From positions 28,818 to 92,817 of the forward strand of contig JAHDID010000022.1 in the NCBI GenBank assembly GCA_020630975.1: DNA of 64,000 bases, given 5' to 3'. Made by a program: the position numbers and the translations under genes. Below the pieces are notes generated by a model, which worked only from the letters and a program-made list of their open reading frames with translations, did not search any database and was not told the origin of the DNA. Shown here one piece after another: positions 1 to 64,000 of the stretch (position 1 is the stretch's first letter; every line of letters begins with the position of its first letter). Source of the DNA: Verrucomicrobiota bacterium (GTDB taxonomy: Bacteria > Verrucomicrobiota > Verrucomicrobiia > Verrucomicrobiales > DEV007).

Positions 1-1739
<1,739 letters not shown>

Positions 1740-1817
1740 TGTTTTGAGGAGGGTCTCTCAACAAAAGGTAAGTCCTAAAAATTTCAAACTGTGATTCACA
1801 TCGGGCTCAGCTTTATC

Positions 1818-2030
1818 TCACTCATAGTGGCCACCATTATCTCCGTGTTGGACCTTATCATCCGGCTTAGTATAGCTGTCGAGGGTCTGCACCTCATAGC
1901 GCCCCAGAAAGTAGATCCCTGAGTTGGAGCCCTTGGGCACCATGTACTCCATCTGCAGCCGACAATCGCCATGCAGCATCTGACTAACGATATTTTTGCC
2001 TTTCTTGCCTTCATCAGCAGCGGCATTCAC
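1818..2030 (-). pseudogene. Fragment of a DUF1080 (LamG-like) secreted protein
   Basis: A short open frame encodes GDCRLQMEYMVPKGSNSG, then GRYEVQTLDSY and GDNGGHYE before a TGA. These match the core strand region of DUF1080 (3-keto-disaccharide hydrolase / concanavalin-like) proteins, which are normally 200 residues or more. The N-terminal half and the C-terminal third are absent. The only ATG upstream lies inside the end of the phosphorylase gene. It is best read as a decayed remnant. The terminal TGA was considered as a selenocysteine codon, but no hairpin of the right form follows it. Confidence 0.6.
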
Positions 2031-2041
2031 CATCAAGATAA

Positions 2042-3784
2042 TTACCCCACATGCAGCCAATACGCCCCATAAGGCAGCACTTCCATAGCTTTACCTTTCG
2101 GTAGGGGCTGGGTAGCGCCATGCAGTACATCTGGTGTCGATCGGACTGTCTCCAGATAAGGATGAATGCTGGATAGCTTTATCTTGAGGGCCCGGTCCGA
2201 AAAGTTGTAGAGACAGGCGATCTCATCGCCCTCTGCCCCGGTTCGGATAAAACCAAATAACGCCGGATCATCGAAGTCGAGAAAACGAATCGCAGCACTG
2301 GGGTGAAAAGCAGTGATGCCAGTACGACGCCGGAGCATGCCCAAATAACGGGCAAAGATGTCGGCCTGTTTGCCAGTGGCCTCCGCATCGATCAGCGGCT
2401 CGAGATCCTCGAGTTGCCACTTCTTTCGGTTGATGGCTCGATTGTAGCCTAGCTGCTCAAATCCTTCGGTATCATTCGGCGTGCCGAGCAGACTGTGGAT
2501 GTATATAGCCGGCACTCCAGGTAGCGAGAGCATGAGCGCCTGGGAGCAGAGAAATCGACGCATGCTGAGCACCTCGTCACCCTCGACAGCTAGCGCATCC
2601 ACATAGGCGATATTCATCTCATACGGAGCCTCGGAGCCGTCGGGTAGCGAGCGAGTCGATACTTGCCCGCCTTTGTCCCGTACCTGACGGATCAGCCAGC
2701 CTTGCTCGTCCTCATCGATCAGGCCCTGCAGGGGACGCACACCAATACCATCGTGAGAGGCAGTGAAGTTGAGAAAAGTCTCCGTAGGCGGCAGCTCAGG
2801 CAGTTCTTTGGCCCAGCCTTTTAGCAGAGTCGCATCGCCCCGCAGCAGTCCGTGTAGCAGCAGCGGAGGGAGGGAAAAATTGTACACCATGTGCGCCTCG
2901 TCGCCCTTGCCAAAGTAGCTGATATTCTCCGCGTGCGGCACATTGGTCTCGGTGAGCAAGATCGTGCGCGGCGAGACGATCTCGAGGACATCGCGAAATA
3001 GCTTCACCACCTCGTGTGTCTCGGGCAGGTGTAGGCAGTCAGTGCCGATCTTTTTCCAGAGGAAAGCCACGGCATCGAGCCGCAGGATGCGGGCGTGCTT
3101 CGACAGATAAAGAAACAAGATATCGAGAAACTCGAACAGTAGATCGGGCTCCTGCCAATTCAGGTCCACCTGATCGCTACTGAATGTGGCCCATACCCAC
3201 TTATCGCCCTCGCGAGTAGCGGTTTTGGTGAGTAGAGGTGTGGCACGCGGTCGCACCACATCCGATAGGTCGGCATCCGGATCGGTAGGTAGAAAGAAGT
3301 TTCTCCCCGGCTCGACACCCATGACAAAGTCGCGAAACCACTGGCTCTTGCGCGAGCAGTGATTCAGCACAAAGTCGAACATCAAATCAAACTCCTGACC
3401 CAGCTCCTCGATATCGCGCCAGTTACCGTAGTCTTTCTCTACCGCCCGGTAGTCGACCACGCTAAAGCCATCGTCCGAGGTCCAGGGATAGAAAGGCAGC
3501 AAGTGAACAATGCGGATCGCGCCTTTGGCATGCCGACAGAGAAAGTGCCGGAGTGTCTGCAGCGGGCTACCATCCTCCTCGCTCTGGATCGAGTCTGCAT
3601 AGGTGATCAGCACGGTATCGTGCTCGGACCACAGCTCCTCGGCAGGCACGACCTCGTCGCCCACTCCGTAGCGCCCGATCATCATTTCCAGTCGCTCGAG
3701 CAGCCGCGGGGCTCGCTCGGCCCCGTAGAGCAGTGAAAAACGACGGCGTAGATTGTCAGCTTGTTCTTTGGAGATATGGCTCAT
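2042..3784 (-). CDS. GH13 sugar phosphorylase (sucrose / glucosylglycerate phosphorylase type)
   Basis: A 580-residue member of glycoside hydrolase family 13 (subfamily 18-like). It should phosphorolyse a glucoside to glucose 1-phosphate in the cytoplasm; no signal peptide is seen. The barrel motifs are in order: LLPFYPWTSDDGFSVVDY near residue 95, DFVLNHCS, RLDAVAF with the nucleophile Asp near 235, LLTETN with the acid/base Glu near 278, and ASHDGIG near 345 with the third carboxylate. Length fits the family. The sequence cannot separate sucrose, sucrose-6-phosphate and glucosylglycerate as substrate; glucosylglycerate, a compatible solute, would suit a marine organism. A tandem 12-bp repeat lies directly in front of the ATG. 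Confidence 0.85.
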   Translation of the reverse strand: MSHISKEQADNLRRRFSLLYGAERAPRLLERLEMMIGRYGVGDEVVPAEELWSEHDTVLITYADSIQSEEDGSPLQTLRHFLCRHAKGAIRIVHLLPFYPWTSDDGFSVVDYRAVEKDYGNWRDIEELGQEFDLMFDFVLNHCSRKSQWFRDFVMGVEPGRNFFLPTDPDADLSDVVRPRATPLLTKTATREGDKWVWATFSSDQVDLNWQEPDLLFEFLDILFLYLSKHARILRLDAVAFLWKKIGTDCLHLPETHEVVKLFRDVLEIVSPRTILLTETNVPHAENISYFGKGDEAHMVYNFSLPPLLLHGLLRGDATLLKGWAKELPELPPTETFLNFTASHDGIGVRPLQGLIDEDEQGWLIRQVRDKGGQVSTRSLPDGSEAPYEMNIAYVDALAVEGDEVLSMRRFLCSQALMLSLPGVPAIYIHSLLGTPNDTEGFEQLGYNRAINRKKWQLEDLEPLIDAEATGKQADIFARYLGMLRRRTGITAFHPSAAIRFLDFDDPALFGFIRTGAEGDEIACLYNFSDRALKIKLSSIHPYLETVRSTPDVLHGATQPLPKGKAMEVLPYGAYWLHVG

Positions 3785-3790
3785 GGAGAT

Positions 3791-3825
3791 TGTACCCTAT
3801 TGAGTGAAAATTGTACCCTATTGAA
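3791..3825 (-). repeat. Tandem motif CAATAGGGTACA, copy A
   Basis: Two exact copies of CAATAGGGTACA (minus-strand sense; 3812-3823 and 3791-3802) are spaced 21 bp start to start, two helical turns. They end 7 bp before the phosphorylase ATG. The same 21-bp-spaced pair occurs at 31380-31412 and 60180-60212, each time just upstream of a minus-strand gene. The pair could be an operator or the end of a small transposable element. Confidence 0.8.
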
Positions 3826-3892
3826 TGGGATGTGTCCTCTACTGAAACACATTCCATGCCAACCTCCGTGGCCGTTTTTGTGGAGCTCTACC

Positions 3893-4480
3893 CTATGCCC
3901 CGCCCCACTGAGCTAGGGCAAAGACCAAGATGAGCACCCCATAGGCCAGTCCGCCCATAGCTCCGAGCTTCAGACGCTTCAGATCCGCGGTGACCCAGGC
4001 GATCTGCTCACGCATCAGGTAGGGCATCCCCACCCAAAACATCCCCACTAGAGCTCCCGCATAAGCCAATCCGACTAGCAGCAGTCTGGATTCTGGCTCT
4101 TTGAGAAAGGCTGATACCAACATAGGACCAGCCGCCAAAATCAGCAAAAAACCGATCGAACGCACCGCCAAAAATTCTTTCACATAAGTGATGACTCCAT
4201 AGCACCCCGCGATGAGCACGATGGATACCAGCATCTCCAGCTTGTAAAACTCACCCAGATCCATCTCGCGCCAAACGACGAAGGTCCAGGCAAAACCGAT
4301 AATGCACAGCACTGTGCCGATGCGCTCGTGGCGAGGCAGCTTTTTCAGAAAATCTGCAGTGATCTCGGGTTTGAGCAGGGCAAACAGATGACTGACCACC
4401 AGCCATAGTCCTACCAAGATCCCCATGATCTGCAGTGGGATGCCGGGGCGATAGAGAAACTCGTAGATAGGTGCTAGCAT
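3893..4480 (-). CDS. Hypothetical polytopic membrane protein
   Basis: A 195-residue very hydrophobic protein with about six membrane-spanning segments (near residues 15-35, 55-70, 80-98, 105-122, 130-150 and 172-190). A charged loop reads LPRHERIG. No conserved family is recognised. It starts 32 bp after the end of miaB and is probably read from the same transcript, but nothing visible links it to tRNA modification. Confidence 0.7.
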   Translation of the reverse strand: MLAPIYEFLYRPGIPLQIMGILVGLWLVVSHLFALLKPEITADFLKKLPRHERIGTVLCIIGFAWTFVVWREMDLGEFYKLEMLVSIVLIAGCYGVITYVKEFLAVRSIGFLLILAAGPMLVSAFLKEPESRLLLVGLAYAGALVGMFWVGMPYLMREQIAWVTADLKRLKLGAMGGLAYGVLILVFALAQWGGA

Positions 4481-4512
4481 ACGGTAGGCCGGACTGTGGC
4501 TTGATTCGCCGA

Positions 4513-5874
4513 TTAATTCAAGACTGGATCGCCATATAGCGTGTGCCCGGTTGTCTCATTGATCTTCACATCAAAGAGTTCACCCGCCATACGATCGGCG
4601 TCGCCTTCAAAGATCACGATGCGATTGGTGCGCGTGCGGCCCGAGAGTCTTTCCTTGTTATTCTTACTCGGCCCCTCGCAGAGGATCTCCTGTGTGGTGC
4701 CGACCATGGCCTCGTTTTTGCGGATCACAATAGAATTTACCAGTTCCAGAAGATCCTGATTTCGCTCTTCCTTCACTCGCTCGGGGAGCTGCCCCTCCAT
4801 CTCGGCGGCAGGTGTGTCCTTGCGCTTCGAGTAGCGGAAGACAAATGCCTGGTCGAACTGGACCTGCTCGACAGCCTTTTTGGTCTCCAGATAGTCCTCC
4901 TCGGTCTCCCCAGGGAAGCCGACGATGATATCCGTAGAGATGGCGATATCTGGGCGCACGGCTTTCATCTTCTCGCAGATATCGAGAAATTTCTGCGCTT
5001 TGTAAGGCCGGCGCATCGCCTTCAGGATACGATCCGAGCCCGACTGCATCGGGAAGTGGACATGATCGACCAGCTTCGGCAGGTAGCCAAATGCCTGGAT
5101 CAAATCATCGCGATAGCCGATCGGGTGCGGCGAGGTAAAGCGGATTCGCTTGATCCCATCGATCTCATGCACCGCCTCCAGCAGCTGGGTGAAGGGACTC
5201 TTACCATCGACTCTAGGAAATTCTTTGATGCCGTACTGGTTTACGATCTGGCCCAGCAGCGTCACCTCGCGCACGCCCTGGTCGGCCAGGCGCTTGCACT
5301 CATCGACGATGTCTGGGATCGGGCGCCCCCTCTCTGGACCTCGTGTGTAGGGCACGATGCAGAAGGAGCACTTCATATTGCACCCCTGCATGATGCTGAC
5401 AAACTCGCTGATACCATGCTCCTTGTCCATATGGTCGCGGATGGTATTCTGCGAATCGACCTCCTCATCGATATCGACGATCGGCAGGCGCAGATCGTCC
5501 ATACGCGCCTGATCTTTTTGCTCCATCAGCTCCACACAGTGATCGACCACCTTGTGGTATTTCTGCGTACCAGCGACGAGATCGACATTGGGCAGTAACT
5601 TGGTCAGCTCATCGCCACGGCTCTGTGCCATGCAGCCGAGAAAGCCATGCACCATGCGCGGGTTCTTCTTTTTGTGCTTACTCATCTGGCCCATCATGCC
5701 GAGAGCTTTCTGCTCGGCCTGATCGCGCACGGAGCAGGTGTTTACCAGCAGAACGTCGGCCTCGGCCGCTTCTTTCGTGACGGTGAAGCCACGCTCGATG
5801 AACATCTGAGCAACCTGCTCAGAATCACGCTCGTTCATCTGTCATCCGTAGGTTTTGAGATATACCTTGGGCAT
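4513..5874 (-). CDS. miaB: MiaB tRNA methylthiotransferase, probable selenoprotein (Sec11)
   Basis: MiaB is a radical-SAM enzyme that converts i6A37 to ms2i6A37 in tRNAs reading UNN codons. The 453-residue frame starts at ATG 5874: MPKVYLKTYG, then TGA at 5842-5844, then QMNERDSEQVAQ. Family members carry Cys at the TGA position; it is the first of three ligands of the auxiliary [4Fe-4S] cluster. The other two are present as Cys47 (VNTCSVR) and Cys81 (FLGCMAQ). The radical-SAM triad is CNMKCSFC (about 165, 169, 172), followed by PYTRGPERGRP; a TRAM domain ends the protein. A SECIS-like hairpin directly follows the TGA. A call starting at MNERDS (5838) would drop an essential ligand. No clear Shine-Dalgarno precedes 5874. 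Alternative: a nonsense mutation or sequencing error, which would not explain the hairpin. Confidence 0.93.
5797..5844 (-). promoter_or_regulatory. Putative bacterial SECIS element with in-frame UGA in miaB
   Basis: Minus-strand sense. UGA is 5844-5842. Two nt later GAUGAAC (5839-5833) pairs perfectly with GUUCAUC (5803-5797). Inside lies CUGAGCA (5822-5816) paired perfectly with UGCUCAG (5812-5806), closing a GGU loop (5815-5813). The loop begins 27 nt after the UGA, within the range known for bacterial SECIS elements. The apical core GCA-GGU-UGC nearly repeats the SelB-binding core of E. coli fdhF (GCA-GGUC-UGC). Seen: UGA, stems and loop. Inferred: SelB recognition and Sec insertion. Confidence 0.85.
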
Positions 5875-5960
5875 CGTTCTAAAATGGTCGTAAAAAGGGG
5901 CTGAACTTACGCAGAATATTCGATGGAAACAACCCTAGGGCTGCGTATTTTCAAAGCGCT

Positions 5961-6587
5961 ATGTCCGACGAGCCAAAAGAAGACGAAACACCAGAGGTAG
6001 AGGAGCAGACTGCTCCCACTGCCGAGAAGCCTGAGCAGAGTGCTCCCGATCCAGCCGATCCTCTAGGCATCAAGAAGACTATGACCAGCATCGGGCTGCT
6101 CATCATCGTCGGCGGTGTGCTGGTGGGTATCTCGGTCGTTGGCCCCGGTTTCAGTGAAATGCTCGGCGACACCGTCAATGAACTCGTCGGCAATGACATC
6201 AGCAAAGAAGAAAAAGACGAAGAAGACTCCGCTGAAGACACAGATGAGCCCGCACCGACAGATGAGCCCGAGCCCACTGCCGAAAAACCAGCACCCACAA
6301 AAGCCGCAGCGCCAGAAACAACCGCAGCCGCCCCAGCCCTAGCGCCGAAGAAAGTAACCGACCCCGTGATAGCCAATGCTCGGCCCCAGCTCGAGCGCGA
6401 GATGGATAGTGCCAAAATACTCCACGTGGCCATATCTTCGGATAAAAACACCATGCTAGTCGCCTACCTCCCAAAGGGTGAGTCAAAGCGACAGGAAGTG
6501 ATCCTGAAAAAAGACGAGTGGAACTGCTATGTATCGGCTGAAGACGGCCCATTCGAGCCTCCGATCAAAATCTTTCCACCCGAGTAG
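5961..6587 (+). CDS. Hypothetical membrane protein with acidic Pro/Ala-rich linker
   Basis: A 208-residue protein. Residues 1-38 are acidic and disordered, a single hydrophobic segment (about 42-66, GLLIIVGGVLVGISVVG) follows, and then a long low-complexity linker of Glu, Pro, Ala and Thr (about 75-130). A compact C-terminal part of about 75 residues ends FEPPIKIFPPE. It is transcribed divergently from miaB across an 86-bp gap. No family is recognised. Topology (N-terminus inside, C-terminus outside) is a guess. Confidence 0.65.
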   Translation: MSDEPKEDETPEVEEQTAPTAEKPEQSAPDPADPLGIKKTMTSIGLLIIVGGVLVGISVVGPGFSEMLGDTVNELVGNDISKEEKDEEDSAEDTDEPAPTDEPEPTAEKPAPTKAAAPETTAAAPALAPKKVTDPVIANARPQLEREMDSAKILHVAISSDKNTMLVAYLPKGESKRQEVILKKDEWNCYVSAEDGPFEPPIKIFPPE

Positions 6588-6617
6588 AAATCATACTTTA
6601 ATAAAGAGTCCCGCCAT

Positions 6618-7040
6618 ATGAGCGCACCTATAGCTGACTTTCCTGAGATCGTAGAGACCTTCGACCTGCTGGGCGATTGGGAGGAGCGATACCGCTACCT
6701 GATCGGCCTCGGTCGCAAACTCGACCTCCTGTCTGCCGACGAAAAATGCGAGACCAACCTCGTCCGCGGCTGCCAGTCCCAGGTCTGGCTGATCCCCGAG
6801 ATCGACGCCGACGGTAAATTTCGCTTCCGCGGCGAGAGCGATGCCTCGATCGTCAGCGGTCTGATCGTGGTGATCCTCGCTCTACACTGGGACAAGACGG
6901 CCAAAGAAATCCTCGAGATCGATGCCCAGAAAGAGCTCGAGCAGCTCCAGCTAGACAGCCATCTCACCGCCAGTCGTCGCAATGGTCTCTATGCCATGGC
7001 TCAAAAGATCCAATCCTGGGCCCAAGAGGCTGCCGCCTAG
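6618..7040 (+). CDS. sufE: SufE-family sulfur acceptor for Fe-S assembly
   Basis: A 140-residue SufE/CsdE family protein of typical length. It accepts persulfide sulfur from the SufS desulfurase and passes it to the SufBC2D scaffold in the cytoplasm. The active-site cysteine is Cys52 in VRGCQSQVWL, the family hallmark, and GESDASIVSGL follows as expected. It starts 30 bp after the preceding gene. No sufS or sufBCD lies in the window, so it stands apart from its partners. The closeness to miaB, an Fe-S enzyme, is suggestive but they are on opposite strands. Confidence 0.92.
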   Translation: MSAPIADFPEIVETFDLLGDWEERYRYLIGLGRKLDLLSADEKCETNLVRGCQSQVWLIPEIDADGKFRFRGESDASIVSGLIVVILALHWDKTAKEILEIDAQKELEQLQLDSHLTASRRNGLYAMAQKIQSWAQEAAA

Positions 7041-7063
7041 CCAAGTAACGGACCTCGCTGCTG

Positions 7064-7735
7064 ATGGCTGGGGCAGACACCTCTCTCGCTGCCGATGGAT
7101 ATGAGATCCATCGGCAAGTCTTGCCCTATGACCTCGTCCAGGAGCTGCGAGCAGAGGCCGACCGAGTCGCCGCTGCAGTCGGCAGCGCCTGCGTGCGACA
7201 CCTGCGCAGCCAGTCTTCCATTTTTCAGGCATTGGCTCTGTGCGACAGCTTTCTCGCACTCATCCCCGACGGATCTCGCCCCGTCCGCAGCATCCTTTTC
7301 GACAAAACTCCTAGCGAAAACTGGCCAGTGCTATGGCATCAGGACCTAACCATAGCGGTGATAAAAGAGCACTCCATACCCGGCTACGGACCCTGGTCAA
7401 ACAAAGCCGGCAGCCCCCATGTGCAGCCACCTCTCTCGCTCCTCGAAAATATGGCGACCATCCGCCTGCACCTCGATGACACCCCTGCCAGCAATGGCGC
7501 CCTCCAAATCATACCCGGCAGCCATAGGCATGGCAAAATAAGCGAATCAGCCCTCGAAACCTTCGACAAAAGCCAAGCGATCACCTGCGAATGCAACGCA
7601 GGCGACGCTTTGATCATGTCCCCACTCATCCTACATTCTTCCCGTCGATCAGAGATCCCCCAACGCCGCAGAGTGATTCATTTCGAATATGCCCAAGAAG
7701 ACGACCTTGCCTCTGAACTGGACTGGTTTGAGTAA
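7064..7735 (+). CDS. Phytanoyl-CoA dioxygenase (PhyH) family protein
   Basis: A 223-residue Fe(II)/2-oxoglutarate-dependent oxygenase of the PhyH family. The double-stranded beta-helix ligands are visible: WHQDLTI gives the HxD pair, and LILHSSRRS gives the distal His with an Arg suited to binding 2-oxoglutarate. NGALQIIPGSHRHGKI is the usual strand before it. The substrate cannot be read from sequence; bacterial members hydroxylate small molecules and lipids. The ATG at 7064 lies 23 bp after sufE, so the two may share a transcript. Confidence 0.82.
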   Translation: MAGADTSLAADGYEIHRQVLPYDLVQELRAEADRVAAAVGSACVRHLRSQSSIFQALALCDSFLALIPDGSRPVRSILFDKTPSENWPVLWHQDLTIAVIKEHSIPGYGPWSNKAGSPHVQPPLSLLENMATIRLHLDDTPASNGALQIIPGSHRHGKISESALETFDKSQAITCECNAGDALIMSPLILHSSRRSEIPQRRRVIHFEYAQEDDLASELDWFE

Positions 7736-7757
7736 ATAAAACTCTTAATATCGTAAG

Positions 7758-8799
7758 ATGGCTCTTAAACTAGATGAGATCGCCCGAATTATTGGTCGAA
7801 ACCCTAGTGGAGTACCGATTCGGGATATCATCGCTGTCCTTTCGACACCCATGTCTCACCGAATGGTCCAGTCTCGCTTGTCGAGACTGGAGGAGATGGG
7901 GAGCATCCTATCTTTTGGGGAAAAGTCCGCCACTCGCTATTACCCTGTCATCCCTCCTGAACCTAAAGATGGAAAGAAGAAAGAGATCATTCTTTCTGCA
8001 CTCGGTCGAGAGGTGAAAGAACTCATAAGCTCCCCAACCAACAGCAGAAAACCTGTCGGATACGACTCTGACTTTCTCGGCGAGTATGTCCCCAATCAAA
8101 CGAAATACCTTCCTGAAGATTTGGTTCAGGAACTTCATGAAGTCGGCCAAGTCGAACTGATAGACCTACCAGCCGGCACCTACGTCCGAAAAGTATTAGA
8201 TCGCCTCCTGATCGATCTCGCTTGGAACTCCAGCCGCCTAGAGGGCAATATCTACTCTCTCCTGGAGACAGAGCGACTACTCGAGATCGGTAGAGGAACC
8301 CGTGGCCGAGAGTCTCGTGAGACCCAGATGATCATAAAGAGTTTCGCGCCTGGCAGCGAATATTCCCTTCATTCGCAAAAATCCGTGCCCTCTTTCGTTT
8401 ATTGATGTCGACGCCGATGACTACCTCAGAGCGATCATCGGCGTCTATGAGCTAAATCGAATCGATTATCTGCGAGATGTCTATGCCTGGGCATACAAAA
8501 GATCTGCCGCTAAGTACTCAGCCGTCGTCCAGTCGCTGGGCGAGCCCGATCCCTTTAGAATAAAGTATCGAGATCTCATCCGCGAATTCATCCAATACGT
8601 CGTTCTGACCCCTATGGACCGAGTCGAGGCTCCCAAATGGATCGCCTCCGAAGCCGCAAAACTCGATCTAGCAGATGATGAACGTAAATTCGTCGAAGTG
8701 GTAGAAATCGAACTCATGAGCCTTCATGAAGGCAATTTCGCCCGCTATAGGATTCGCCCGAGCCAATTTGATCGTTGGAAGAAAGACTGGAAGAAGTAG
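7758..8799 (+). pseudogene. Broken winged-helix/Fic-family gene with internal deletion
   Basis: The first frame (7758-8340) encodes a winged-helix N-terminus and the start of a Fic-type domain, with SSRLEGN, ending ESRETQMII. At about 8333-8340 the reading jumps. The next frame begins at 8341 with VSRLAANIPFIRKNPCPLSF and continues colinearly to a stop at 8799. In intact relatives some 120 residues carrying the Fic catalytic loop (HPFxxGNxR type) lie between these parts. They are gone and the frame is shifted, so the first frame terminates at 8403-8405. The remaining coding sequence is otherwise clean, so the deletion looks recent. No AMP-transfer activity is expected. Confidence 0.85.
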
Positions 8800-8839
8800 A
8801 AGCGAAAGTTCTGACACTCTCTCTTTATCCAAAATTCGC

Positions 8840-9985
8840 TTAGGCTTGGTAGACCACCTCGCCGCCCTTCACCACAGCCACGACTTCACACTCTCCATCA
8901 AGCAGCACCACATCGGCCAGCATGCCAGGCCGTAGAGCGCCACGATCGATCAGCCCTAGAGATTGCGCTTGGTTCCAGCTGGTCGTCTGGACGAGCTGCT
9001 CTAGGGGTAATCCCGTGACTCGGGCGACATGGGCCAAGCCATGGTGATACTGCAGCGCAGATCCGGCTAGCTGCCCACCTGGCAGACGAGCAGCGCCATC
9101 TTTTACGATGATAGTCGATCCCCCCTGCTGATACTCTCCATCACCTAAATGAGAGGCCGCTACCGAGTCGGTGATCAGCATCAGACGGTCGAGCGGTTTG
9201 GTCGCAAAGATCAGCTGCAACATATCCTCGCAGAGGTGAATGGTATCGCAGATCAACTCCAGACGGATATCTGCATCGAGCAGCCCCGCCCCTACCAGAC
9301 CGATCTCGCGATGATGCAGAGGCGACATCTGATTGCAGAAATGAGTGAGATGCCGCAACCCCGCCGCCTTTGCTCGACGAAAATCAGACATCGTAGCAGC
9401 ACTATGAGCTGCCGAAGTGATCACCCCACTATCAGACATCGCTGAAAGGAAAGGTATAGCTCCCTCCATCTCCACAGCCAGTGAAACCAGCGATACAGGA
9501 CAGACGGCGGCGATATCAAAGATCTCAGCCGTATCCGGCAAGCGCATATGCTCTAGGCTCTGCGCACCTGCCTGCTCAGGATTCAGATAGGGCCCCTCGA
9601 TGTGCAGCCCTGGTGTGCGGGCAAACTTCTCATCCTCACGATAGGTAGCGGCAGCGTGCGCCATCTCCTGCAGATGCTCGGCAGATGTCGTCCAAGTAGT
9701 GGGCAGAAAAGTCGTGACCCCCTCGCGTAGCTTAGCCTCAGCGATATGCGCTACAGCCTCCGGCGTCGCATCTGCCAGATCTCGACCTGCCGCCCCATGG
9801 GTGTGGATATCGATAAACCCTGGGAGCGCATAGAGCGCGTCGTCGCCATCTATACAGGCAGTCGCACCCACCTGTGGCGCCACCTCGGTGATCAGCCCTC
9901 GATCATCCCAAGCAATAGAAAAGCCGCTCTGCAGCGGCTCGCCAGGGCTGACCAGCTGGATACCTGTGATCGCTCCAGCTGGCAT
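8840..9985 (-). CDS. nagA: N-acetylglucosamine-6-phosphate deacetylase
   Basis: A 381-residue amidohydrolase of normal NagA length. It removes acetate from GlcNAc-6-phosphate in amino-sugar use and cell-wall recycling. Seen: the metal motif DIHTHGAAG near residue 60, EGPYLNPEQAGA with the metal-binding Glu, SAAHS, HFCNQMSPLHHREIG, and LITDSV with the catalytic Asp. It follows the TPR gene by 9 bp in the same direction, so they form an operon. No nagB or GlcNAc transporter is nearby. Confidence 0.92.
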   Translation of the reverse strand: MPAGAITGIQLVSPGEPLQSGFSIAWDDRGLITEVAPQVGATACIDGDDALYALPGFIDIHTHGAAGRDLADATPEAVAHIAEAKLREGVTTFLPTTWTTSAEHLQEMAHAAATYREDEKFARTPGLHIEGPYLNPEQAGAQSLEHMRLPDTAEIFDIAAVCPVSLVSLAVEMEGAIPFLSAMSDSGVITSAAHSAATMSDFRRAKAAGLRHLTHFCNQMSPLHHREIGLVGAGLLDADIRLELICDTIHLCEDMLQLIFATKPLDRLMLITDSVAASHLGDGEYQQGGSTIIVKDGAARLPGGQLAGSALQYHHGLAHVARVTGLPLEQLVQTTSWNQAQSLGLIDRGALRPGMLADVVLLDGECEVVAVVKGGEVVYQA

Positions 9986-9994
9986 TTTTCGAAA

Positions 9995-10960
9995 TTAGTT
10001 TTGAGGCGCTGCAGCTGCTTCCTCTGGCTCGGTAGCTCCAGCCTCTGCAGGCTGACCTTTTCCTTTGCCCTTACCCTTGTTGCCTTTCGACTTAGCTTTG
10101 GCTTTCCCCTTGCCTTTGCCTTCGCCTTTAGCTTTACCACCCTCTTTAAGTGCAGCTACCTCGGGCTCTTCCTCAGCCTCGGATGCGGCAGGTGCCTCAC
10201 TCTCAGCCGGAGTCTCGACTTCAGCTTCCACCGTCTCTGGCTCAGCCGGCTCTTCCTTTACGACAGGACGATCGATCTCGGCAGGAGTGCCGACTTTGAG
10301 CTGCGCAATACGCTCCTCGGCAGTGGATACAAATGGACTACCAGGGTGCAGCGTGTAGGACTCCTGATACAGTTGCTCAGCTTTATCAGCATTTCCCTGG
10401 GCCACCTCGATATCACCGAGACGGATCTTGGTGATCGGGCTGAGCTCCCCATCCTCTTGCAGAGCTAGCACCTGCTCATAGTATTTCTTAGCCTCAGAAA
10501 AGCCCTTCTGCTTATGATAGACGTTGGCCAGCATGAAGTTAGCCTGTGCAGTGAGCGGGTGATCCGCATAGCCACTGATCATCGCCTCGAGAGTCTTAAT
10601 CGCCTCATCATTGTTTTTCTGATTTAGCTGGATGTCGGCTTTTTTGATCAAAGCATTGCCAGCAGACACCGAGCCCGCGTGACTAGCGATGACGCCATCG
10701 AGCTCGCTGATACTACCGCTAGTGGCTGCAGCTGAGTAGGCTCTGGCCGCTGCTAGGTGCTTCTGCTTGCCCAACTGGCTAAACAGTAGATACCCAAATA
10801 CACCGACCAAAACGACCAGCCCCACCAGGATGATGATCACTCGGTTTTTCTCGATCGCATCGATGATGCCCTCTGCCTGACTGTCCGATGCGGCATTGAC
10901 TGCCTCGTTCATATCGGTGTTTTCAGGAATGTCGTCGTTGGATTGAGGCTTCTTCGCCAT
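9995..10960 (-). CDS. Membrane-anchored TPR protein with Lys/Gly-rich tail
   Basis: A 321-residue protein with a cytoplasmic N-terminus, one membrane segment (about residues 37-57) and a periplasmic region of tetratricopeptide repeats (about 60-215), similar in layout to YfgM/YbgF-like proteins. The last 100 residues are low complexity: first Glu/Ala/Pro-rich, then a run of KGKGK-type units that is strongly basic. Such a tail could bind a polyanion such as nucleic acid, teichoic-like polymer or LPS; this is a guess. It is the first gene of an operon with nagA. Confidence 0.72.
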   Translation of the reverse strand: MAKKPQSNDDIPENTDMNEAVNAASDSQAEGIIDAIEKNRVIIILVGLVVLVGVFGYLLFSQLGKQKHLAAARAYSAAATSGSISELDGVIASHAGSVSAGNALIKKADIQLNQKNNDEAIKTLEAMISGYADHPLTAQANFMLANVYHKQKGFSEAKKYYEQVLALQEDGELSPITKIRLGDIEVAQGNADKAEQLYQESYTLHPGSPFVSTAEERIAQLKVGTPAEIDRPVVKEEPAEPETVEAEVETPAESEAPAASEAEEEPEVAALKEGGKAKGEGKGKGKAKAKSKGNKGKGKGKGQPAEAGATEPEEAAAAPQN

Positions 10961-11009
10961 GGTATAATCAGATCAGCAGATCAGTTCGTGTTTAGTCGAT
11001 TGTGGAATG

Positions 11010-11053
11010 AAAAAACAGCCGCCCGAGCCACCATCAGTGGCGAGAGCGGCGGA
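11010..11053 (-). terminator. Rho-independent terminator after cysK
   Basis: On the minus strand a GC-rich imperfect hairpin (outer arms CCGC/GCGG, inner arms GCCAC/GTGGC) is followed by a run of six T. It lies 25 bp beyond the cysK stop and should end its transcript before the TPR-nagA operon. Confidence 0.75.
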
Positions 11054-11077
11054 AAGTTAATCGGTTTTTTCGGTTTG

Positions 11078-12067
11078 TCAGCTACCAACCTTCTCCCGGG
11101 CTGCATCAGCCAGTGGAGTGGAGAGGTAGCGCTCACCTGTGGAGCAGCCGATAGTGACGATAAGTTTGCCTTTGTTCTCGGCACGCTTGGCGATCTCGAT
11201 AGCCGCACAGACGTTGGCCCCAGTGGAAATACCTACGAGGATACCCTCCTCCTCTGCGATACGGCGAGCCATAGCGAAAGCGTCATCATTGCTCACTTTG
11301 ACACATTCGGTGATCTGCGCATCGCCACCGTCGCTGTTGAGGTGCAAGTTATCAGGAACGAAACCTGCGCCGGTGCCCTGAATTTTGTGTGGTCCAGGAG
11401 TCACATCCTCGCCCGCCAGAGTTTGGCTAATGACCGGAGAATCCTCTGGCTCAGCGGTAATGACCTGGATATCAGCATTCTTCTGCTTGAGCGTCTCCAC
11501 GCAGCCAGTCGCAGTGCCGCCAGTGCCTACTGCAGATACGACGATGTCGACTTTGCCATCGGTGTCTGCCCAGATCTCTTCAGCAGTGGTGTTGCGGTGG
11601 ACCTCTGGGTTAGCAGGATTGGAGAACTGCTGTGGGATGTAAGAGTTAGGCGTCTCGGCAGCGAGCTCTTCAGCCTTGGCGATAGCGCCTTTCATGCCTT
11701 TGGCACCCTCAGTCAGGACAAGCTCTGCACCTAGCAGAGCAAGTAGCGTGCGACGCTCCTTACTCATAGTCTCTGGCATAGTCAGGACTAGGCGGTAGCC
11801 TTTGGCCGCACAGACAAAAGCGAGTGCGATACCAGTATTACCACTAGTCGGCTCGATGATCACAGTGTCTGCAGTGATCTGGCCCGATGCCTCGCCAGCC
11901 TCGATCATGGCGCGACCGATACGGTCTTTCACCGATCCGAGGGGATTGAAAAATTCGCACTTCAGCGCGATGTCGGCCTCTAGGCCTTCCGTCACTCGGT
12001 TGAGCCGCACTAGCGGTGTATTGCCGATGGTATCTAGGATCGAATCGTAAACTTTTCCGTGAGCCAT
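11078..12067 (-). CDS. cysK: Cysteine synthase (O-acetylserine sulfhydrylase)
   Basis: A 329-residue PLP enzyme that makes cysteine from O-acetylserine and sulfide. Visible signatures are [10 protein letters not shown] near residue 15, NPLGSVKDR with the PLP lysine near 45, [11 protein letters not shown] binding substrate, GTGGTATG binding the PLP phosphate, and ISTGAN near the C-terminus. Length and motifs fit CysK rather than cystathionine beta-synthase. Its partner cysE is 11 kb away on the same strand. It has its own terminator and a divergent promoter region shared with the downstream-facing gene at 12273. Confidence 0.95.
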
Positions 12068-12272
12068 AGTGAAATATTGGTGTGTAGAAACGGGGTTAGG
12101 TCGGCTACAGGCCCCTGCCTGTCAAGCGTTGGGGCAAGCACGGAGCCTCAGTTCGGCAAAAAAACCCACTTTGGGACTTGCGCATTTGCATTTGGCCTCT
12201 AGCTCTATCGGAGAATTAGGGGCTGAGTCCCTAAACCACCGGCGACAACATTTTTTACCCGCACCAGTAACT

Positions 12273-12557
12273 ATGTCAGATCTGATCGAAGAAGACGAAG
12301 TAGAGAAGCTCCTCAGAAAAATCCCAGAGTGGGATCACGAGGGGAAAAAGATCACTCGTGTCCTAGAGTTCGATGAATTCATGGATGGCATCGACTTTGT
12401 CGACGGTGTCGCTGAGATCGCCGAGGAAGCTGGGCATCACCCAGACATCGATATCCGCTGGTGCACGGTCACTCTCAATCTGACCACCCACGAGCAGGGC
12501 GGCCTGACTGAGGCAGACTTCGAGCTGGCCAAGCGCATCGACAATCTCGTCGACTAA
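12273..12557 (+). CDS. phhB: Pterin-4a-carbinolamine dehydratase
   Basis: A 94-residue protein of the PCD/DCoH family, which dehydrates 4a-hydroxytetrahydropterin. The active-site block AGHHPDIDIRWCTVTLNLTT holds the catalytic His pair, followed by the expected THEQGGLTEADFELA. Start chosen at 12273 (MSDLIEEDEVEKLL), which aligns with the family; a longer frame back to 12069 has no family resemblance. No phenylalanine hydroxylase is in the window; folP is far away. Confidence 0.9.
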   Translation: MSDLIEEDEVEKLLRKIPEWDHEGKKITRVLEFDEFMDGIDFVDGVAEIAEEAGHHPDIDIRWCTVTLNLTTHEQGGLTEADFELAKRIDNLVD

Positions 12558-12569
12558 CCAGCCTCCATC

Positions 12570-13268
12570 GTGTCGGCGTCCCCCCCTATCCCCCTCATCT
12601 TACTACCCGGCATGGCGGCCGATGGTCGCCTGTTCGCCGAGCAGAAAAAAGCTATCCCCCACCTATCGGTCCCTGACTGGATCGATCCCATCCCAGGCGA
12701 ATCGCTCACCGAGTATGCCGCTCGGTTTGCCCAGCATATCGACCCAGGGGAACCATGCATTATCGGTGGTGCCTCACTAGGCGGTTTCATCGCTGTCGAG
12801 CTGGCTCGTCACCTCGATGCAGAGGCCTGCGTTTTGATCGGCAGCGCACCACACCCACGTCACCTCAGAGCGATCGTGCGCTGGCTCAGACACACCCCAT
12901 GGGTGGTCGATCTCTTTCCAGTCTGGCTGTTTCAGTGGGACTGCCGCTGGACCCGGCGAGCTCACGGCCGCTGGATGCCAGCCTGCTACCGCAGCCTGAT
13001 GGAGCAGGGCGCCGATACAGACCCGGCATTTTTCCGCTGGGCAGCCAAAGCTACCTCTGCCTGGCAAGCTCCCGAGCCACTCAGTGATGACACTCCCGTC
13101 TACCAGATCCATGGCAAGCGCGACTGGATCATCCCCCTCGGCGATCTCGAGCCAGATACCGTGGTCCCTCGAGGCGGTCACGCGCTGACTCTCTTCCACC
13201 CCGAGGCGGTCACCGACTTCCTCCTAGATGTGCTCGACAAGGTCACTACAGGGCGTGATGACAGTTGA
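12570..13268 (+). CDS. Alpha/beta hydrolase, substrate unknown
   Basis: A 232-residue alpha/beta hydrolase starting at a GTG, 12 bp after the dehydratase gene. LLPGMAADGRLF forms the oxyanion loop, GGASLGGFIAVELA carries the nucleophile Ser, and PVYQIHGKRDWIIP and RGGHALTLFHPE supply the Asp and His. There is no signal peptide, so it is cytoplasmic. Esterase, lactonase and thioesterase are all possible. An ATG start at 12612 would cut into the oxyanion loop and is unlikely. Confidence 0.8.
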   Translation: MSASPPIPLILLPGMAADGRLFAEQKKAIPHLSVPDWIDPIPGESLTEYAARFAQHIDPGEPCIIGGASLGGFIAVELARHLDAEACVLIGSAPHPRHLRAIVRWLRHTPWVVDLFPVWLFQWDCRWTRRAHGRWMPACYRSLMEQGADTDPAFFRWAAKATSAWQAPEPLSDDTPVYQIHGKRDWIIPLGDLEPDTVVPRGGHALTLFHPEAVTDFLLDVLDKVTTGRDDS

Positions 13269-13314
13269 AAAAGGGCTTTCCTCACGGGCATGACTTTGTG
13301 TAGCCTCTGGAGCT

Positions 13315-14322
13315 ATGAGAAAAGCTTTTCTACTCCTGTTTTCGCTAGGGCTAGTGCTCACCGTATCGCTACTGACGTCGTGCAATAGTGGCCCTGCTAA
13401 GCCGCGCTACGCATTCGTCACCAATGGCGTGGCAGACTTTTGGACCATCGCCGAGGCCGGCGCCAATGCTGCTGCCAAAGACCTCGATGTGGAGGCTCAG
13501 GTGCTCATGCCCGCTGGAGGCCTATCAGAGCAAAAGCAAATGCTCGAAGATCTGCTGTCTCGCGGTATCGATGGCATCGCCGTGAGCCCCATCGATCCGG
13601 GTAACCAAGGGGAGATCATCAACAAAGTGGCCGCCATCACCCCACTGGTCACGCACGACTCCGATGCACCCGAGTCCGATCGACTCGTCTACATAGGCAT
13701 GGACAACTACACCGCCGGTCGCATGTGCGGCAAGCTAGTGAAAGAAGCCATACCCGATGGTGGCTCTGTGATGCTGATGATCGGCCGCATGGACCAAGAC
13801 AACTCCAAGCGCCGTCGCCAAGGCGTAATCGATGAGCTAATGGACCGCGATGAAAATCCCAATCGCTATGATCCTCCAGGTTCCGCTATCGCAGGCCCTA
13901 AATATACGGTGCTCGACACGCTCACCGACAACTTTGATCGCGCCAAAGCCAAAGCCAACGCAGAGGACACCCTCTCTCGCTACCCTGATGTGACCGCCAT
14001 GGTCGGTCTTTTTGCCTACAATCCACCAGCCATCCTCCAAGCTCTCGAGCAGTCGGGCAATTTAAACAAGATCAAAGTCATCGCATTCGACGAAGAGCCA
14101 GAGACGCTCGCCGGCATCCAAGCTGGCACCATCCATGGCACAGTCGTACAAAATCCCTACATGTATGGCTACAAGTCGGTAGAGATGCTCCATACCATAG
14201 CCAATGGCGACAAGAGCGGTATCCCTGACAATGAATTCATCAACTTCCCTGGCCGGCAGATCCGCACAGATAATGTCGACGACTTCTGGGCGAAGATGAA
14301 AGAGATCCTGGGACAGGAGTAG
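13315..14322 (+). CDS. Sugar-binding lipoprotein of the RbsB type (orphan)
   Basis: A 335-residue periplasmic binding protein of the type I (LacI/RbsB-like) fold. The N-terminus MRKAFLLLFSLGLVLT ends in a lipobox LLTSC, so it is anchored by Cys23. Recognisable blocks are FVTNGVADFW, SRGIDGIAVSPIDP, YIGMDNYTAGRMCGKLV, GRMDQDNSKRR and IAFDEEPETLAGI. It should capture a pentose, hexose or similar ligand for an ABC importer, but no permease or ATPase gene is next to it. A GGAG precedes the ATG at good spacing. Confidence 0.88.
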   Translation: MRKAFLLLFSLGLVLTVSLLTSCNSGPAKPRYAFVTNGVADFWTIAEAGANAAAKDLDVEAQVLMPAGGLSEQKQMLEDLLSRGIDGIAVSPIDPGNQGEIINKVAAITPLVTHDSDAPESDRLVYIGMDNYTAGRMCGKLVKEAIPDGGSVMLMIGRMDQDNSKRRRQGVIDELMDRDENPNRYDPPGSAIAGPKYTVLDTLTDNFDRAKAKANAEDTLSRYPDVTAMVGLFAYNPPAILQALEQSGNLNKIKVIAFDEEPETLAGIQAGTIHGTVVQNPYMYGYKSVEMLHTIANGDKSGIPDNEFINFPGRQIRTDNVDDFWAKMKEILGQE

Positions 14323-14406
14323 GCTGATTGCCTCTCCTGATTCACAAATCCACAACCTGCCTTATTACTTCCATTTTCCTGGATCGTTACTTCGATTGCT
14401 TGAATG

Positions 14407-14529
14407 CCTCTTATCCTACTCCATTTTAGGAATGCATGCCTGCGATGTAACCGACTCCGGCTCTAGCCGACACAAAATAAGTGAAAACTCCGATTCCCCC
14501 ACCTCGAACTCAACTTGTCCATCGCTAGC
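14407..14529. repeat. 123-bp direct repeat, copy 1 (downstream of fic)
   Basis: This block matches 15569-15691 without gaps, with about 11 mismatches in 123 bp (about 91 percent identical by eye). Copy 2 forms the 3' end and trailer of the gene at 15617-16396; copy 1 is an orphan fragment of it. The two copies bracket the intact fic gene exactly, offset 1162 bp. The rest of the 247-bp gap at 14323-14569 shows nothing else. Confidence 0.9.
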
Positions 14530-14569
14530 TAGAGGCAAGAAAACGAAACAGAATGCGAGCTATTGCTGA

Positions 14570-15556
14570 CTATCGAATTCGATACTTCTGTAGCCGGCTG
14601 TTCGGTTTATCTGGGATCGTTCGCTCGACTAGCCCGCTATCGAGAGCAGGCTTCAGGTAATTGGCGCGGAAAGTTGGTCGGTGCGAGAGCCCCAGTGCAG
14701 CCATGCACTCCGAAGTACTCAATGGCCCACCATTTAGGACCCTGAGCAGCGATTTGACTTGGTCGGTGACTTGGTCGGTGACTTGGTCGGTCAGACCATC
14801 TGGGACAGTTTCTTTTAGTGCTGTTAGCAAAGCCGCTAAGATAAATTCGATAAATGCCGATGAGTTGGCTGTGTTATCGCAGAGGGCTAGTACTTCGTAA
14901 TATTCCTGCTGACGTTGGCCAATGACCTCCTCCACAGGCAGATAGGCGAGCTGAGGTTTCCATTGACTCAATATCAGAGTTTGCCAAAGCCGACCGATGC
15001 GGCCGTTTCCGTCGGCAAACGGATGGATAAACTCCAACTCATAGTGAACCACACTACTGGATATCAGAGGATGTGAGTCGGTATCTCGCAACCAGTTGAA
15101 CAAGCCTTTCACTTGATCAGGAACCAGGTGAGCTGGAGGTGCGATGTGGACTACTTCCGCGCCTTTGGCTATCCCTACGCTGCCCCTGCGAAACTCCCCC
15201 GGTCGATCAATTAATCCGGCCATCAACAGGCGATGGGCAGCTAAGAGATGCCCCACATTATCGGCCCGCCAGTCTAGCAGCGCCTCATAAGCCGCAAAAG
15301 CATTCTTCACCTCTAAAATCTCAGAAGCTGGCCCCAACACCCGTTTACCTTCGATTAGCGCAGTAACCTGGTCCAGGCTCAGAGAATTATTTTCAATAGC
15401 CAGCGAGGCATGGATTGTTTTGATCCGGTTCGCCCGACGGAGTGTAGGCGTGAGTAGCTGGTGGTCATCTGCCAGTCCTAGCCGCCCAATCTGCTCACCG
15501 ATCTGAGCAACCAGGTCGAGAATGGAGGATGTGATGGTGAATGACGGTTCAGACAT
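14570..15556 (-). CDS. Fic-family protein (probable AMP transferase) with winged-helix C-terminus
   Basis: A 328-residue class II Fic protein. The inhibitory helix motif is SLAIENN near residue 51, which blocks ATP until released. The catalytic loop is HPFADGNGRIGR, complete, so activity (usually AMPylation of a target hydroxyl) is plausible. The C-terminal 80 residues form a winged-helix-like domain (LLRVLNGGPLSTSECMAAL). Between them a TDQV unit occurs three times, encoded by three perfect 12-bp repeats at 14756-14791, a likely slippage site. The gene is bracketed by 123-bp direct repeats. Confidence 0.9.
   Translation of the reverse strand: MSEPSFTITSSILDLVAQIGEQIGRLGLADDHQLLTPTLRRANRIKTIHASLAIENNSLSLDQVTALIEGKRVLGPASEILEVKNAFAAYEALLDWRADNVGHLLAAHRLLMAGLIDRPGEFRRGSVGIAKGAEVVHIAPPAHLVPDQVKGLFNWLRDTDSHPLISSSVVHYELEFIHPFADGNGRIGRLWQTLILSQWKPQLAYLPVEEVIGQRQQEYYEVLALCDNTANSSAFIEFILAALLTALKETVPDGLTDQVTDQVTDQVKSLLRVLNGGPLSTSECMAALGLSHRPTFRANYLKPALDSGLVERTIPDKPNSRLQKYRIR
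14756..14791 (-). repeat. Three perfect 12-bp tandem repeats inside fic
   Basis: The unit ACCGACCAAGTC (minus sense) occurs three times without mismatch, encoding TDQV three times in the linker between the Fic core and the winged helix. Copy-number change would stay in frame, so the linker length may vary among strains. Confidence 0.95.
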
Positions 15557-15568
15557 GATCGATGATGA

Positions 15569-15691
15569 CCTCTTATCCTACTCCATTTTAGGAACGCATG
15601 CCTGCGATGAAACCGACTACCGCTCTAGCCGAGACAAAATAAGTGAAAACTCTGTTTCCCCGACCTCAAACTCAACTTGTTCATCGTTAGC
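15569..15691. repeat. 123-bp direct repeat, copy 2 (3' end of the 15617 gene)
   Basis: Partner of 14407-14529. It covers the last 75 bp of the gene at 15617-16396 and its 48-bp trailer, ending 13 bp before the fic start codon at 15556. Confidence 0.9.
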
Positions 15692-16396
15692 GATAGTGAA
15701 CTCGATAAGATTCGACTCTCTCCTATCGGGCCGATTCACTTCATAGTCCCGAACAATCAGCGTGTGAGTTCCCGGTTCCAAAGTGATGTACTCTCCGTAA
15801 TCCGGCTTGAGATCATTATCATAGGGGGCTGTGACCATAATGTATCGGTCGAGGTAAATTTTCAGCCTTTCTCTCAACTCACCTTTGGGATCCTTCTGAG
15901 TCACCACGATGGCAGCAGTCTCTCGCCTCTGCCTTTCCTGTTCTAGTCTGTCGAACAATCCTCGCGAGCCAAAGTCAAACAAAGCGACTGAGCAACCGTT
16001 CGGGCAATGCCCCCCTGGATGAATCCAATATTTCCCATACACGAGAAAATCAGGTGCATGAAGTGCGGGAGCCGCTTCTAAAAAATCACCTAGCTCCTTT
16101 TGGCTCAAGCTCCCAGGAATCGCGACCAAGACTTCGGCCCCACACCTGTTGCAGAATCCTGGTTGTACATCTTCTCTATGTGTAGGGTCGTATCGGTGGC
16201 CCTTGGTGGCCGCTAAGACCTTTTTCATCAGAGATCTAGGAGGCCCCGCATCCATTTCTCTAAAAGCTTGGTAAATGAGCCCTAGTGACGCCCCTCGAAA
16301 AAACAAGTCAGCAATGATGCTCTCGTCATGCGAACCGCTATCTCGCTCCGACCGAATAACCTCTATCAGCTTGTTCTTATTCGTAGTATCAAACAT
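15617..16396 (-). CDS. Hypothetical protein with a possible zinc-binding insert
   Basis: A 259-residue protein that I do not recognise. The N-terminal 80 residues are helical and contain SLGLIYQAFREMDAG. A middle part has CNRCGAE (about residue 87) and HCPNGCS (about 130), four cysteines that could bind zinc. The C-terminal part is beta-rich, with PGTHTLIVRDYEVN and EQVEFEVGE. No signal peptide is seen. Its 3' end is duplicated on the far side of the fic gene. Confidence 0.6.
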   Translation of the reverse strand: MFDTTNKNKLIEVIRSERDSGSHDESIIADLFFRGASLGLIYQAFREMDAGPPRSLMKKVLAATKGHRYDPTHREDVQPGFCNRCGAEVLVAIPGSLSQKELGDFLEAAPALHAPDFLVYGKYWIHPGGHCPNGCSVALFDFGSRGLFDRLEQERQRRETAAIVVTQKDPKGELRERLKIYLDRYIMVTAPYDNDLKPDYGEYITLEPGTHTLIVRDYEVNRPDRRESNLIEFTIANDEQVEFEVGETEFSLILSRLER

Positions 16397-16641
16397 ATTT
16401 GATTTTTGGCGTAGCGAGAGTTGCCATCATTCCGCCGGACGGGGTCTGGCCCATTCTTTACCACTCCCACATTGGCCATATTGGCTTAGTATATCTTAAC
16501 AAAGGGTCCATATTGACTTTCAAATCAGGTTTTTGAGATTTAAGCGACTCAAACTCACAATCCTGAAAGCCCCACGATTGTGACAAATCACAATATACCA
16601 AATCACTTCGTCTAAACTAGGTGCACCAATTACTAATTTAG

Positions 16642-16881
16642 TTATCCCTGGGTACGGTCCCTCTTTTGGTTTCTCCACCAATCTTCGAGTTGAGCACTTT
16701 TATTCAGTTCTGAGTAGTCAAAAAGCCTCAGCCCGGTCAACTGACTCAAAGGCAATTTTTCGATTGGTATGTCGCGCCCAAAAACCAAGTGGTCAACAGT
16801 ATCGCAAGAGCCAAACTCAAATAAAATATCCGCCGCCTGTTCACCTAGAATGAGATAACCTCTGCCACTGACAGAGTCAAT
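16642..16881 (-). pseudogene. Short coding-like fragment without a start
   Basis: An open frame of 79 codons directly follows a TAG and has no ATG or GTG at its beginning. It reads, in part, GRGYLILGEQAADILFEFGS, HLVFGRDIP, and ends LEDWWRNQKRDRTQG. The composition is protein-like, but no family is recognised. It is probably the 3' remnant of a lost gene. Confidence 0.4.
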
Positions 16882-16922
16882 CTAACGAGAATATGTTAGC
16901 TCAACGCAGCCCAGATCTAGCA

Positions 16923-17029
16923 CGTAGCGGAATTTGCCAAAATTCCGAGTTCCATTGCCTATGCCACCTAGCCAGGCCCATCGCTCCTCCAAAGGCTCCG
17001 CTGCCGGAATGTTGGCAAATTCCGCTACG
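16923..17029. repeat. Small element with perfect 18-bp inverted ends
   Basis: CGTAGCGGAATTTGCCAA at 16923-16940 is the exact reverse complement of 17012-17029. The arms enclose 71 bp, and the left arm with the next few bases is itself nearly palindromic (GGAATTTGCCAAAATTCC). The size and form suit a MITE or REP-like dispersed repeat. No second copy is in the window. Confidence 0.75.
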
Positions 17030-17154
17030 GATGGAGTTCTCTGTCTGGCGCAAATTTGCCTAAATTTTCCTCACCCACTGACCTTGACTCGATCGTTAAG
17101 AGGTTAGACAGATTGCGCCTCCATTTTTTTCGGGGGAGCACGACCACATTTTCT

Positions 17155-20100
17155 ATGAGACACACCGCTATCGCCCTAGCACTAGGGCTATCTTGCATCG
17201 TATCGACGTCGCAGGCAGAGACTCTGCAGCCGATTACTGATCCTGCTCAGGCTCCGCAGACCCACGCCGCCATTTGGCAGGGCTACGATCCACAGGCTGA
17301 GCCACTGGACACCGAGGTGCTGCACGAGTGGGAGGAGGATGGAGTGGTGCTGCGAGTGGTGCGCTACCGAGTCGGTATCTTCAAAGGTAAAAAGTCGATG
17401 ATCGCGGGAGTCTACGGCTTTCCAAAAGGCGGCAGCAAGCTACCTGGTCTGGTGAATATCCACGGCGGTGGCCAGTATGCGGACCACAAGGCAGCGCTGA
17501 CCAATGCCAAGCGCGGCTACGCGACTATCAGCATCGCCTGGGCGGGGCGGATCTCTGCGCCCAACTACCGGGTGAGCCCAAAAGAGGTGAAACTTTTCTG
17601 GGAGGGCAAGACCGACGACCCACACCACAAAGTGACCACCGACTGGGCTGCGCTCGATGCCTACCACGCGCCAAGCCGCGAAGGGAAAGATGCCTTTACC
17701 ACCATCCGCGATGGCTCCGAAGACTGGACGCTCGACTCGGTGAAGTCGCCGCGCAATAACTCTTGGTTCCTGTGCGCGATGGCGGCACGCCGGGCGCTGA
17801 CTTTTCTAGAAAGACAACCCGAGGTGGACGGCGAGAAACTCGGCGTCTACGGCCACTCGATGGGAGGCAAGCTGACCGTAGCCACTGCGGGCAGTGACTC
17901 GCGGGTAAAAGCTGCCGCTCCAAGCTGCGGCGGCGTGAGCGATCGCTTCAATGATGATCCGCTACACCGAAACACCGTGGGCGACTCCCCTGCACTAAAA
18001 AACATCAAGTGCCCGACAGTGTTCCTGAAACCCGCCAACGACTTCCACGGTCGCATCAATGATCTCGTCACAGCGACTCAGGAGCTCGGCCAGACACCTT
18101 GGCGCGTGACCTGCTCGCCACATCTCAACCACCGCGACGATCCCGAATACGAAGTGGCGTCGCAGCTGTGGTTCGACCAGCATCTGAAAGGTTCCTTCAC
18201 ATGGGCGAATACTCCTACCGTGCACCTGCACCTCAACCGCCCCAGTGGCACGCCCGAGGCGACGGTGCATGTCGACACCAGTCAGCCGATCGAGTCAGTA
18301 GACTTTTTCTACACCCAGCAGGGTATCGGTGGAGGCGATCGCAGCCTGCACAATCATCACCAAAACCGCTTTTGGCACCACGCCACCACTACCCCACGCG
18401 GGGCCAATGGCCACCACGCCAACATACCCGTATCGACCACCGATAAGCCACTGTGGCTCTATGCCAATGTGACCTACCGCCTGCCAGCCCCAGTCTCTGG
18501 TGCGGGCTACTACTACGGCGACTACACCAGCGACACCTATGTGGTATCGTCGCTAATCCAGCTGATCCACCCCGATCAGCTAAAGGGGGCTAATGTGAAG
18601 CCAGCCCTACACCCGACTACGATGATCGAGACCTTTGCCGGAGACTGGAAAAAGCAGTGGTACAGCCACTCCACCAGCCAGTGGGAGTATCGCAGCCACA
18701 AAGTATACCACCCACTCTGGCAGGCCCCAGAGGGTGCCTCGCTAGCCCTCGAGGTGCGCGCCCCTCAGGCCAGCAAGCTCGTGATCGGCCTCGACAAGCA
18801 CGCCGCCGAGGTCACTCTCGCTCAGCCTGGTGCCTGGCAGTCGATCGTGCTCAAGCCTAGCGACTTCACCGGTGTCGATGGCACTGCTCTGGCGGCATTC
18901 AAAGACCTAAAAGAGCTACGCCTGTCGCCCTCTGAGACTCAGCGCAGCAAAGACAAAGATGGCAAGTCGATCACCCGCAAGCTAGGTGGAGCCTGGCAGG
19001 GCGCGGAGCCAGAGTTTCGCAGCCTGCGCTGGCACACACCAGTGGCCGTGGGCGCTGCGAACCTAAAACCGATGATGCCGCAGCCCAAAGACTTCACCTC
19101 CATGTGGTGGCGCGATGGCTTCCCAGGCAAGACTGAAAATGCCGACTGGAGACGCATCATCCAGACCGGCAACTATTGGTTCATGTTCGACACCGACACC
19201 ATGGGCATCGCCCGACTCGGTGCGCCGCTAGCGGGCAATACGCTACCCACTGGTGCCAATCTACAGCTCGCCATGGAGATCGATGGCACCACCTACCGCT
19301 GCAAGGCAGGCGGCAGCTGGTCGCGCTGGGATGGCCCACGCCTGATCGAATCAGGCAAATTCCTCCAGCGCGCCGATGTGACTGGCCTAGTCTTTGAGTC
19401 GGACGATGGCAAAAAGCTCAATGTAGAGGCCCGCTTCGAGACAGCAGCCTGGCCCGACCAGCTGAGCATGAAGCTCTCTGCCCGCCCTGGAGTAAAGCCG
19501 ATCTACGCAGGCGAGGGCACCTTTGGGCGAGCAGCCGGTGGTGGCTATGGGCTGGGAGGAAAGAATCAATTCGTGATCCCTGAGGCCGACTGCGCGACGC
19601 AGCAGAATTTTGCCCTCGATTTTTGGGCCTATCTGCCCAAGGACTATCAGGCAGGCAAGGCCTGGCCTTGGCTGGTCTGTAAAAACCAGCACGAACAAAT
19701 CGAAGGCAACTACGGTATCCAGCTGCGTAACGAGGCCGTGCCCGAGGCAATCATAAACATCGGCGGCGGCCGGGACAACAGTCACCGCCAAGTCGCCGAA
19801 AAGCGCCACGCCCTGCGCGTGGATCAGTGGAATCACCTATCGCTCAGCTACGATGGCCAGCACCTGCGCCTGTGGGTGAATGGCCAAAAGGCGATCGAAA
19901 AACACATCGGCAAACCTTTCACCCCCAAGGCCGGAACCCTCACCATCGGCAATCGTGGCGATCTAGGCGGCGGCACCGACACCTTTCGCTACTACGGGGC
20001 CATCGATCAGGTGCGTCTTTACGACCAAAGTCTCGCGGCCAATCAAGTCGCTCACCTTGTCCGCCACCCTGCCGAGGGCTTACCCTCTCTCAAGCCAATG

Positions 20101-22050
20101 CGCGAGTGGGCATTTGACCTCAATGGCCAGACAGCCAAGCAGCAGCCACGCGAGACATGGACTGCCGCCGCTATCGATGTCTGGCTGAAAAAGGATGACC
20201 ATGAGCCTCTACACGCCCGCTGGGAGAATGAAAAAGGCAAAGCCTGGCACGATGGCGAGACCTGGCAGGAAGCCAGCATTCGGTTCGACCCGACCACCTT
20301 TGCGCCGCGCCCAGCAGCTAGCCCGATCTCGATCGCCGCTACCGAGGTAGCCACCGGCGAGCCTCGCGAAGTGACATTCGACCCCGCAGTGGGCTGCCAC
20401 CGGATCGATTTGGACAATATCATCCCCATCGCGCCTCCAGGTGGCGAAAATCCCAGCAACGACGCTCTGGAGCGGGTGCGCATCGATCTAAAAAACTCCA
20501 GCGCCACCGAGCAGGTCGCGCACCTGATGTTCGCCAAAGGCTGGCACGGCATCAAACAAAAGATCGGCACACCGATCACTGGTATCTCCGCTATCCTACG
20601 CGATGCCGATGGCCAGCCCACCGGTATACCCGTGCAGCTCAGTAAGAACTGGCACTTTCACCGCGAGGACGCCAGCGTGCACTCGGGCCAGTGGTTTCAC
20701 GGCATCAGCCAGGTGCGCCTGCCAGCGCAGAGCGATCTGCAGCTAGAGCTGGTCATCGCCTACGGTCACTGGGGCGGGGTAGCCGCTGCCTCTCACGCCC
20801 AGCTCAGCCTGATCGGCTGGGGTGGCAACCAGCGCTGGGACCAGAGCGCTCTCGGCTCGTGGGGCGAGAGTATCTGCTACTCGCCCGAGCAAAATGAGGC
20901 CAGCTGTACCATCACCGACGTGCGGCCACTCATGGTCACTGGCATGAGCGACGATCCCAAGCGCCAGAAGTGGAACTGGACACACAATGTCGGCGGGGGC
21001 GATTTTTTCCGCCTCTTCGATCCTGAGGGCGAGCGGTACCAGCGCTCCGGCATCGTCGTCGACTACCGCCGCCAGTCTCCCTGCCTCACCGAGGTAATGT
21101 ACAGCGGCGGCATGCGCCGGGCGCATATCCACCACGCGCAGTTTGTCAGCCTATCGCGCAGCGACGATCTGGTCTGCGGTACCTACCGCATCAATATGAA
21201 GGTGATCGATCCCGTCTATTTCTCGCGCTTCGCCATCTTTCACATCGGCTCGGATAACTATGCCATGACCAAGGAGCGCAAAGTCGCAGTAGGCAATTCC
21301 AAAGGTCTAACCGCCGAGTGGGACGCCCGCTGGGGAGGCGACGCCTACAAGGGCGAACCTATCGAAATGGTAGGACCAAATCCCTGGGCCTCGCTCCACC
21401 AAAGCGAGGGCAATGGCACCGACGCACCCGGTGCCTGGGCCACGAGAGGTTTCATCATCCGCGAGTGGAAAGCGGTGCTAGGCGGCAAAGAAGTGAAGCA
21501 CCCTTGGATCGCCGAGTACGGTCGCGACCGCCACGCCAAGCTACAGACCACACTGATGGAGATCGTCCCACCTCCAGGCCTGAAGCGCCTGGAACCCGGC
21601 GACTACATCGAGGCGACCATCGAGCACATCATCGCCCCCCAGTATGCCAAAGACTACTATGGCCCCAATACCGCCCTACAGCAGCTACTCGCCAAGCACG
21701 AGAACAGCTGGCAAGTCATCCATCATCAGGCAGCTGGCGACGAGCTGACTGTCGAGGCAAAGGTCGGCAACATCGTCCGCAGCTACCCGAGTGTGAATGT
21801 CGTCACGATGAACGACCGCGCCGAGCTGACCCTCAGCGGCGGTGTCGGTTACACTGCTTTGACATTCGACGGCCTATCCGACTACCGCGGCTACCGCCTA
21901 CTAGTCGATGGTGTCGAGGTGGACCAGAGCGTGCACGGCAATGACTACTGGCAGACGGATTACAATGCCCATACCCAGCGCTGGGCACAGACTTACAATG
22001 TGCGGACTGTGCCAGGGAAAGTGCACCAAGTGGTGTTTGAGAAGAGGTGA
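17155..22050 (+). CDS. Very large secreted esterase-like protein with LamG domain
   Basis: The protein is 1631 residues from ATG 17155, chosen because MRHTAIALALGLSCIVSTSQA is a clear signal peptide. Residues 60-370 are an alpha/beta hydrolase of the acetyl-xylan-esterase/dipeptidyl-peptidase type: NIHGGGQYADH, the nucleophile in VYGHSMGGKL near 235, and a late His in SPHLNHRDD. A CBM-like stretch (about 480-620) and a beta-rich region follow. A concanavalin/LamG domain lies near 800-965 (NFALDFWAYLP, DQWNHLSLSYDGQHLRLWV, AIDQVRLYDQSL). The last 500 residues, dense in Trp and Gly, are not recognised. Likely substrate: an acylated algal or plant polysaccharide. Confidence 0.75.
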   Translation: MRHTAIALALGLSCIVSTSQAETLQPITDPAQAPQTHAAIWQGYDPQAEPLDTEVLHEWEEDGVVLRVVRYRVGIFKGKKSMIAGVYGFPKGGSKLPGLVNIHGGGQYADHKAALTNAKRGYATISIAWAGRISAPNYRVSPKEVKLFWEGKTDDPHHKVTTDWAALDAYHAPSREGKDAFTTIRDGSEDWTLDSVKSPRNNSWFLCAMAARRALTFLERQPEVDGEKLGVYGHSMGGKLTVATAGSDSRVKAAAPSCGGVSDRFNDDPLHRNTVGDSPALKNIKCPTVFLKPANDFHGRINDLVTATQELGQTPWRVTCSPHLNHRDDPEYEVASQLWFDQHLKGSFTWANTPTVHLHLNRPSGTPEATVHVDTSQPIESVDFFYTQQGIGGGDRSLHNHHQNRFWHHATTTPRGANGHHANIPVSTTDKPLWLYANVTYRLPAPVSGAGYYYGDYTSDTYVVSSLIQLIHPDQLKGANVKPALHPTTMIETFAGDWKKQWYSHSTSQWEYRSHKVYHPLWQAPEGASLALEVRAPQASKLVIGLDKHAAEVTLAQPGAWQSIVLKPSDFTGVDGTALAAFKDLKELRLSPSETQRSKDKDGKSITRKLGGAWQGAEPEFRSLRWHTPVAVGAANLKPMMPQPKDFTSMWWRDGFPGKTENADWRRIIQTGNYWFMFDTDTMGIARLGAPLAGNTLPTGANLQLAMEIDGTTYRCKAGGSWSRWDGPRLIESGKFLQRADVTGLVFESDDGKKLNVEARFETAAWPDQLSMKLSARPGVKPIYAGEGTFGRAAGGGYGLGGKNQFVIPEADCATQQNFALDFWAYLPKDYQAGKAWPWLVCKNQHEQIEGNYGIQLRNEAVPEAIINIGGGRDNSHRQVAEKRHALRVDQWNHLSLSYDGQHLRLWVNGQKAIEKHIGKPFTPKAGTLTIGNRGDLGGGTDTFRYYGAIDQVRLYDQSLAANQVAHLVRHPAEGLPSLKPMREWAFDLNGQTAKQQPRETWTAAAIDVWLKKDDHEPLHARWENEKGKAWHDGETWQEASIRFDPTTFAPRPAASPISIAATEVATGEPREVTFDPAVGCHRIDLDNIIPIAPPGGENPSNDALERVRIDLKNSSATEQVAHLMFAKGWHGIKQKIGTPITGISAILRDADGQPTGIPVQLSKNWHFHREDASVHSGQWFHGISQVRLPAQSDLQLELVIAYGHWGGVAAASHAQLSLIGWGGNQRWDQSALGSWGESICYSPEQNEASCTITDVRPLMVTGMSDDPKRQKWNWTHNVGGGDFFRLFDPEGERYQRSGIVVDYRRQSPCLTEVMYSGGMRRAHIHHAQFVSLSRSDDLVCGTYRINMKVIDPVYFSRFAIFHIGSDNYAMTKERKVAVGNSKGLTAEWDARWGGDAYKGEPIEMVGPNPWASLHQSEGNGTDAPGAWATRGFIIREWKAVLGGKEVKHPWIAEYGRDRHAKLQTTLMEIVPPPGLKRLEPGDYIEATIEHIIAPQYAKDYYGPNTALQQLLAKHENSWQVIHHQAAGDELTVEAKVGNIVRSYPSVNVVTMNDRAELTLSGGVGYTALTFDGLSDYRGYRLLVDGVEVDQSVHGNDYWQTDYNAHTQRWAQTYNVRTVPGKVHQVVFEKR

Positions 22051-22151
22051 TCCTAAAATCGGCCCTTGCTGAGAACCTACCAAAGGCTCGAAAGATAGTA
22101 TCCGGTGAAGAAGCGTAGCGAATAGCAAAACCATCGGGGCTACCTTGCAAT

Positions 22152-22718
22152 CTACTTCTCAGCCTGCCCTACACTCACGATCCAGTAGTTCACTCGATCA
22201 ACTAGCGGCGCACCTCGCTGCGGCTGATCAATCAATCCTAAATTCATCAAAGTCTGCAGACCGATACTAGCCTTTACCTTCACCGGAATGATCTCTTTTT
22301 CAGGACCATAAGAAAAGACATTCCAAACCAAGTATCCAGAATCCTCGGTAGCGACCAGAGGCATCTTGAGTAACTCTCGGAATTCCGCTTCCTCATCAGC
22401 AGCCAATAATTTCTCCAAGACATCATAGGTGACGAATGTAAACTCTGTCGCGGCAGAAGCCTTCTTGCCTAGTGGCTTATGGTAAACCGCTACAGGATGC
22501 CCCTTCCGATGGGCCAGTCGATTGAAGGTTAGCGAGCCCTTACTGAGCAGAGCGACCACCTCAGCTTTATCACCCAGCGCCGTATCGACGAGATTCACCG
22601 TACCTACAGGAAACACAAATGCAGCCTTGGGAATCACCTTGGTACTAACGCCTTTCATGGAAAGACAGCTAGGGCCGTAGATGGAAGCAAAAACAAAGAA
22701 CAGTGCCAACAACTTCAT
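22152..22718 (-). CDS. Hypothetical exported protein
   Basis: A 188-residue protein with a hydrophobic N-terminus (MKLLALFFVFASIYG) and then PSCLS, which could be a weak lipobox. The body contains FPVGTVNLVDTALGD, TEFTFVTYDVLEKLL and SGYLVWNVFSYG. No family is recognised. It lies 46 bp after the SprT-like gene in the same direction and may be the last gene of the cysE operon. Confidence 0.6.
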   Translation of the reverse strand: MKLLALFFVFASIYGPSCLSMKGVSTKVIPKAAFVFPVGTVNLVDTALGDKAEVVALLSKGSLTFNRLAHRKGHPVAVYHKPLGKKASAATEFTFVTYDVLEKLLAADEEAEFRELLKMPLVATEDSGYLVWNVFSYGPEKEIIPVKVKASIGLQTLMNLGLIDQPQRGAPLVDRVNYWIVSVGQAEK

Positions 22719-22764
22719 AAACAGAAAGAAGAGAAGACGAGTCTACTCAAAATCTAGTCACTAG

Positions 22765-23331
22765 CTAGCGTAGCCTCTTCTCGATCAACTTAAAGCGAGG
22801 ATCATACTTACCATTACTGTGTGCTTTACAACACTTGTAGCAAGCCACCATACGCTTCATTCGCTTCACTCGGTAGATGACCTCCTCGCAAGCAGGGCAG
22901 ATGTAAGCAAAATTCTTCCGCATCGTCGTGCGCCCTAAGTTGAGGTCATGACAGCGCTCCTCCCCAGGAATCCCTAAGTCCGCACAGGCCTGCTTCCACT
23001 CTGGGCCATGCGGTTGTATACGCCGGTCAGCATGACGCGAGTAAGCCACCACATGTGCCAGCTCATGAAGAAAAGTCTGCGAGATCTCATGCTCCTTTTT
23101 CTCATCCGGCAGTACCTGGAGACGCGGGTTTAGCTCGATCCGCGCCTGCGCTGAGTAGGCGCGCCCTGCAGTCGTCCGCAAGCGCTTATTCCACGACACG
23201 TGCACCTTTTCTGCCAGCTCGGGCAACCCCAGATCCTGCAGCAATGATACGGCACGCCGAGTCAACGCATCATCGTAGCCGATGAGCACCATCACCTTCT
23301 GATCTGTCGCATCTGTTGGCAGTTCGGACAT
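22765..23331 (-). CDS. SprT-like zinc metallopeptidase family protein
   Basis: A 188-residue SprT-like protein. The zinc site is HELAHVV (HExxH), and a third ligand is probably supplied by the later HGPEW block, as in SprT/Spartan. The C-terminal part is a zinc ribbon: CPACEEV and CYKCCKAHSNG. Eukaryotic relatives cleave DNA-protein crosslinks; the role in bacteria is less clear. It follows cysE by 8 bp, so the two are co-transcribed, although no functional link is evident. Confidence 0.85.
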   Translation of the reverse strand: MSELPTDATDQKVMVLIGYDDALTRRAVSLLQDLGLPELAEKVHVSWNKRLRTTAGRAYSAQARIELNPRLQVLPDEKKEHEISQTFLHELAHVVAYSRHADRRIQPHGPEWKQACADLGIPGEERCHDLNLGRTTMRKNFAYICPACEEVIYRVKRMKRMVACYKCCKAHSNGKYDPRFKLIEKRLR

Positions 23332-23339
23332 GGGGCGGT

Positions 23340-24269
23340 TTAGCTGGACCGTGCGATAGGTTCCTTCGTAGTTTTATTCACGATTATCAACTCTTCTCCC
23401 TTGGTATTGACGAAAGAATTCTCAGGGACACTCTCGTGGAGAAACACATTAGCCGCTATCGTCGAGCCAGCACCAAGCGTCGTCTGCCCCCCAAGTACTG
23501 TCGCATGGGGATAGATCACCACATTATCCTCCACATCGGGATGGCGCTTATTGCCTTTTATGATGTTTCCCTCCTCATCCTTAGGAAAATTACGAGCACC
23601 GAGAGTGACGCCGTGGAATAGCTTCACATGAGCCCCAATCACACAAGTCTCACCAATCACGACTCCAGTACCGTGGTCGATGAAAAAATGACTACCTATG
23701 GTGGCTCCAGGGTGAATATCGATGCCTGTCAGACTGTGAGCATACTCAGTCATGATCCGCGGAATCAGAGGCACATCCATCTGATAGAGGAGATGAGCAC
23801 AACGCTGAATAGCGATCGCCGTGATGCACGGGTAAGCGAGGATGATCTCATCAAAATTGCGCGCCGCTGGATCGCCCTCGTAGGCAGCCTCCACGTCGGT
23901 ATGCAAAAGTCTCCGCACCTCAGACAATCGCCCTAAAAACTCCGATGTGATCTGTAGAGAGGTCGCACTATAGTCCGTGTTCTCATCGCCATTTTCCTCA
24001 CGATCCCGAAAGCGTAAAACCCCTGCGATCTCGTCCGACAAGGCCTCCATCAGAGTCGCCAGCCTCTCGCTAGTGATGATCTCCAGTTCCTCGGCCGGCA
24101 GAGGCTCCTCGTCCAAATAACCAGGAAATAACACCTGCAGCAAACGATCACAAGTCGCTCGTATACGACGATTTGACGGCAGATTGCCACACTCGATACG
24201 GTTGATACCACCTATGTCGCGGTATGAACCGACCAACTGATCGACGAGGTCTCGTAGCTTGTTTTCCAT
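23340..24269 (-). CDS. cysE: Serine O-acetyltransferase
   Basis: CysE makes O-acetylserine from serine and acetyl-CoA, the substrate of CysK. The start at ATG 24269 (MENKLRDLVDQ) is preferred because GGGAG sits just upstream; a GTG at 24287 would add six residues. The N-terminal half is helical and longer than in E. coli, as in EpsC-type enzymes. The C-terminal half is a left-handed beta-helix: DIHPGATIG, FFIDHGTGVVIGE, VKLFHGVTLGARN, VIYPHATVLGGQTTLGA. The catalytic His pair is in these blocks. Confidence 0.93.
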   Translation of the reverse strand: MENKLRDLVDQLVGSYRDIGGINRIECGNLPSNRRIRATCDRLLQVLFPGYLDEEPLPAEELEIITSERLATLMEALSDEIAGVLRFRDREENGDENTDYSATSLQITSEFLGRLSEVRRLLHTDVEAAYEGDPAARNFDEIILAYPCITAIAIQRCAHLLYQMDVPLIPRIMTEYAHSLTGIDIHPGATIGSHFFIDHGTGVVIGETCVIGAHVKLFHGVTLGARNFPKDEEGNIIKGNKRHPDVEDNVVIYPHATVLGGQTTLGAGSTIAANVFLHESVPENSFVNTKGEELIIVNKTTKEPIARSS

Positions 24270-24426
24270 CTGACTCCCGCAGCCCACGCTGCAGGTCGGA
24301 TATAAGGGGGGATTAAGCTAAATTTCCACCAATTTTTGATGAAGCACACACCTAAGCCCTCCTAATTTTCCTATTTAACAGTGCTTGATTTTCTGTTCCA
24401 AAGCCACGATTCTACCGAGCTGCAAT

Positions 24427-24510
24427 GCCGATGTGGTGGAATTGGTAGACACAACGGACTTAAAATCCGTTGGCCTTTTGGCCGTGCGGGTTCAAGTCCC
24501 GCCGTCGGTA
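24427..24510 (+). tRNA. tRNA-Leu (UAA)
   Basis: An 84-nt cloverleaf. The acceptor arm GCCGATG pairs with CGTCGGT. The anticodon stem ACGGA/TCCGT holds the loop CTTAAAA, giving anticodon UAA. A long variable arm (TTGGCCTTTTGGCCG) marks a class II tRNA, and the T arm is GCGGGTTCAAGTCCCGC. CCA is not encoded. This tRNA reads UUA, starts with U, and has A36-A37, so it may be a MiaB substrate. Confidence 0.96.
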
Positions 24511-24546
24511 TCTTTTAGCTCTCTAGCCTCCACTTACCTGCGCTCT

Positions 24547-27500
24547 CTAAAGTTGGACGGTTCTCAGCCTAAAGAACTTCTTAACATCCGAAGCCGTATC
24601 TTCGATGACTACCTGTCGGTTCCCTCCTAGGAAAGTCTGTCGATACGTTGCTGTGCCTAATGGAGCCCCATCATTCGTGATCGATAAAATCTGCGTCCAT
24701 GTCACCATATCTGGTGAACTCTCGAAAATAACCACCAAGCCAAACACACCTCTGCGGAGGTTTGTGTTAACTTCGACCCCTGCTCCAACTTTAGTGATCG
24801 CTAAAGCACTGGTCTCGCCAACAGCCAGCGCCGTCTCAGTAAGATCCCCAATGCCATTACCATCTAGGTCTGAAGAGCTGTCCACCACTGAGAAGCTCCC
24901 CTTGTAGGAGATCGGCAAATCCCCCACCTGTGGTCCCCATGGCTTTATCCACCACTCATAGAGACCCAGCTCAAGCCTATCCGAAGGCATCCAAGTCACC
25001 TGCCCATCAATCCATTGATTGAGGAAAGACTGCCCATCTTTATTGATCAGGAGTTGATATCGAGTCGCCTGACTATGCGCTGTCCATGAAAACTGGGGAC
25101 GCACTTCGAAAGTATCTTCTACCGGACTGACCAAAGCCACAGAACCAAGCATATGCTGAGGAGTCGCATCTGACTCAGAGCTACCCGAGTTGTTAATAGC
25201 CTCGACCTTATACGAGTAAGCATTGTTACTAGATACAGTAAAGTCGCTATAGGACGTCCCATTAAGAGTTGCTATCTCTTCGTAACTACCGTCATTAACC
25301 TTCCTGTAGAGCTTATAGGTCTCAGCATATAAAACACTGCCCCAACTCACATTGATATAACCACCACCCAAGTTAGTCTGAGTCAGTGCATACTCACGAG
25401 TACTTACCGGCCCCACATTCGCTGGCGGAGGCTCACTACCCTCCCCCTGCACCATAAATGTGTAACCCCCCTCATCCTGATCACTACTCCTGATTGTAAT
25501 AGTAGCCGTCTGAACCTCAAAAACAGAAGGATTAAACAAAACCTGAAACTGATCAGAACTATTAGCAGCTATAGAAGTCACAAGACCTGATACTGTAAAA
25601 TCAGCCACATTAGACGACACATTGGTAATAAGCAGAGGGTCCGCCCCCTGATTAAAAACAATGAAGTTTCGTAACACATTTCCACCAGCCAGAAGGGAAC
25701 CAAAATCCGTGCCTAGCCCCGCATCTATTGTCGTCGAACCACTTGGGATCGCAGAAGTCCCATCAACTGCTGTAAGATGTATCTCCGCTGTAGTATTGGC
25801 ATTACCTTGAATTTCAAACGTATAAGGATTCTCATCACTGTCGGAATTATTAATCGTGACCGTAGCAGTATCACTCCCATTAGTTTGCGGTCGATAAGCT
25901 ATCGTTAAATTAGCACTCGAGCCAACCGCAATCGTCCCTGTAGCCGATGCGGTAATTGCGAACTCAGCATTATCAACAGTGATCGAGCCAATATCTAGCG
26001 GCCATGAACCCGTATTTTGGATTCGATAAGTTCGTGATGCGCTAGCCAATGGAGAAATTGTTCCAAAATCCGTTCCGAAGGCACTAGAAATCGTCGTAGA
26101 CCCATCTGGAATATTATTCACACCGTCCGATGACGTTACATTGATCTCTGGGGCGGAATTGGCATCTCCCTGTATTGTAAATGTGTAAGGACTCCGATCT
26201 GAGTCATTACTATTAATAGTAACGATGGCCGTATCGCCTCCGGATGCTTGCGGACTATAAGTGATATTAAAGGAACCACCACCGTCTGCAGCTATCGAAC
26301 TAGGGGGATTAACACTCACAGCGAATTCTGGGTTGCTTATTGTGATCGACGTAATATTCAACACTGTTAAGCCACTGTTTGTTATCCGGAATGTATTCGT
26401 CGATGTCGTCAGAGGTGCGATTGATCCAAAATCGGTACCTAGCCCAGTAGAGATCGTAGTAGAACCATTGGGAATATCACTAGATCCGTCAGAATTGGAT
26501 ACCTCTATTTCAGGTTGAAACGGGAGGTCCCCCGATAAATTATACCGACCAAGACTACCGTAATTCGAGAAACCATCTGTGGCTGGGTCATTTCTTCCAG
26601 CACCAGTCACCCTTAGGTAGTATGTGGCATTACTAGGCGAAGTGTATGTGATTTCAGCGTCTGTAGTATTCGAAGGGTTATCGGACACTAAAACAGTCCC
26701 GGATGAATCAAGAAGTTCTAGCTGAACAGCTACATTTGAAGCGATAGAATCCACCCCTTCAGCATCAATTGTAGCAGCAGAAATAGTGAACGCCCCTGGT
26801 CCTGAAGTAACCGCGAAAACATCCACGTCACCACTCGTTTCGATGATTCCATTCTGATTAACTCCTCCGCCTACCGGTGCTATATTCGTAGCTCCTGACG
26901 TCGTGCCAACATAATCATCCGACAAACGGCTGATAAAAGAATCGATCGTTACAAGATCATCTTGTGTGTTTGGGTCTGATTCTCCTTGTCGCGCCCCGTC
27001 GTACTCACCTCGAGAAAACTGAGTGACATTTCGATAATAGCCTACTCCCATGATAGATGCCCAACCAACATCACCAGAACCATGCCCCCTGTAGTACTCA
27101 CCGTCACCTGTATGGCCATCGTGCCTTAGGCCGAGGGTATGCCCAAACTCGTGACTGCCTACTTCACCAAGACCTTTTCCCGAGCCGAAACTAGAAGTAA
27201 ACGCCCAACACACCTTGTCACCCTCAACACCGAAACTATTCAACCAAGCGACCCCTCCAGCGTCATCGCCGTACCACTCCTCAGTTGGAGTGTAGATACA
27301 CATCATCCGCTTATCTGGGTCTGCAGCGTCATACGCGGCACGATCTGTTGTCACGTTTACATCCCAAACGGCGTAATCTGAGGCGATATGATTCCATGCA
27401 CCTGTCATCAATGACTCAGATAGATCTGCAGGTGCAGCTACAATAGAAGTCCCGCCAGTGAATACAGTATTCCACCGAGTCGAAGTAACTGTCTCACCAT

Positions 27501-28227
27501 CAAAATCCAGATATAGCACATTCTCCGAACTCGGCCTGCTACTTAGAAGAGGCGGAGTCGCCGGCGGGGGAGGAGGATCAGCAGAAACTGATTCACCAGC
27601 AGACTCAGGAGTTGGAGGTTTGGCACAAACCGAAATCACATACTCGCGACGCAGTTTAGTAATCATAATAACCTCATCAAATTTACCGCTAATAGCAAAC
27701 GCGATATCACTCCCCTGCTTCATAATACGGCCTGAGATCCGCCCTGCTCCATTATCACTCAGATGGAAAAAGACATCTGAGTGTCCGATGATCCCCAACG
27801 AAACGACTCGGGCCTTCCCCTCTAACTTCTGATTCCCAATGATTTCTAACGGCAGTACTACCGAGCCAACTTGCCAATTTAATTTCTCTCCCACTTCACG
27901 AGTAAACAGAGCTTCTACATCACTCGAAAGTATCGAAAAATCCTGATTGAGCAGTGATGGGCCCAGTAAATTCTCAAATTCCCGAATCTTGTGGTCTGCC
28001 GTGTATTCAGCTATTGCGGTGAGAGTTTGAGTCTTTGCTCGGGATCTTTCTTGGGAACCGTCTGATCCCTCGCCATCAGAAAGATAAGCATCGCTCGGGC
28101 CATTTCCAGACACATCGACAGATTTGCCTTGGTTCGTAGAACTAGGAAGTTTCTGATTCTTATAGCCAAAAACAAAGACAATGCAGAAGACTAACATAGC
28201 CCCTAAAATAGATAGATAATATTTCAT
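24547..28227 (-). CDS. Secreted metzincin peptidase with choice-of-anchor D repeats
   Basis: The protein is 1226 residues with an N-terminal hydrophobic segment (5-22). A Pro-rich linker precedes LYLDFDGE near residue 240. The zinc motif is HEFGHTLGLRHDG near 358-370 (HExxHxxGxxH), with the Met-turn in ASIMGVGYY, so it is a metzincin. A pre-peptidase C-terminal domain (about 465-570) follows. Three homologous choice-of-anchor D modules come next (about 575-905), each with GTDFG and a block ending in YTF. A fibronectin type III domain (about 915-1000) and an unrecognised C-terminus complete it. The modules suggest binding to a surface or polysaccharide. Confidence 0.85.
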   Translation of the reverse strand: MKYYLSILGAMLVFCIVFVFGYKNQKLPSSTNQGKSVDVSGNGPSDAYLSDGEGSDGSQERSRAKTQTLTAIAEYTADHKIREFENLLGPSLLNQDFSILSSDVEALFTREVGEKLNWQVGSVVLPLEIIGNQKLEGKARVVSLGIIGHSDVFFHLSDNGAGRISGRIMKQGSDIAFAISGKFDEVIMITKLRREYVISVCAKPPTPESAGESVSADPPPPPATPPLLSSRPSSENVLYLDFDGETVTSTRWNTVFTGGTSIVAAPADLSESLMTGAWNHIASDYAVWDVNVTTDRAAYDAADPDKRMMCIYTPTEEWYGDDAGGVAWLNSFGVEGDKVCWAFTSSFGSGKGLGEVGSHEFGHTLGLRHDGHTGDGEYYRGHGSGDVGWASIMGVGYYRNVTQFSRGEYDGARQGESDPNTQDDLVTIDSFISRLSDDYVGTTSGATNIAPVGGGVNQNGIIETSGDVDVFAVTSGPGAFTISAATIDAEGVDSIASNVAVQLELLDSSGTVLVSDNPSNTTDAEITYTSPSNATYYLRVTGAGRNDPATDGFSNYGSLGRYNLSGDLPFQPEIEVSNSDGSSDIPNGSTTISTGLGTDFGSIAPLTTSTNTFRITNSGLTVLNITSITISNPEFAVSVNPPSSIAADGGGSFNITYSPQASGGDTAIVTINSNDSDRSPYTFTIQGDANSAPEINVTSSDGVNNIPDGSTTISSAFGTDFGTISPLASASRTYRIQNTGSWPLDIGSITVDNAEFAITASATGTIAVGSSANLTIAYRPQTNGSDTATVTINNSDSDENPYTFEIQGNANTTAEIHLTAVDGTSAIPSGSTTIDAGLGTDFGSLLAGGNVLRNFIVFNQGADPLLITNVSSNVADFTVSGLVTSIAANSSDQFQVLFNPSVFEVQTATITIRSSDQDEGGYTFMVQGEGSEPPPANVGPVSTREYALTQTNLGGGYINVSWGSVLYAETYKLYRKVNDGSYEEIATLNGTSYSDFTVSSNNAYSYKVEAINNSGSSESDATPQHMLGSVALVSPVEDTFEVRPQFSWTAHSQATRYQLLINKDGQSFLNQWIDGQVTWMPSDRLELGLYEWWIKPWGPQVGDLPISYKGSFSVVDSSSDLDGNGIGDLTETALAVGETSALAITKVGAGVEVNTNLRRGVFGLVVIFESSPDMVTWTQILSITNDGAPLGTATYRQTFLGGNRQVVIEDTASDVKKFFRLRTVQL

Positions 28228-28289
28228 GCTGGGGAAGGGGAAATTCGAATTTTGTTAGTGTGAAGTGGTTGGTTTAATGAGTTTCAGCG

Positions 28290-28323
28290 CGTTGAATAAC
28301 AGAATAGAAACGCTATTTCAACG
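28290..28323. other. Inverted repeat upstream of the metzincin gene
   Basis: CGTTGAA (28290-28296) pairs with TTCAACG (28317-28323), and AATAG pairs with CTATT inside. On the plus strand seven T follow, but no plus-strand gene ends here. It lies 63 bp upstream of the metzincin start, so it may be an operator or an antisense terminator. Confidence 0.4.
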
Positions 28324-28437
28324 TTTTTTTGGCCACTAGCTTGTAAAGTCAACAAACAAAGCTCAAAAAATAAGTCTCAGATCAAATTCTTAAAATAATC
28401 CAAGGATTGAGTGCCCCATTGAGTCAAGCCACCCTCT

Positions 28438-31347
28438 TCACCCCCCGCCCGGCTGGTCCCACAGCCGATAGGGATCGCCATACTGCTTCATCTTCTGCAG
28501 TAGCAGCGCTTCCATCTCCTTTAACTTCTCTGCATGCTTGGGATCTGCCGCTAAGTTGCGCTGATTAGCCTTCGGCTTATTGCCCGTGAGCGAGGCGATA
28601 GCTTCCGCTTGGTGTTGGTCGAGAAACTCGTGAGGATTGTCTTTCAGATTAAACAACTGCGTCTCACGCACCTCGCCATCGAGTACATCGTATTTGATCA
28701 GCTTCCAGTCGCCTTTGCGGACCGCGCGCATACCGGGCTTGGTGCCGCCGCAGTAGACGCCATAGGTGATCTGGCGAATTTGCTTGGTACGGCCTTCGAG
28801 CACCCGGCGAAAGCTATGACTCTCGACTGATGATGGGGGCTCGATACCAGCCAGATCGCAAAGCGTTCCCATGACATCGAACAGGTAAAAGTTGCCCTGA
28901 GCCCGGCTGCCAGCTGCGATTCCCGGGCCTTTTACGATAAAAGGCACCCGCCAAGTGTGCTCGTAGAGGTTCTGCTTGCCCTGGAGGCCGTGACGCCCGA
29001 TCGCCATACCATGGTCGGCGGTGTAGATGATGTAGGTGTTGTCCATCTCACCCATATCCTCCAGCTTATCTAGCACGCGGCCGATCTGAATATCGACATT
29101 CTCACTGCAGGCATACTGCCGACCTATCTCATTGCGGATCGTCGCCTCGTCTCGCCAGCTCCAGACACCTGCTACCTTCTCTTCGTCGCGCAGGCCGGGA
29201 TGCCCGTGGTGAAAAGGGTGGGCATTCAGATAATTGATGGGCAGCGCTGGCGCCCCAGTATTGAGCGGCACAGGGTTTTCCTTATCCGTAGGATTGATGG
29301 CAGCGTATTTGTCCATGAGCTGTGGCGGCCCCGGACGAGGATCGTGAGGATGGGAAAATCCGTAATAAATCAGAAACGGATCCTCATCTTTGCTCTGCTC
29401 CCGCTCGCTCAGGTAGTCCAGCACCCGCTCCGCATGCCAGGCAGAGCCACTTTCTGCATCGGGGCCTCGCTTAGTCGCATCGTGCACCACCGTGAAGCTC
29501 TCGTTCGCCCCGCGAAAGCTATTGCCCTTTTTGCAGGTGCGCATGGTGTCGTAGCCCGCTTCATTGAATACCACCGGCAGGCTGTGATCGATCTGCTTCT
29601 GGATCTCAGGCATCATTTTATTCCCCTTATGCAGGTGTAGATTCCACAGCGTGCGGCCAGTCATCACCATATTACGAGACGGGGTGCATACCGCCCCCGA
29701 CATAGAGCCCATGTGATAGGCCCCATCGATCACCATCCCCTCAGCCGCGAGCTGCTCCAGCACCGGTGCATTCAGAGTCGAGCGCGGGTTGTAAAATTTG
29801 AAATCAAAAGGCGACTGATCATCGGCAATGATAAACAGGAAATTGGGCCTTTTCCCTCCAGCCTTCTCCGCTTTTGGCGCCGGAGCAGCAGCCTTTTGCT
29901 TGTTATTTTTCCACAGACGGATGTCGGGCACATCATTGGCAGACGCAGGTCCCTCAGTGCTACGGCCCGACTCGACGTAGTCTGTGAGCTGCTGGAGGAG
30001 GCGCTCAGCTATCTCCGGCTTGTCCGCATAGAGATTCACCGTCTCGCCGACGTCGTCACCCATATGGTAGAGCTGTGCTGGGGCCGCATCTTTGGCCGCT
30101 TCATTTTCTTTCGGGCTGGTCCAGCCACCAGATGCCTTGGCCAGAGCCAGTTTCCACGGCCCCTCTCGATAGGCGAAATGCCCCGAGATCGAGTGATGGA
30201 TGATACCTTTGCGGCTCGACTCGATAGCCTCCCCCTGCAGGGCTGGAAGAAAACTGATGCTATCCTCGCAGCTCTTGGCAGGCGGATCGACTCCCAGCAG
30301 ATCCCCTGCTGTGGCGAAAAGATCCGTCAGACAGATGAGCGCATCGCTAGTCGAGCCCGGCTCGATGTGGCCTGGCCACTTGGCTATGAAAGGCACCCGG
30401 TGACCACCCTCCCAGATATCCGCTTTGGAGCCACGGAGGTGAGCACTCACGATATGCCCCTGCTCGGCTAGACTAGAGATATCCGCCGCCTTCGAGCAGC
30501 CATTGTCGCTGGTAAAAATGATCAGCGTATCCTCAGCCATACCATTCTTGGCCAGCGCCCGCTCGATCTCGCCCACGACGTGATCGGTCTGCATCACGAA
30601 ATCTCCATAGTCCCCCAGACCACTTTTGCCCTGCCACTCTGGAGTCGGCACGATCGGCGTATGCGGCGAGCCCAGCGGCACGTAGAGAAAAAATGGCTGA
30701 TCACTACCAGCTCGCGAGTCGATATAGGCTACCGACTTCTCCGTGAGACGCGGCAGCATATTGATGACCGGATCGTGCGCGATCACCCGATCATCCTCGA
30801 TGACAGCCTCCATATTCCGCGCATGATGAAAGCCGTGGTAGTAGTCAAATCCACGGTGGATCGGGCCATCTGGGATGAGCGCCCCTACAGGTGGCGTCTT
30901 GTGATCCTTTTTGCTATACGGCTTCTGTGTCTCGGGATCGAGATAGAGAAAGTCTAGGTGCCACTTACCGACGATAGCGGTGTGATAGCCCTGCTCTTTG
31001 AGAAAGGTCCCCACAGTCGGCCGATCTTCGGCGATCAGACACGGCGCAAAGCCCTGCACTACGCCACTCTGCAGGCGCGTGCGCCAGGAGTAGCGCCCCG
31101 TCAGCACACCATAGCGAGTCGGCGTACAGACCGATGAGCCAGAGTGCGCATCGGTAAAAATCATCCCTCCCGCAGCCAGCTCATCGGTATGCGGAGTCGG
31201 TATCTTCGATGTCTCCGGCGCTAGGCACTGGATATCGCCATAGCCCAGATCATCACAGATGATGTAGACGATATTGGGTTTCTTCTCCGCGGCAGTGGTG
31301 ATCAGTGCGAGCAGGCAAACGCAAAGACAAAGGTAGATAGACTTCAT
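28438..31347 (-). CDS. Tandem (two-domain) sulfatase
   Basis: A 969-residue protein with two complete type I sulfatase domains. The signal peptide covers residues 1-20. Domain 1 (about 23-465): metal Asp pair in IICDDLGYGD, formylglycine site Cys74 in SVCTPTRYGVLTGR. After a Lys/Ala linker, domain 2 (about 497-960): IIADDQSPFD, Cys554 in AVCTPSRNMVMTGR, TADHGMAIGRHG and HTWRVPF. Both Cys sites fit the Cys-type consensus for the formylglycine-generating enzyme, so both sites may be active. Single-domain sulfatases are the norm. Likely work: desulfation of algal polysaccharide in the periplasm. Confidence 0.92.
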   Translation of the reverse strand: MKSIYLCLCVCLLALITTAAEKKPNIVYIICDDLGYGDIQCLAPETSKIPTPHTDELAAGGMIFTDAHSGSSVCTPTRYGVLTGRYSWRTRLQSGVVQGFAPCLIAEDRPTVGTFLKEQGYHTAIVGKWHLDFLYLDPETQKPYSKKDHKTPPVGALIPDGPIHRGFDYYHGFHHARNMEAVIEDDRVIAHDPVINMLPRLTEKSVAYIDSRAGSDQPFFLYVPLGSPHTPIVPTPEWQGKSGLGDYGDFVMQTDHVVGEIERALAKNGMAEDTLIIFTSDNGCSKAADISSLAEQGHIVSAHLRGSKADIWEGGHRVPFIAKWPGHIEPGSTSDALICLTDLFATAGDLLGVDPPAKSCEDSISFLPALQGEAIESSRKGIIHHSISGHFAYREGPWKLALAKASGGWTSPKENEAAKDAAPAQLYHMGDDVGETVNLYADKPEIAERLLQQLTDYVESGRSTEGPASANDVPDIRLWKNNKQKAAAPAPKAEKAGGKRPNFLFIIADDQSPFDFKFYNPRSTLNAPVLEQLAAEGMVIDGAYHMGSMSGAVCTPSRNMVMTGRTLWNLHLHKGNKMMPEIQKQIDHSLPVVFNEAGYDTMRTCKKGNSFRGANESFTVVHDATKRGPDAESGSAWHAERVLDYLSEREQSKDEDPFLIYYGFSHPHDPRPGPPQLMDKYAAINPTDKENPVPLNTGAPALPINYLNAHPFHHGHPGLRDEEKVAGVWSWRDEATIRNEIGRQYACSENVDIQIGRVLDKLEDMGEMDNTYIIYTADHGMAIGRHGLQGKQNLYEHTWRVPFIVKGPGIAAGSRAQGNFYLFDVMGTLCDLAGIEPPSSVESHSFRRVLEGRTKQIRQITYGVYCGGTKPGMRAVRKGDWKLIKYDVLDGEVRETQLFNLKDNPHEFLDQHQAEAIASLTGNKPKANQRNLAADPKHAEKLKEMEALLLQKMKQYGDPYRLWDQPGGG

Positions 31348-31377
31348 GGTAAAGATCGAACAGCGATAGCGACCCGA

Positions 31378-31413
31378 TTCAATAGGGTACAGAAAATCCT
31401 CAATAGGGTACAG
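31378..31413 (+). repeat. Tandem motif CAATAGGGTACA, copy B
   Basis: Exact copies at 31380-31391 and 31401-31412, 21 bp apart, lie 33 bp upstream of the double-sulfatase ATG. Here the motif points away from the gene, opposite to copy A relative to its gene. Confidence 0.8.
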
Positions 31414-31437
31414 TCGCGATCGTGTAAAAAAATGCCG

Positions 31438-32244
31438 CTACTCGTCCGCCCCCTCATCCGCCATCTTCATCTCTGGCAGGCCATTCACGGTTATATTTTT
31501 CGCCGCAGGCACACACAGCAGATTGATCGACACGATACGATCAAAGACATTCTCCTCGTTCTGCTTGTGGTTATCGGGATTGTACAGCGGCGGATGGTGA
31601 GCATACATCCGATAGCCCAGAGAGACCAGATATCGACACAGGCTCACCGATTTTTCCTTCCGATCGTTCTCCACATACAGCGTCGGCAGGTGCTTTTTGA
31701 TCGTCTCCTCGCCACCACGTAGCGCGACTTCCTCCATACCCTCGACATCTGCTTTGATGAAATGACAAGCCGGCAACTCGAGCGAATCAATAGTCACCAC
31801 CGGCACTTCGGTCCCCTGCTCAAAGCCGCCGAGAGCCAAGCCTCCGAAGTTATTATTAGCCTGTGGATCGAGCTCTGGGACGGTCAGAGAGCCAGGCTGA
31901 TCTCCTGCGGCCGCATAGTGGGTGTGCACATTGGTCAGTTGATTGAGCGCGATATTCGCACACAGCGTCTGAAACACCAGACGCTGCGGCTCGAATGCAT
32001 GCACCCTCCCTCGCGGCCCCACCCGCCTAGCTATAGGCACCGTGTGAGCCCCGATGTTGGCCCCCACTTCGATCGCCACCATCCCCGGCTGCAGGATCGA
32101 CTCAAATATCAGGCTCTCGAATGATGAAAACTCCCCGTACAGCTCCATCGATTTGCCGATATACTGATCGTTCTCATTGTAGAGCATACGTCCATAGCGA
32201 GCATCGGTGAGCTGATTAAAATCGGGGAAATCGGGGTCGGCCAT
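31438..32244 (-). CDS. FkbM-family methyltransferase
   Basis: A 268-residue SAM-dependent methyltransferase of the FkbM type. Motif I reads AIEVGANIGAHTVP, then VHAFEPQRLVFQTL, VPVVTIDSL and FIKADVEGMEEVALRGG, the usual FkbM order. Members O-methylate sugars in glycans or natural products. The position beside the sulfatase gene suggests polysaccharide work, but this is only context. No signal peptide is seen. Confidence 0.88.
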   Translation of the reverse strand: MADPDFPDFNQLTDARYGRMLYNENDQYIGKSMELYGEFSSFESLIFESILQPGMVAIEVGANIGAHTVPIARRVGPRGRVHAFEPQRLVFQTLCANIALNQLTNVHTHYAAAGDQPGSLTVPELDPQANNNFGGLALGGFEQGTEVPVVTIDSLELPACHFIKADVEGMEEVALRGGEETIKKHLPTLYVENDRKEKSVSLCRYLVSLGYRMYAHHPPLYNPDNHKQNEENVFDRIVSINLLCVPAAKNITVNGLPEMKMADEGADE

Positions 32245-32347
32245 GAAATCGACAATTCATTCAGATAGAAGGAAAATCAACATCCATAAACTTAATGGTT
32301 TTTATGGCGATCTGATCATTCTTGGTAAATACTGCCGGTGAGATCTC

Positions 32348-33955
32348 ATGCAGCGCCGTCATTTCCTCTCACTATCCCTCGGTTCGTCATTCCCCATCGT
32401 GGCCTCATCTGCCGATGAAGCAGCTCGTGCGGCCTACGACCCACCGAGTGACGAGCAGGTCACTATATCGCTCCTACACACCACCGATCTACACGGCCAC
32501 ATCCGCCCTACGACCTCCTACGGAGGCATGACTAATGTCGGCGGCATAGCCCGCTGCATGACTCAGCTGCGCAAATGGCGAAAGTCCAGCCCCCACCACC
32601 TCACCCTAGACATCGGCGATCTCTACCAGGGCACTCACGCCTCGCTAGCCACCAAAGGCGAGCTGATGGTACAATTGCTCAATCAGTGCCAATACGATGC
32701 CTGGGTAGCGGGAAATCACGACTTCGACTGGGGCGAGGATGTCTTTCGCCGTGCGGTGGAGCTATCCGGCATGCCCGTGCTCTCGGCCAATCTACAGGCC
32801 GATGGTTTTCTAGCAGGTCACCAGAGCCACCGGGGCAGTGCCTATGCCGGTCTGCTCCCGACTATGGTGCGGGAGAAAGCTGGTATCCGGATCGGCATCA
32901 TCGGCTTGACCACACCAGGGCTCCCCTTCTGGCTAAATCCCAGCCAGCTCGGCTCCATCGCCACCATCGCCCCTCTAGTAGCACTCGAGCAAAGCATCGC
33001 CCAGCTTTATTCACAGGATGTACATAGCATCGTACTAGCTGGCCACATGGGCCTAAAACGCGGCGACGGCGACGACTATGCCAACCAGGTAAATCGCCTT
33101 CTGCAGGCCTTTCCCGAGATCGATGTCTACATCGGCGGGCACACTCATCGCGACCGGCCATCGACAGTGATCGGACACACTCTCTTCACCCAGGCGGGCT
33201 ATCACGGTATCTGGGCAGGCCGAGTGGATCTGACCTTTCGCGCCGATGATAAAAGACTGATCCGACGCGATGCCGAGACCCTACTGATGGACGACCGCAT
33301 CGATGAAGATCCGATGGTACTAGCCACCGCCAAGGAGGCCCTCGATCTCTCTGATAGCGAGATGAACAAGCCCATGGGCAAGCTAGCACTAGACCTGAAA
33401 GAAGGACGCTACGGCGACGTGGGCCCCGACTCCCAGTCTCTGATCTGCGCTGGCATCCGGCATGCGCTGGGCAAGCGAGGCGAGAAGATAGACGGCGTGC
33501 TACACGGCTCGTTTTCCGACGATACCATCTCGGCAGGCCAAAAGACTCTGGCCGACCTGTGGGAGATCATCCCCTACGAAAATCGCATCGTCAGCGCCGA
33601 CATCACCGGCGAGCAGCTCATGGCCATCATCAAAGAGGCGTTCAATAGCGGCTTTGGCAAAAAACTATTCGGGTTCCACGTCGAGTCCCGCTGGGATGGC
33701 TTAAAACGCGAACGCGAGATCTCACAGATACGCCGTGCCGACGGCAAGCCCATCGATCGTTCCACCACTTATCGCATCGCATTCAATTCCTACGACGCGC
33801 AGTCTGGCGGGCGAAAGCTGATGGTCCTCCGCGATGTATTGCTGAAGTTTTCCAGTAATACAGTCTACCACCCCATCGACACGCGAGCCGCACTGGCAGA
33901 CTGGTTTCTCGATCAGGGCGAGATCACCGCCGAGCATCTTCAGGCAGCTCGATAG
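32348..33955 (+). CDS. Exported 5'-nucleotidase / 2',3'-cyclic phosphodiesterase family
   Basis: A 535-residue UshA-type metallophosphoesterase. MQRRHFLSLSLGSS looks like a Tat signal with a twin Arg, fitting a folded metalloenzyme. Metal motifs in order: LLHTTDLHGH, DIGDLYQGT, GNHDFDWGED, AGHMG and GGHTHRDRP. The C-terminal substrate domain (about 340-520) includes DTISAGQKTLADLW and YRIAFNSYDAQSGGRK. It would free phosphate and nucleosides outside the inner membrane. It is divergent from the FkbM gene across about 100 bp. Confidence 0.9.
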   Translation: MQRRHFLSLSLGSSFPIVASSADEAARAAYDPPSDEQVTISLLHTTDLHGHIRPTTSYGGMTNVGGIARCMTQLRKWRKSSPHHLTLDIGDLYQGTHASLATKGELMVQLLNQCQYDAWVAGNHDFDWGEDVFRRAVELSGMPVLSANLQADGFLAGHQSHRGSAYAGLLPTMVREKAGIRIGIIGLTTPGLPFWLNPSQLGSIATIAPLVALEQSIAQLYSQDVHSIVLAGHMGLKRGDGDDYANQVNRLLQAFPEIDVYIGGHTHRDRPSTVIGHTLFTQAGYHGIWAGRVDLTFRADDKRLIRRDAETLLMDDRIDEDPMVLATAKEALDLSDSEMNKPMGKLALDLKEGRYGDVGPDSQSLICAGIRHALGKRGEKIDGVLHGSFSDDTISAGQKTLADLWEIIPYENRIVSADITGEQLMAIIKEAFNSGFGKKLFGFHVESRWDGLKREREISQIRRADGKPIDRSTTYRIAFNSYDAQSGGRKLMVLRDVLLKFSSNTVYHPIDTRAALADWFLDQGEITAEHLQAAR

Positions 33956-33996
33956 GCGTGCCGCCACTACCAAGAGCGGAAATAGTTAGGAACAAT

Positions 33997-34974
33997 CTAG
34001 TACGTTACAGTTATTTCCACACGACGATCGTTACGGTCTAGCCCCTGAGAGCCTAATGATAGAGATGACGAGCTAGGCGTGACTGAGCCTCCTTGCTCGA
34101 TGGCATCCTCGCTGACGCCTTGACCGATTAGGTTCTCGACCACTTTGGCCGCTCTCAGCTCACTCAGAGCCTGATTAATCGATCTATCGCCTTGAGAATC
34201 TAGGACTCCGGATATAGACAGCTTGGGCTCTGTGTCGGACAAACCAAAGGCCTCTGCCACCTCATTGAGCACACACTGATTCTTCGGGCTGATCCACAAG
34301 CTACCAGGAGCGAAGTGGATGAGAAAAGTCTTTGAGCTGCCTGCCTGCTCCTGCTCCGCTATGGGCTCTGATGCTGTAGCTGGCGATAAAGCCACTGGTA
34401 TCTCCTGCTGCTGCATGACGGGCTGCTCAGCTATGACTGCTGAGTTTAAAGCTACCGCCGCGGCTAGATCCGCTTTTTCTTCTGATTCCACAACGGCTGA
34501 CTCTTCGACACACTGGTCACAAAGATCTAGCTCCTCACCTGTCACATCGTGCGAGACCGGAATAGACTCTCCCGACCTGTCTCGGGCCTGTCCCTGGCAA
34601 CCGTCATCAAAGGACTCACGTTTCGATAAATCATCGATCGATACAGAAGACAGCGCGACAGGCACTTCATCCGCCTGAACCAGCCGAGCCGAATCCGCAC
34701 CATTGGCTGCAAGAGAGCTCATCTCAGGCAGGTATGACCTCACTCGAGAAGGTACCACCTCACAATGAATCGCGTCATACTCGGTGGCTCGACTCATCAA
34801 TACGGAAGAATCAAATCCGGCCTCTTTGTCCAGATCTATCGGCTCGCACTCCAGCTCCGGATGCTGAGCTCCATAGGTTTTGACCGTTATCTTTCCCGGG
34901 CGGATCAGTTGAGCTTGGGCACAGATCGAGCCTAAGATGGCACTCACTGCCAAAGTAATTGTGATGTGTTTCAT
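33997..34974 (-). CDS. Exported protein with OmpA-like C-terminus
   Basis: A 325-residue protein with a signal peptide (MKHITITLAVSAILGSICAQA). The middle is low complexity, acidic and rich in Ser and Val. The last 110 residues resemble an OmpA peptidoglycan-binding domain (ISGVLDSQGDRSINQALSEL, then RAAKVVENL, DRRVEITV), although the usual TD...G spelling is altered to SGVLDSQGD. It probably tethers something to the wall. An AT-rich palindrome lies upstream. Confidence 0.7.
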   Translation of the reverse strand: MKHITITLAVSAILGSICAQAQLIRPGKITVKTYGAQHPELECEPIDLDKEAGFDSSVLMSRATEYDAIHCEVVPSRVRSYLPEMSSLAANGADSARLVQADEVPVALSSVSIDDLSKRESFDDGCQGQARDRSGESIPVSHDVTGEELDLCDQCVEESAVVESEEKADLAAAVALNSAVIAEQPVMQQQEIPVALSPATASEPIAEQEQAGSSKTFLIHFAPGSLWISPKNQCVLNEVAEAFGLSDTEPKLSISGVLDSQGDRSINQALSELRAAKVVENLIGQGVSEDAIEQGGSVTPSSSSLSLGSQGLDRNDRRVEITVTY

Positions 34975-35007
34975 GTGTGTGCGATGGAAATACCTTAATA
35001 ATATTTA

Positions 35008-35028
35008 TTATAAATATAATATTTATAA
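35008..35028. promoter_or_regulatory. 21-bp AT-only palindrome upstream of the OmpA-like gene
   Basis: TTATAAATAT and ATATTTATAA flank a central A, a perfect odd palindrome made only of A and T, ending 33 bp before the start codon at 34974. It overlaps the place where a -10/-35 region is expected and may act as an operator or easily melted promoter. Confidence 0.4.
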
Positions 35029-35189
35029 AACATTCCTTCAACACCTATTTCAGACCACACGCGAACTCCACCACTGTTCCAAGCCCGCCGTGAGGATGGC
35101 AACAGCCAAGGTGCGCGAAGATCTTCCTGAAGCCACCGCAGCAAGTCGGAGTCGATTTTAGTATGATAAATACCGGCTAGACGAGAGCG

Positions 35190-36029
35190 CTATCTCACCG
35201 CCTGAACCGCCTCTGCCATGCGGAGAGCATGCAGATTCTCCCGTACCTCGTGTACACGATGCAGCGCCACACCACTCTCTGCTGCCAGCGCCGTGATCGC
35301 TACGGTCGGCCAAGAGCGATCTTCCATCGACTCAGAATCTAGGACTTTGCCAATAAAAGACTTTCGCGACACGCCTAGCAGTAGAGGCCGCCCTACTGCC
35401 GACAGCCTCTGCAGCTCTCTGATGAGCACTAGATTATCTTCCAGCCGCTTACCAAAGCCGATCCCAGGATCAAAAGCGATCGCATCGGCAGAGATCCCAG
35501 CTGTCAGCAGCCGATCTAGCTGGGCTGAGAAAAAGGCCTCCACCTCAGCCACCACATCGCTGTACTCCGGGGCCAGCTGCATGGTCTGTGGCGTGCCTTG
35601 CATATGCATGCACACTAGCCCAGCTCCTGTCTGAGCTGCGACTGCCACCATATCGGGGTCGCTGAAGCCTGTGACATCATTGATCACACTCGCACCCGCC
35701 GCCACAGCAGCCTCAGCCACGGCTGCTTTTGAGGTATCGATCGAGAGGCACACTGCGGGATACTCGTCAGAGAGCGACTGGACCACCGGTATCGTTCGCT
35801 CTAGCTCTTCGCACTCAGATACCACCTCTGCTCCGGGGCGAGTCGACTCACCACCGATATCGATGATAGCAGCCCCCTCGGCTATCATTTGAGCAGCTCG
35901 AGCGTGAGCTGCCGCCTTCGTATCATACTCTCCCCCATCGGAGAAAGAGTCCGGGGTCACGTTTAAGATCCCCATGATCTCTCCTCGACTAGAGAGATCA
36001 AACCTGTGGGAACCGCACCGCCAGATCAT
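35190..36029 (-). CDS. folP: Dihydropteroate synthase
   Basis: A 279-residue TIM-barrel enzyme of folate synthesis that joins p-aminobenzoate and the pterin diphosphate. Visible family blocks: GILNVTPDSFSDGG, IDIGGESTRPGA, SIDTSKAAVA, INDVTGF, CMHMQGTPQTMQ, DPGIGFGKRLEDN and GVSRKSFIG. Full length. It is last in a row with fabV and an L,D-transpeptidase gene, with a 40-bp gap before it. Confidence 0.96.
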   Translation of the reverse strand: MIWRCGSHRFDLSSRGEIMGILNVTPDSFSDGGEYDTKAAAHARAAQMIAEGAAIIDIGGESTRPGAEVVSECEELERTIPVVQSLSDEYPAVCLSIDTSKAAVAEAAVAAGASVINDVTGFSDPDMVAVAAQTGAGLVCMHMQGTPQTMQLAPEYSDVVAEVEAFFSAQLDRLLTAGISADAIAFDPGIGFGKRLEDNLVLIRELQRLSAVGRPLLLGVSRKSFIGKVLDSESMEDRSWPTVAITALAAESGVALHRVHEVRENLHALRMAEAVQAVR

Positions 36030-36069
36030 CTGGGAATGGCAACCGCGACCAGAAAAGAAACCCTATGAC

Positions 36070-36606
36070 TTAACCACCACTCCAGCTGCTGTAGACGCTG
36101 ACTCTAGTGCCGTAAGCCGTGTTGTCGTAGATCAGCTTGGCCATATCGGACGGCAAGCGGATACACCCAGCAGACGCAGGATAGCCTGGCAGATAGCCAG
36201 CGTGCAGACCAAAGACACTGCCACTCAGGCGCATCCAGTGAGGCATAGCCACATTATAGATCGTAGAAATCTTTCCCGAACGAACCCGCTCTGTGATCTT
36301 AAAGGATCCACGCGGTGTGTATTTGCCAGGACGAGCTGTGGAGCAAGGAGTCGTGACCGCGATCTTTCCATTCACGAGGAGGAAAGCCTTCTGATCGGCG
36401 ATGTCCACCACTACGCGAGTGTTATATTTGGTGCTTTTGGCAAGCACAGCATGATTGATCTTACCGCTAGGCTTGTACTTCTTCTTGCTACCACCATTGG
36501 TGGAAGAAAGAGCCTCCTGAGTGACACAAGAGGTGAAGAAAACAGCCGCACCTATGCAGAGCGAACAGACGACGAATAATCGAGCTAGATGATTGAGTGG
36601 CTTCAT
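36070..36606 (-). CDS. L,D-transpeptidase (YkuD) lipoprotein
   Basis: A 178-residue lipoprotein (lipobox FFTSC, Cys27) with a YkuD domain. The catalytic block is HAGYLPGYPASAGCIRLP, with nucleophile Cys and the upstream His. It would form 3-3 crosslinks in peptidoglycan or attach proteins to it. A basic linker (SKKKYKPSGK) separates anchor and domain. It follows fabV by 66 bp. Confidence 0.92.
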   Translation of the reverse strand: MKPLNHLARLFVVCSLCIGAAVFFTSCVTQEALSSTNGGSKKKYKPSGKINHAVLAKSTKYNTRVVVDIADQKAFLLVNGKIAVTTPCSTARPGKYTPRGSFKITERVRSGKISTIYNVAMPHWMRLSGSVFGLHAGYLPGYPASAGCIRLPSDMAKLIYDNTAYGTRVSVYSSWSGG

Positions 36607-36672
36607 ATGGTCAGTATGGCGATGTAGGCTATCCTTTAACTTAGATAAATCTTCAACTTTTTTTAACTTTTT

Positions 36673-37860
36673 TCAGGACTGGCTCGGGAGATTTTTTTCA
36701 GTCACCGACTCGGCGGAGTAATCGACCCCATCGAGACCGAAGCCGAATAGTTTCAAAAATTCCGAGCGATATCCATCAAAATCGGAGATCGTTTGCAAAT
36801 TTTCGCTATCCACCTTCTCCCATAGCTCGGCTACAGCAGATTGGATGCCAGGCTCCATCTCCCAGTCATCGATGCGGATGCGCTGTTTGTCATCCAGCTG
36901 AGGGCCATCGGCAGCACACAGGTGATCGGCAAAGAGACGCTGGATCTGCTCGATGCAGCCCTCGTGATTCCCCTCCTCCTTCATCACCTTGTAGAGTAGA
37001 GAGATATACAGAGGCACTACCGGTATCGCGGAGCTGGCCTGAGTGACGAGAGCTTTGTTCACCGAGACATAGGCAGAGTCCGCTCCATACTTCTCATTGA
37101 GCGCCGCAGCGGTGGTCTCGACATCTTCTTTAGCCTTACCGATCGTGCCATTGGTGTAGATCGGGTGTGTCAGCTCAGGGCCGATATACGAGTAAGCCAC
37201 AGTGGTAAATCCATCGGCCAGCACACCTGCCTCGCCAAGCGCATCGATCCACATCTGCCAGTCCTCGCCACCCATCACCATACGAGTGTTCTCGATTTCC
37301 TCCTCCACAGCAGGCTCGATCGAGACGCTAGTCACCTCCGCCGTATCGGTATTCAGCGTTTTCTGGCTGTATGATTGGCCAATTGGCTTGAGCACAGATT
37401 TAAAAACTTCACCACTATCAGGGTGAGTCCTACGAGGCGATGCCAGGCTATATACGATGGTATCCACCTTGCCCCAGTCTGCTTTGATCGTATCGACGAC
37501 TTGCTGCTTCAGCTCATTGGAAAAAGCATCACCATTGAAACTTTTGGCATAGAGCCCAGCCTCATTAGCCAGCTCCTCGAAGGCGACCGAGTTGTACCAG
37601 CCAGCACTGCCAGGCTTTCTCTCCGTGCCAGGCTTCTCAAAAAACACGCCTATGGTCGGACTCTGTGCCGCAAATGCCGGCACGATACGAGACGCGAGGC
37701 CATAGCCCGTAGAGGATCCGATCACGAGCACGTTACCAGGGTTTTTGGCGAAACCACCCTTCTCGCTGACGTATCCAGCCTGATCGCTGACGTTTTGCTT
37801 ACAACCTGCGGGATGAGATGTGGTGCAGATGAATCCTCGGATTTTGGGCTCGATTACCAT
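36673..37860 (-). CDS. fabV: FabV-type enoyl-ACP reductase
   Basis: A 395-residue trans-2-enoyl-ACP/CoA reductase of the FabV family, the last step of each fatty-acid elongation round. The NADH site is VLVIGSSTGYGLASR; the Tyr-x8-Lys catalytic pair lies in the block YTNGTIGKAK and the preceding SYIGPELTHPI. The N-terminus MVIEPKIRGFICTTSHP is characteristic. FabV enzymes are known for low sensitivity to triclosan. Confidence 0.95.
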   Translation of the reverse strand: MVIEPKIRGFICTTSHPAGCKQNVSDQAGYVSEKGGFAKNPGNVLVIGSSTGYGLASRIVPAFAAQSPTIGVFFEKPGTERKPGSAGWYNSVAFEELANEAGLYAKSFNGDAFSNELKQQVVDTIKADWGKVDTIVYSLASPRRTHPDSGEVFKSVLKPIGQSYSQKTLNTDTAEVTSVSIEPAVEEEIENTRMVMGGEDWQMWIDALGEAGVLADGFTTVAYSYIGPELTHPIYTNGTIGKAKEDVETTAAALNEKYGADSAYVSVNKALVTQASSAIPVVPLYISLLYKVMKEEGNHEGCIEQIQRLFADHLCAADGPQLDDKQRIRIDDWEMEPGIQSAVAELWEKVDSENLQTISDFDGYRSEFLKLFGFGLDGVDYSAESVTEKNLPSQS

Positions 37861-37977
37861 GATTTTGTGACGCTATTTTGTAGCGCCACCAGAGCCGCGA
37901 TTGCCCCATTGGTCAATCCGAAATCCAGCCTAACACTCACCCAAACCCCGTAGCTGCATGCCGCTGAGCCGGATGAG

Positions 37978-38265
37978 TTAAGCCTTTTGCATCGAGGCCT
38001 TTAGCTGATAGCTCTGCAGCTGCTGCACGTAAAATTCCGCCTTCTCCTTGGCACCCGACCAGACGACAGATTTCCCAGAGTTATGCACCTCCAGCATCAA
38101 CTTCTCAGACATCTGCTGGTCGTAGCCAAAAATCCGCTTAAACACCAGTGTCACAAAGCTCATTAGGTTCACCGGATCGTCGAAGACCAGCACATTCCAG
38201 GTGGTTTCCAGGTCTGTGACTGTCTTTTCCTCTGGCAGGACGATTTCGTCGATGTCGATTGGCAT
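37978..38265 (-). CDS. clpS: ClpS adaptor for ClpAP
   Basis: A 95-residue protein matching ClpS. WNVLVFDDPVNLMSFVT holds the Asn-Asp pocket that binds N-degron substrates, and VFKRIFGYD and EVHNSGKSVVWSGAKEKAE follow. It delivers N-end-rule proteins to ClpA. No clpA is next to it. Confidence 0.93.
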   Translation of the reverse strand: MPIDIDEIVLPEEKTVTDLETTWNVLVFDDPVNLMSFVTLVFKRIFGYDQQMSEKLMLEVHNSGKSVVWSGAKEKAEFYVQQLQSYQLKASMQKA

Positions 38266-38358
38266 GATTAGCTCCGTTTCCGGTTCTGATAAAAAGGGCG
38301 GTGAAACATATCTATCGTCATGAGCAAATCAAGCCTCCGTCTCGCCTCGATAAGCCTA

Positions 38359-38991
38359 TCAAACCACCCGCAGATCGGCCTGCCCCTCAGATTCACCCGC
38401 CGTCAATACCTGGGCGATATCGTCGCGCACCCCTAGAAACATCTCCGGCGGCTCGTAGGAGTACCCGGCATGATCGGGCATATCGATATGGCGATGAGCC
38501 ATCTTCCACTCATACCAACAGTATGCCTGCAGAGCCGAAGCCAGCGGCATAGTAAACAGCTCAGCATGCAGCGCAAAAACGATCGGCAGATGCCCCGGTG
38601 CCTCACCAGCAGCCATCATCCCCGTGTATTTTTGCCACTCTCGATGGCCACGCATTTCGTTTTTGCCCTCCACAAAAGGGATCGAAGCATCCCGCAGCCG
38701 CTCCGACATCGGCTCACCCAGCGTCAGACCGATAGATTCATCGTGAGCCACCACCTCGCGCATGTGCAGCCGGCTGGCCAACTCGTAAGCCTGGCAAAAC
38801 GCAGGCCCGACGACCTCCAGCAATATACCTCTACGCCACAGCTGCCACCGCTCGTAAAGACTATCGTAACAGTCCAGCTCAAAGGTGCCCAACCCTACCG
38901 GCGAGACACCAAGCATTGATAGCCTGACGGCTAGTGCAAATTCTTCTTCTCCCTCCTCTTGGCGAGACCAAAAGGCTGCCCCATCCATCAC
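38359..38991 (-). CDS. Hypothetical protein, faintly UreF-like
   Basis: A 210-residue, mainly helical, soluble protein. The segment GEAPGHLPIVFALHAELF followed by ASALQAYCWYEWKMAH recalls the pattern of urease accessory UreF, but no urease genes are in the window and the resemblance is weak. It starts 22 bp after rpmB and precedes clpS, so it may belong to a housekeeping transcript. Confidence 0.6.
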   Translation of the reverse strand: MMDGAAFWSRQEEGEEEFALAVRLSMLGVSPVGLGTFELDCYDSLYERWQLWRRGILLEVVGPAFCQAYELASRLHMREVVAHDESIGLTLGEPMSERLRDASIPFVEGKNEMRGHREWQKYTGMMAAGEAPGHLPIVFALHAELFTMPLASALQAYCWYEWKMAHRHIDMPDHAGYSYEPPEMFLGVRDDIAQVLTAGESEGQADLRVV

Positions 38992-39013
38992 CTAGCGTGG
39001 TGGGACGATGAGA

Positions 39014-39277
39014 TTAGATCAAGCCAGATGACTTGAGAGTCTTGTAAGCACCATTCTTATCGATGGTCTTCAGACCTCTAGCGCTCACTCTGACTTTCAC
39101 GTATTTGCCAAGCTCTGGCACCCATACGCGCTTATTGCGAAGGTTCGGCTTGAACTGACGCTTAACAGTCTTAGTCACGTGGCGTCCGATACCACCCTTT
39201 TTCTTGGCCTTACCACTACGATGGATACGGCGACCCGATGTGACTTTGGCTCCAGTGATTTTACAGACTCGTGACAT
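39014..39277 (-). CDS. rpmB: 50S ribosomal protein L28
   Basis: An 87-residue L28. It begins MSRVCKITGAKVTSG, with RRIHRSGKAKKKGG and FKPNLRNKRVWVPELGKYV as expected. The start at 39277 is set by GAGGA seven bases upstream; the open frame back to 39334 is not part of the protein. Slightly longer than the E. coli protein because of a KAKKKGG insert. Confidence 0.96.
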   Translation of the reverse strand: MSRVCKITGAKVTSGRRIHRSGKAKKKGGIGRHVTKTVKRQFKPNLRNKRVWVPELGKYVKVRVSARGLKTIDKNGAYKTLKSSGLI

Positions 39278-39453
39278 GACTTTATCCTCGCGAAATAAAT
39301 TTTTAAAATCCGCCGTGTTAGCGGGCCGGTACATTCCGTCGAAATCCTACGGGGTCAAGACTAAAAGTGAGTAAGATCTTAACACCCTGACAGGTGGCCC
39401 AAAACCTCGATTGACGACACAACAGGTTGTCCCTAGGATGACGCACCATCCAT

Positions 39454-40275
39454 ATGACACGTCTATTCTTATTTGCAACGGCCATCACAGCCGCCGCAGC
39501 ACTCACCTCATGCCAGCTGCCATCCAGCCTGGTCATCGACGAAGCCTCTGCTTCTGCCGTAGGTGTGGCCGACGATTCGCTGCGCGTGCTGGCTGTAGGA
39601 CTCGAAGCTCCCACTTGGGATTCGGTGAAAGAAGCCAACATCAATGCTGAGGGCCCTAACCAGATCGACGACACCTACACCAGCATCAAAACCAAGGAAA
39701 AGGTGCTGGCCATCACCTTCGACGACGGTCCACACGCGTCCAATACACCTCGCCTGCTAGATATCCTGAAGGAGAGAAATGTGCGCGCTACCTTCTACGT
39801 GGTCGGAAACATGGTCCGCTACCGCCCCGAGATGCTGCGCCGCATGGTCGCCGAAGGGCATGAAATCGGTAACCACACCGTCACACACGGCACTCTCAGC
39901 AAGATGAGCATGGATGGCGTGCGCAAAGAACTACAGGCCGCTCACGACCAGATCGAGGCCGCGACAGGCGTACCACCACGCACCATGCGCCCACCCGGAG
40001 GCGCCATCACCAAAGCACAAAAGCAAATGGTGCTCAGCGAATTTGGCTACCCGACCGTCCTCTGGTCCTGCGATCCCAAAGATTGGCAAAAGCCAGGAGT
40101 ATCAGTGGTCACCCAGCGTCTCGTCGATGGAGCCTATCCAGGCGGCATCCTCCTCATGCACGACCTGCACAAAGCCTCTATCGATGCAGTCCCAGCCGCT
40201 CTGGATACACTGCTCAGCAGAGGCTATCGCTTTGTCACAGTGACTGAGCTGATCGGCATGGAGGCTGATTTCTAG
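39454..40275 (+). CDS. Polysaccharide deacetylase (NodB type) lipoprotein
   Basis: A 273-residue lipoprotein (lipobox ALTSC, Cys20) with a NodB/CE4 domain. Motif 1 is TFDDGPH, motif 2 HEIGNHTVTHGTLS (metal His pair), motif 3 RPPGGAIT, motif 4 WSCDPKDW and motif 5 LLMHDLH. It would deacetylate peptidoglycan GlcNAc or another amino-sugar polymer on the outer side of the inner membrane. It faces the kinase gene; their stops are 14 bp apart. Confidence 0.92.
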   Translation: MTRLFLFATAITAAAALTSCQLPSSLVIDEASASAVGVADDSLRVLAVGLEAPTWDSVKEANINAEGPNQIDDTYTSIKTKEKVLAITFDDGPHASNTPRLLDILKERNVRATFYVVGNMVRYRPEMLRRMVAEGHEIGNHTVTHGTLSKMSMDGVRKELQAAHDQIEAATGVPPRTMRPPGGAITKAQKQMVLSEFGYPTVLWSCDPKDWQKPGVSVVTQRLVDGAYPGGILLMHDLHKASIDAVPAALDTLLSRGYRFVTVTELIGMEADF

Positions 40276-40289
40276 GAGAAGCCAGTTGC

Positions 40290-41735
40290 CTACATCACCA
40301 TAAATTCGATATCCCGAAACACCGCTTCGCAGTCCCAAGCACCTAGGCCTATCGTGGGCTCGCGGTTTCCGACTCGCCAGACGGGGACAATGCTGTAAGG
40401 CTGGTCTTCAGGAAAGATATGAGCCAGCTGTTCACCGTCGATCTTTATGCGAATGGCTCCGCCGGAGACCAAAAGATCGATGCGATATTCACGATCATTT
40501 TCAAACGGCATGCGGATCGCCTGACTATTGGGAGACTGTAGAGTATCCCCTCCTATGCTCTGAATACCGACCAAATCCTCCTGCCAGGCCCCCATCTCAA
40601 ATGAGGCCCAGCCATTCGTAGTCGGTAGAAAGACGGCTAGCGATCCATTGCCCGACAGTCGCCGCCACTTCAGTCTCAGGGCGTAGATACCGCTCCCCCT
40701 ATTAGTTGAAAATATAGTAGCGGCCTGTTGTGGGCTACAGCGGATGTTGCCCTCACTATCGCGCGACCACGGTGCCGATGGCGAAAATTTCGACATCAAA
40801 TCAGTCCATCGCTGATCATACATAAGTTTTACGCCCAATCCTCCCACAGCAGCGACACCCGCTCCAATCAGTAGACGGCGGGTCAGGCTTGGCTTGGGGC
40901 GAGCCTCCAATTTCCATAGCAACGCCTTTACATCCTGTGCCCGATCCTCGGGTTGAGTCGCCAGACAGATTGCGACGAACTGATCCCACGATTTCGACCG
41001 CCCCAACTCAGACGGCTTGGGAAACTGACCTTTCGGCAGCTTCCCCGTGAGCAGCTCGTAGGTGACGACACCGAGTGAGAAAATGTCGGCGCGTTTATCG
41101 ATAGACTGATCCGCCTGGCCCTGCTCAGGCGCCATGTAGCTAGCGGTGCCCAGTGTGGTACCGCTGAGAGTCAGTTCAGTCATCTCCGCAGACAAATCCT
41201 TGGCTAAGCCGAAATCCCCGATCAAAATCCGACCTTCCGCATCGAGTAGTAGGTTAGATGGCTTGATATCGCGGTGGACCAAGCCCTGCTCATGCAGCGC
41301 CTGCAAGCCCTCGCACAGATCGTGCACTAGCTGCCGCACTCGATCTTCATCCAGCACCTCTTCATGCTCCAGTAGCTCGCGCACCGTGCCGCCAAGCGCA
41401 AAGTCAGTGATCAAAAACGGTCGTCCATCAGCCAACTCACCCCGCTCTCGAATAGTCAACAGTCGAGGGTGCTGAAGCGCCTGCATCATATCGCCCTCGC
41501 GATCAAACCGCTCCAAGCCGAGCGGATCAGCACTGCCATAGGGATGAAACACTTTGATAGCCACCGTCTCCCCCGTCTCCTCGCATTCAGCCCGATACAC
41601 CAGCCCCATCCCACCTCGCCCGACCACCGCCAGATCACGATACCCTGCCACCCCCGGCAGATCGCCAGTATTCGGCACACTCGCATCGTCACCCATGGAT
41701 TGAGATAGCAGCTTTTTGGCTTCTTCAGGATTCAT
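40290..41735 (-). CDS. Membrane Ser/Thr protein kinase with beta-rich outer domain
   Basis: A 481-residue PknB-like kinase. The glycine loop GRGGMGLVYRA, VAIKVF (ATP lysine), HRDIKPSNLLL (catalytic loop), GDFGLAKD and SYMAPEQG are all intact, so it should be active. After residue 285 comes one membrane segment (LLIGAGVAAVGGLGVKLMY). An outer domain of about 150 residues follows, with patterns like laminin/concanavalin folds (WASFEMGAWQ, IRIKIDGEQLAHIF). The outer part may sense a ligand, which is inference. Confidence 0.88.
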   Translation of the reverse strand: MNPEEAKKLLSQSMGDDASVPNTGDLPGVAGYRDLAVVGRGGMGLVYRAECEETGETVAIKVFHPYGSADPLGLERFDREGDMMQALQHPRLLTIRERGELADGRPFLITDFALGGTVRELLEHEEVLDEDRVRQLVHDLCEGLQALHEQGLVHRDIKPSNLLLDAEGRILIGDFGLAKDLSAEMTELTLSGTTLGTASYMAPEQGQADQSIDKRADIFSLGVVTYELLTGKLPKGQFPKPSELGRSKSWDQFVAICLATQPEDRAQDVKALLWKLEARPKPSLTRRLLIGAGVAAVGGLGVKLMYDQRWTDLMSKFSPSAPWSRDSEGNIRCSPQQAATIFSTNRGSGIYALRLKWRRLSGNGSLAVFLPTTNGWASFEMGAWQEDLVGIQSIGGDTLQSPNSQAIRMPFENDREYRIDLLVSGGAIRIKIDGEQLAHIFPEDQPYSIVPVWRVGNREPTIGLGAWDCEAVFRDIEFMVM

Positions 41736-41848
41736 TTCAGCACTTTAGTCTACTCCTCTAGAGACTCGCCGAAAACACCTTTTGAAAATCCCCCATACTG
41801 AGCCACTTATTGCCCAGACAAAATAGCAACTTTTCACCATCCAGTCAT

Positions 41849-43534
41849 ATGAGCGATACCGCAGAATCCACGGCCAACGAAGCCTCTAAAGACTTTATCC
41901 GCCAGATCATCGAGGAGGATCTGGCCTCGGGGAAGCATGACAAGATCATCACTCGATTTCCGCCCGAGCCAAATGGCTACCTGCACATCGGCCACGCCAA
42001 GTCGATCTGCCTGAATTTCGGCATCGCTCAGGAGTATGATGGCCAGTGCCACCTGCGCTTCGACGATACCAATCCGACCAAAGAAGACACCGAGTACGTC
42101 GACTCCATCCAAGAGGATGTGCGCTGGTTGGGCTTTGACTGGGGCGACAATCTTTTCTACGCCTCCGACTACTTCGAGCAGCTCTACAGCTGGGCTGTGG
42201 CCCTGATCGAGGCTGGCCTAGCCTACGTGGACGAGCAATCGGCCGATGAGATCCGCAAAAACCGCGGCAATCTACAGGAGCCCGGAGTGAATAGCCCTCA
42301 CCGCGATCGGCCTGCCGAGGAGAGCCTGCAGCTGTTCGCCGACATGCGTGCCGGAAAGTATGCCGATGGCGAGAAAGTGCTGCGCGCCAAGATCGACATG
42401 GCGCACCCGAATATGAACTTCCGCGATCCAGTCCTGTACCGCATCGCCCACGCACACCACCACCGTACCGGCGATCAGTGGTGCATCTACCCGATGTATG
42501 ACTTCGCCCACGGTCAGAGCGATGCGATCGAGCATATCACTCACTCGCTGTGTACGCTGGAGTTCGAGATGCACCGCCCTCTGTATGAGTGGTTTACCGA
42601 GAATATCGAAGTGCCTGCTACACCACGGCAGATCGAATTTGCCCGCCTGAACCTAACCTACACGGTGATGAGTAAGCGCAAGCTGCTGCAGCTCGTAGAG
42701 GAGAATCATGTGTCTGGCTGGGACGACCCGCGGATGCCGACTATCTCCGGTATGCGCCGCCGTGGCTACCCGGCTGAGGCGATTCGCGACTTCTGCCATC
42801 ACATCGGCATCACCAAGTACAAGAGTACTCACGATGTCGGCCTGCTGGAAAATGCCGTGCGCCACGTGCTGAACCGCGATGCTCTACGCTACATGGCGGT
42901 AATCGATCCGATCAAAGTCGTAGTGACCAATTACCCCGAAGATCAGGTGGAGGAGATGGACGCCGTGAAAAATCCTGAGAACCCGGAACTGGGCAACCGC
43001 AAAGTGCCTTTCTGCCGCGAGCTGTACATCGAGCGAGATGACTTCATGGAGGATGCACCGAAAAAGTTTTTCCGGCTGAAACCTGGTGGCGAGGTGAGAT
43101 TTCGCTGTGCCTACTGGCTGAAGTGCGAGGAGGTCATCAAAGATGCCGATGGCAATGTGACCGAGCTGCACTGCACCTACGATCCCGAAACTCGCGGCGG
43201 TGAAAACCCACCCGACGGCCGAAAGGTAAAAGGCACCATCCACTGGGTGAGTGCCCGCCACGCACTGGATGCCGAGGTACGGGTGTATGATCGTCTTTTC
43301 AAAGAGGAGAATCCAGATGGTGCCGAGGGTGATTTCCTCGATCACATCAATCCCGACTCCAGCCGCACCGTGCAGGCCAAGCTAGAGCCAGCACTAGCGG
43401 ATACTGCCCCTGGCGAGACCGTTCAGTTCGAGAGGCTCGGCTACTTCTGTGCCGACCTCGATTCCACACCTGAGAAGCTGATTTTTAACCGAACAGTGCC
43501 TCTCAGGGACAGCTGGGGTAAGAAGAACAAGTGA
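41849..43534 (+). CDS. glnS: Glutaminyl-tRNA synthetase
   Basis: A 561-residue class I synthetase. The HIGH motif is [16 protein letters not shown] is VMSKRKL, and FDDTNP and DYFEQLY follow as in GlnRS rather than GluRS. The start at 41849 (MSDTAES) is chosen over 41810 because the family begins near this point. Its presence implies direct charging of tRNA-Gln rather than the GatCAB route. Confidence 0.96.
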
Positions 43535-43712
43535 TTTAAGCTTAAAAGATGACTCCGCTCCTGTGATCGGCGAGCGCCTATTACGTGGAGCTACATCTGA
43601 CTGAGGGCAACGGCGGTTGGGCTCTGCGGCCACTCGCTTCGCCAGTGACTGGACTGCCCTCGTCCGACGAAACTTCACTTGCTTGTGCTTTTAGAATTAT
43701 AGCTTAGCCCCA

Positions 43713-45761
43713 TCACTCTGCTACCGCCATCCAGCGAATGGCATCGGCTATCACATACCCGTCCGTGCCTTCGTTCGAAATCTCTACTACACTATCTTTT
43801 CCACACTCAAACACTCCAAGTGAGTGAAAACCTACATCAGCCCGATCTGGCGTCTGCTGTTGATTGACAGTCACCACCTGCTCACGGCCTTCATTCCGGA
43901 TCGTCACAGGCACATTAGTCGCCCGATTGGCGTTCGTGGTATAAGCGATTTGGATTTCATACTTACCTGCTTTCGGTAGCTTAGCCGTATAGGTAGCACG
44001 TGCCGTTCCTTTATTTGTATTACCATCATGGACATAGCTAGAGCGATAGCCTGCCGATAGCGTAGTACGCGGCCAGTCTCCAGTCAGCTGCGCCTGATAC
44101 TCGTCCACTATGATCCCACCGATCGCTTCACCACCCTCCCGATTTAGCACCTGGCCACTCGCCAGTAATTTCTCCTTTAGCGCTGGGTAATCGACATCCT
44201 GCACAGCCACGCCCTCATCTATAGCCATCGAGGCTGCCGTAGCGCAGGACTCAGCCAGCACCATAAACACCGGCTCCATGCGGATCGAGCCAAACGCCAT
44301 GTGACTGGCAGACAGGCTTACCGGCACCAGTAGATTCTGCCCCTCATCTCGCTTGGGCACCACCGAGCGATAACTGATCGGATACGGCGGAAACCCACCG
44401 ACCTGTACATCGCCCTCATTCTTCACATAGCCACCTGCCGTCACGTAGCGCTGTACATGGTGCGAATCCATCGTGTACGCTCCCATACCCACCGAATCCT
44501 CGATCGACTCTCTCTGCTGGCAGTGATTCTGCGTCATCACAAAGTCACTCACCATGCGCCGTGCCTCGCGGATGTAGAGCTGCTGCTGCCAGCCATTGCC
44601 CAGCGAAAATTCATCCTGACACGTGCCCCAGGCGGATACCTTTTCCCGCAGCCATTCTGGCATGCGCGGGTGATAGGCTAACGTCCACATGAGCCCCTGC
44701 TGGTAGAGCCTATGGCGCGCCACGATCTGCTCGCGCTCACTATAGCTAGCCTCAGGGTAGGCATAGTTTTGGCCGATGAAGTCGGTAGAAAACCCCAGAC
44801 AATTGTTAGTATCCGTCTTGCGGTTAGGCATAGCGGAATTGATCCATGGCAAGCGTTTCTCACCCGCTTCGTAGTTGCGCAGCAATAGCTCATACCACTC
44901 CTCGCGATAGCCCTCGGGTTTCTCAAACGGTATGCGATTCTCTGGGTGATCCGTCAGACACATCCGAAAGCAGTAAGCCTGTACCCGCTTATCGCCCGCA
45001 CCCTCCTCGCCCGGCCCATCGGCATCGATGAATGGCAACAAACCACTACTCGGATCACCTTTGACCCGATACGGATCGACACCGTCGACGAAGTTGTGAT
45101 ACTTCGCCATCTTAGTCTGTACTCCGTTGAGAAATTCTCCATAAAGATCGACTGCCTCGCGCCCCACGGTGTAGCTCACTCCCGCTGCGGCGAAGAGATC
45201 ACCCTCGTAGGTCGCATCGATAAACATCTCCCCCACAAAGCGACGCCCCGACTCCATCGTGATCGACTCAATACGCGCCCCATCCTTCTCTATACCCGAT
45301 TCTCTATCGAGCCTTTCGTTATACACAATCTTCAACCCAGTCTCGGCCACCCACTCGTGGAATACCTTAAGCGCAGCACTGGGCTCAAATGTCCACATAG
45401 ACGCCTCGCCCGCATCCGTTTTGCTCTGGCCTGTGGATCGATACTCGGCTCGCTGCTGCCATTGCCACGAGTCGTCCCTAGCATAGTGAGCAGCGATCCG
45501 CTGGTAAAACTCTCGCGACAGTCCACCGATGACATTTTTATTACCAATATCGGTCTGGCCCAGCCCGCCAGTACTCAGCCCACCGATACGATCGGTAGGC
45601 TCGATCGCCACCACCGATTTGCCCATCTTGATCGCTTGAAAACCAGCTACCAAACCAGCACTCGTGCCCCCATAGACGACGATGTCGTAGCGATCATCCG
45701 CCTGGGCAGAAAAGCTGTGAACCCAAAGGGCAAAAACAATCAACAGCGCTCTCATCTTCAT
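43713..45761 (-). CDS. Exported FAD-dependent oxidoreductase with golvesin-like C-terminus
   Basis: A 682-residue protein from ATG 45761 (signal peptide MKMRALLIVFALWVHSFSAQA). The FAD Rossmann motif is DIVVYGGTSAGLVAG, followed by GGLSTGGLGQTD, the mark of the FAD_oxidored family common in Verrucomicrobiota and Planctomycetota. The last 130 residues form a golvesin/xanthan-lyase-like binding domain (NANRATNVPVTI, TVNQQQ, YVIADAIRW). The substrate is unknown. It starts 20 bp after the end of the xanthine-dehydrogenase-like operon genes and is the third gene of that transcript. Confidence 0.85.
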   Translation of the reverse strand: MKMRALLIVFALWVHSFSAQADDRYDIVVYGGTSAGLVAGFQAIKMGKSVVAIEPTDRIGGLSTGGLGQTDIGNKNVIGGLSREFYQRIAAHYARDDSWQWQQRAEYRSTGQSKTDAGEASMWTFEPSAALKVFHEWVAETGLKIVYNERLDRESGIEKDGARIESITMESGRRFVGEMFIDATYEGDLFAAAGVSYTVGREAVDLYGEFLNGVQTKMAKYHNFVDGVDPYRVKGDPSSGLLPFIDADGPGEEGAGDKRVQAYCFRMCLTDHPENRIPFEKPEGYREEWYELLLRNYEAGEKRLPWINSAMPNRKTDTNNCLGFSTDFIGQNYAYPEASYSEREQIVARHRLYQQGLMWTLAYHPRMPEWLREKVSAWGTCQDEFSLGNGWQQQLYIREARRMVSDFVMTQNHCQQRESIEDSVGMGAYTMDSHHVQRYVTAGGYVKNEGDVQVGGFPPYPISYRSVVPKRDEGQNLLVPVSLSASHMAFGSIRMEPVFMVLAESCATAASMAIDEGVAVQDVDYPALKEKLLASGQVLNREGGEAIGGIIVDEYQAQLTGDWPRTTLSAGYRSSYVHDGNTNKGTARATYTAKLPKAGKYEIQIAYTTNANRATNVPVTIRNEGREQVVTVNQQQTPDRADVGFHSLGVFECGKDSVVEISNEGTDGYVIADAIRWMAVAE

Positions 45762-45780
45762 ATTTCTATGAAGATAGCTG

Positions 45781-48189
45781 TTAGCCGACATCCCACACAT
45801 TGCCAGATACGACTTCCCGCTGAGATTCGATCTCACGCTGCTGTTGCATCTGTAGGCTGATCTGCTTCAGCACATCCAGCATCTGCGGTGGCGTCGCTGG
45901 CAGAGGCAGCTCAGCCTGGATCTGAGCAGTCTCGGCAAACTCCTGGAGGGCATTCCAGATCGCATAGCGGACAGAACTGCCCAGCAAAACAGGCGCCTCG
46001 CTACACGGTGCCCCTGGTGCTGACTGCGGCGGCGATGAGGGGCGCAGTCGATCCGTCTCAAAGACACAAGAAAAACTACTAAACCCACCGACACCGTGCT
46101 CGGCCTGAAAATTCTCTCCCGGGTCCAGATCCGAGTCCGGCACCGCTTCCGTCGTCACCCACCCCGCACCGATGCCGAAAGCTCGTGCCAATTGCGCGGT
46201 ATCGCGAGCGCCCTGGTTCACCGTAGGTGCCCCCTCGTGAGCGATGTCGACGCGCAGGACCTGAGTCTCCCCTGTAAAGGTATCGATCTGTACCTCGGCC
46301 ACTGCTGCCGCGTAGGTGAAAGCGGAAAAAGGACTGCCCTCACCACGCTCACGATCCCACCAGACATTGGCCGTGCGGTGATAGCCCGTCACCATCAGAT
46401 TTTCCCGTCGCTCGCAGGCACCAGCCACCAGATCGACGAAACTAATCGGCTCGACACTACCGACACGCGAGCCGACCAGACCTTTGGCAAAGGCGATCGT
46501 CTCCGCATCGATCCCACTCTCGCCCCGCGCCACAAATAGCTGCATAGCCACCAGACGCAGACGCTCGACCATCTGCTCGCAGGCATCATCCACAGCCCGC
46601 AGGATGATACCCGCCATATCGACACCACTGGTCGGTGTCACCTGTGGCAATACCTCGAAATCGCCCAACAACACACGCACCACCTGAGGCTCCACACCTA
46701 GCCGAGCCGCGACCTCCTCCTGGATCTGGCCACTCAGCCCATCCTGCAGATCGGCCACCCCGGGGCGTACCTGTATCGAGCCATCTGGCATCACTTGCAG
46801 CAGTACCGTGCCACAGTTGCGCTCCTGGCGAGGGTCCCCAAAGCCAAATCGCATCGGCGTGATTGCGATCCCTCGCTTGTAGTTTCTCGAGCGGTCATTC
46901 CAGTCTTGGATCTCCTGAAAGCGCTGGTAATACTGAGAACGCTTGATCGCATGCCCCCAGATCCGCTGCATCGCACCGGACATCAGAGGCTGACCGTGAG
47001 CCGTGCTAGCTTCCCGCTCCTCTGGGTCGAAAAAATTAATCTCGCGCACCTCATGGGCTGGCAGCACCAGATGATCGGCGACTCGAGTCATCACCTCTTC
47101 GACCACCCAGGCACCCTGCGCAGAGCCCTCGCTAGGCATCGCACTCGAGGAGACACTGTTGGTCCGGCACAAGACGCCACGTACTCGAAAGTTGGGGATG
47201 TGGTAAGGCCCCTCGCTATGCAACATAGCTCGATCGAGCACCACTTCTGAATCTGCGACAAAATAACCCGCATCGACTGCCAGCCGCAGGTCCAGCCCGT
47301 AGAGCTGGCCATTTTCATCAAAACCCACCTCATACGAGGCACGTGTCGCGTGGCGCTGCCCGCGGTAGAGAGGCGAGTCCTGATCGACCACCAGCTCCAC
47401 AGCCGACCGAGTCACTCGCGCTGCGTGAGCCGCTAGCGCAGCCAGACGCACAGGCTCCAACTCCATCGCTGCGGCAGGGCCAGATACCGCTTCAGACTCG
47501 ACTGCTACCTGACACTCAGCCAGCTCCAGCGCCTGCGCTACTGCCCTACGCACCTCGGTCGGCAGCTCGGCGGTGATCTCTACCGATGCCGCCTCACCAT
47601 GGCGCGACCAGCTCACTCGCACACGTGGAGCTGTCGCCAGACAGGGGCGCTGCGAGCCTATCAGCAGAGAGCCTTTCAGCCGATTTGGCGCCTGATCGAT
47701 GGCAGATGCCGCATTGCCCTGCTCGATCTTCTGAGAGCTACCGTGATAGCTCTTCATCGCCAAAGCGTGCTCCAGAGTCGAGATACCCGGAGTCTCATGG
47801 TAGACCATCTGCACCTCATCTCTAGCCCGGTAGCAGGCCTCCAGAGAGCGCCCTACGATGAGCGCTACCGGCTGCCCGATGTAACACACCTGATCATCTG
47901 CCAGCAGCGGCTCATCTTGGAAGTATTTGCCCGCGGTATTGCCATCGCGCCCGAGATCCTCGGCAAACAGGATCGCCTCTACGCCTTCCACAGCTCTAGC
48001 TGCTTTCGCATTGCGACGGGCTATCGCTGCACTGGCGTGTGGACTACCTAGGATCACGACCTTCAGTTCATTCTGACCGCCGACCCATGGCTTGACCTCG
48101 CTGACCTCCGGCGTCACTGCCGGAGCCCCGCGATCCTCCGATACCTCGGGAAACAGCGGCGTGATATTGGATATCTCGTCACTCATCAC
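45781..48189 (-). CDS. Xanthine-dehydrogenase-like large subunit, degenerate cofactor motifs
   Basis: 802 residues, colinear with the molybdopterin subunit of xanthine dehydrogenase (XdhB). The N-terminal a/b-hammerhead has DDQVCYIGQPVALIVG and the scaffold continues to the end. However, the usual GGGFGGKE loop is replaced by AVSGPAAAMEL, RGFGGPQ by PSEGSAQG, and GQGxxTK by LSGQIQEEV. The late GEPP block with the catalytic Glu is SEAPVLLG, with Glu retained. The frame is intact and overlaps the upstream subunit gene by 4 bp. Either it binds a changed cofactor or it is a non-catalytic paralogue. Confidence 0.8.
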   Translation of the reverse strand: MMSDEISNITPLFPEVSEDRGAPAVTPEVSEVKPWVGGQNELKVVILGSPHASAAIARRNAKAARAVEGVEAILFAEDLGRDGNTAGKYFQDEPLLADDQVCYIGQPVALIVGRSLEACYRARDEVQMVYHETPGISTLEHALAMKSYHGSSQKIEQGNAASAIDQAPNRLKGSLLIGSQRPCLATAPRVRVSWSRHGEAASVEITAELPTEVRRAVAQALELAECQVAVESEAVSGPAAAMELEPVRLAALAAHAARVTRSAVELVVDQDSPLYRGQRHATRASYEVGFDENGQLYGLDLRLAVDAGYFVADSEVVLDRAMLHSEGPYHIPNFRVRGVLCRTNSVSSSAMPSEGSAQGAWVVEEVMTRVADHLVLPAHEVREINFFDPEEREASTAHGQPLMSGAMQRIWGHAIKRSQYYQRFQEIQDWNDRSRNYKRGIAITPMRFGFGDPRQERNCGTVLLQVMPDGSIQVRPGVADLQDGLSGQIQEEVAARLGVEPQVVRVLLGDFEVLPQVTPTSGVDMAGIILRAVDDACEQMVERLRLVAMQLFVARGESGIDAETIAFAKGLVGSRVGSVEPISFVDLVAGACERRENLMVTGYHRTANVWWDRERGEGSPFSAFTYAAAVAEVQIDTFTGETQVLRVDIAHEGAPTVNQGARDTAQLARAFGIGAGWVTTEAVPDSDLDPGENFQAEHGVGGFSSFSCVFETDRLRPSSPPQSAPGAPCSEAPVLLGSSVRYAIWNALQEFAETAQIQAELPLPATPPQMLDVLKQISLQMQQQREIESQREVVSGNVWDVG

Positions 48190-49775
48190 ACAGCATCGAA
48201 GAAGGGTTGATCAGCACGCGCCAGCTCGCGCGTGTGCCCGAGCTCGACTGGCTCGACCGCACGCGGCCCGGGGTGCTGGTGAAAAAATTTCTGCAGCAGT
48301 GTCATCACCAGCTGCTTGAGGTAGCTGGCACTGGCTTGGCCGAGTGGCTCGATATCGATCGCGATCTCCTGGTGCAAAGTGACCAATACCTCATTGAGCG
48401 TCTCCTCGCCCCAAACTCGTCCTACCAGTGCATCCTCCGTCTGGCGAGCCCGTATCGGCCTAGCAGCGACACCACTGTAGCTCACCCAGGCCTTGGCGAT
48501 GGTATGCTCGCGTAGCTCTAGCGCGTAGGCAGCGGTGACGTAGGCATGGCAGAGATTGCGCCGCGGTCCGACAGAGTAGGTATCGCAGATGCGTGCACTC
48601 AGACCTTGATTGGCCAGAGCGGCATCATTTGCCCTCGGCACCTCGATACGGCCGATCCACTCGCCCCGCTCCGCTCTCAGCCCGGGGCTACCATCCTCCG
48701 CGTAATAGGTGGCCAGAGGCACATCCCGCTCACCATCTGAGGAGATCAGGATCACCCGCGCGTCCATAGCCATCAGCACCGGTACGAGCTGGCTGGTGGT
48801 CGCCTCTAGCGCCAGATGCCCGCCGAGAGTCGCCCGATTGCGCACGGGTCTGGAGGCGAATCGGTTCAGAGATTTCGAGAAAGCTGGATACTCGCTACCG
48901 ATCGCCTCGGCCACTCGAGTCAGACTCGCTGCCGCACCGATACTCCAGCAGTCGGGCTGCTGCTGCACGATGCGCATATCGGTGATCTGCTGCACCGAGA
49001 TCAGATGCTGCCAATCTCTCTCGGTAGCAGGACGGTCGAGCATACCTGTGCCACCAGCGATGAGCTGAGCATCGGGATACTGGACCAACAGGCGCTGCAG
49101 CTCGACGAAGGTCGATGGCCGGTGAAAGCGCACCTTCTCCCGATCCACATAGTCCAGGGCTTCACCATTTTTCTTGTTAAACAGCGCTTTGCTAAAACGG
49201 TCACCGTAGACATCTTTTTTACCGGTCCACACTTCATTTTGTCGCCCCGAGCGGATGGCATGCTGGCTGGCTTCGTGACGCATCTGCTCAGCCGCTGCAA
49301 ATAGCCGGCTGCCAAACTCGCGGATCGCCCCCACGTCGGCCGTGCGAGAGATGATCGCATCGAGCTGCTCATTCATCTGACCGAGACGCCGCAGATCGGG
49401 GCGGTAGTAGCCCTCGAAGAGTAGAGCCAGTATCGAAAAGCGCCCCTCCTCCCCACAATCGATGTGGTCGATATCTAGCACGCTCGCTACGGGATGACTG
49501 GCGTCGGCCCGCGCGATTCCCTCGGGTGTCCATACCGCAGCATCTGCTAGCATGGGCAGCAGCAGCAGATGCGCATCCACCGCCCGAAATCTAGGCGCAG
49601 ACTCACCTACCTCGGCGAGAATCACTGGGCAGCCACCCTGCCAGGGAGTACCCTCGGCATACCGGCTGGACCAAGGTGAACGCTCACACAAATACTCTGC
49701 CAGAGTCCGGTGCACGGACTCTCCGCTGACCTGGCATAGCTCGCCATCCAGCTCGAATGTAAAGGTGCTCTGCAT
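48186..49775 (-). CDS. Xanthine-dehydrogenase-like small subunit lacking most Fe-S ligands
   Basis: A 529-residue homologue of XdhA (two [2Fe-2S] domains plus an FAD domain), start taken at ATG 49775 (MQSTFTFELDG); 49811 is an alternative. The FAD domain is well kept: LIAGGTGML, SIGAAASLTRVAEAI, RPVRNRATLGGHLA and AARPIRARQTE. In the Fe-S half the first cluster motif reads AEGTPWQGGCPVIL with one of four Cys left. CGFCTPG reads CGEEGRF, and LCRCTGY reads IISRTADV. By this alignment six of eight ligands are absent. The residues around them stay alignable, so it is not a frameshift. It may work as an FAD-only protein. Confidence 0.8.
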   Translation of the reverse strand: MQSTFTFELDGELCQVSGESVHRTLAEYLCERSPWSSRYAEGTPWQGGCPVILAEVGESAPRFRAVDAHLLLLPMLADAAVWTPEGIARADASHPVASVLDIDHIDCGEEGRFSILALLFEGYYRPDLRRLGQMNEQLDAIISRTADVGAIREFGSRLFAAAEQMRHEASQHAIRSGRQNEVWTGKKDVYGDRFSKALFNKKNGEALDYVDREKVRFHRPSTFVELQRLLVQYPDAQLIAGGTGMLDRPATERDWQHLISVQQITDMRIVQQQPDCWSIGAAASLTRVAEAIGSEYPAFSKSLNRFASRPVRNRATLGGHLALEATTSQLVPVLMAMDARVILISSDGERDVPLATYYAEDGSPGLRAERGEWIGRIEVPRANDAALANQGLSARICDTYSVGPRRNLCHAYVTAAYALELREHTIAKAWVSYSGVAARPIRARQTEDALVGRVWGEETLNEVLVTLHQEIAIDIEPLGQASASYLKQLVMTLLQKFFHQHPGPRAVEPVELGHTRELARADQPFFDAV

Positions 49776-49915
49776 GTATGTGTGTCGTGCGGGGAAGGAC
49801 GTTTGTGACAATCCCGCCAGTAAAGTAACGGCTGGACTCCAACTTGCTCACACTTTTTGTCGCTGATTTTTGCGCCATCGCCAAGATCCCACTCCTACAC
49901 TAGTCTAGTCTCCAC

Positions 49916-50737
49916 ATGCTCAAGAAGATATGCACCGCGAGTTACCTATCCCTGGTCATCACATTTTCCCTAGTCCAGGCGCAGACCCCATCGGATCCAC
50001 AGCCACCGACTGAGCCCAGCTATGCTGAGCAGAACATGGAGGCTCTAGAGCTGACCTCCTATGATGCAGGCGAGACACTGCTGTACCGACAGTACAGCCC
50101 ACCCACAGTAGAGGCGGGACAAAGCTACCCTCTGGTGGTCTTTCTCCATGGCTACGGCGAACGCGGAAGCGACAACTCCAAACAACTCGTGCACTGCGCT
50201 GACTCGATCATCCGCTACATCGAGAAAAACAAGCCCGCCTACCTGATCATGCCGCAGTGCCCCGATGACATGCGCTGGGTACGCTACCAGCGCCCCGTCA
50301 ATCAGCCACCACATCGCATGGACCGCTACCCCACGCTACCCCTGCAGCTAGTCGAGAAACTGATCGAAAATAAGATCAATGACCTGCCCATCGATCCCAA
50401 AAGGATTTACATCGCCGGCCTATCCATGGGAGGCTTTGCCACTTGGGATCTCATCTCTCGCCGCCCAGAGCTATACGCTGCCGCTCTGCCCATCTGCGGT
50501 GGTGGCGACCCCGCCCAGGCAGAGGCTGCCAGCCAGGTGCCAGTCTGGACCTTTCACGGCGGTGCCGACTCGGTGGTACCACTCGCCTACAGTCAGCTGA
50601 TGGTCGATGCGCTCAAGGCCCAAGGCAAAGCCGAAGCCAAACTAACCGTCTATCCCGAAGTCGGCCACGACTCATGGACCCAAACGGCAAACAACCCAGA
50701 CGTGTGGAAATGGCTCTTTTCTCAAAGCAAAGAATGA
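49916..50737 (+). CDS. Secreted esterase/phospholipase-like alpha/beta hydrolase
   Basis: A 273-residue protein with a signal peptide (MLKKICTASYLSLVITFSLV, ending AQA). The core includes VVFLHGYGERGSDN (oxyanion region), YIAGLSMGGFATWD (nucleophile Ser), FHGGADSVVP (Asp) and VGHDSWTQ (His), so a full triad is present. The family spans feruloyl/acetyl esterases and PHB-depolymerase relatives; the substrate is not settled. The end of the gene is echoed at the start of the next one. Confidence 0.85.
   Translation: MLKKICTASYLSLVITFSLVQAQTPSDPQPPTEPSYAEQNMEALELTSYDAGETLLYRQYSPPTVEAGQSYPLVVFLHGYGERGSDNSKQLVHCADSIIRYIEKNKPAYLIMPQCPDDMRWVRYQRPVNQPPHRMDRYPTLPLQLVEKLIENKINDLPIDPKRIYIAGLSMGGFATWDLISRRPELYAAALPICGGGDPAQAEAASQVPVWTFHGGADSVVPLAYSQLMVDALKAQGKAEAKLTVYPEVGHDSWTQTANNPDVWKWLFSQSKE
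50708..50731 (+). repeat. 24-bp direct repeat, first copy
   Basis: This block at the end of the esterase gene matches 50829-50852 at the start of the next gene in 23 of 24 bases, 121 bp apart. In the first copy it encodes KWLFSQSK; in the second, one frame over, it supplies the ATG and MALLSKQK. Confidence 0.85.
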
Positions 50738-50828
50738 CGCCCTGACTATTTATACAAACTCTTCACCGTCAATAAGCGCTTCAATGACTTGTAATCTCGG
50801 CCACAACGGTTCGAAGAATAACTTAAAA

Positions 50829-50852
50829 AAATGGCTCTTTTATCAAAGCAAA
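50829..50852 (+). repeat. 24-bp direct repeat, second copy
   Basis: Partner of 50708-50731; it contains the start codon at 50831 of the ceramidase-like gene. The single difference is C to A. Confidence 0.85.
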
Positions 50853-52285
50853 AACTAACCACGCTCCTAGTAGCCATAAGCGCTCTAGCAGGTGCTCAAG
50901 ACAAGCTACAGGTCGGCACCGCAGCGGTAGATATCTCACCTACAGTTATGCCGTTTCAGCTGCGGTCGGGTAAGTCCAGCTATATCCACGATCCGCTGCA
51001 CGCCAGATCGATCGCATTCCGCAATGGCGATGGTCGAGCCGTGGTGACACTGGTGGATGCGATCGGTGTTGGCCGAGAGATGTGCGATGCCATCAAGGCT
51101 AATGTAGCCGCTCAGACGGACTGGCAGACTGACGAAATCCTCATCTGCGGAACTCACGCACACACCACGCCAAAAGGCGGCGATACCTCACCCGGCAGGA
51201 TCGCCTATGAGAAAACTCGACGCACTGGTATCGAGCAATCCATCCTCGCAGCGATCGCCAATCTGGAGCCAGCCCGTGTCGGCTTTGGCTCCGACTCCGA
51301 GCCTAGCGAGCTGCGCAATCGGCGCTGGTTCTACGATGGCACAGATCCCGACCGCACTATCAATCCCCTAGGCACACACGACCGCGTGCGCATGAATGGC
51401 GGTGGCACAGGCGCCGTGAAACCTGCCGGCCCGATCGATCCGGAGATCGGCGTCATCGACATCCGCGATAGTCGCAACAAACCTCTCGGACTGATCGCCA
51501 ACTACGCGCTGCACTACGTCGGTGGCATCCCCAAATTCACCGAAGCGGATGGCCGTGTCGTCGGTATGGCATCGGCCGACTACTTTGGCGAATTTTCCCG
51601 TATCATGCCCTATCGCATCGGCGGATCGCAGCCGCCGTCCGACTTCGTGGCGATGATGACCAATGGCGCGAGCGGCGATATCAACAACCTGCCATTCACC
51701 CTCGCGAGAGCACCTCGAGCGCCCTTCGAGCAATGCCGAGTCGTCGCCTCGAAAGCCGCCGATGCCAGCTGGCGAGCGGTCAGAAAGATCGATCACTACG
51801 ATGACAAAGCTATCGTCGACACTCGGCAGCGCGAGGTGGAGCTGACCTATCGCCTGCCCAGCGCCGGCGAGATCGAACGCGCCGAGCAACTTCTGGACCT
51901 ACCGGCGAAGGAACGTCGCGCTATCCACAGCCGCACCGACTCAGTCGCACGGCGTATCGTAGAGTACGCCGGAGCAGACTTCGATCGCACCGAGCCAGTT
52001 ATCATTCAGGCCATGCGTATCGGCGACCAGGCCATCGTCACCCTGCCTTTTGAGGTGCTGGTCGAGATCGGGCTGGAGATCAAAGCCCAAAGCCCATTCG
52101 AGCACACCATGCTGATCAGCCTAGCTAATGGCGGCTATGGCTACCTCCCCACACCTGAGCAACACGAGCTAGGTGGCTACGAGACCTGGTACGGCACCTG
52201 CCGCTTCACCGAGGACTCATCTGTCGTCCTGACAAAACACCTGCTCGAGATGCTCGATGAGCTCCACGGAGTAACCGGCCAGTAA
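50831..52285 (+). CDS. Neutral-ceramidase-like N-terminal domain hydrolase, exported
   Basis: A 484-residue protein with a signal peptide (MALLSKQKLTTLLVAISALAGA). The fold signature is that of the neutral/alkaline non-lysosomal ceramidase N-terminal domain: VGTAAVDISP, CGTHAHTTP (metal His pair), YALHYVGGIP and NGASGDINN. Shorter than true neutral ceramidase, which has an extra C-terminal domain, so the substrate may be another amide. These proteins are abundant in Verrucomicrobiota and Planctomycetota. It follows the esterase gene by 93 bp. Confidence 0.85.
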   Translation: MALLSKQKLTTLLVAISALAGAQDKLQVGTAAVDISPTVMPFQLRSGKSSYIHDPLHARSIAFRNGDGRAVVTLVDAIGVGREMCDAIKANVAAQTDWQTDEILICGTHAHTTPKGGDTSPGRIAYEKTRRTGIEQSILAAIANLEPARVGFGSDSEPSELRNRRWFYDGTDPDRTINPLGTHDRVRMNGGGTGAVKPAGPIDPEIGVIDIRDSRNKPLGLIANYALHYVGGIPKFTEADGRVVGMASADYFGEFSRIMPYRIGGSQPPSDFVAMMTNGASGDINNLPFTLARAPRAPFEQCRVVASKAADASWRAVRKIDHYDDKAIVDTRQREVELTYRLPSAGEIERAEQLLDLPAKERRAIHSRTDSVARRIVEYAGADFDRTEPVIIQAMRIGDQAIVTLPFEVLVEIGLEIKAQSPFEHTMLISLANGGYGYLPTPEQHELGGYETWYGTCRFTEDSSVVLTKHLLEMLDELHGVTGQ

Positions 52286-52421
52286 ATTACTGTTTTTTTT
52301 GGCATCCTCCATGCTGTGACTTGACGCAATGACTCTCATCACGATACTGAAGGCCGTATTTTGCCTCTCGGTTTTTACCTTAACCACTAGCCGCAAGAAC
52401 TCCCCACACGAACTACAAGTA

Positions 52422-54440
52422 ATGAATCGCCTAGCCTTGGCCACCAGTCTTCTTATCTTGGCATTCCTATCTCAGGGAAGCATTGTCTTCGGCGACTCTA
52501 CGATCGCTCCTCCACCGATAGAAGCATCGCCAGCGATTGAAAATCAAGAGACTACACCGACCGAGGCTATCGCACCACCACCCATCGTAGAGGCCACCGA
52601 GAGCACGGCGACTCCACCTCAAGACGATGCCAAAACGGAGCCTTCCACAGCGCCTGCTAACCCTACGGCAAAGCCCACCGCAGCGACTCAGCCAGCCAGC
52701 TCCGACATGCCTCCCGAGGTTCGTCTGGAGGTACTCACCGATGTGCTAGACACCGCAGTCGCACAGACGACCACTCTCACTCCTGGAAAAAAACGCCAGA
52801 TCGAGTCGATGGCCCTCAATGCCTACCGCAAATCCGAGGGCGCCAGCCTGTGGGGCGACGCCTATCCGGCAGCCCAAGTACACCAGCAGCTGATCGATCT
52901 GCTCAAGACACACCGCTACCCTGAGCCAGATCTCACCCTAAGCTTTCCTACCGATCTCGACATCCGTTCAGACAGCCCGGTATCAGCAGATGATATCAGC
53001 ATCACTCTAGCACTAGCCGAGACCTCGCTACGCCTCAAACAAGGCCCCACCAATGATCCGGAGTGGCCACACTGGGTGTACAGCGACTACCCCTACGCCA
53101 CCACCGATGCCGATCACTACGATCACATCACAGCGCGATTCGCCAAGACTGCAGAAGCCACGGATGTGCCCATCGAAGTGGCAGAAGATTTCATCCCCAA
53201 AAACTGGATCTACCAGCGCTTATTCAGCGAGATACAGCGACTCGAGAATGCGCCGCCAGCCCCTCGCCTAAAAGTCGTCGGCCTCGTCAAAGTCGGCAAC
53301 GAGTTCGATCAAGCCCGCGAGCTGGCCCATTATCTGATGAGCGAGGGGCACCTCCCCTCAGAAGAGCTCGTCAAGATCGGCAATGAATACAGCCAGTCTC
53401 TATCCGATGCCGTTAAGTCTTTCCAAAAATCCCGCAACCTACAGGCCGACGGTATCCTAGGGCCGAATACCGCCCACCAGCTAGTACATCGCGATGCCGA
53501 TGATAAGGTACGCCTGATGATCAATCTACACCGTGCCCGCCGCCTACCCGACCTGATGGGCGAGCGCTATCTCTTGGCGAATCTACCGTCAGGCGAAGTC
53601 CACGGCATGGATGGCGATGACGAGACGCTGCGCATGCGAGTCGTCTTCGGCAAAGACATGGCTGGACGTCGGACCCCACTTTTTCGCGATCACATGGAGC
53701 AGGTAGTATTCTCTCCCTACTGGAATGTGCCCTACAACATCGCTACCAAAGAAGGCCCCTACCGCAATCTGAGCTACCTCGCCCGCAATAACTACAAGAT
53801 CATCAGCAGCCGCACTGGCCGCGAGATGCCACTCACTTGGAGCAGTCTCCAACAAGTGCCCAAATATGGCAGCTACATCCGCCAAGATGGCGGCAAGGGC
53901 AATGCCCTCGGTTTGGTGAAGTTTCTCTTCCCCAACTCACATGCGGTCTACATGCACGACACCCCGCACAAACACCTTTTCTCTAGCGACTACCGCTCCC
54001 ACAGTCACGGCTGTGTACGCCTACAAAAGCCAGCCGAGATGGCCAACTGGATCCTCGGCTCCTACGACAGGTGGAATGAAGATACCATCAACTCCGCCAT
54101 CCACGGCGGCAAGCGGGTCGGCGTCTATCTCGAAGACTACATCCCCGTCTACATGACCTACTTCACCGCCTTTCCAGACCCAACCAAAGAGGTCGGTGTC
54201 GGCCACTACCGCGACTACTACCGCTACGACCAGCCAGGTGCCGAAGTCGACAAACCCGCGCCCAGATCGGCACCGGTGAAATACACTCAGACCACACCCC
54301 AGTCATCCAGCTACTCCAAGCCAGCGAAAAAGACCTCTTCCAGCTCCAGCTACAAGAAAAAGACCAGCTCCTCCTCTTCTTCCACCAAGAAGACACCACC
54401 CGCATGGCTCTCACGCCTGAGGTCGCGGATCAATCAGTAG
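52422..54440 (+). CDS. L,D-transpeptidase with peptidoglycan-binding domain
   Basis: 673 residues from ATG 52422, chosen because MNRLALATSLLILAFL is a signal peptide; the frame back to 52329 is not needed. A Pro/Thr/Ala-rich linker (about 25-100) leads to an YcbB-like scaffold. A PG_binding_1 domain (LSDAVKSFQKSRNLQADGIL) precedes the YkuD catalytic block YMHDTPHKH and SHSHGCVRLQKP with the nucleophile Cys. The last 50 residues are Ser/Lys-rich. It should make 3-3 crosslinks, as the small YkuD lipoprotein at 36070 may. Confidence 0.92.
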   Translation: MNRLALATSLLILAFLSQGSIVFGDSTIAPPPIEASPAIENQETTPTEAIAPPPIVEATESTATPPQDDAKTEPSTAPANPTAKPTAATQPASSDMPPEVRLEVLTDVLDTAVAQTTTLTPGKKRQIESMALNAYRKSEGASLWGDAYPAAQVHQQLIDLLKTHRYPEPDLTLSFPTDLDIRSDSPVSADDISITLALAETSLRLKQGPTNDPEWPHWVYSDYPYATTDADHYDHITARFAKTAEATDVPIEVAEDFIPKNWIYQRLFSEIQRLENAPPAPRLKVVGLVKVGNEFDQARELAHYLMSEGHLPSEELVKIGNEYSQSLSDAVKSFQKSRNLQADGILGPNTAHQLVHRDADDKVRLMINLHRARRLPDLMGERYLLANLPSGEVHGMDGDDETLRMRVVFGKDMAGRRTPLFRDHMEQVVFSPYWNVPYNIATKEGPYRNLSYLARNNYKIISSRTGREMPLTWSSLQQVPKYGSYIRQDGGKGNALGLVKFLFPNSHAVYMHDTPHKHLFSSDYRSHSHGCVRLQKPAEMANWILGSYDRWNEDTINSAIHGGKRVGVYLEDYIPVYMTYFTAFPDPTKEVGVGHYRDYYRYDQPGAEVDKPAPRSAPVKYTQTTPQSSSYSKPAKKTSSSSSYKKKTSSSSSSTKKTPPAWLSRLRSRINQ

Positions 54441-54482
54441 AGTGCATGAGTATAGGTCGCATAAGACCTATGACTGCACTCT
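54439..54482 (+). terminator. Two-tier hairpin after the L,D-transpeptidase gene
   Basis: Outer arms AGAGTGCA (54439-54446) and TGCACTCT (54475-54482) pair perfectly; inner arms ATAGGTC and GACCTAT close a GCATAA loop. It begins inside the stop codon. No U tract follows, so it may protect the 3' end or stop the opposite strand rather than be a simple intrinsic terminator. Confidence 0.6.
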
Positions 54483-54582
54483 GAAAGTTTAACCACGGTG
54501 CCCTCCACAAGGAGAGGTGCCATCTTGTCGCCCAGCAACCCAAGCAGCCGACCCCGAAGGCATTGTAAAAGGCCTAACAGAT

Positions 54583-55071
54583 CTATACGGTTAAGTGCTC
54601 AATAACCCTTTGCACATATACCTCCAACTCTTCTCTCGATTCTTCTTGTGGAGATAGCGAACTCCTTAATTGGAAAAAGCTTACAATTTGTTCATTCGAC
54701 AAGTCATGACGATGAAGAAAAATTATCTCATCAATATACAGCTGAGCCACCAATTCATCATACTCTGCTCTCTCCCATGCTGCTGGGTCCCCCTTAATTA
54801 AAGCCTCTCGTTCATAGAAAGGTAGATTAGTCGATAAGTAAGATAACCCAGGAGGAACCATCTCCACCATTTCAGTCGATACTTTCCCCTGTCCCTGGCA
54901 ATAAGCACAAGAATCCGGAGCCCAATGAAGCACTCTATCGAGTCGAATAATATCCTCTTTCTCCACGACTCCCTTCCCAAGACATCTAGGGCACTCCACT
55001 TTGTTTCCACCAAAAATCATTTCATTCCACCAAACTACAGTCGGATCATAAGTTTCAATGATAATGCTCAA
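54583..55071 (-). CDS. Hypothetical protein with DnaJ-type zinc-finger repeats
   Basis: A 162-residue protein. CPRCLGKG near residue 27 and CAYCQGQG near 56 are two CxxCxGxG units as in the DnaJ central zinc domain, enough for one zinc site. The C-terminal 80 residues are helical and acidic. It overlaps the preceding gene by 17 bp and belongs to a three-gene cluster with a C39-like peptidase. The function is unknown. Confidence 0.65.
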   Translation of the reverse strand: MSIIIETYDPTVVWWNEMIFGGNKVECPRCLGKGVVEKEDIIRLDRVLHWAPDSCAYCQGQGKVSTEMVEMVPPGLSYLSTNLPFYEREALIKGDPAAWERAEYDELVAQLYIDEIIFLHRHDLSNEQIVSFFQLRSSLSPQEESREELEVYVQRVIEHLTV

Positions 55072-55384
55072 ATAAAATAACCTCCCCCTCTTTCAAATAC
55101 CACAACGAAGCAACGAAGAATTGGCTAAAATCGGTCTCCCATCTACCTCTAGTTCCATCGAGCAAAAATGAACTAATAGAGCTCCACCTTTCAAACCGCT
55201 CTTCCTTGGATACCCAGTGAATAGGCTCCGAAATTGAAGCAACAATTATAGGGATCAACGGATCAGAAACATACGCCTTCACCTCTTCAGGAGTCAGAAA
55301 TCGTCTGCGATCAGCTTCTATCCAATTCCCCTCTCGCCACAGTCGCTCAATGGGAATTCGAGATACTTTTTGCGGCACTTTCAT
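55055..55384 (-). CDS. Hypothetical small protein
   Basis: 109 residues from the ATG at 55384 (MKVPQKVSRIPIERLW); the frame is open further back, into the peptidase gene, but that part looks like out-of-frame coding. It contains RRFLTPEEVKAYVSDPLIP and is soluble. No family is recognised. It overlaps the zinc-finger gene at its end, so the two are translationally coupled. Confidence 0.55.
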   Translation of the reverse strand: MKVPQKVSRIPIERLWREGNWIEADRRRFLTPEEVKAYVSDPLIPIIVASISEPIHWVSKEERFERWSSISSFLLDGTRGRWETDFSQFFVASLWYLKEGEVILFEHYH

Positions 55385-55415
55385 TTTCTTAATCAGCAAA
55401 GGAACCAAACTAAAT

Positions 55416-56048
55416 TCACTCCTCCCTCCGCACCAAATGCCGCACCGAAAAGAACCCATCAGGGTAATGGGTCGCCTCAAGATGAGCATTGTCAGGCACC
55501 AGAGGATCGGCAACCAAGTATTGATCGCCCTCTTTCCCAGTAATCAAAACCCAATGCCAGATCTGGCGTTTCCAGAGGACTTTCGCGATCACTGGCGTGC
55601 CTGCCGATAACTGCTCATCAAGATAAGCATGAGTGGCTCGATCTTTGATCACCATCTGGTAGTCGTCGCCCGCCACTTTTCGAAGCGCCTCCCAGATCAA
55701 GAGCCCACTCTCTGTGTATCCTCCGGTCTCCGAGAAATGCTGGTTCAGCGACTTCGGATCACTCTCGATGCCCAGAGCATTCAGCGACATCGAGGCCGAG
55801 CACAGAGTACAGCCATAGTTAGCCAGATTCCCACCAGATGCTCCCATCTCATCCTCTGCCCACCGACTATCTTGCTGGGAGAAATACGGGCATGGTATCT
55901 CGATCTGCAGCTTCTGCCCACCACGAGTCGGCAGCCCTGTAGGCCGTACGATCCTAGACTCGAGATACCTCAGCACCGCATAGATACAGACAGCGATCAG
56001 TATCAAAAATAAAAGAATGAGTCGGATTTTTTTCGAAAAATACTTCAT
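55416..56048 (-). CDS. C39-like cysteine peptidase, membrane-anchored
   Basis: A 210-residue protein with an N-terminal membrane anchor (about 8-28). The papain-like C39_2 domain has YFSQQDSRWA, the nucleophile in NYGCTLCSASMSLNALG, and the His in WHWVLITGKEGDQYLVADP. It could cleave a peptide or act as a transferase outside the membrane. It is the first gene of the three-gene cluster that runs to 54583. Confidence 0.8.
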   Translation of the reverse strand: MKYFSKKIRLILLFLILIAVCIYAVLRYLESRIVRPTGLPTRGGQKLQIEIPCPYFSQQDSRWAEDEMGASGGNLANYGCTLCSASMSLNALGIESDPKSLNQHFSETGGYTESGLLIWEALRKVAGDDYQMVIKDRATHAYLDEQLSAGTPVIAKVLWKRQIWHWVLITGKEGDQYLVADPLVPDNAHLEATHYPDGFFSVRHLVRREE

Positions 56049-56111
56049 GCTTTTTGGCTCGGAGGTCGGAAGATTTTCCTAAACGCCCCACTCACCCTAC
56101 ATCGTAGCGAC

Positions 56112-57044
56112 ATGCCTATCTCGAAAGCATTTATTTTAGGAGCCGGCCTCGGCACACGCCTTCAGCCTCTCACCCACTATCTCCCGAAGCCTCTGGTCCC
56201 CGTATGGAATGCGCCGCTGATCACCTATGCCTTCGACCATGTCATCCATGATCTCGATGTCTCAGAGTTCCTCGTAAACACGCACCACCTACCGGAGCGC
56301 TACCCACAGCTATTCCCCGATCTCAGCTACCGCGACTGCCCCATCCAGCTGCGCCATGAGCCGACTCTACTCGATACGGCCGGTGGCCTCGACAATATCC
56401 GCGACTGGGTGCCTCAAGATCAGCCATTCCTCGTCTACAATGGAGATATCCTCACCGACCTGCCGCTAGGCCCTGCTCTAGCTGCCCACGAGGCATCGGA
56501 CCACCTCGTGACCCTCATCCTGCGTAGCACCGGGCAAAATCCCAACGTCGGCTTTGATCCCGATACCGGTAAAATCACCGACATGCGCGGCCAGTTAGGT
56601 GTCGCCTCGCCACAGCTCTGCCAGTTCACCGGTATCTACATCGTGTCTCCAGCCTTCATGGAACATCTCACACCGGGCAAAATCGAATCGGTCGTGGAGC
56701 CTTTTCTGCAGATCATCTCCTCTAGCCAGGCGATCGGCGGCGTCATCATCGACGATGGCCACTGGAGCGATCTCGGCGATCAAACCAGCTATATCGATGC
56801 CCTCTCCCTGCTCGGCAGCGGCCACTTCCCTCGCTATGGTCTGCAGCCCAACAAATGTCGCATCCACCCCTTTGCTCAGATCGATCCCACAGCGCAGGTC
56901 GATAGTACCTCCACTGTCGGCCAGGGGGCCATAGTCGGCCCCAATGCTCTCATCGAGGAATCCACCATCTGGCCACACACGTCAGTCGGAGCACACGTGC
57001 ACATGACCAAACAGGTCAATCTACCCGAAGGCCACATCGCCTAG
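56112..57044 (+). CDS. Sugar-1-phosphate nucleotidyltransferase
   Basis: A 310-residue nucleotidyltransferase. AFILGAGLGTRLQPLT and YLPKPLVPV form the nucleotide and activation sites, VYNGDILTD has the metal Asp, and GHWSDLGDQTSY is the second metal block. After about residue 240 come left-handed beta-helix repeats (QIDPTAQVDSTSTVGQGAIV). Similar to MurU and mannose-1-phosphate guanylyltransferase; the sugar and base cannot be fixed from sequence. Confidence 0.88.
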   Translation: MPISKAFILGAGLGTRLQPLTHYLPKPLVPVWNAPLITYAFDHVIHDLDVSEFLVNTHHLPERYPQLFPDLSYRDCPIQLRHEPTLLDTAGGLDNIRDWVPQDQPFLVYNGDILTDLPLGPALAAHEASDHLVTLILRSTGQNPNVGFDPDTGKITDMRGQLGVASPQLCQFTGIYIVSPAFMEHLTPGKIESVVEPFLQIISSSQAIGGVIIDDGHWSDLGDQTSYIDALSLLGSGHFPRYGLQPNKCRIHPFAQIDPTAQVDSTSTVGQGAIVGPNALIEESTIWPHTSVGAHVHMTKQVNLPEGHIA

Positions 57045-57123
57045 CGACACCAACTCCCCCTAAAAAACGTAGCTGAGGGTCGGCGCCGCCCCCCAACCAA
57101 AAGCTAGGTCCACGACTGATATC

Positions 57124-58269
57124 CTACAAATCCTCACTCAGGATATCTAGCGTAAATCCTCCCACTGGCGTACCATCCACAGCAGGGAAAATCCAATCGT
57201 TGAGACGCTCGAGACCAAACTTAACCTCGGCCCCACGGAAGACATCGACTAGCTCGTGCGGGTCATTGGTCAGGATACCGTGGATCTGCTCGCCGATGAT
57301 CTTGCGCACTGTCACCCACATGAATTCACTGTTCGAGCCCTCGGTGAACTCCGCTTTCACGATGAATTTCTCAGAATTCTCGATACTAGCTTTTCCAAAC
57401 GCCTCGACGAACTCAGGCCAGCGGTCGCGAGCCACTTTCTCAGCAGCCGCCATACGCGGATCATCATCGGAGACCTCGATGACCGGCTCGAAGGTGGGTT
57501 CATCAAAAATCTGCAGCGGGCTACCGCTCATCAGCGTCTCGATCTGAGAGGGCTCAAACTCATTGCAGCGCTGGATCTCTGGGCAGTAGATCGCCAGGCA
57601 GTCAGGACCTGCCATGGAGCCGATCAGCTTGCCGATCGTGTCGTAGGCGACATCATTGTCCTCCACCTCATCATCCATCAGATCCACAGATATCCAGGCC
57701 TGATGGCGCTCCACAGCCGTGCGCAGCCGCTTGTCGCGGATCGAGTCGCGGGCAAATTGAGACGGATTGGCGATGTAGGGGCGATGCGACACCATCACGC
57801 TGTAAACCCCCTGCGGGATACGCACCATGAAGTTCTCAATCGGCGTCACATCGGCGGTCGGTGGGCTATACTGCACCACGAAAAACTCACTATCCTCATC
57901 GTCCTCATTCAGGTCTACCTGCAGAGCATGGGACACACACTGGCGGAGATTTGCCTCGGTCACATCACGGGGCTCCTCTAGGAAAAAAACCAGCGATACC
58001 AGACTCTCCGGCTCCTCACGGACCACTTGGCTATTCTCCGCAGTGTCAGCCTTCTCATACTTCCACTTAAACAACCAGCGGGTCAGATCCACTGCGAACC
58101 ATAGCCCAGAGACGCCGAGTACACTGAATCCCAGCCAGGAAAGCCCCTTCTCCCCGGCCGACAGCAGCCGGATCATCATGATCAGCACGAAAGCCAACGG
58201 AGCATAAGGAAACGTCCGGAGCCTAGAGCGCACCGGTGACGTGGACGGAGAGGTAGAGAGGCGACTCAT
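57124..58269 (-). CDS. Membrane protein with DUF2314 C-terminal domain
   Basis: A 381-residue protein with two membrane segments near the N-terminus (about 22-38 and 44-66). A soluble domain has FMVRIPQGVYSVMVSHRPY and CLAIYCPEIQRCNEF. The C-terminal DUF2314 (YegJ-like) domain has EFMWVTVRKIIGEQIHGIL and LERLNDWIF. The function of DUF2314 is not established. Its ATG overlaps the stop of the upstream gene at 58266 (ATGA). Confidence 0.75.
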   Translation of the reverse strand: MSRLSTSPSTSPVRSRLRTFPYAPLAFVLIMMIRLLSAGEKGLSWLGFSVLGVSGLWFAVDLTRWLFKWKYEKADTAENSQVVREEPESLVSLVFFLEEPRDVTEANLRQCVSHALQVDLNEDDEDSEFFVVQYSPPTADVTPIENFMVRIPQGVYSVMVSHRPYIANPSQFARDSIRDKRLRTAVERHQAWISVDLMDDEVEDNDVAYDTIGKLIGSMAGPDCLAIYCPEIQRCNEFEPSQIETLMSGSPLQIFDEPTFEPVIEVSDDDPRMAAAEKVARDRWPEFVEAFGKASIENSEKFIVKAEFTEGSNSEFMWVTVRKIIGEQIHGILTNDPHELVDVFRGAEVKFGLERLNDWIFPAVDGTPVGGFTLDILSEDL

Positions 58270-59021
58270 TGGATATCTTCGCGCGAGACCGCACGGTAGC
58301 TAGGTACGAGTGTCGGACGATCTGGAAGCGCTACCTTTCGATACGGGTCTGGCTCCAGATAGCCCAGCCACCGATTCGCGCCTGATACTTCCGTAGTCTC
58401 AATAAATATAACACCGTCAGTAAGCGGAACCAACGTTTTTCGCGGCGGACCGGGACGTTCGATCCCGAGACTCGACTTTACCGTGGTCGGCACCATGCGG
58501 ATCTGCAGCGCCTCAGCAAAGATACCCTTCTCATTTCTGCCCAGCACAGCCGCCTCCACCGGTATCCACTCAGCCAGCACTTTCTTCTTAAATTCCGCCT
58601 TCTCATGGGCCTGAGCTCGACTCGCCTCCACCTTTTGTTTGGCCCAAAACTGCTTCCACCTCAGATCCCGTTGCTGCTGTTTATCCACTTTGTATTTCTG
58701 CAGAGCAGCCACGGGGTCGAAGTCATATTTTCTATGCCAACTCTCATCCAGATCGAAAAACGAGATTCTTGCCACCCCCTTGCTGTGGGTGATGGTGAGC
58801 GCATCAGCCTCCACACGCTTCACCGCGCAGGCGGTGTATTTCGCCCCTTTTTTGGTGATAATCTCAGGGTAAGTGTCCAACTGTGCCTGTGCACCCTCAC
58901 CTTGAGCGCAGGCGAGAGGGGTGTACGCCAGCATCCACAGGATGCTACCGATCACTATCAGGGGGATGTCGCGCACTGTCACGATGGAGATCATCTTCCC
59001 AGATTTCACGTTTCTGTGCAA
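58266..59021 (-). CDS. Hypothetical exported protein
   Basis: 251 residues; a hydrophobic stretch ending AYTPLACAQG looks like a signal peptide if translation starts at an internal Met near residue 10 (MISIVTVRDIP). A short SHD1-like region (ITKKGAKYTACAVKRVEAD, then LTITHSKGVARISFFDL) precedes a basic coiled region. Co-transcribed with the DUF2314 gene. No function can be assigned. Confidence 0.6.
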   Translation of the reverse strand: MHRNVKSGKMISIVTVRDIPLIVIGSILWMLAYTPLACAQGEGAQAQLDTYPEIITKKGAKYTACAVKRVEADALTITHSKGVARISFFDLDESWHRKYDFDPVAALQKYKVDKQQQRDLRWKQFWAKQKVEASRAQAHEKAEFKKKVLAEWIPVEAAVLGRNEKGIFAEALQIRMVPTTVKSSLGIERPGPPRKTLVPLTDGVIFIETTEVSGANRWLGYLEPDPYRKVALPDRPTLVPSYRAVSREDIQ

Positions 59022-59053
59022 CTTCTCCTTAGAGCCAGGGTTGATACCCTCAG

Positions 59054-59758
59054 ATGAAAGTCTTCACCCTACTATCGATCGCCTTTCTCACCCTACCCTG
59101 CCTGTGCCTCGGCCAGTCAGAGGAAAAGGGCAAAGAGAAACAGAAAGGTATGCGCCACATCGAGCAATCAGATGTGTGGTCCAGTCTATCTCCCCAAGAG
59201 AAAGAGGCGCTCCGCGAAGCTCTCCGTGCCGTCTGGAGCGATCCCGATGTCCTCAGCGCTCGAGAGAGCGTGAATCGCTCAGCCAACGAATACCAAGTAG
59301 CCATACGCGAGGCCATCGCCCAGCACGCCCCCGAGAGCAGCCAGCTACTCGCCCGTATCACCCAGGCCTCTGCACATAATGCCAACGGCTCCCGCAAAGG
59401 CCTACTCCCACCACCCGGCGGCAAAGGCAAAGGCGGCCCTGGCAAAGGCGGAGGAACTGGCGGAGGCCTATTTAAAAGAGGTGGCAACGGCATGCTCGGG
59501 CAGATGATGACATCGCCCATGCTGCTCGAAAAAATGACACCCGAGCAGAAAGAAAAATTCCGCAAAGCCAGCGAATCCGCCCGTCAGCAGGGCCCCGTAG
59601 TCGATGCCCTCGCCGAGATAAAAGCCCTCTCCAAGCAAGAAGACGAGACCCGCAAAAAGCGCCACGAAGCCTTAAAGAAATTCCGCAAAGCCTACTTTCA
59701 GGCCGTCGTAGAGGCAGACCCCACACTGGCCGAGCTCATGCCTAAGACCGATCGCTAG
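59054..59758 (+). CDS. Hypothetical exported protein with Gly/Lys-rich linker
   Basis: A 234-residue protein with a signal peptide (MKVFTLLSIAFLTLPCLCLG). Two helical, charged parts flank a low-complexity linker GGKGKGGPGKGGGTGGGLF near residue 130. LSPQEKEALREALRAV and MTPEQKEKFRKASE recall the CpxP/Spy style of periplasmic helical proteins. It converges with the next gene; the two stop codons share the bases CTAG at 59755-59758. Confidence 0.65.
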   Translation: MKVFTLLSIAFLTLPCLCLGQSEEKGKEKQKGMRHIEQSDVWSSLSPQEKEALREALRAVWSDPDVLSARESVNRSANEYQVAIREAIAQHAPESSQLLARITQASAHNANGSRKGLLPPPGGKGKGGPGKGGGTGGGLFKRGGNGMLGQMMTSPMLLEKMTPEQKEKFRKASESARQQGPVVDALAEIKALSKQEDETRKKRHEALKKFRKAYFQAVVEADPTLAELMPKTDR

Positions 59759-60156
59759 CGCCCGCCGTCACAGACCACCAGCGAACGAAAACGCTGCCGA
59801 TACAGCACACACAGCACAAGATACAGCGCGATCACCACCACAGCTGGCCACACCCGTGGCCAAGATAGATCCAGGGCTAGGTGAAACATCGCCACATTCA
59901 CCCACACCGGCGCCAGCACCACCAGCCCTAGTCCCACCGTACGCGGTACGGCCAATAGTACCGCTGCCAAAAAATAGGTCGCCCCCACCAGCGGCCAGAT
60001 ATAGCCAGCCGCCGTCAGGCTAATGAGAAACTCGATCCCCTCCGCCGACGGCTCCGGCCGTTCCGCATAACGGAACACCAGATCCCCCACGCAGCCGAGC
60101 AAAATCACGATCAGCAGCAAGCGCAAAAATAGCCGGAGGTAGTTCTTCGCCATCAT
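59755..60156 (-). CDS. Hypothetical membrane protein
   Basis: 133 residues with about four membrane segments (near 8-26, 45-62, 64-82 and 96-116). No family is recognised. A tandem CAATAGGGTACA pair lies directly upstream. Confidence 0.6.
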   Translation of the reverse strand: MMAKNYLRLFLRLLLIVILLGCVGDLVFRYAERPEPSAEGIEFLISLTAAGYIWPLVGATYFLAAVLLAVPRTVGLGLVVLAPVWVNVAMFHLALDLSWPRVWPAVVVIALYLVLCVLYRQRFRSLVVCDGGR

Positions 60157-60177
60157 CCCGAGGTGCTAGCACCCAAT

Positions 60178-60213
60178 TTCAATAGGGTACAGTTTTCACT
60201 AAACAGGGTACAC
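60178..60213 (+). repeat. Tandem motif CAATAGGGTACA, copy C
   Basis: CAATAGGGTACA at 60180-60191 and the variant AAACAGGGTACA at 60201-60212 keep the exact 21-bp spacing. The 9-bp spacer shares TTTTCACT with copy A. It is 24 bp upstream of the start codon at 60156. Confidence 0.75.
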
Positions 60214-60313
60214 TCCAAAACAAACCCATCAAGCTTTCCCCGGTTAACCAATGCAACAACATCGCAGACTTCAGCAGGGCGCATACTCCCGAGAGGAGCC
60301 AAAATAACGGAGC

Positions 60314-63292
60314 CTAAGGAGAACCCAGCCTCCCATCATTTTTCGGCATCACAAGTTCTACGCTCTCAGCGCCCCCCTCGACCACAAAGGTGTGGGTCTG
60401 CTGATTCTCTTTTCTCATCGCCGTGTTTCTTCGAACTTCGATCTGATGCGTAGCATCAATGAGACCACTAAAGCTGAAATTTCCATCAGCTTTACTGGCA
60501 ACCAGTCTCATCGGCTGCCCGTCACGGGGTAGCACGGTTAGTATAGCATTGTAGATAGGACTACGATCGCTATTCAATAACCTACCTGATATCGTCCTAT
60601 CTGAACGCGGCAACACCATAGGTGGAATTGACATAGCTTGTTCGCCTTTTAAATACAAAGACCGAAGCCCTTCCCATTTATCATCATCCCTCACACGCCC
60701 ATAGTCAAGGTGATCAGTTTGCAACCAAAGCCTTACTCCCGAGCGAGCTTGGTCAAAAAGGTATTCCCCCTGATAATTTGTATGTTGCTCCACTCGATAC
60801 TCTCCTTCTCCATAGAGGGTTACCTTAACCCCTTCGATAGGTTCGTTACTTTCGTTCCGCACTGTACCAGAGATACTACCAGATGTCGGCTCAGAAAGAT
60901 TTAACTCCACGACTGTCTTTGAACCGTGAGCCCAATAATATTTCCCGCTACTAAGACCTCCGCCCTCAGCAATTAATGCCAACCTTTTCGTTCGATGACT
61001 TTTTCGATCTGGATAAAGGTAACTAAACTCTCCTTTCTCGTTCGTTAGGATTTTCTCTGGGTAGGAACCAGGAATTGTTGAAACCCGAACCCCACCAACA
61101 GGTTTCCCTACTGAATCCAGCACAATGCCTTTCACCGTGTCTGTCGATTGAATCCGCTTCAACGGAATATCCACCTCAATTCGCTCAGACCGACTGAAAT
61201 CAACCGTTAAAAAACGGTCTCGAGGCGCATGATACTTTTGCGGGCGGTCAACACGATCGAGGTCAAATGACTTCAGCTTCGGATCGACACCACTGAGTGT
61301 ATCATTGCGGATATGACGACCAGACTCGATGTCAGAATAGTTCAGAACAAGCACTGCTCCTTTCTTTGCTTGGACATCATGTACCGTTACATCCCCATGG
61401 ACCGGCAACTGGACTGTTTGATTGCCTAGATACCAATCAGACTTTAGCTCATCAGGCATAAAAGTCTGCATAGTCACTTCAACGCCTGGAATTAAATGCC
61501 CTAATTCGTATCGCCCTTGATCATCAGTCATTGCACCAATTGAGGCTAGCCCATTGAAACTGAACAGCGACGCCCCCACGACAGGCGTACGATCAGGCAG
61601 AACCACCCGCCCCTTTATCACATGAGCTTTTGCCAACCGATACACAAACTCCTCCCGATCCGACACCCTATCATGCTTATCAGATTCATTATCGACCAAT
61701 TGCAAACCCTTTCGCTGATGTCGCACACTGAAGAAACGCCCCTTAATTGCTTTCACACTCACTCTCCCGTCACTATCCGACCGAGCTGGAATACTTTGAG
61801 CAAAAGCGTCAACCGAACCAAAGTCATCACCACTATCATGGAGAAGAATCCTGACACTCAATTTTCCTATCGATTTACCACTCAATTTCTCCACAAATTT
61901 AAGGTTCAGATCCTCGCTTGGGCTCATTACCAAGCACCCATTTTCATCAATGGAACTTCCAACTTCCGATCCCTTATCTCCTAAAAATGTAGTTACAGCG
62001 ATAAGCTGATCACTAGGGTCGGTTACAACCAATCGAACCGCCTTATCAAGAAGTAAACTATCGTCACGCAGCCTCCCAAACTCATCGCACTCGAGTGTCT
62101 TGATGTACTCACAATTACCACGCCAGCCGGGATCCAGAAACACCGAAACCCTTGCATAAGGCACCGGCTCCCCCTGCTGATCGACCGCTACAAAGTCAAT
62201 ACGATGATAGTGATTCCTAGCGGGTGATTGACTTAGCGCAACGAATGAAATAACCACCAAAGCAAGAGCGCTCAAACCACCTACCAGCCGTAGACTCCGC
62301 TTACGGTAGGCTACGATTGATCGAATACGGTCGGTAAGATGGCGCTTATTTTCAGCAACACCTACAGTGAGCAAGGTCGGGCACTGAAGACTTCGCTCGC
62401 TCAACTCAAGTAGATTGAGTAATGCGCTGCCATAAGTTGACTGAGGGATCTCACCCATACGGGCCAAAACCCACCTATCAGTTGCACGCTCGGCTAACAG
62501 TCGAATCTGCCGACTCAATAGCCAGACAAGTGGATTCCACCAATGGATGGCTTGCATAATCGACAACGCTAACTGGGTGATTAGATCGCAACGCCGCAAA
62601 TGACCCAACTCGTGCAATAGAACCGTGACCAGCTCATCCTCATTCAGGTGCTCGCACACTTTCTCAGGCAGCAAGATAGATGGCATAAAGATACCCGCCA
62701 GTGCAGGTGCCAATATCCTATCCGAGAATAGCAATTTAGGGCGAAGGCGTAGCCCCGATTTCTCTATCGCAGAATTGAAGTAATCTTGGATCGCATGGTC
62801 ATTACCAGCTCTTCTTGCTTTCTGAATTAATCGCGTGGTACAAATTGCCGACCATAACCACAGACATATCATTAATGTTGTACCTGCTAGCCATAAAAAA
62901 CATAACCCCTCCAATAAGGAGACCTTTACTTCTAGCGGAGATACAGGCACCTTTACCGTCTCTCGATCATTCGCAATTGGCGTTTGAGCACCGGCCACAT
63001 TCACTTCTGATTCCTCTCGGGCTTCATTTGAAGTCTCGTCCTCAGCTGTTCTCTCAGCCGGACCTACGTGTTCGGTAAAGCTAAACTCGTTAGTGACTAT
63101 CCGATTCCACGATAAAGGCGAGCTAGGAACTGGAAAAACCCAGATAAATCGCAACACTGCGACCAAAAGCAACGCATGCAACCACACTGGGGGAATGTAA
63201 TCGCGCAGCACTCGCAGCCCGCTTAACAAGACTAAAGCCAGAATACTCCCTACCAAAGAGGCGACTAGTAGATTATCGTAAAGGCTGTTCAT
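60314..63292 (-). CDS. BlaR1-like M56 peptidase fused to regulatory-like beta modules
   Basis: A 992-residue protein. Membrane segments lie near 5-25, 37-55, 133-157 and 331-350. The M56 zinc motif HELGHLRRCD (near residue 227) lies between the third and fourth. In BlaR1 a penicillin-binding sensor follows; here 630 residues of repeated beta-rich modules similar to carboxypeptidase regulatory domains take its place (GRVVLPDRTPVVGASLFSF, GIVLDSVGKPVGGVRVSTI, GTVRNESNEPIEGVKVTLY, GRLLNSDRSPIYNAILTVL). It overlaps the repressor gene by 4 bp, so signal-driven cleavage of that repressor is likely. Confidence 0.88.
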   Translation of the reverse strand: MNSLYDNLLVASLVGSILALVLLSGLRVLRDYIPPVWLHALLLVAVLRFIWVFPVPSSPLSWNRIVTNEFSFTEHVGPAERTAEDETSNEAREESEVNVAGAQTPIANDRETVKVPVSPLEVKVSLLEGLCFLWLAGTTLMICLWLWSAICTTRLIQKARRAGNDHAIQDYFNSAIEKSGLRLRPKLLFSDRILAPALAGIFMPSILLPEKVCEHLNEDELVTVLLHELGHLRRCDLITQLALSIMQAIHWWNPLVWLLSRQIRLLAERATDRWVLARMGEIPQSTYGSALLNLLELSERSLQCPTLLTVGVAENKRHLTDRIRSIVAYRKRSLRLVGGLSALALVVISFVALSQSPARNHYHRIDFVAVDQQGEPVPYARVSVFLDPGWRGNCEYIKTLECDEFGRLRDDSLLLDKAVRLVVTDPSDQLIAVTTFLGDKGSEVGSSIDENGCLVMSPSEDLNLKFVEKLSGKSIGKLSVRILLHDSGDDFGSVDAFAQSIPARSDSDGRVSVKAIKGRFFSVRHQRKGLQLVDNESDKHDRVSDREEFVYRLAKAHVIKGRVVLPDRTPVVGASLFSFNGLASIGAMTDDQGRYELGHLIPGVEVTMQTFMPDELKSDWYLGNQTVQLPVHGDVTVHDVQAKKGAVLVLNYSDIESGRHIRNDTLSGVDPKLKSFDLDRVDRPQKYHAPRDRFLTVDFSRSERIEVDIPLKRIQSTDTVKGIVLDSVGKPVGGVRVSTIPGSYPEKILTNEKGEFSYLYPDRKSHRTKRLALIAEGGGLSSGKYYWAHGSKTVVELNLSEPTSGSISGTVRNESNEPIEGVKVTLYGEGEYRVEQHTNYQGEYLFDQARSGVRLWLQTDHLDYGRVRDDDKWEGLRSLYLKGEQAMSIPPMVLPRSDRTISGRLLNSDRSPIYNAILTVLPRDGQPMRLVASKADGNFSFSGLIDATHQIEVRRNTAMRKENQQTHTFVVEGGAESVELVMPKNDGRLGSP

Positions 63293-63675
63293 ACTCCAGA
63301 ATCTTCATCGTGATCTGCTAGTAGCCGACGGAGTTCTTTGATCTCCTCGGGATCTAGATTGTCTTTGCTTTGAATGCTGTGCGCAATCAGAGGAAACAGA
63401 GAGCCTTTTGTCACCCTTGTTAAGAACGAATCCATCTCACCAGTCACCGCCTCATCACGTGAAACCGCAGGAGAGTAAGAATACCGGTTCCCAATCTTAT
63501 CGTAACTGAGAGCTCCTTTTTTGACTAGACGCCCGAGCAGAGTCTTCACTGTAGCTGGATTCCAACTTTGCTCTGGTTCAAGGCGAGCAACTATCTCCAA
63601 CGCCGTCAAAGGGGCAGAATCCCACAACGGTTCCATAACGGCCCACTCTGCTTCTGTGATTTTCAATCTCGCCAT
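63289..63675 (-). CDS. BlaI/MecI/CopY-family repressor
   Basis: A 128-residue winged-helix repressor from ATG 63675 (MARLKITEAEWAVMEPLW); the frame back to 63738 is rejected because the family starts here. WNPATVKTLLGRLVKKGALSY is the recognition helix and wing region, with GNRYSYSP after it. A dimeric repressor of its own operon, inactivated by the M56 partner. The ATGA overlap with the M56 gene indicates coupling. Confidence 0.93.
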   Translation of the reverse strand: MARLKITEAEWAVMEPLWDSAPLTALEIVARLEPEQSWNPATVKTLLGRLVKKGALSYDKIGNRYSYSPAVSRDEAVTGEMDSFLTRVTKGSLFPLIAHSIQSKDNLDPEEIKELRRLLADHDEDSGV

Positions 63676-64000
63676 CACGATCCTATGTAATCGAAACAAA
63701 AACGATTGTAAACTTATTTTTGCAAACCGAGGACTCATCGAACATCGGTACCTATCGTTGGAGCTCCTCTCCCCTCTTTCATTTTAAATTCAGAGAGCAA
63801 TCTGCGATCGCGTGCACCTCTCAGCGCACGGGAACGGCGACTTTTGAGGAAGAGTCCCGTTCCCCGTTTGCACATTGAAAGGAGCCGTATCTTTCGTTCC
63901 TATTTGCACCTTTCCAAAATGGCTCTCTAGGAAAATCTGTGGGTAAATTCAGGCTCTGGCAAGCGGCCCAGCTGGTGGAAAAGCGCTGTTTCTAAGACTG
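63676..64000. other. Gene-free end of the window with one hairpin
   Basis: I see no coding sequence here. Besides the operator candidate, GGGAACGG (63830-63837) pairs with CCGTTCCC (63857-63864), extended by GAC/GTC across a bulge. No T tract follows it. Confidence 0.5.
63681..63709. promoter_or_regulatory. Possible operator of the BlaI-like repressor
   Basis: TGTAATCG and CGATTGTA flank a 9-bp A-rich spacer; 6 of 8 arm positions are symmetric, and TGTA/TACA is the core used by BlaI-type repressors. It sits just upstream of the repressor ATG, where autoregulation would act. Confidence 0.45.

What the first reader, a model, noticed from the sequence alone, without database searches (positions are those of the whole stretch)
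5842..5874. miaB carries an in-frame UGA at the first Fe-S ligand: probable selenocysteine MiaB
Seen: upstream of the usual-looking start MNERDS the same frame reads MPKVYLKTYG-TGA-Q, which is the exact MiaB N-terminus with TGA in place of the invariant cysteine codon (Sec11). Known: that Cys binds the auxiliary [4Fe-4S] cluster used for methylthiolation, with the partners here at Cys47 and Cys81, and the enzyme is not expected to work without it. Inferred: Sec is inserted and becomes a cluster ligand. I do not know of a characterised MiaB of this kind. Sec as an Fe-S ligand in a sulfur-inserting enzyme would be biochemically unusual.
Basis: partly seen in the sequence, partly recalled or inferred. 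Interest (0 to 1): 0.97.

Follow-up and report, generated by a model that had tools for sequence, protein, structure and literature searches.

The report
Selenocysteine form of tRNA enzyme MiaB
In this bacterium and at least 48 relatives, the gene for the tRNA-modifying enzyme MiaB has a UGA codon exactly where other MiaBs have an iron-sulfur-binding cysteine; the UGA is predicted to be read as selenocysteine, which would make MiaB a new kind of selenium enzyme.

Summary
On the minus strand, miaB (5874-4513) reads MPKVYLKTYG-UGA-QMNERDS, with UGA at 5844-5842, the position of the first ligand of the auxiliary [4Fe-4S] cluster. The UGA is not a one-off: by pattern 52 of 386 genomes of the order carry it in miaB, 49 of them read in full, including cultured Rubritalea marina DSM 17716. 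A SECIS-like stem-loop follows: all 7 pairs form in 36 of 49 UGA genes and 0 of 82 Cys genes. Codons before the UGA are under protein-level selection. The window's gene is nested among Cys-MiaBs, apart from the Rubritalea group, so Sec probably arose at least twice. MiaB is missing from a 2026 inventory of 119 prokaryotic selenoprotein families. Selenium insertion, ligation of the cluster by selenium and any benefit are inferred. Verdict: very probably a new selenoprotein family, a Sec-containing methylthiotransferase.

The parts
4513..5874 (-). miaB read through its UGA: 453 codons plus stop
   Evidence: TIGR01574 489 bits against a cut-off of 355
5842..5844 (-). in-frame UGA, codon 11, predicted selenocysteine; first of three auxiliary-cluster ligand positions
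   Evidence: TGA in 49 of 131 distinct genes; aligned Cys in solved MiaB 7mjv
5845..5874 (-). ten codons before the UGA (MPKVYLKTYG), conserved as protein
   Evidence: codons 2-10 against L022: 7 synonymous, 0 nonsynonymous differences
5805..5823 (-). SECIS-like stem-loop UCUGAGC-AGGUU-GCUCAGA, 7 bp
   Evidence: covariance model built without this gene hits 5844-5797 with 72.6 bits, E 3.5e-17
4513..5838 (-). shorter ORF from the internal ATG (MNERDS), as a gene caller would annotate it; lacks the first ligand
   Evidence: this 441-aa form is P0002 in the protein collection, on 3 contigs
5734..5736 (-). Cys47 codon (TGC), second auxiliary-cluster ligand position
   Evidence: motif from PMC5352715
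5632..5634 (-). Cys81 codon (TGC), third auxiliary-cluster ligand position
   Evidence: motif from PMC5352715
5359..5382 (-). radical SAM motif CX3CX2C (Cys165, Cys169, Cys172)

Best explanation
This is the only miaB gene found in the genome of a bacterium that has the selenocysteine machinery, and its in-frame UGA, at the codon of the first auxiliary [4Fe-4S] ligand, is predicted to be decoded as selenocysteine through a SECIS-like stem-loop just downstream. SelB would bind the AGGUU-capped hairpin and deliver Sec-tRNA(Sec) at the UGA, giving a 453-residue MiaB (inferred). The enzyme would then hold its auxiliary cluster by Sec11, Cys47 and Cys81 and turn i6A37, made by MiaA whose gene is present, into ms2i6A37 (inferred from homology). 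The likely gain is a sulfur-carrying cluster that tolerates oxidation better or is rebuilt more easily (speculative). Shown: codon, stem-loop, machinery, recurrence and selection before the UGA. Inferred: insertion, ligation, activity, benefit.
For: Complete Sec machinery in the same genome; single miaB. Same codon TGA in 49 of 131 distinct genes, among them two named isolates, R. marina DSM 17716 and R. profundi SAORIC-165. Stem 7/7 in 36 of 49 UGA genes and 6/7 in the other 13, against 7/7 in 0 of 82 and 6/7 in 3 of 82 Cys genes; slid controls pair at most 41.9% against 96.7%. The stem fits published bacterial SECIS constraints (PMC13188914). A model built from 29 UGA genes of another family finds the window's site with 72.6 bits. 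Codons 2-10 are under purifying selection. UGA and stem occur together in a lineage nested among Cys genes. Of 52 UGA genomes 39 have a tRNA-Sec of 89-95 nt and nine more have selA.
Against: No direct evidence of selenium in the protein. The hairpin's energy is not unusual for its composition (z -0.96, 31 of 200 shuffles as good) and L191 reaches only -6.2 kcal/mol, short of the published -7.5. Covariation is modest (34 of 500 shuffles reach it). Pairs that are independent on the tree number five: a complete stem goes with TGA in 4-5 and against it in 0 (p 0.0625 at best); with the looser mark of six pairs it is 3 with, 0 against, 2 undecided (p 0.25). With the gene's own codon use, 2.5% of random synonymous versions would form 7/7 pairs. 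For 4 of the 52 UGA genomes no machinery was seen (G354 and G325 neither marker; G289 and G337 no tRNA-Sec and selA not asked). miaA was not found in 6 of 38 UGA genomes. A ligand role for Sec is untested.
Confidence: 0.88

Rival explanations
1. The TGA is a sequencing or assembly error, or a nonsense mutation in a dying gene.
For: The nearest relative, L022, has TGT, one base away; the window is one draft assembly of 158 contigs whose reads were not seen.
Against: 48 other genes read have the same TGA, some from cultured isolates. The window's gene also has the complete stem, which 0 of 36 Cys genes of its own group have (2-5 of 7 pairs), and it needs several silent differences from L022. The 441-aa form is on 3 contigs of the protein collection. 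No other stop in 453 codons.
Confidence: 0.03
2. Translation starts at the internal ATG (MNERDS) and gives a MiaB without the first ligand; the UGA is never read.
For: Gene callers make this choice, and the shorter form still passes the MiaB cut-off (465.7 bits).
Against: Codons 2-10 before the UGA are conserved as protein: 7 synonymous and 0 nonsynonymous differences from L022, 5021 against 414 pairwise among the 49 UGA genes. A stem-loop and the Sec machinery would be unexplained.
Confidence: 0.03
3. The UGA is read by near-cognate suppression or another code and gives Cys or Trp, not Sec.
For: Not excluded by sequence alone; the sister gene has Cys at this place.
Against: tRNA-Sec, SelA, SelB and SelD are present and a SECIS-like element goes with the UGA; a plain Cys is one base away. 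No second UGA interrupts miaB.
Confidence: 0.03
4. Sec is inserted, but chiefly to couple the amount of MiaB to selenium supply; as a cluster ligand it does the same work as Cys.
For: Several Sec users keep Cys-MiaB: G154, G221, G143 and G158 have selA and Cys at codon 11, so Sec is not required by the chemistry. L152 (G221) looks like a return to Cys with most of the stem left.
Against: A costly UGA has been kept across six genera and appeared in a second lineage, which hints at some chemical advantage; no direct test.
Confidence: 0.2

Closest known systems
MiaB, tRNA (N6-isopentenyl adenosine(37)-C2)-methylthiotransferase (TIGR01574; solved chains 7mjv-7mjz)
   Same: Whole-length homology, equivalog score over the cut-off, CX3CX2C motif, UPF0004 spacing X35/X33
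   Different: UGA in place of the first auxiliary-cluster cysteine codon, with a SECIS-like stem after it
RimO and MtaB methylthiotransferases
   Same: Same superfamily and ligand layout
   Different: Their models stay below their cut-offs here (298 of 357 and 313 of 357 bits); no separate copy was found in this genome
Radical SAM selenoproteins TIGR04167 and TrsS (Table 1 of PMC13188914)
   Same: Radical SAM proteins predicted to contain Sec
   Different: Listed under other domain models (TIGR04167, NF045646), not MiaB or UPF0004; not compared by sequence here
HdrA and other Sec proteins of Fe-S systems (Table 1 of PMC13188914)
   Same: Sec in an Fe-S protein
   Different: Methanogen heterodisulfide reductase, no tRNA chemistry; that its Sec ligates a cluster is recalled, not seen in a call
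Formate dehydrogenase FdhA, the classical bacterial selenoprotein
   Same: UGA with a SECIS inside the coding region; Sec binds a metal centre (PMC13188914)
   Different: Mo/W enzyme; different fold and role

Membership tests
MiaB (TIGR01574) | Score over the curated cut-off of the equivalog model | tested here: met
   489.2 bits against 355.3
MiaB (TIGR01574) | Three auxiliary-cluster ligands, CX35-36CX32-33C | tested here: inconclusive
   Positions 11, 47, 81 with spacings X35 and X33; two are Cys, the first is a UGA whose product is predicted
MiaB (TIGR01574) | Radical SAM motif CX3CX2C | tested here: met
   Cys165, 169, 172
MiaB (TIGR01574) | UPF0004, radical SAM and TRAM domains | tested here: met
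   PF00919, PF04055 and PF01938 given for P0002, the 441-aa form
MiaB (TIGR01574) | i6A37 substrate made by MiaA in the same cell | tested here: met
   miaA 197.6 bits over the cut-off in the own genome; found in 32 of 38 UGA genomes
MiaB (TIGR01574) | Methylthiolation activity | not testable with these tools
   Needs tRNA mass spectrometry or an assay
Bacterial selenoprotein | In-frame UGA aligned with a conserved Cys of homologues | tested here: met
   49 TGA, 82 TGC or TGT of 131 distinct genes
Bacterial selenoprotein | SECIS: loop 3-9 nt with early G, stem 4-16 bp, 16-37 nt from UGA, at most -7.5 kcal/mol (PMC13188914) | tested here: met
   Own gene: loop AGGUU (or GGU), stem 7-8 bp, 25-26 nt, -11.0 kcal/mol; but L191 only -6.2, and the own energy is not special against shuffles
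Bacterial selenoprotein | tRNA-Sec, SelA, SelB and SelD in the genome | tested here: met
Bacterial selenoprotein | Selenium in the protein | not testable with these tools
   Needs mass spectrometry or 75Se labelling

The most novel reading that the evidence does not exclude
Selenium supply controls the tRNA pool of these bacteria: full MiaB is made only when selenium is there, so ms2i6A37, and with it the decoding of codons that begin with U, follows selenium. The tRNA-Sec of this genome has A36-A37-A38, the loop type that MiaA and MiaB use, so Sec-MiaB would also modify the tRNA that decodes its own UGA, a feedback loop; and the selenolate ligand retunes the sulfur-giving cluster.
Probability: 0.2. 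Interest if true: 0.93.

Novelty: new variant of a known kind. Interest (0 to 1): 0.83.

Why it matters
MiaB is a widespread tRNA enzyme whose auxiliary cluster carries or gives the sulfur, by a mechanism still debated (recalled; background passages in PMC5352715). A natural form with predicted selenium at one cluster ligand would be a ready probe (77Se resonance, Se-edge X-ray absorption) of how that cluster handles sulfur. It would add a tRNA-modifying radical SAM enzyme to selenoproteins, many of which resemble thiol oxidoreductases (PMC13188914), and could tie translation to selenium supply. It also shows an annotation fault: starting at the internal ATG drops the key residue. Cultured Rubritalea strains make the prediction testable now.

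Tried and rejected
Chance pattern hits: G128 and G165 in the order and G626 and G627 in the phylum match the DNA pattern but are not miaB. tRNA-Sec matches of 84-88 nt were taken for tRNA-Ser/Leu-like by length alone (my criterion: 89 nt or more) and not counted. A wider search over 387 genomes of the phylum (198 genera) gave no further UGA-miaB by exact pattern; other phyla were not searched. One common UGA clade was tested and rejected. Transfer of a short tract with the SECIS instead of a second origin stays open. Fold energy as proof of the stem was dropped as weak; in that call the L153 row used a wrong place and is not used. A search for printed accounts of Sec as Fe-S ligand gave listings of 1 and 5 papers, and passages of one of them, all off the point. 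A scan for other UGA-interrupted frames in the window gave no second candidate by eye; those frames were not tested by homology.

Full report
What is there. The gene lies on the minus strand. From 5874 down, the DNA reads MPKVYLKTYG, then TGA at 5844-5842, then QMNERDSEQVAQMF, and stays open to 4513. Read through, the protein has 453 residues and scores 489 bits against the MiaB equivalog model (cut-off 355); the RimO and MtaB models stay below their cut-offs. Residue 11 is the first of three ligand positions of the auxiliary cluster: with Cys47 and Cys81 the spacings are X35 and X33, which fit the CysX35-36CysX32-33Cys motif given for methylthiotransferases in PMC5352715 (passages seen). Solved MiaB (7mjv) aligns with query residues 3-451 and has Cys at this place. 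The mechanical ORF rule starts at the internal ATG, MNERDS, and the protein collection holds that 441-aa form, on 3 contigs (P0002).

The window's own genome (7.14 Mb, 158 contigs, 95.8% complete) has a tRNA-Sec over the Rfam cut-off that ARAGORN calls tRNA-SeC with anticodon TCA, and SelB, SelA and SelD over their cut-offs. One MiaB and no other UPF0004 protein were found. miaA is present. Raw reads could not be seen.

Recurrence. Codon 11 was read in 131 distinct miaB genes from 185 loci; two loci that begin after the codon were dropped: 49 TGA, 68 TGC, 14 TGT. The UGA genes include two named isolates, Rubritalea marina DSM 17716 (L073) and R. profundi SAORIC-165 (L083). A DNA pattern for the UGA form hits 54 of 386 genomes of the order; the reversed control pattern hits none. 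Two hits are not miaB. Of the other 52, 49 were read in full and three (G359, G377, G380) are known by the pattern only. Fifty-one of the 52 lie in six genera of one other family (f2), the one that holds the Rubritalea records; the window's genome is 1 of 74 genomes of its own family (f1) in that draw, and the only one with the pattern. In 387 genomes of the phylum (198 genera) the pattern gives the window's gene and two chance hits. Other phyla were not searched, so the full range is unknown.

Machinery in the relatives. Of the 52 genomes, 39 show a match to the tRNA-Sec model of 89-95 nt over the cut-off (counted from its table by length). Of the 13 others, nine show selA (in G324 as two pieces under the cut-off), G354 and G325 (83 and 86% complete) show neither, and for G289 and G337 selA was not asked. 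Over the 38 UGA genomes given, selA is found in 35; G248, which lacks it, has a tRNA-Sec. selA is also present in Cys-MiaB genomes (G154, G221, G143, G158, G132, G104, G065); it was not found in G193, G152 and G081 of the window's genus, nor in the outgroup genomes G001, G004, G021, G129 and G283. So UGA-miaB occurs among selenocysteine users, but many such users keep Cys.

The stem-loop. Nucleotides 22-40 from the U of UGA (window 5823-5805) read UCUGAGC-AGGUU-GCUCAGA. All seven pairs form in 36 of 49 UGA genes and six in the other 13; in Cys genes seven form in 0 of 82 and six in 3 of 82. Over 43 distinct UGA rows 96.7% of cells pair, against at most 41.9% when the partner strand is slid; one pair shows U-A, U-G and C-G. 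Codon choice shows it too: Ser TCT 34 of 49 against 0 of 82, Val GTT 44 of 49 against 8 of 82, Ala GCT 42 of 49 against 6 of 82. PMC13188914 (passages) gives constraints for bacterial SECIS: loop 3-9 nt with a G in the first two places, stem 4-16 bp, spacing 16-37 nt, at most -7.5 kcal/mol. Here the loop is AGGUU (GGU if A-U closes), the stem 7-8 bp, the spacing 25-26 nt, the energy -11.0 kcal/mol. Against this: the energy is not special for the composition (z -0.96, 31 of 200 shuffles as good), L191 reaches only -6.2, 34 of 500 shuffles reach the observed covariation, and with this gene's own codon use 2.5% of random synonymous versions would form seven pairs (0.23% with the codon use of Cys-MiaBs of its group). 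A covariance model built from 29 UGA genes of the other family, this gene left out, scores the window's site 72.6 bits, E 3.5e-17. The same model scores 48 Cys loci (of 82 Cys genes) 27.8-67.8 bits, much of which is shared coding sequence; the top one is L152, a TGT gene inside the UGA group with six of seven pairs, as expected of a recent return to Cys.

Reading through the UGA. Between the window's gene and its nearest Cys relative (L022, 87% identical) codons 2-10 differ by seven synonymous changes and no amino-acid change. Among the 49 UGA genes the same nine codons show 5021 synonymous against 414 nonsynonymous pairwise differences. Codons before a true stop would hardly be kept as protein.

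History. On a tree of 131 MiaBs with residue 11 masked, TGA against Cys needs at least six changes (five on well-supported branches). The window's gene is sister to the Cys gene L022 (SH-aLRT 99) inside a Cys clade. Holding all UGA genes as one clade is rejected (p-AU 5.6e-6, quick tree). In five independent pairs the complete stem goes with TGA in four or five and never the other way (p 0.0625 at best; five pairs cannot pass 0.05); with the looser mark of six pairs it is three with, none against, two undecided (p 0.25). So UGA and stem appeared together at least twice, or a short tract was transferred: codons 9-24 share 97.9% of bases (47 of 48) with R. marina but at most 85.4% with Cys genes of the own group, while outside the tract the gene resembles its own group. 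Inside the Rubritalea group returns to Cys are likely.

How it most likely works. SelB bound to the hairpin delivers Sec at codon 11; the enzyme has Sec11, Cys47 and Cys81 at the auxiliary cluster and otherwise works as MiaB. These steps are inferred from homology. Why selenium: a selenolate ligand may resist irreversible oxidation or ease the loss and rebuilding of a cluster that gives up sulfur; this is speculation. The genome's tRNA-Sec has the loop CTTCAAAA with A36-A37-A38, the loop type that MiaA and MiaB use (recalled), so the enzyme may act on the tRNA that decodes its own UGA.

What is known. PMC13188914 (May 2026) lists 119 prokaryotic selenoprotein families or subfamilies. I read its whole Table 1 (the last third of that section was not read) and saw no MiaB, methylthiotransferase or UPF0004 entry. 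The deep-Sep paper PMC12013277 (passages) reports nine new families, none of them MiaB. PMC5029168, PMC9312934 and PMC4807772 (passages) do not speak of it in what I saw. Full-text searches for selenocysteine with MiaB (14 papers) and selenoprotein with methylthiotransferase (7 papers), seen as listings with abstract starts, showed no paper on this subject; their full texts were not read. Rubritalea with selenocysteine gave one paper, on naphthenic acid degradation by its title. So I found no account of a selenocysteine MiaB in this library; most subscription papers, and all preprints, are outside it.

Noticed in passing
L152 (G221) 531-578: Cys (TGT) miaB inside the UGA group that keeps 6 of 7 stem pairs: looks like a recent return from Sec to Cys with a fossil SECIS.
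   Followed up: partly
L001 1499-1591 (own genome C137:29321-29413): The tRNA-Sec has anticodon TCA followed by A37-A38 after A36, a MiaA/MiaB-type loop (recalled rule), so it may itself be a substrate of the Sec enzyme.
   Followed up: partly
window 5803-5850 against L073: A 48-nt stretch (codons 9-24) is 97.9% identical to Rubritalea marina although the genes elsewhere are far apart: convergence or a transferred tract.
   Followed up: partly
G000 (own genome): Only one UPF0004 protein was found: no RimO or MtaB besides this MiaB.
   Followed up: no
window 6618-7040 + and 11078-12067 -: A SufE-type Fe-S sulfur acceptor (Pfam 135 bits; below the NCBIfam SufE cut-off) and a cysteine synthase A lie near miaB.
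   Followed up: no
L064: A record titled Lysobacterales (Pseudomonadota) carries a MiaB that groups with Verrucomicrobiota, probably a mislabelled or misbinned contig.
   Followed up: no
L154 (G230) and L155 (G368): miaB genes with Cys at codon 11 but one in-frame TAA elsewhere: sequencing error or decay.
   Followed up: no
G355: Two selA matches over nearly the full model in one genome.
   Followed up: no
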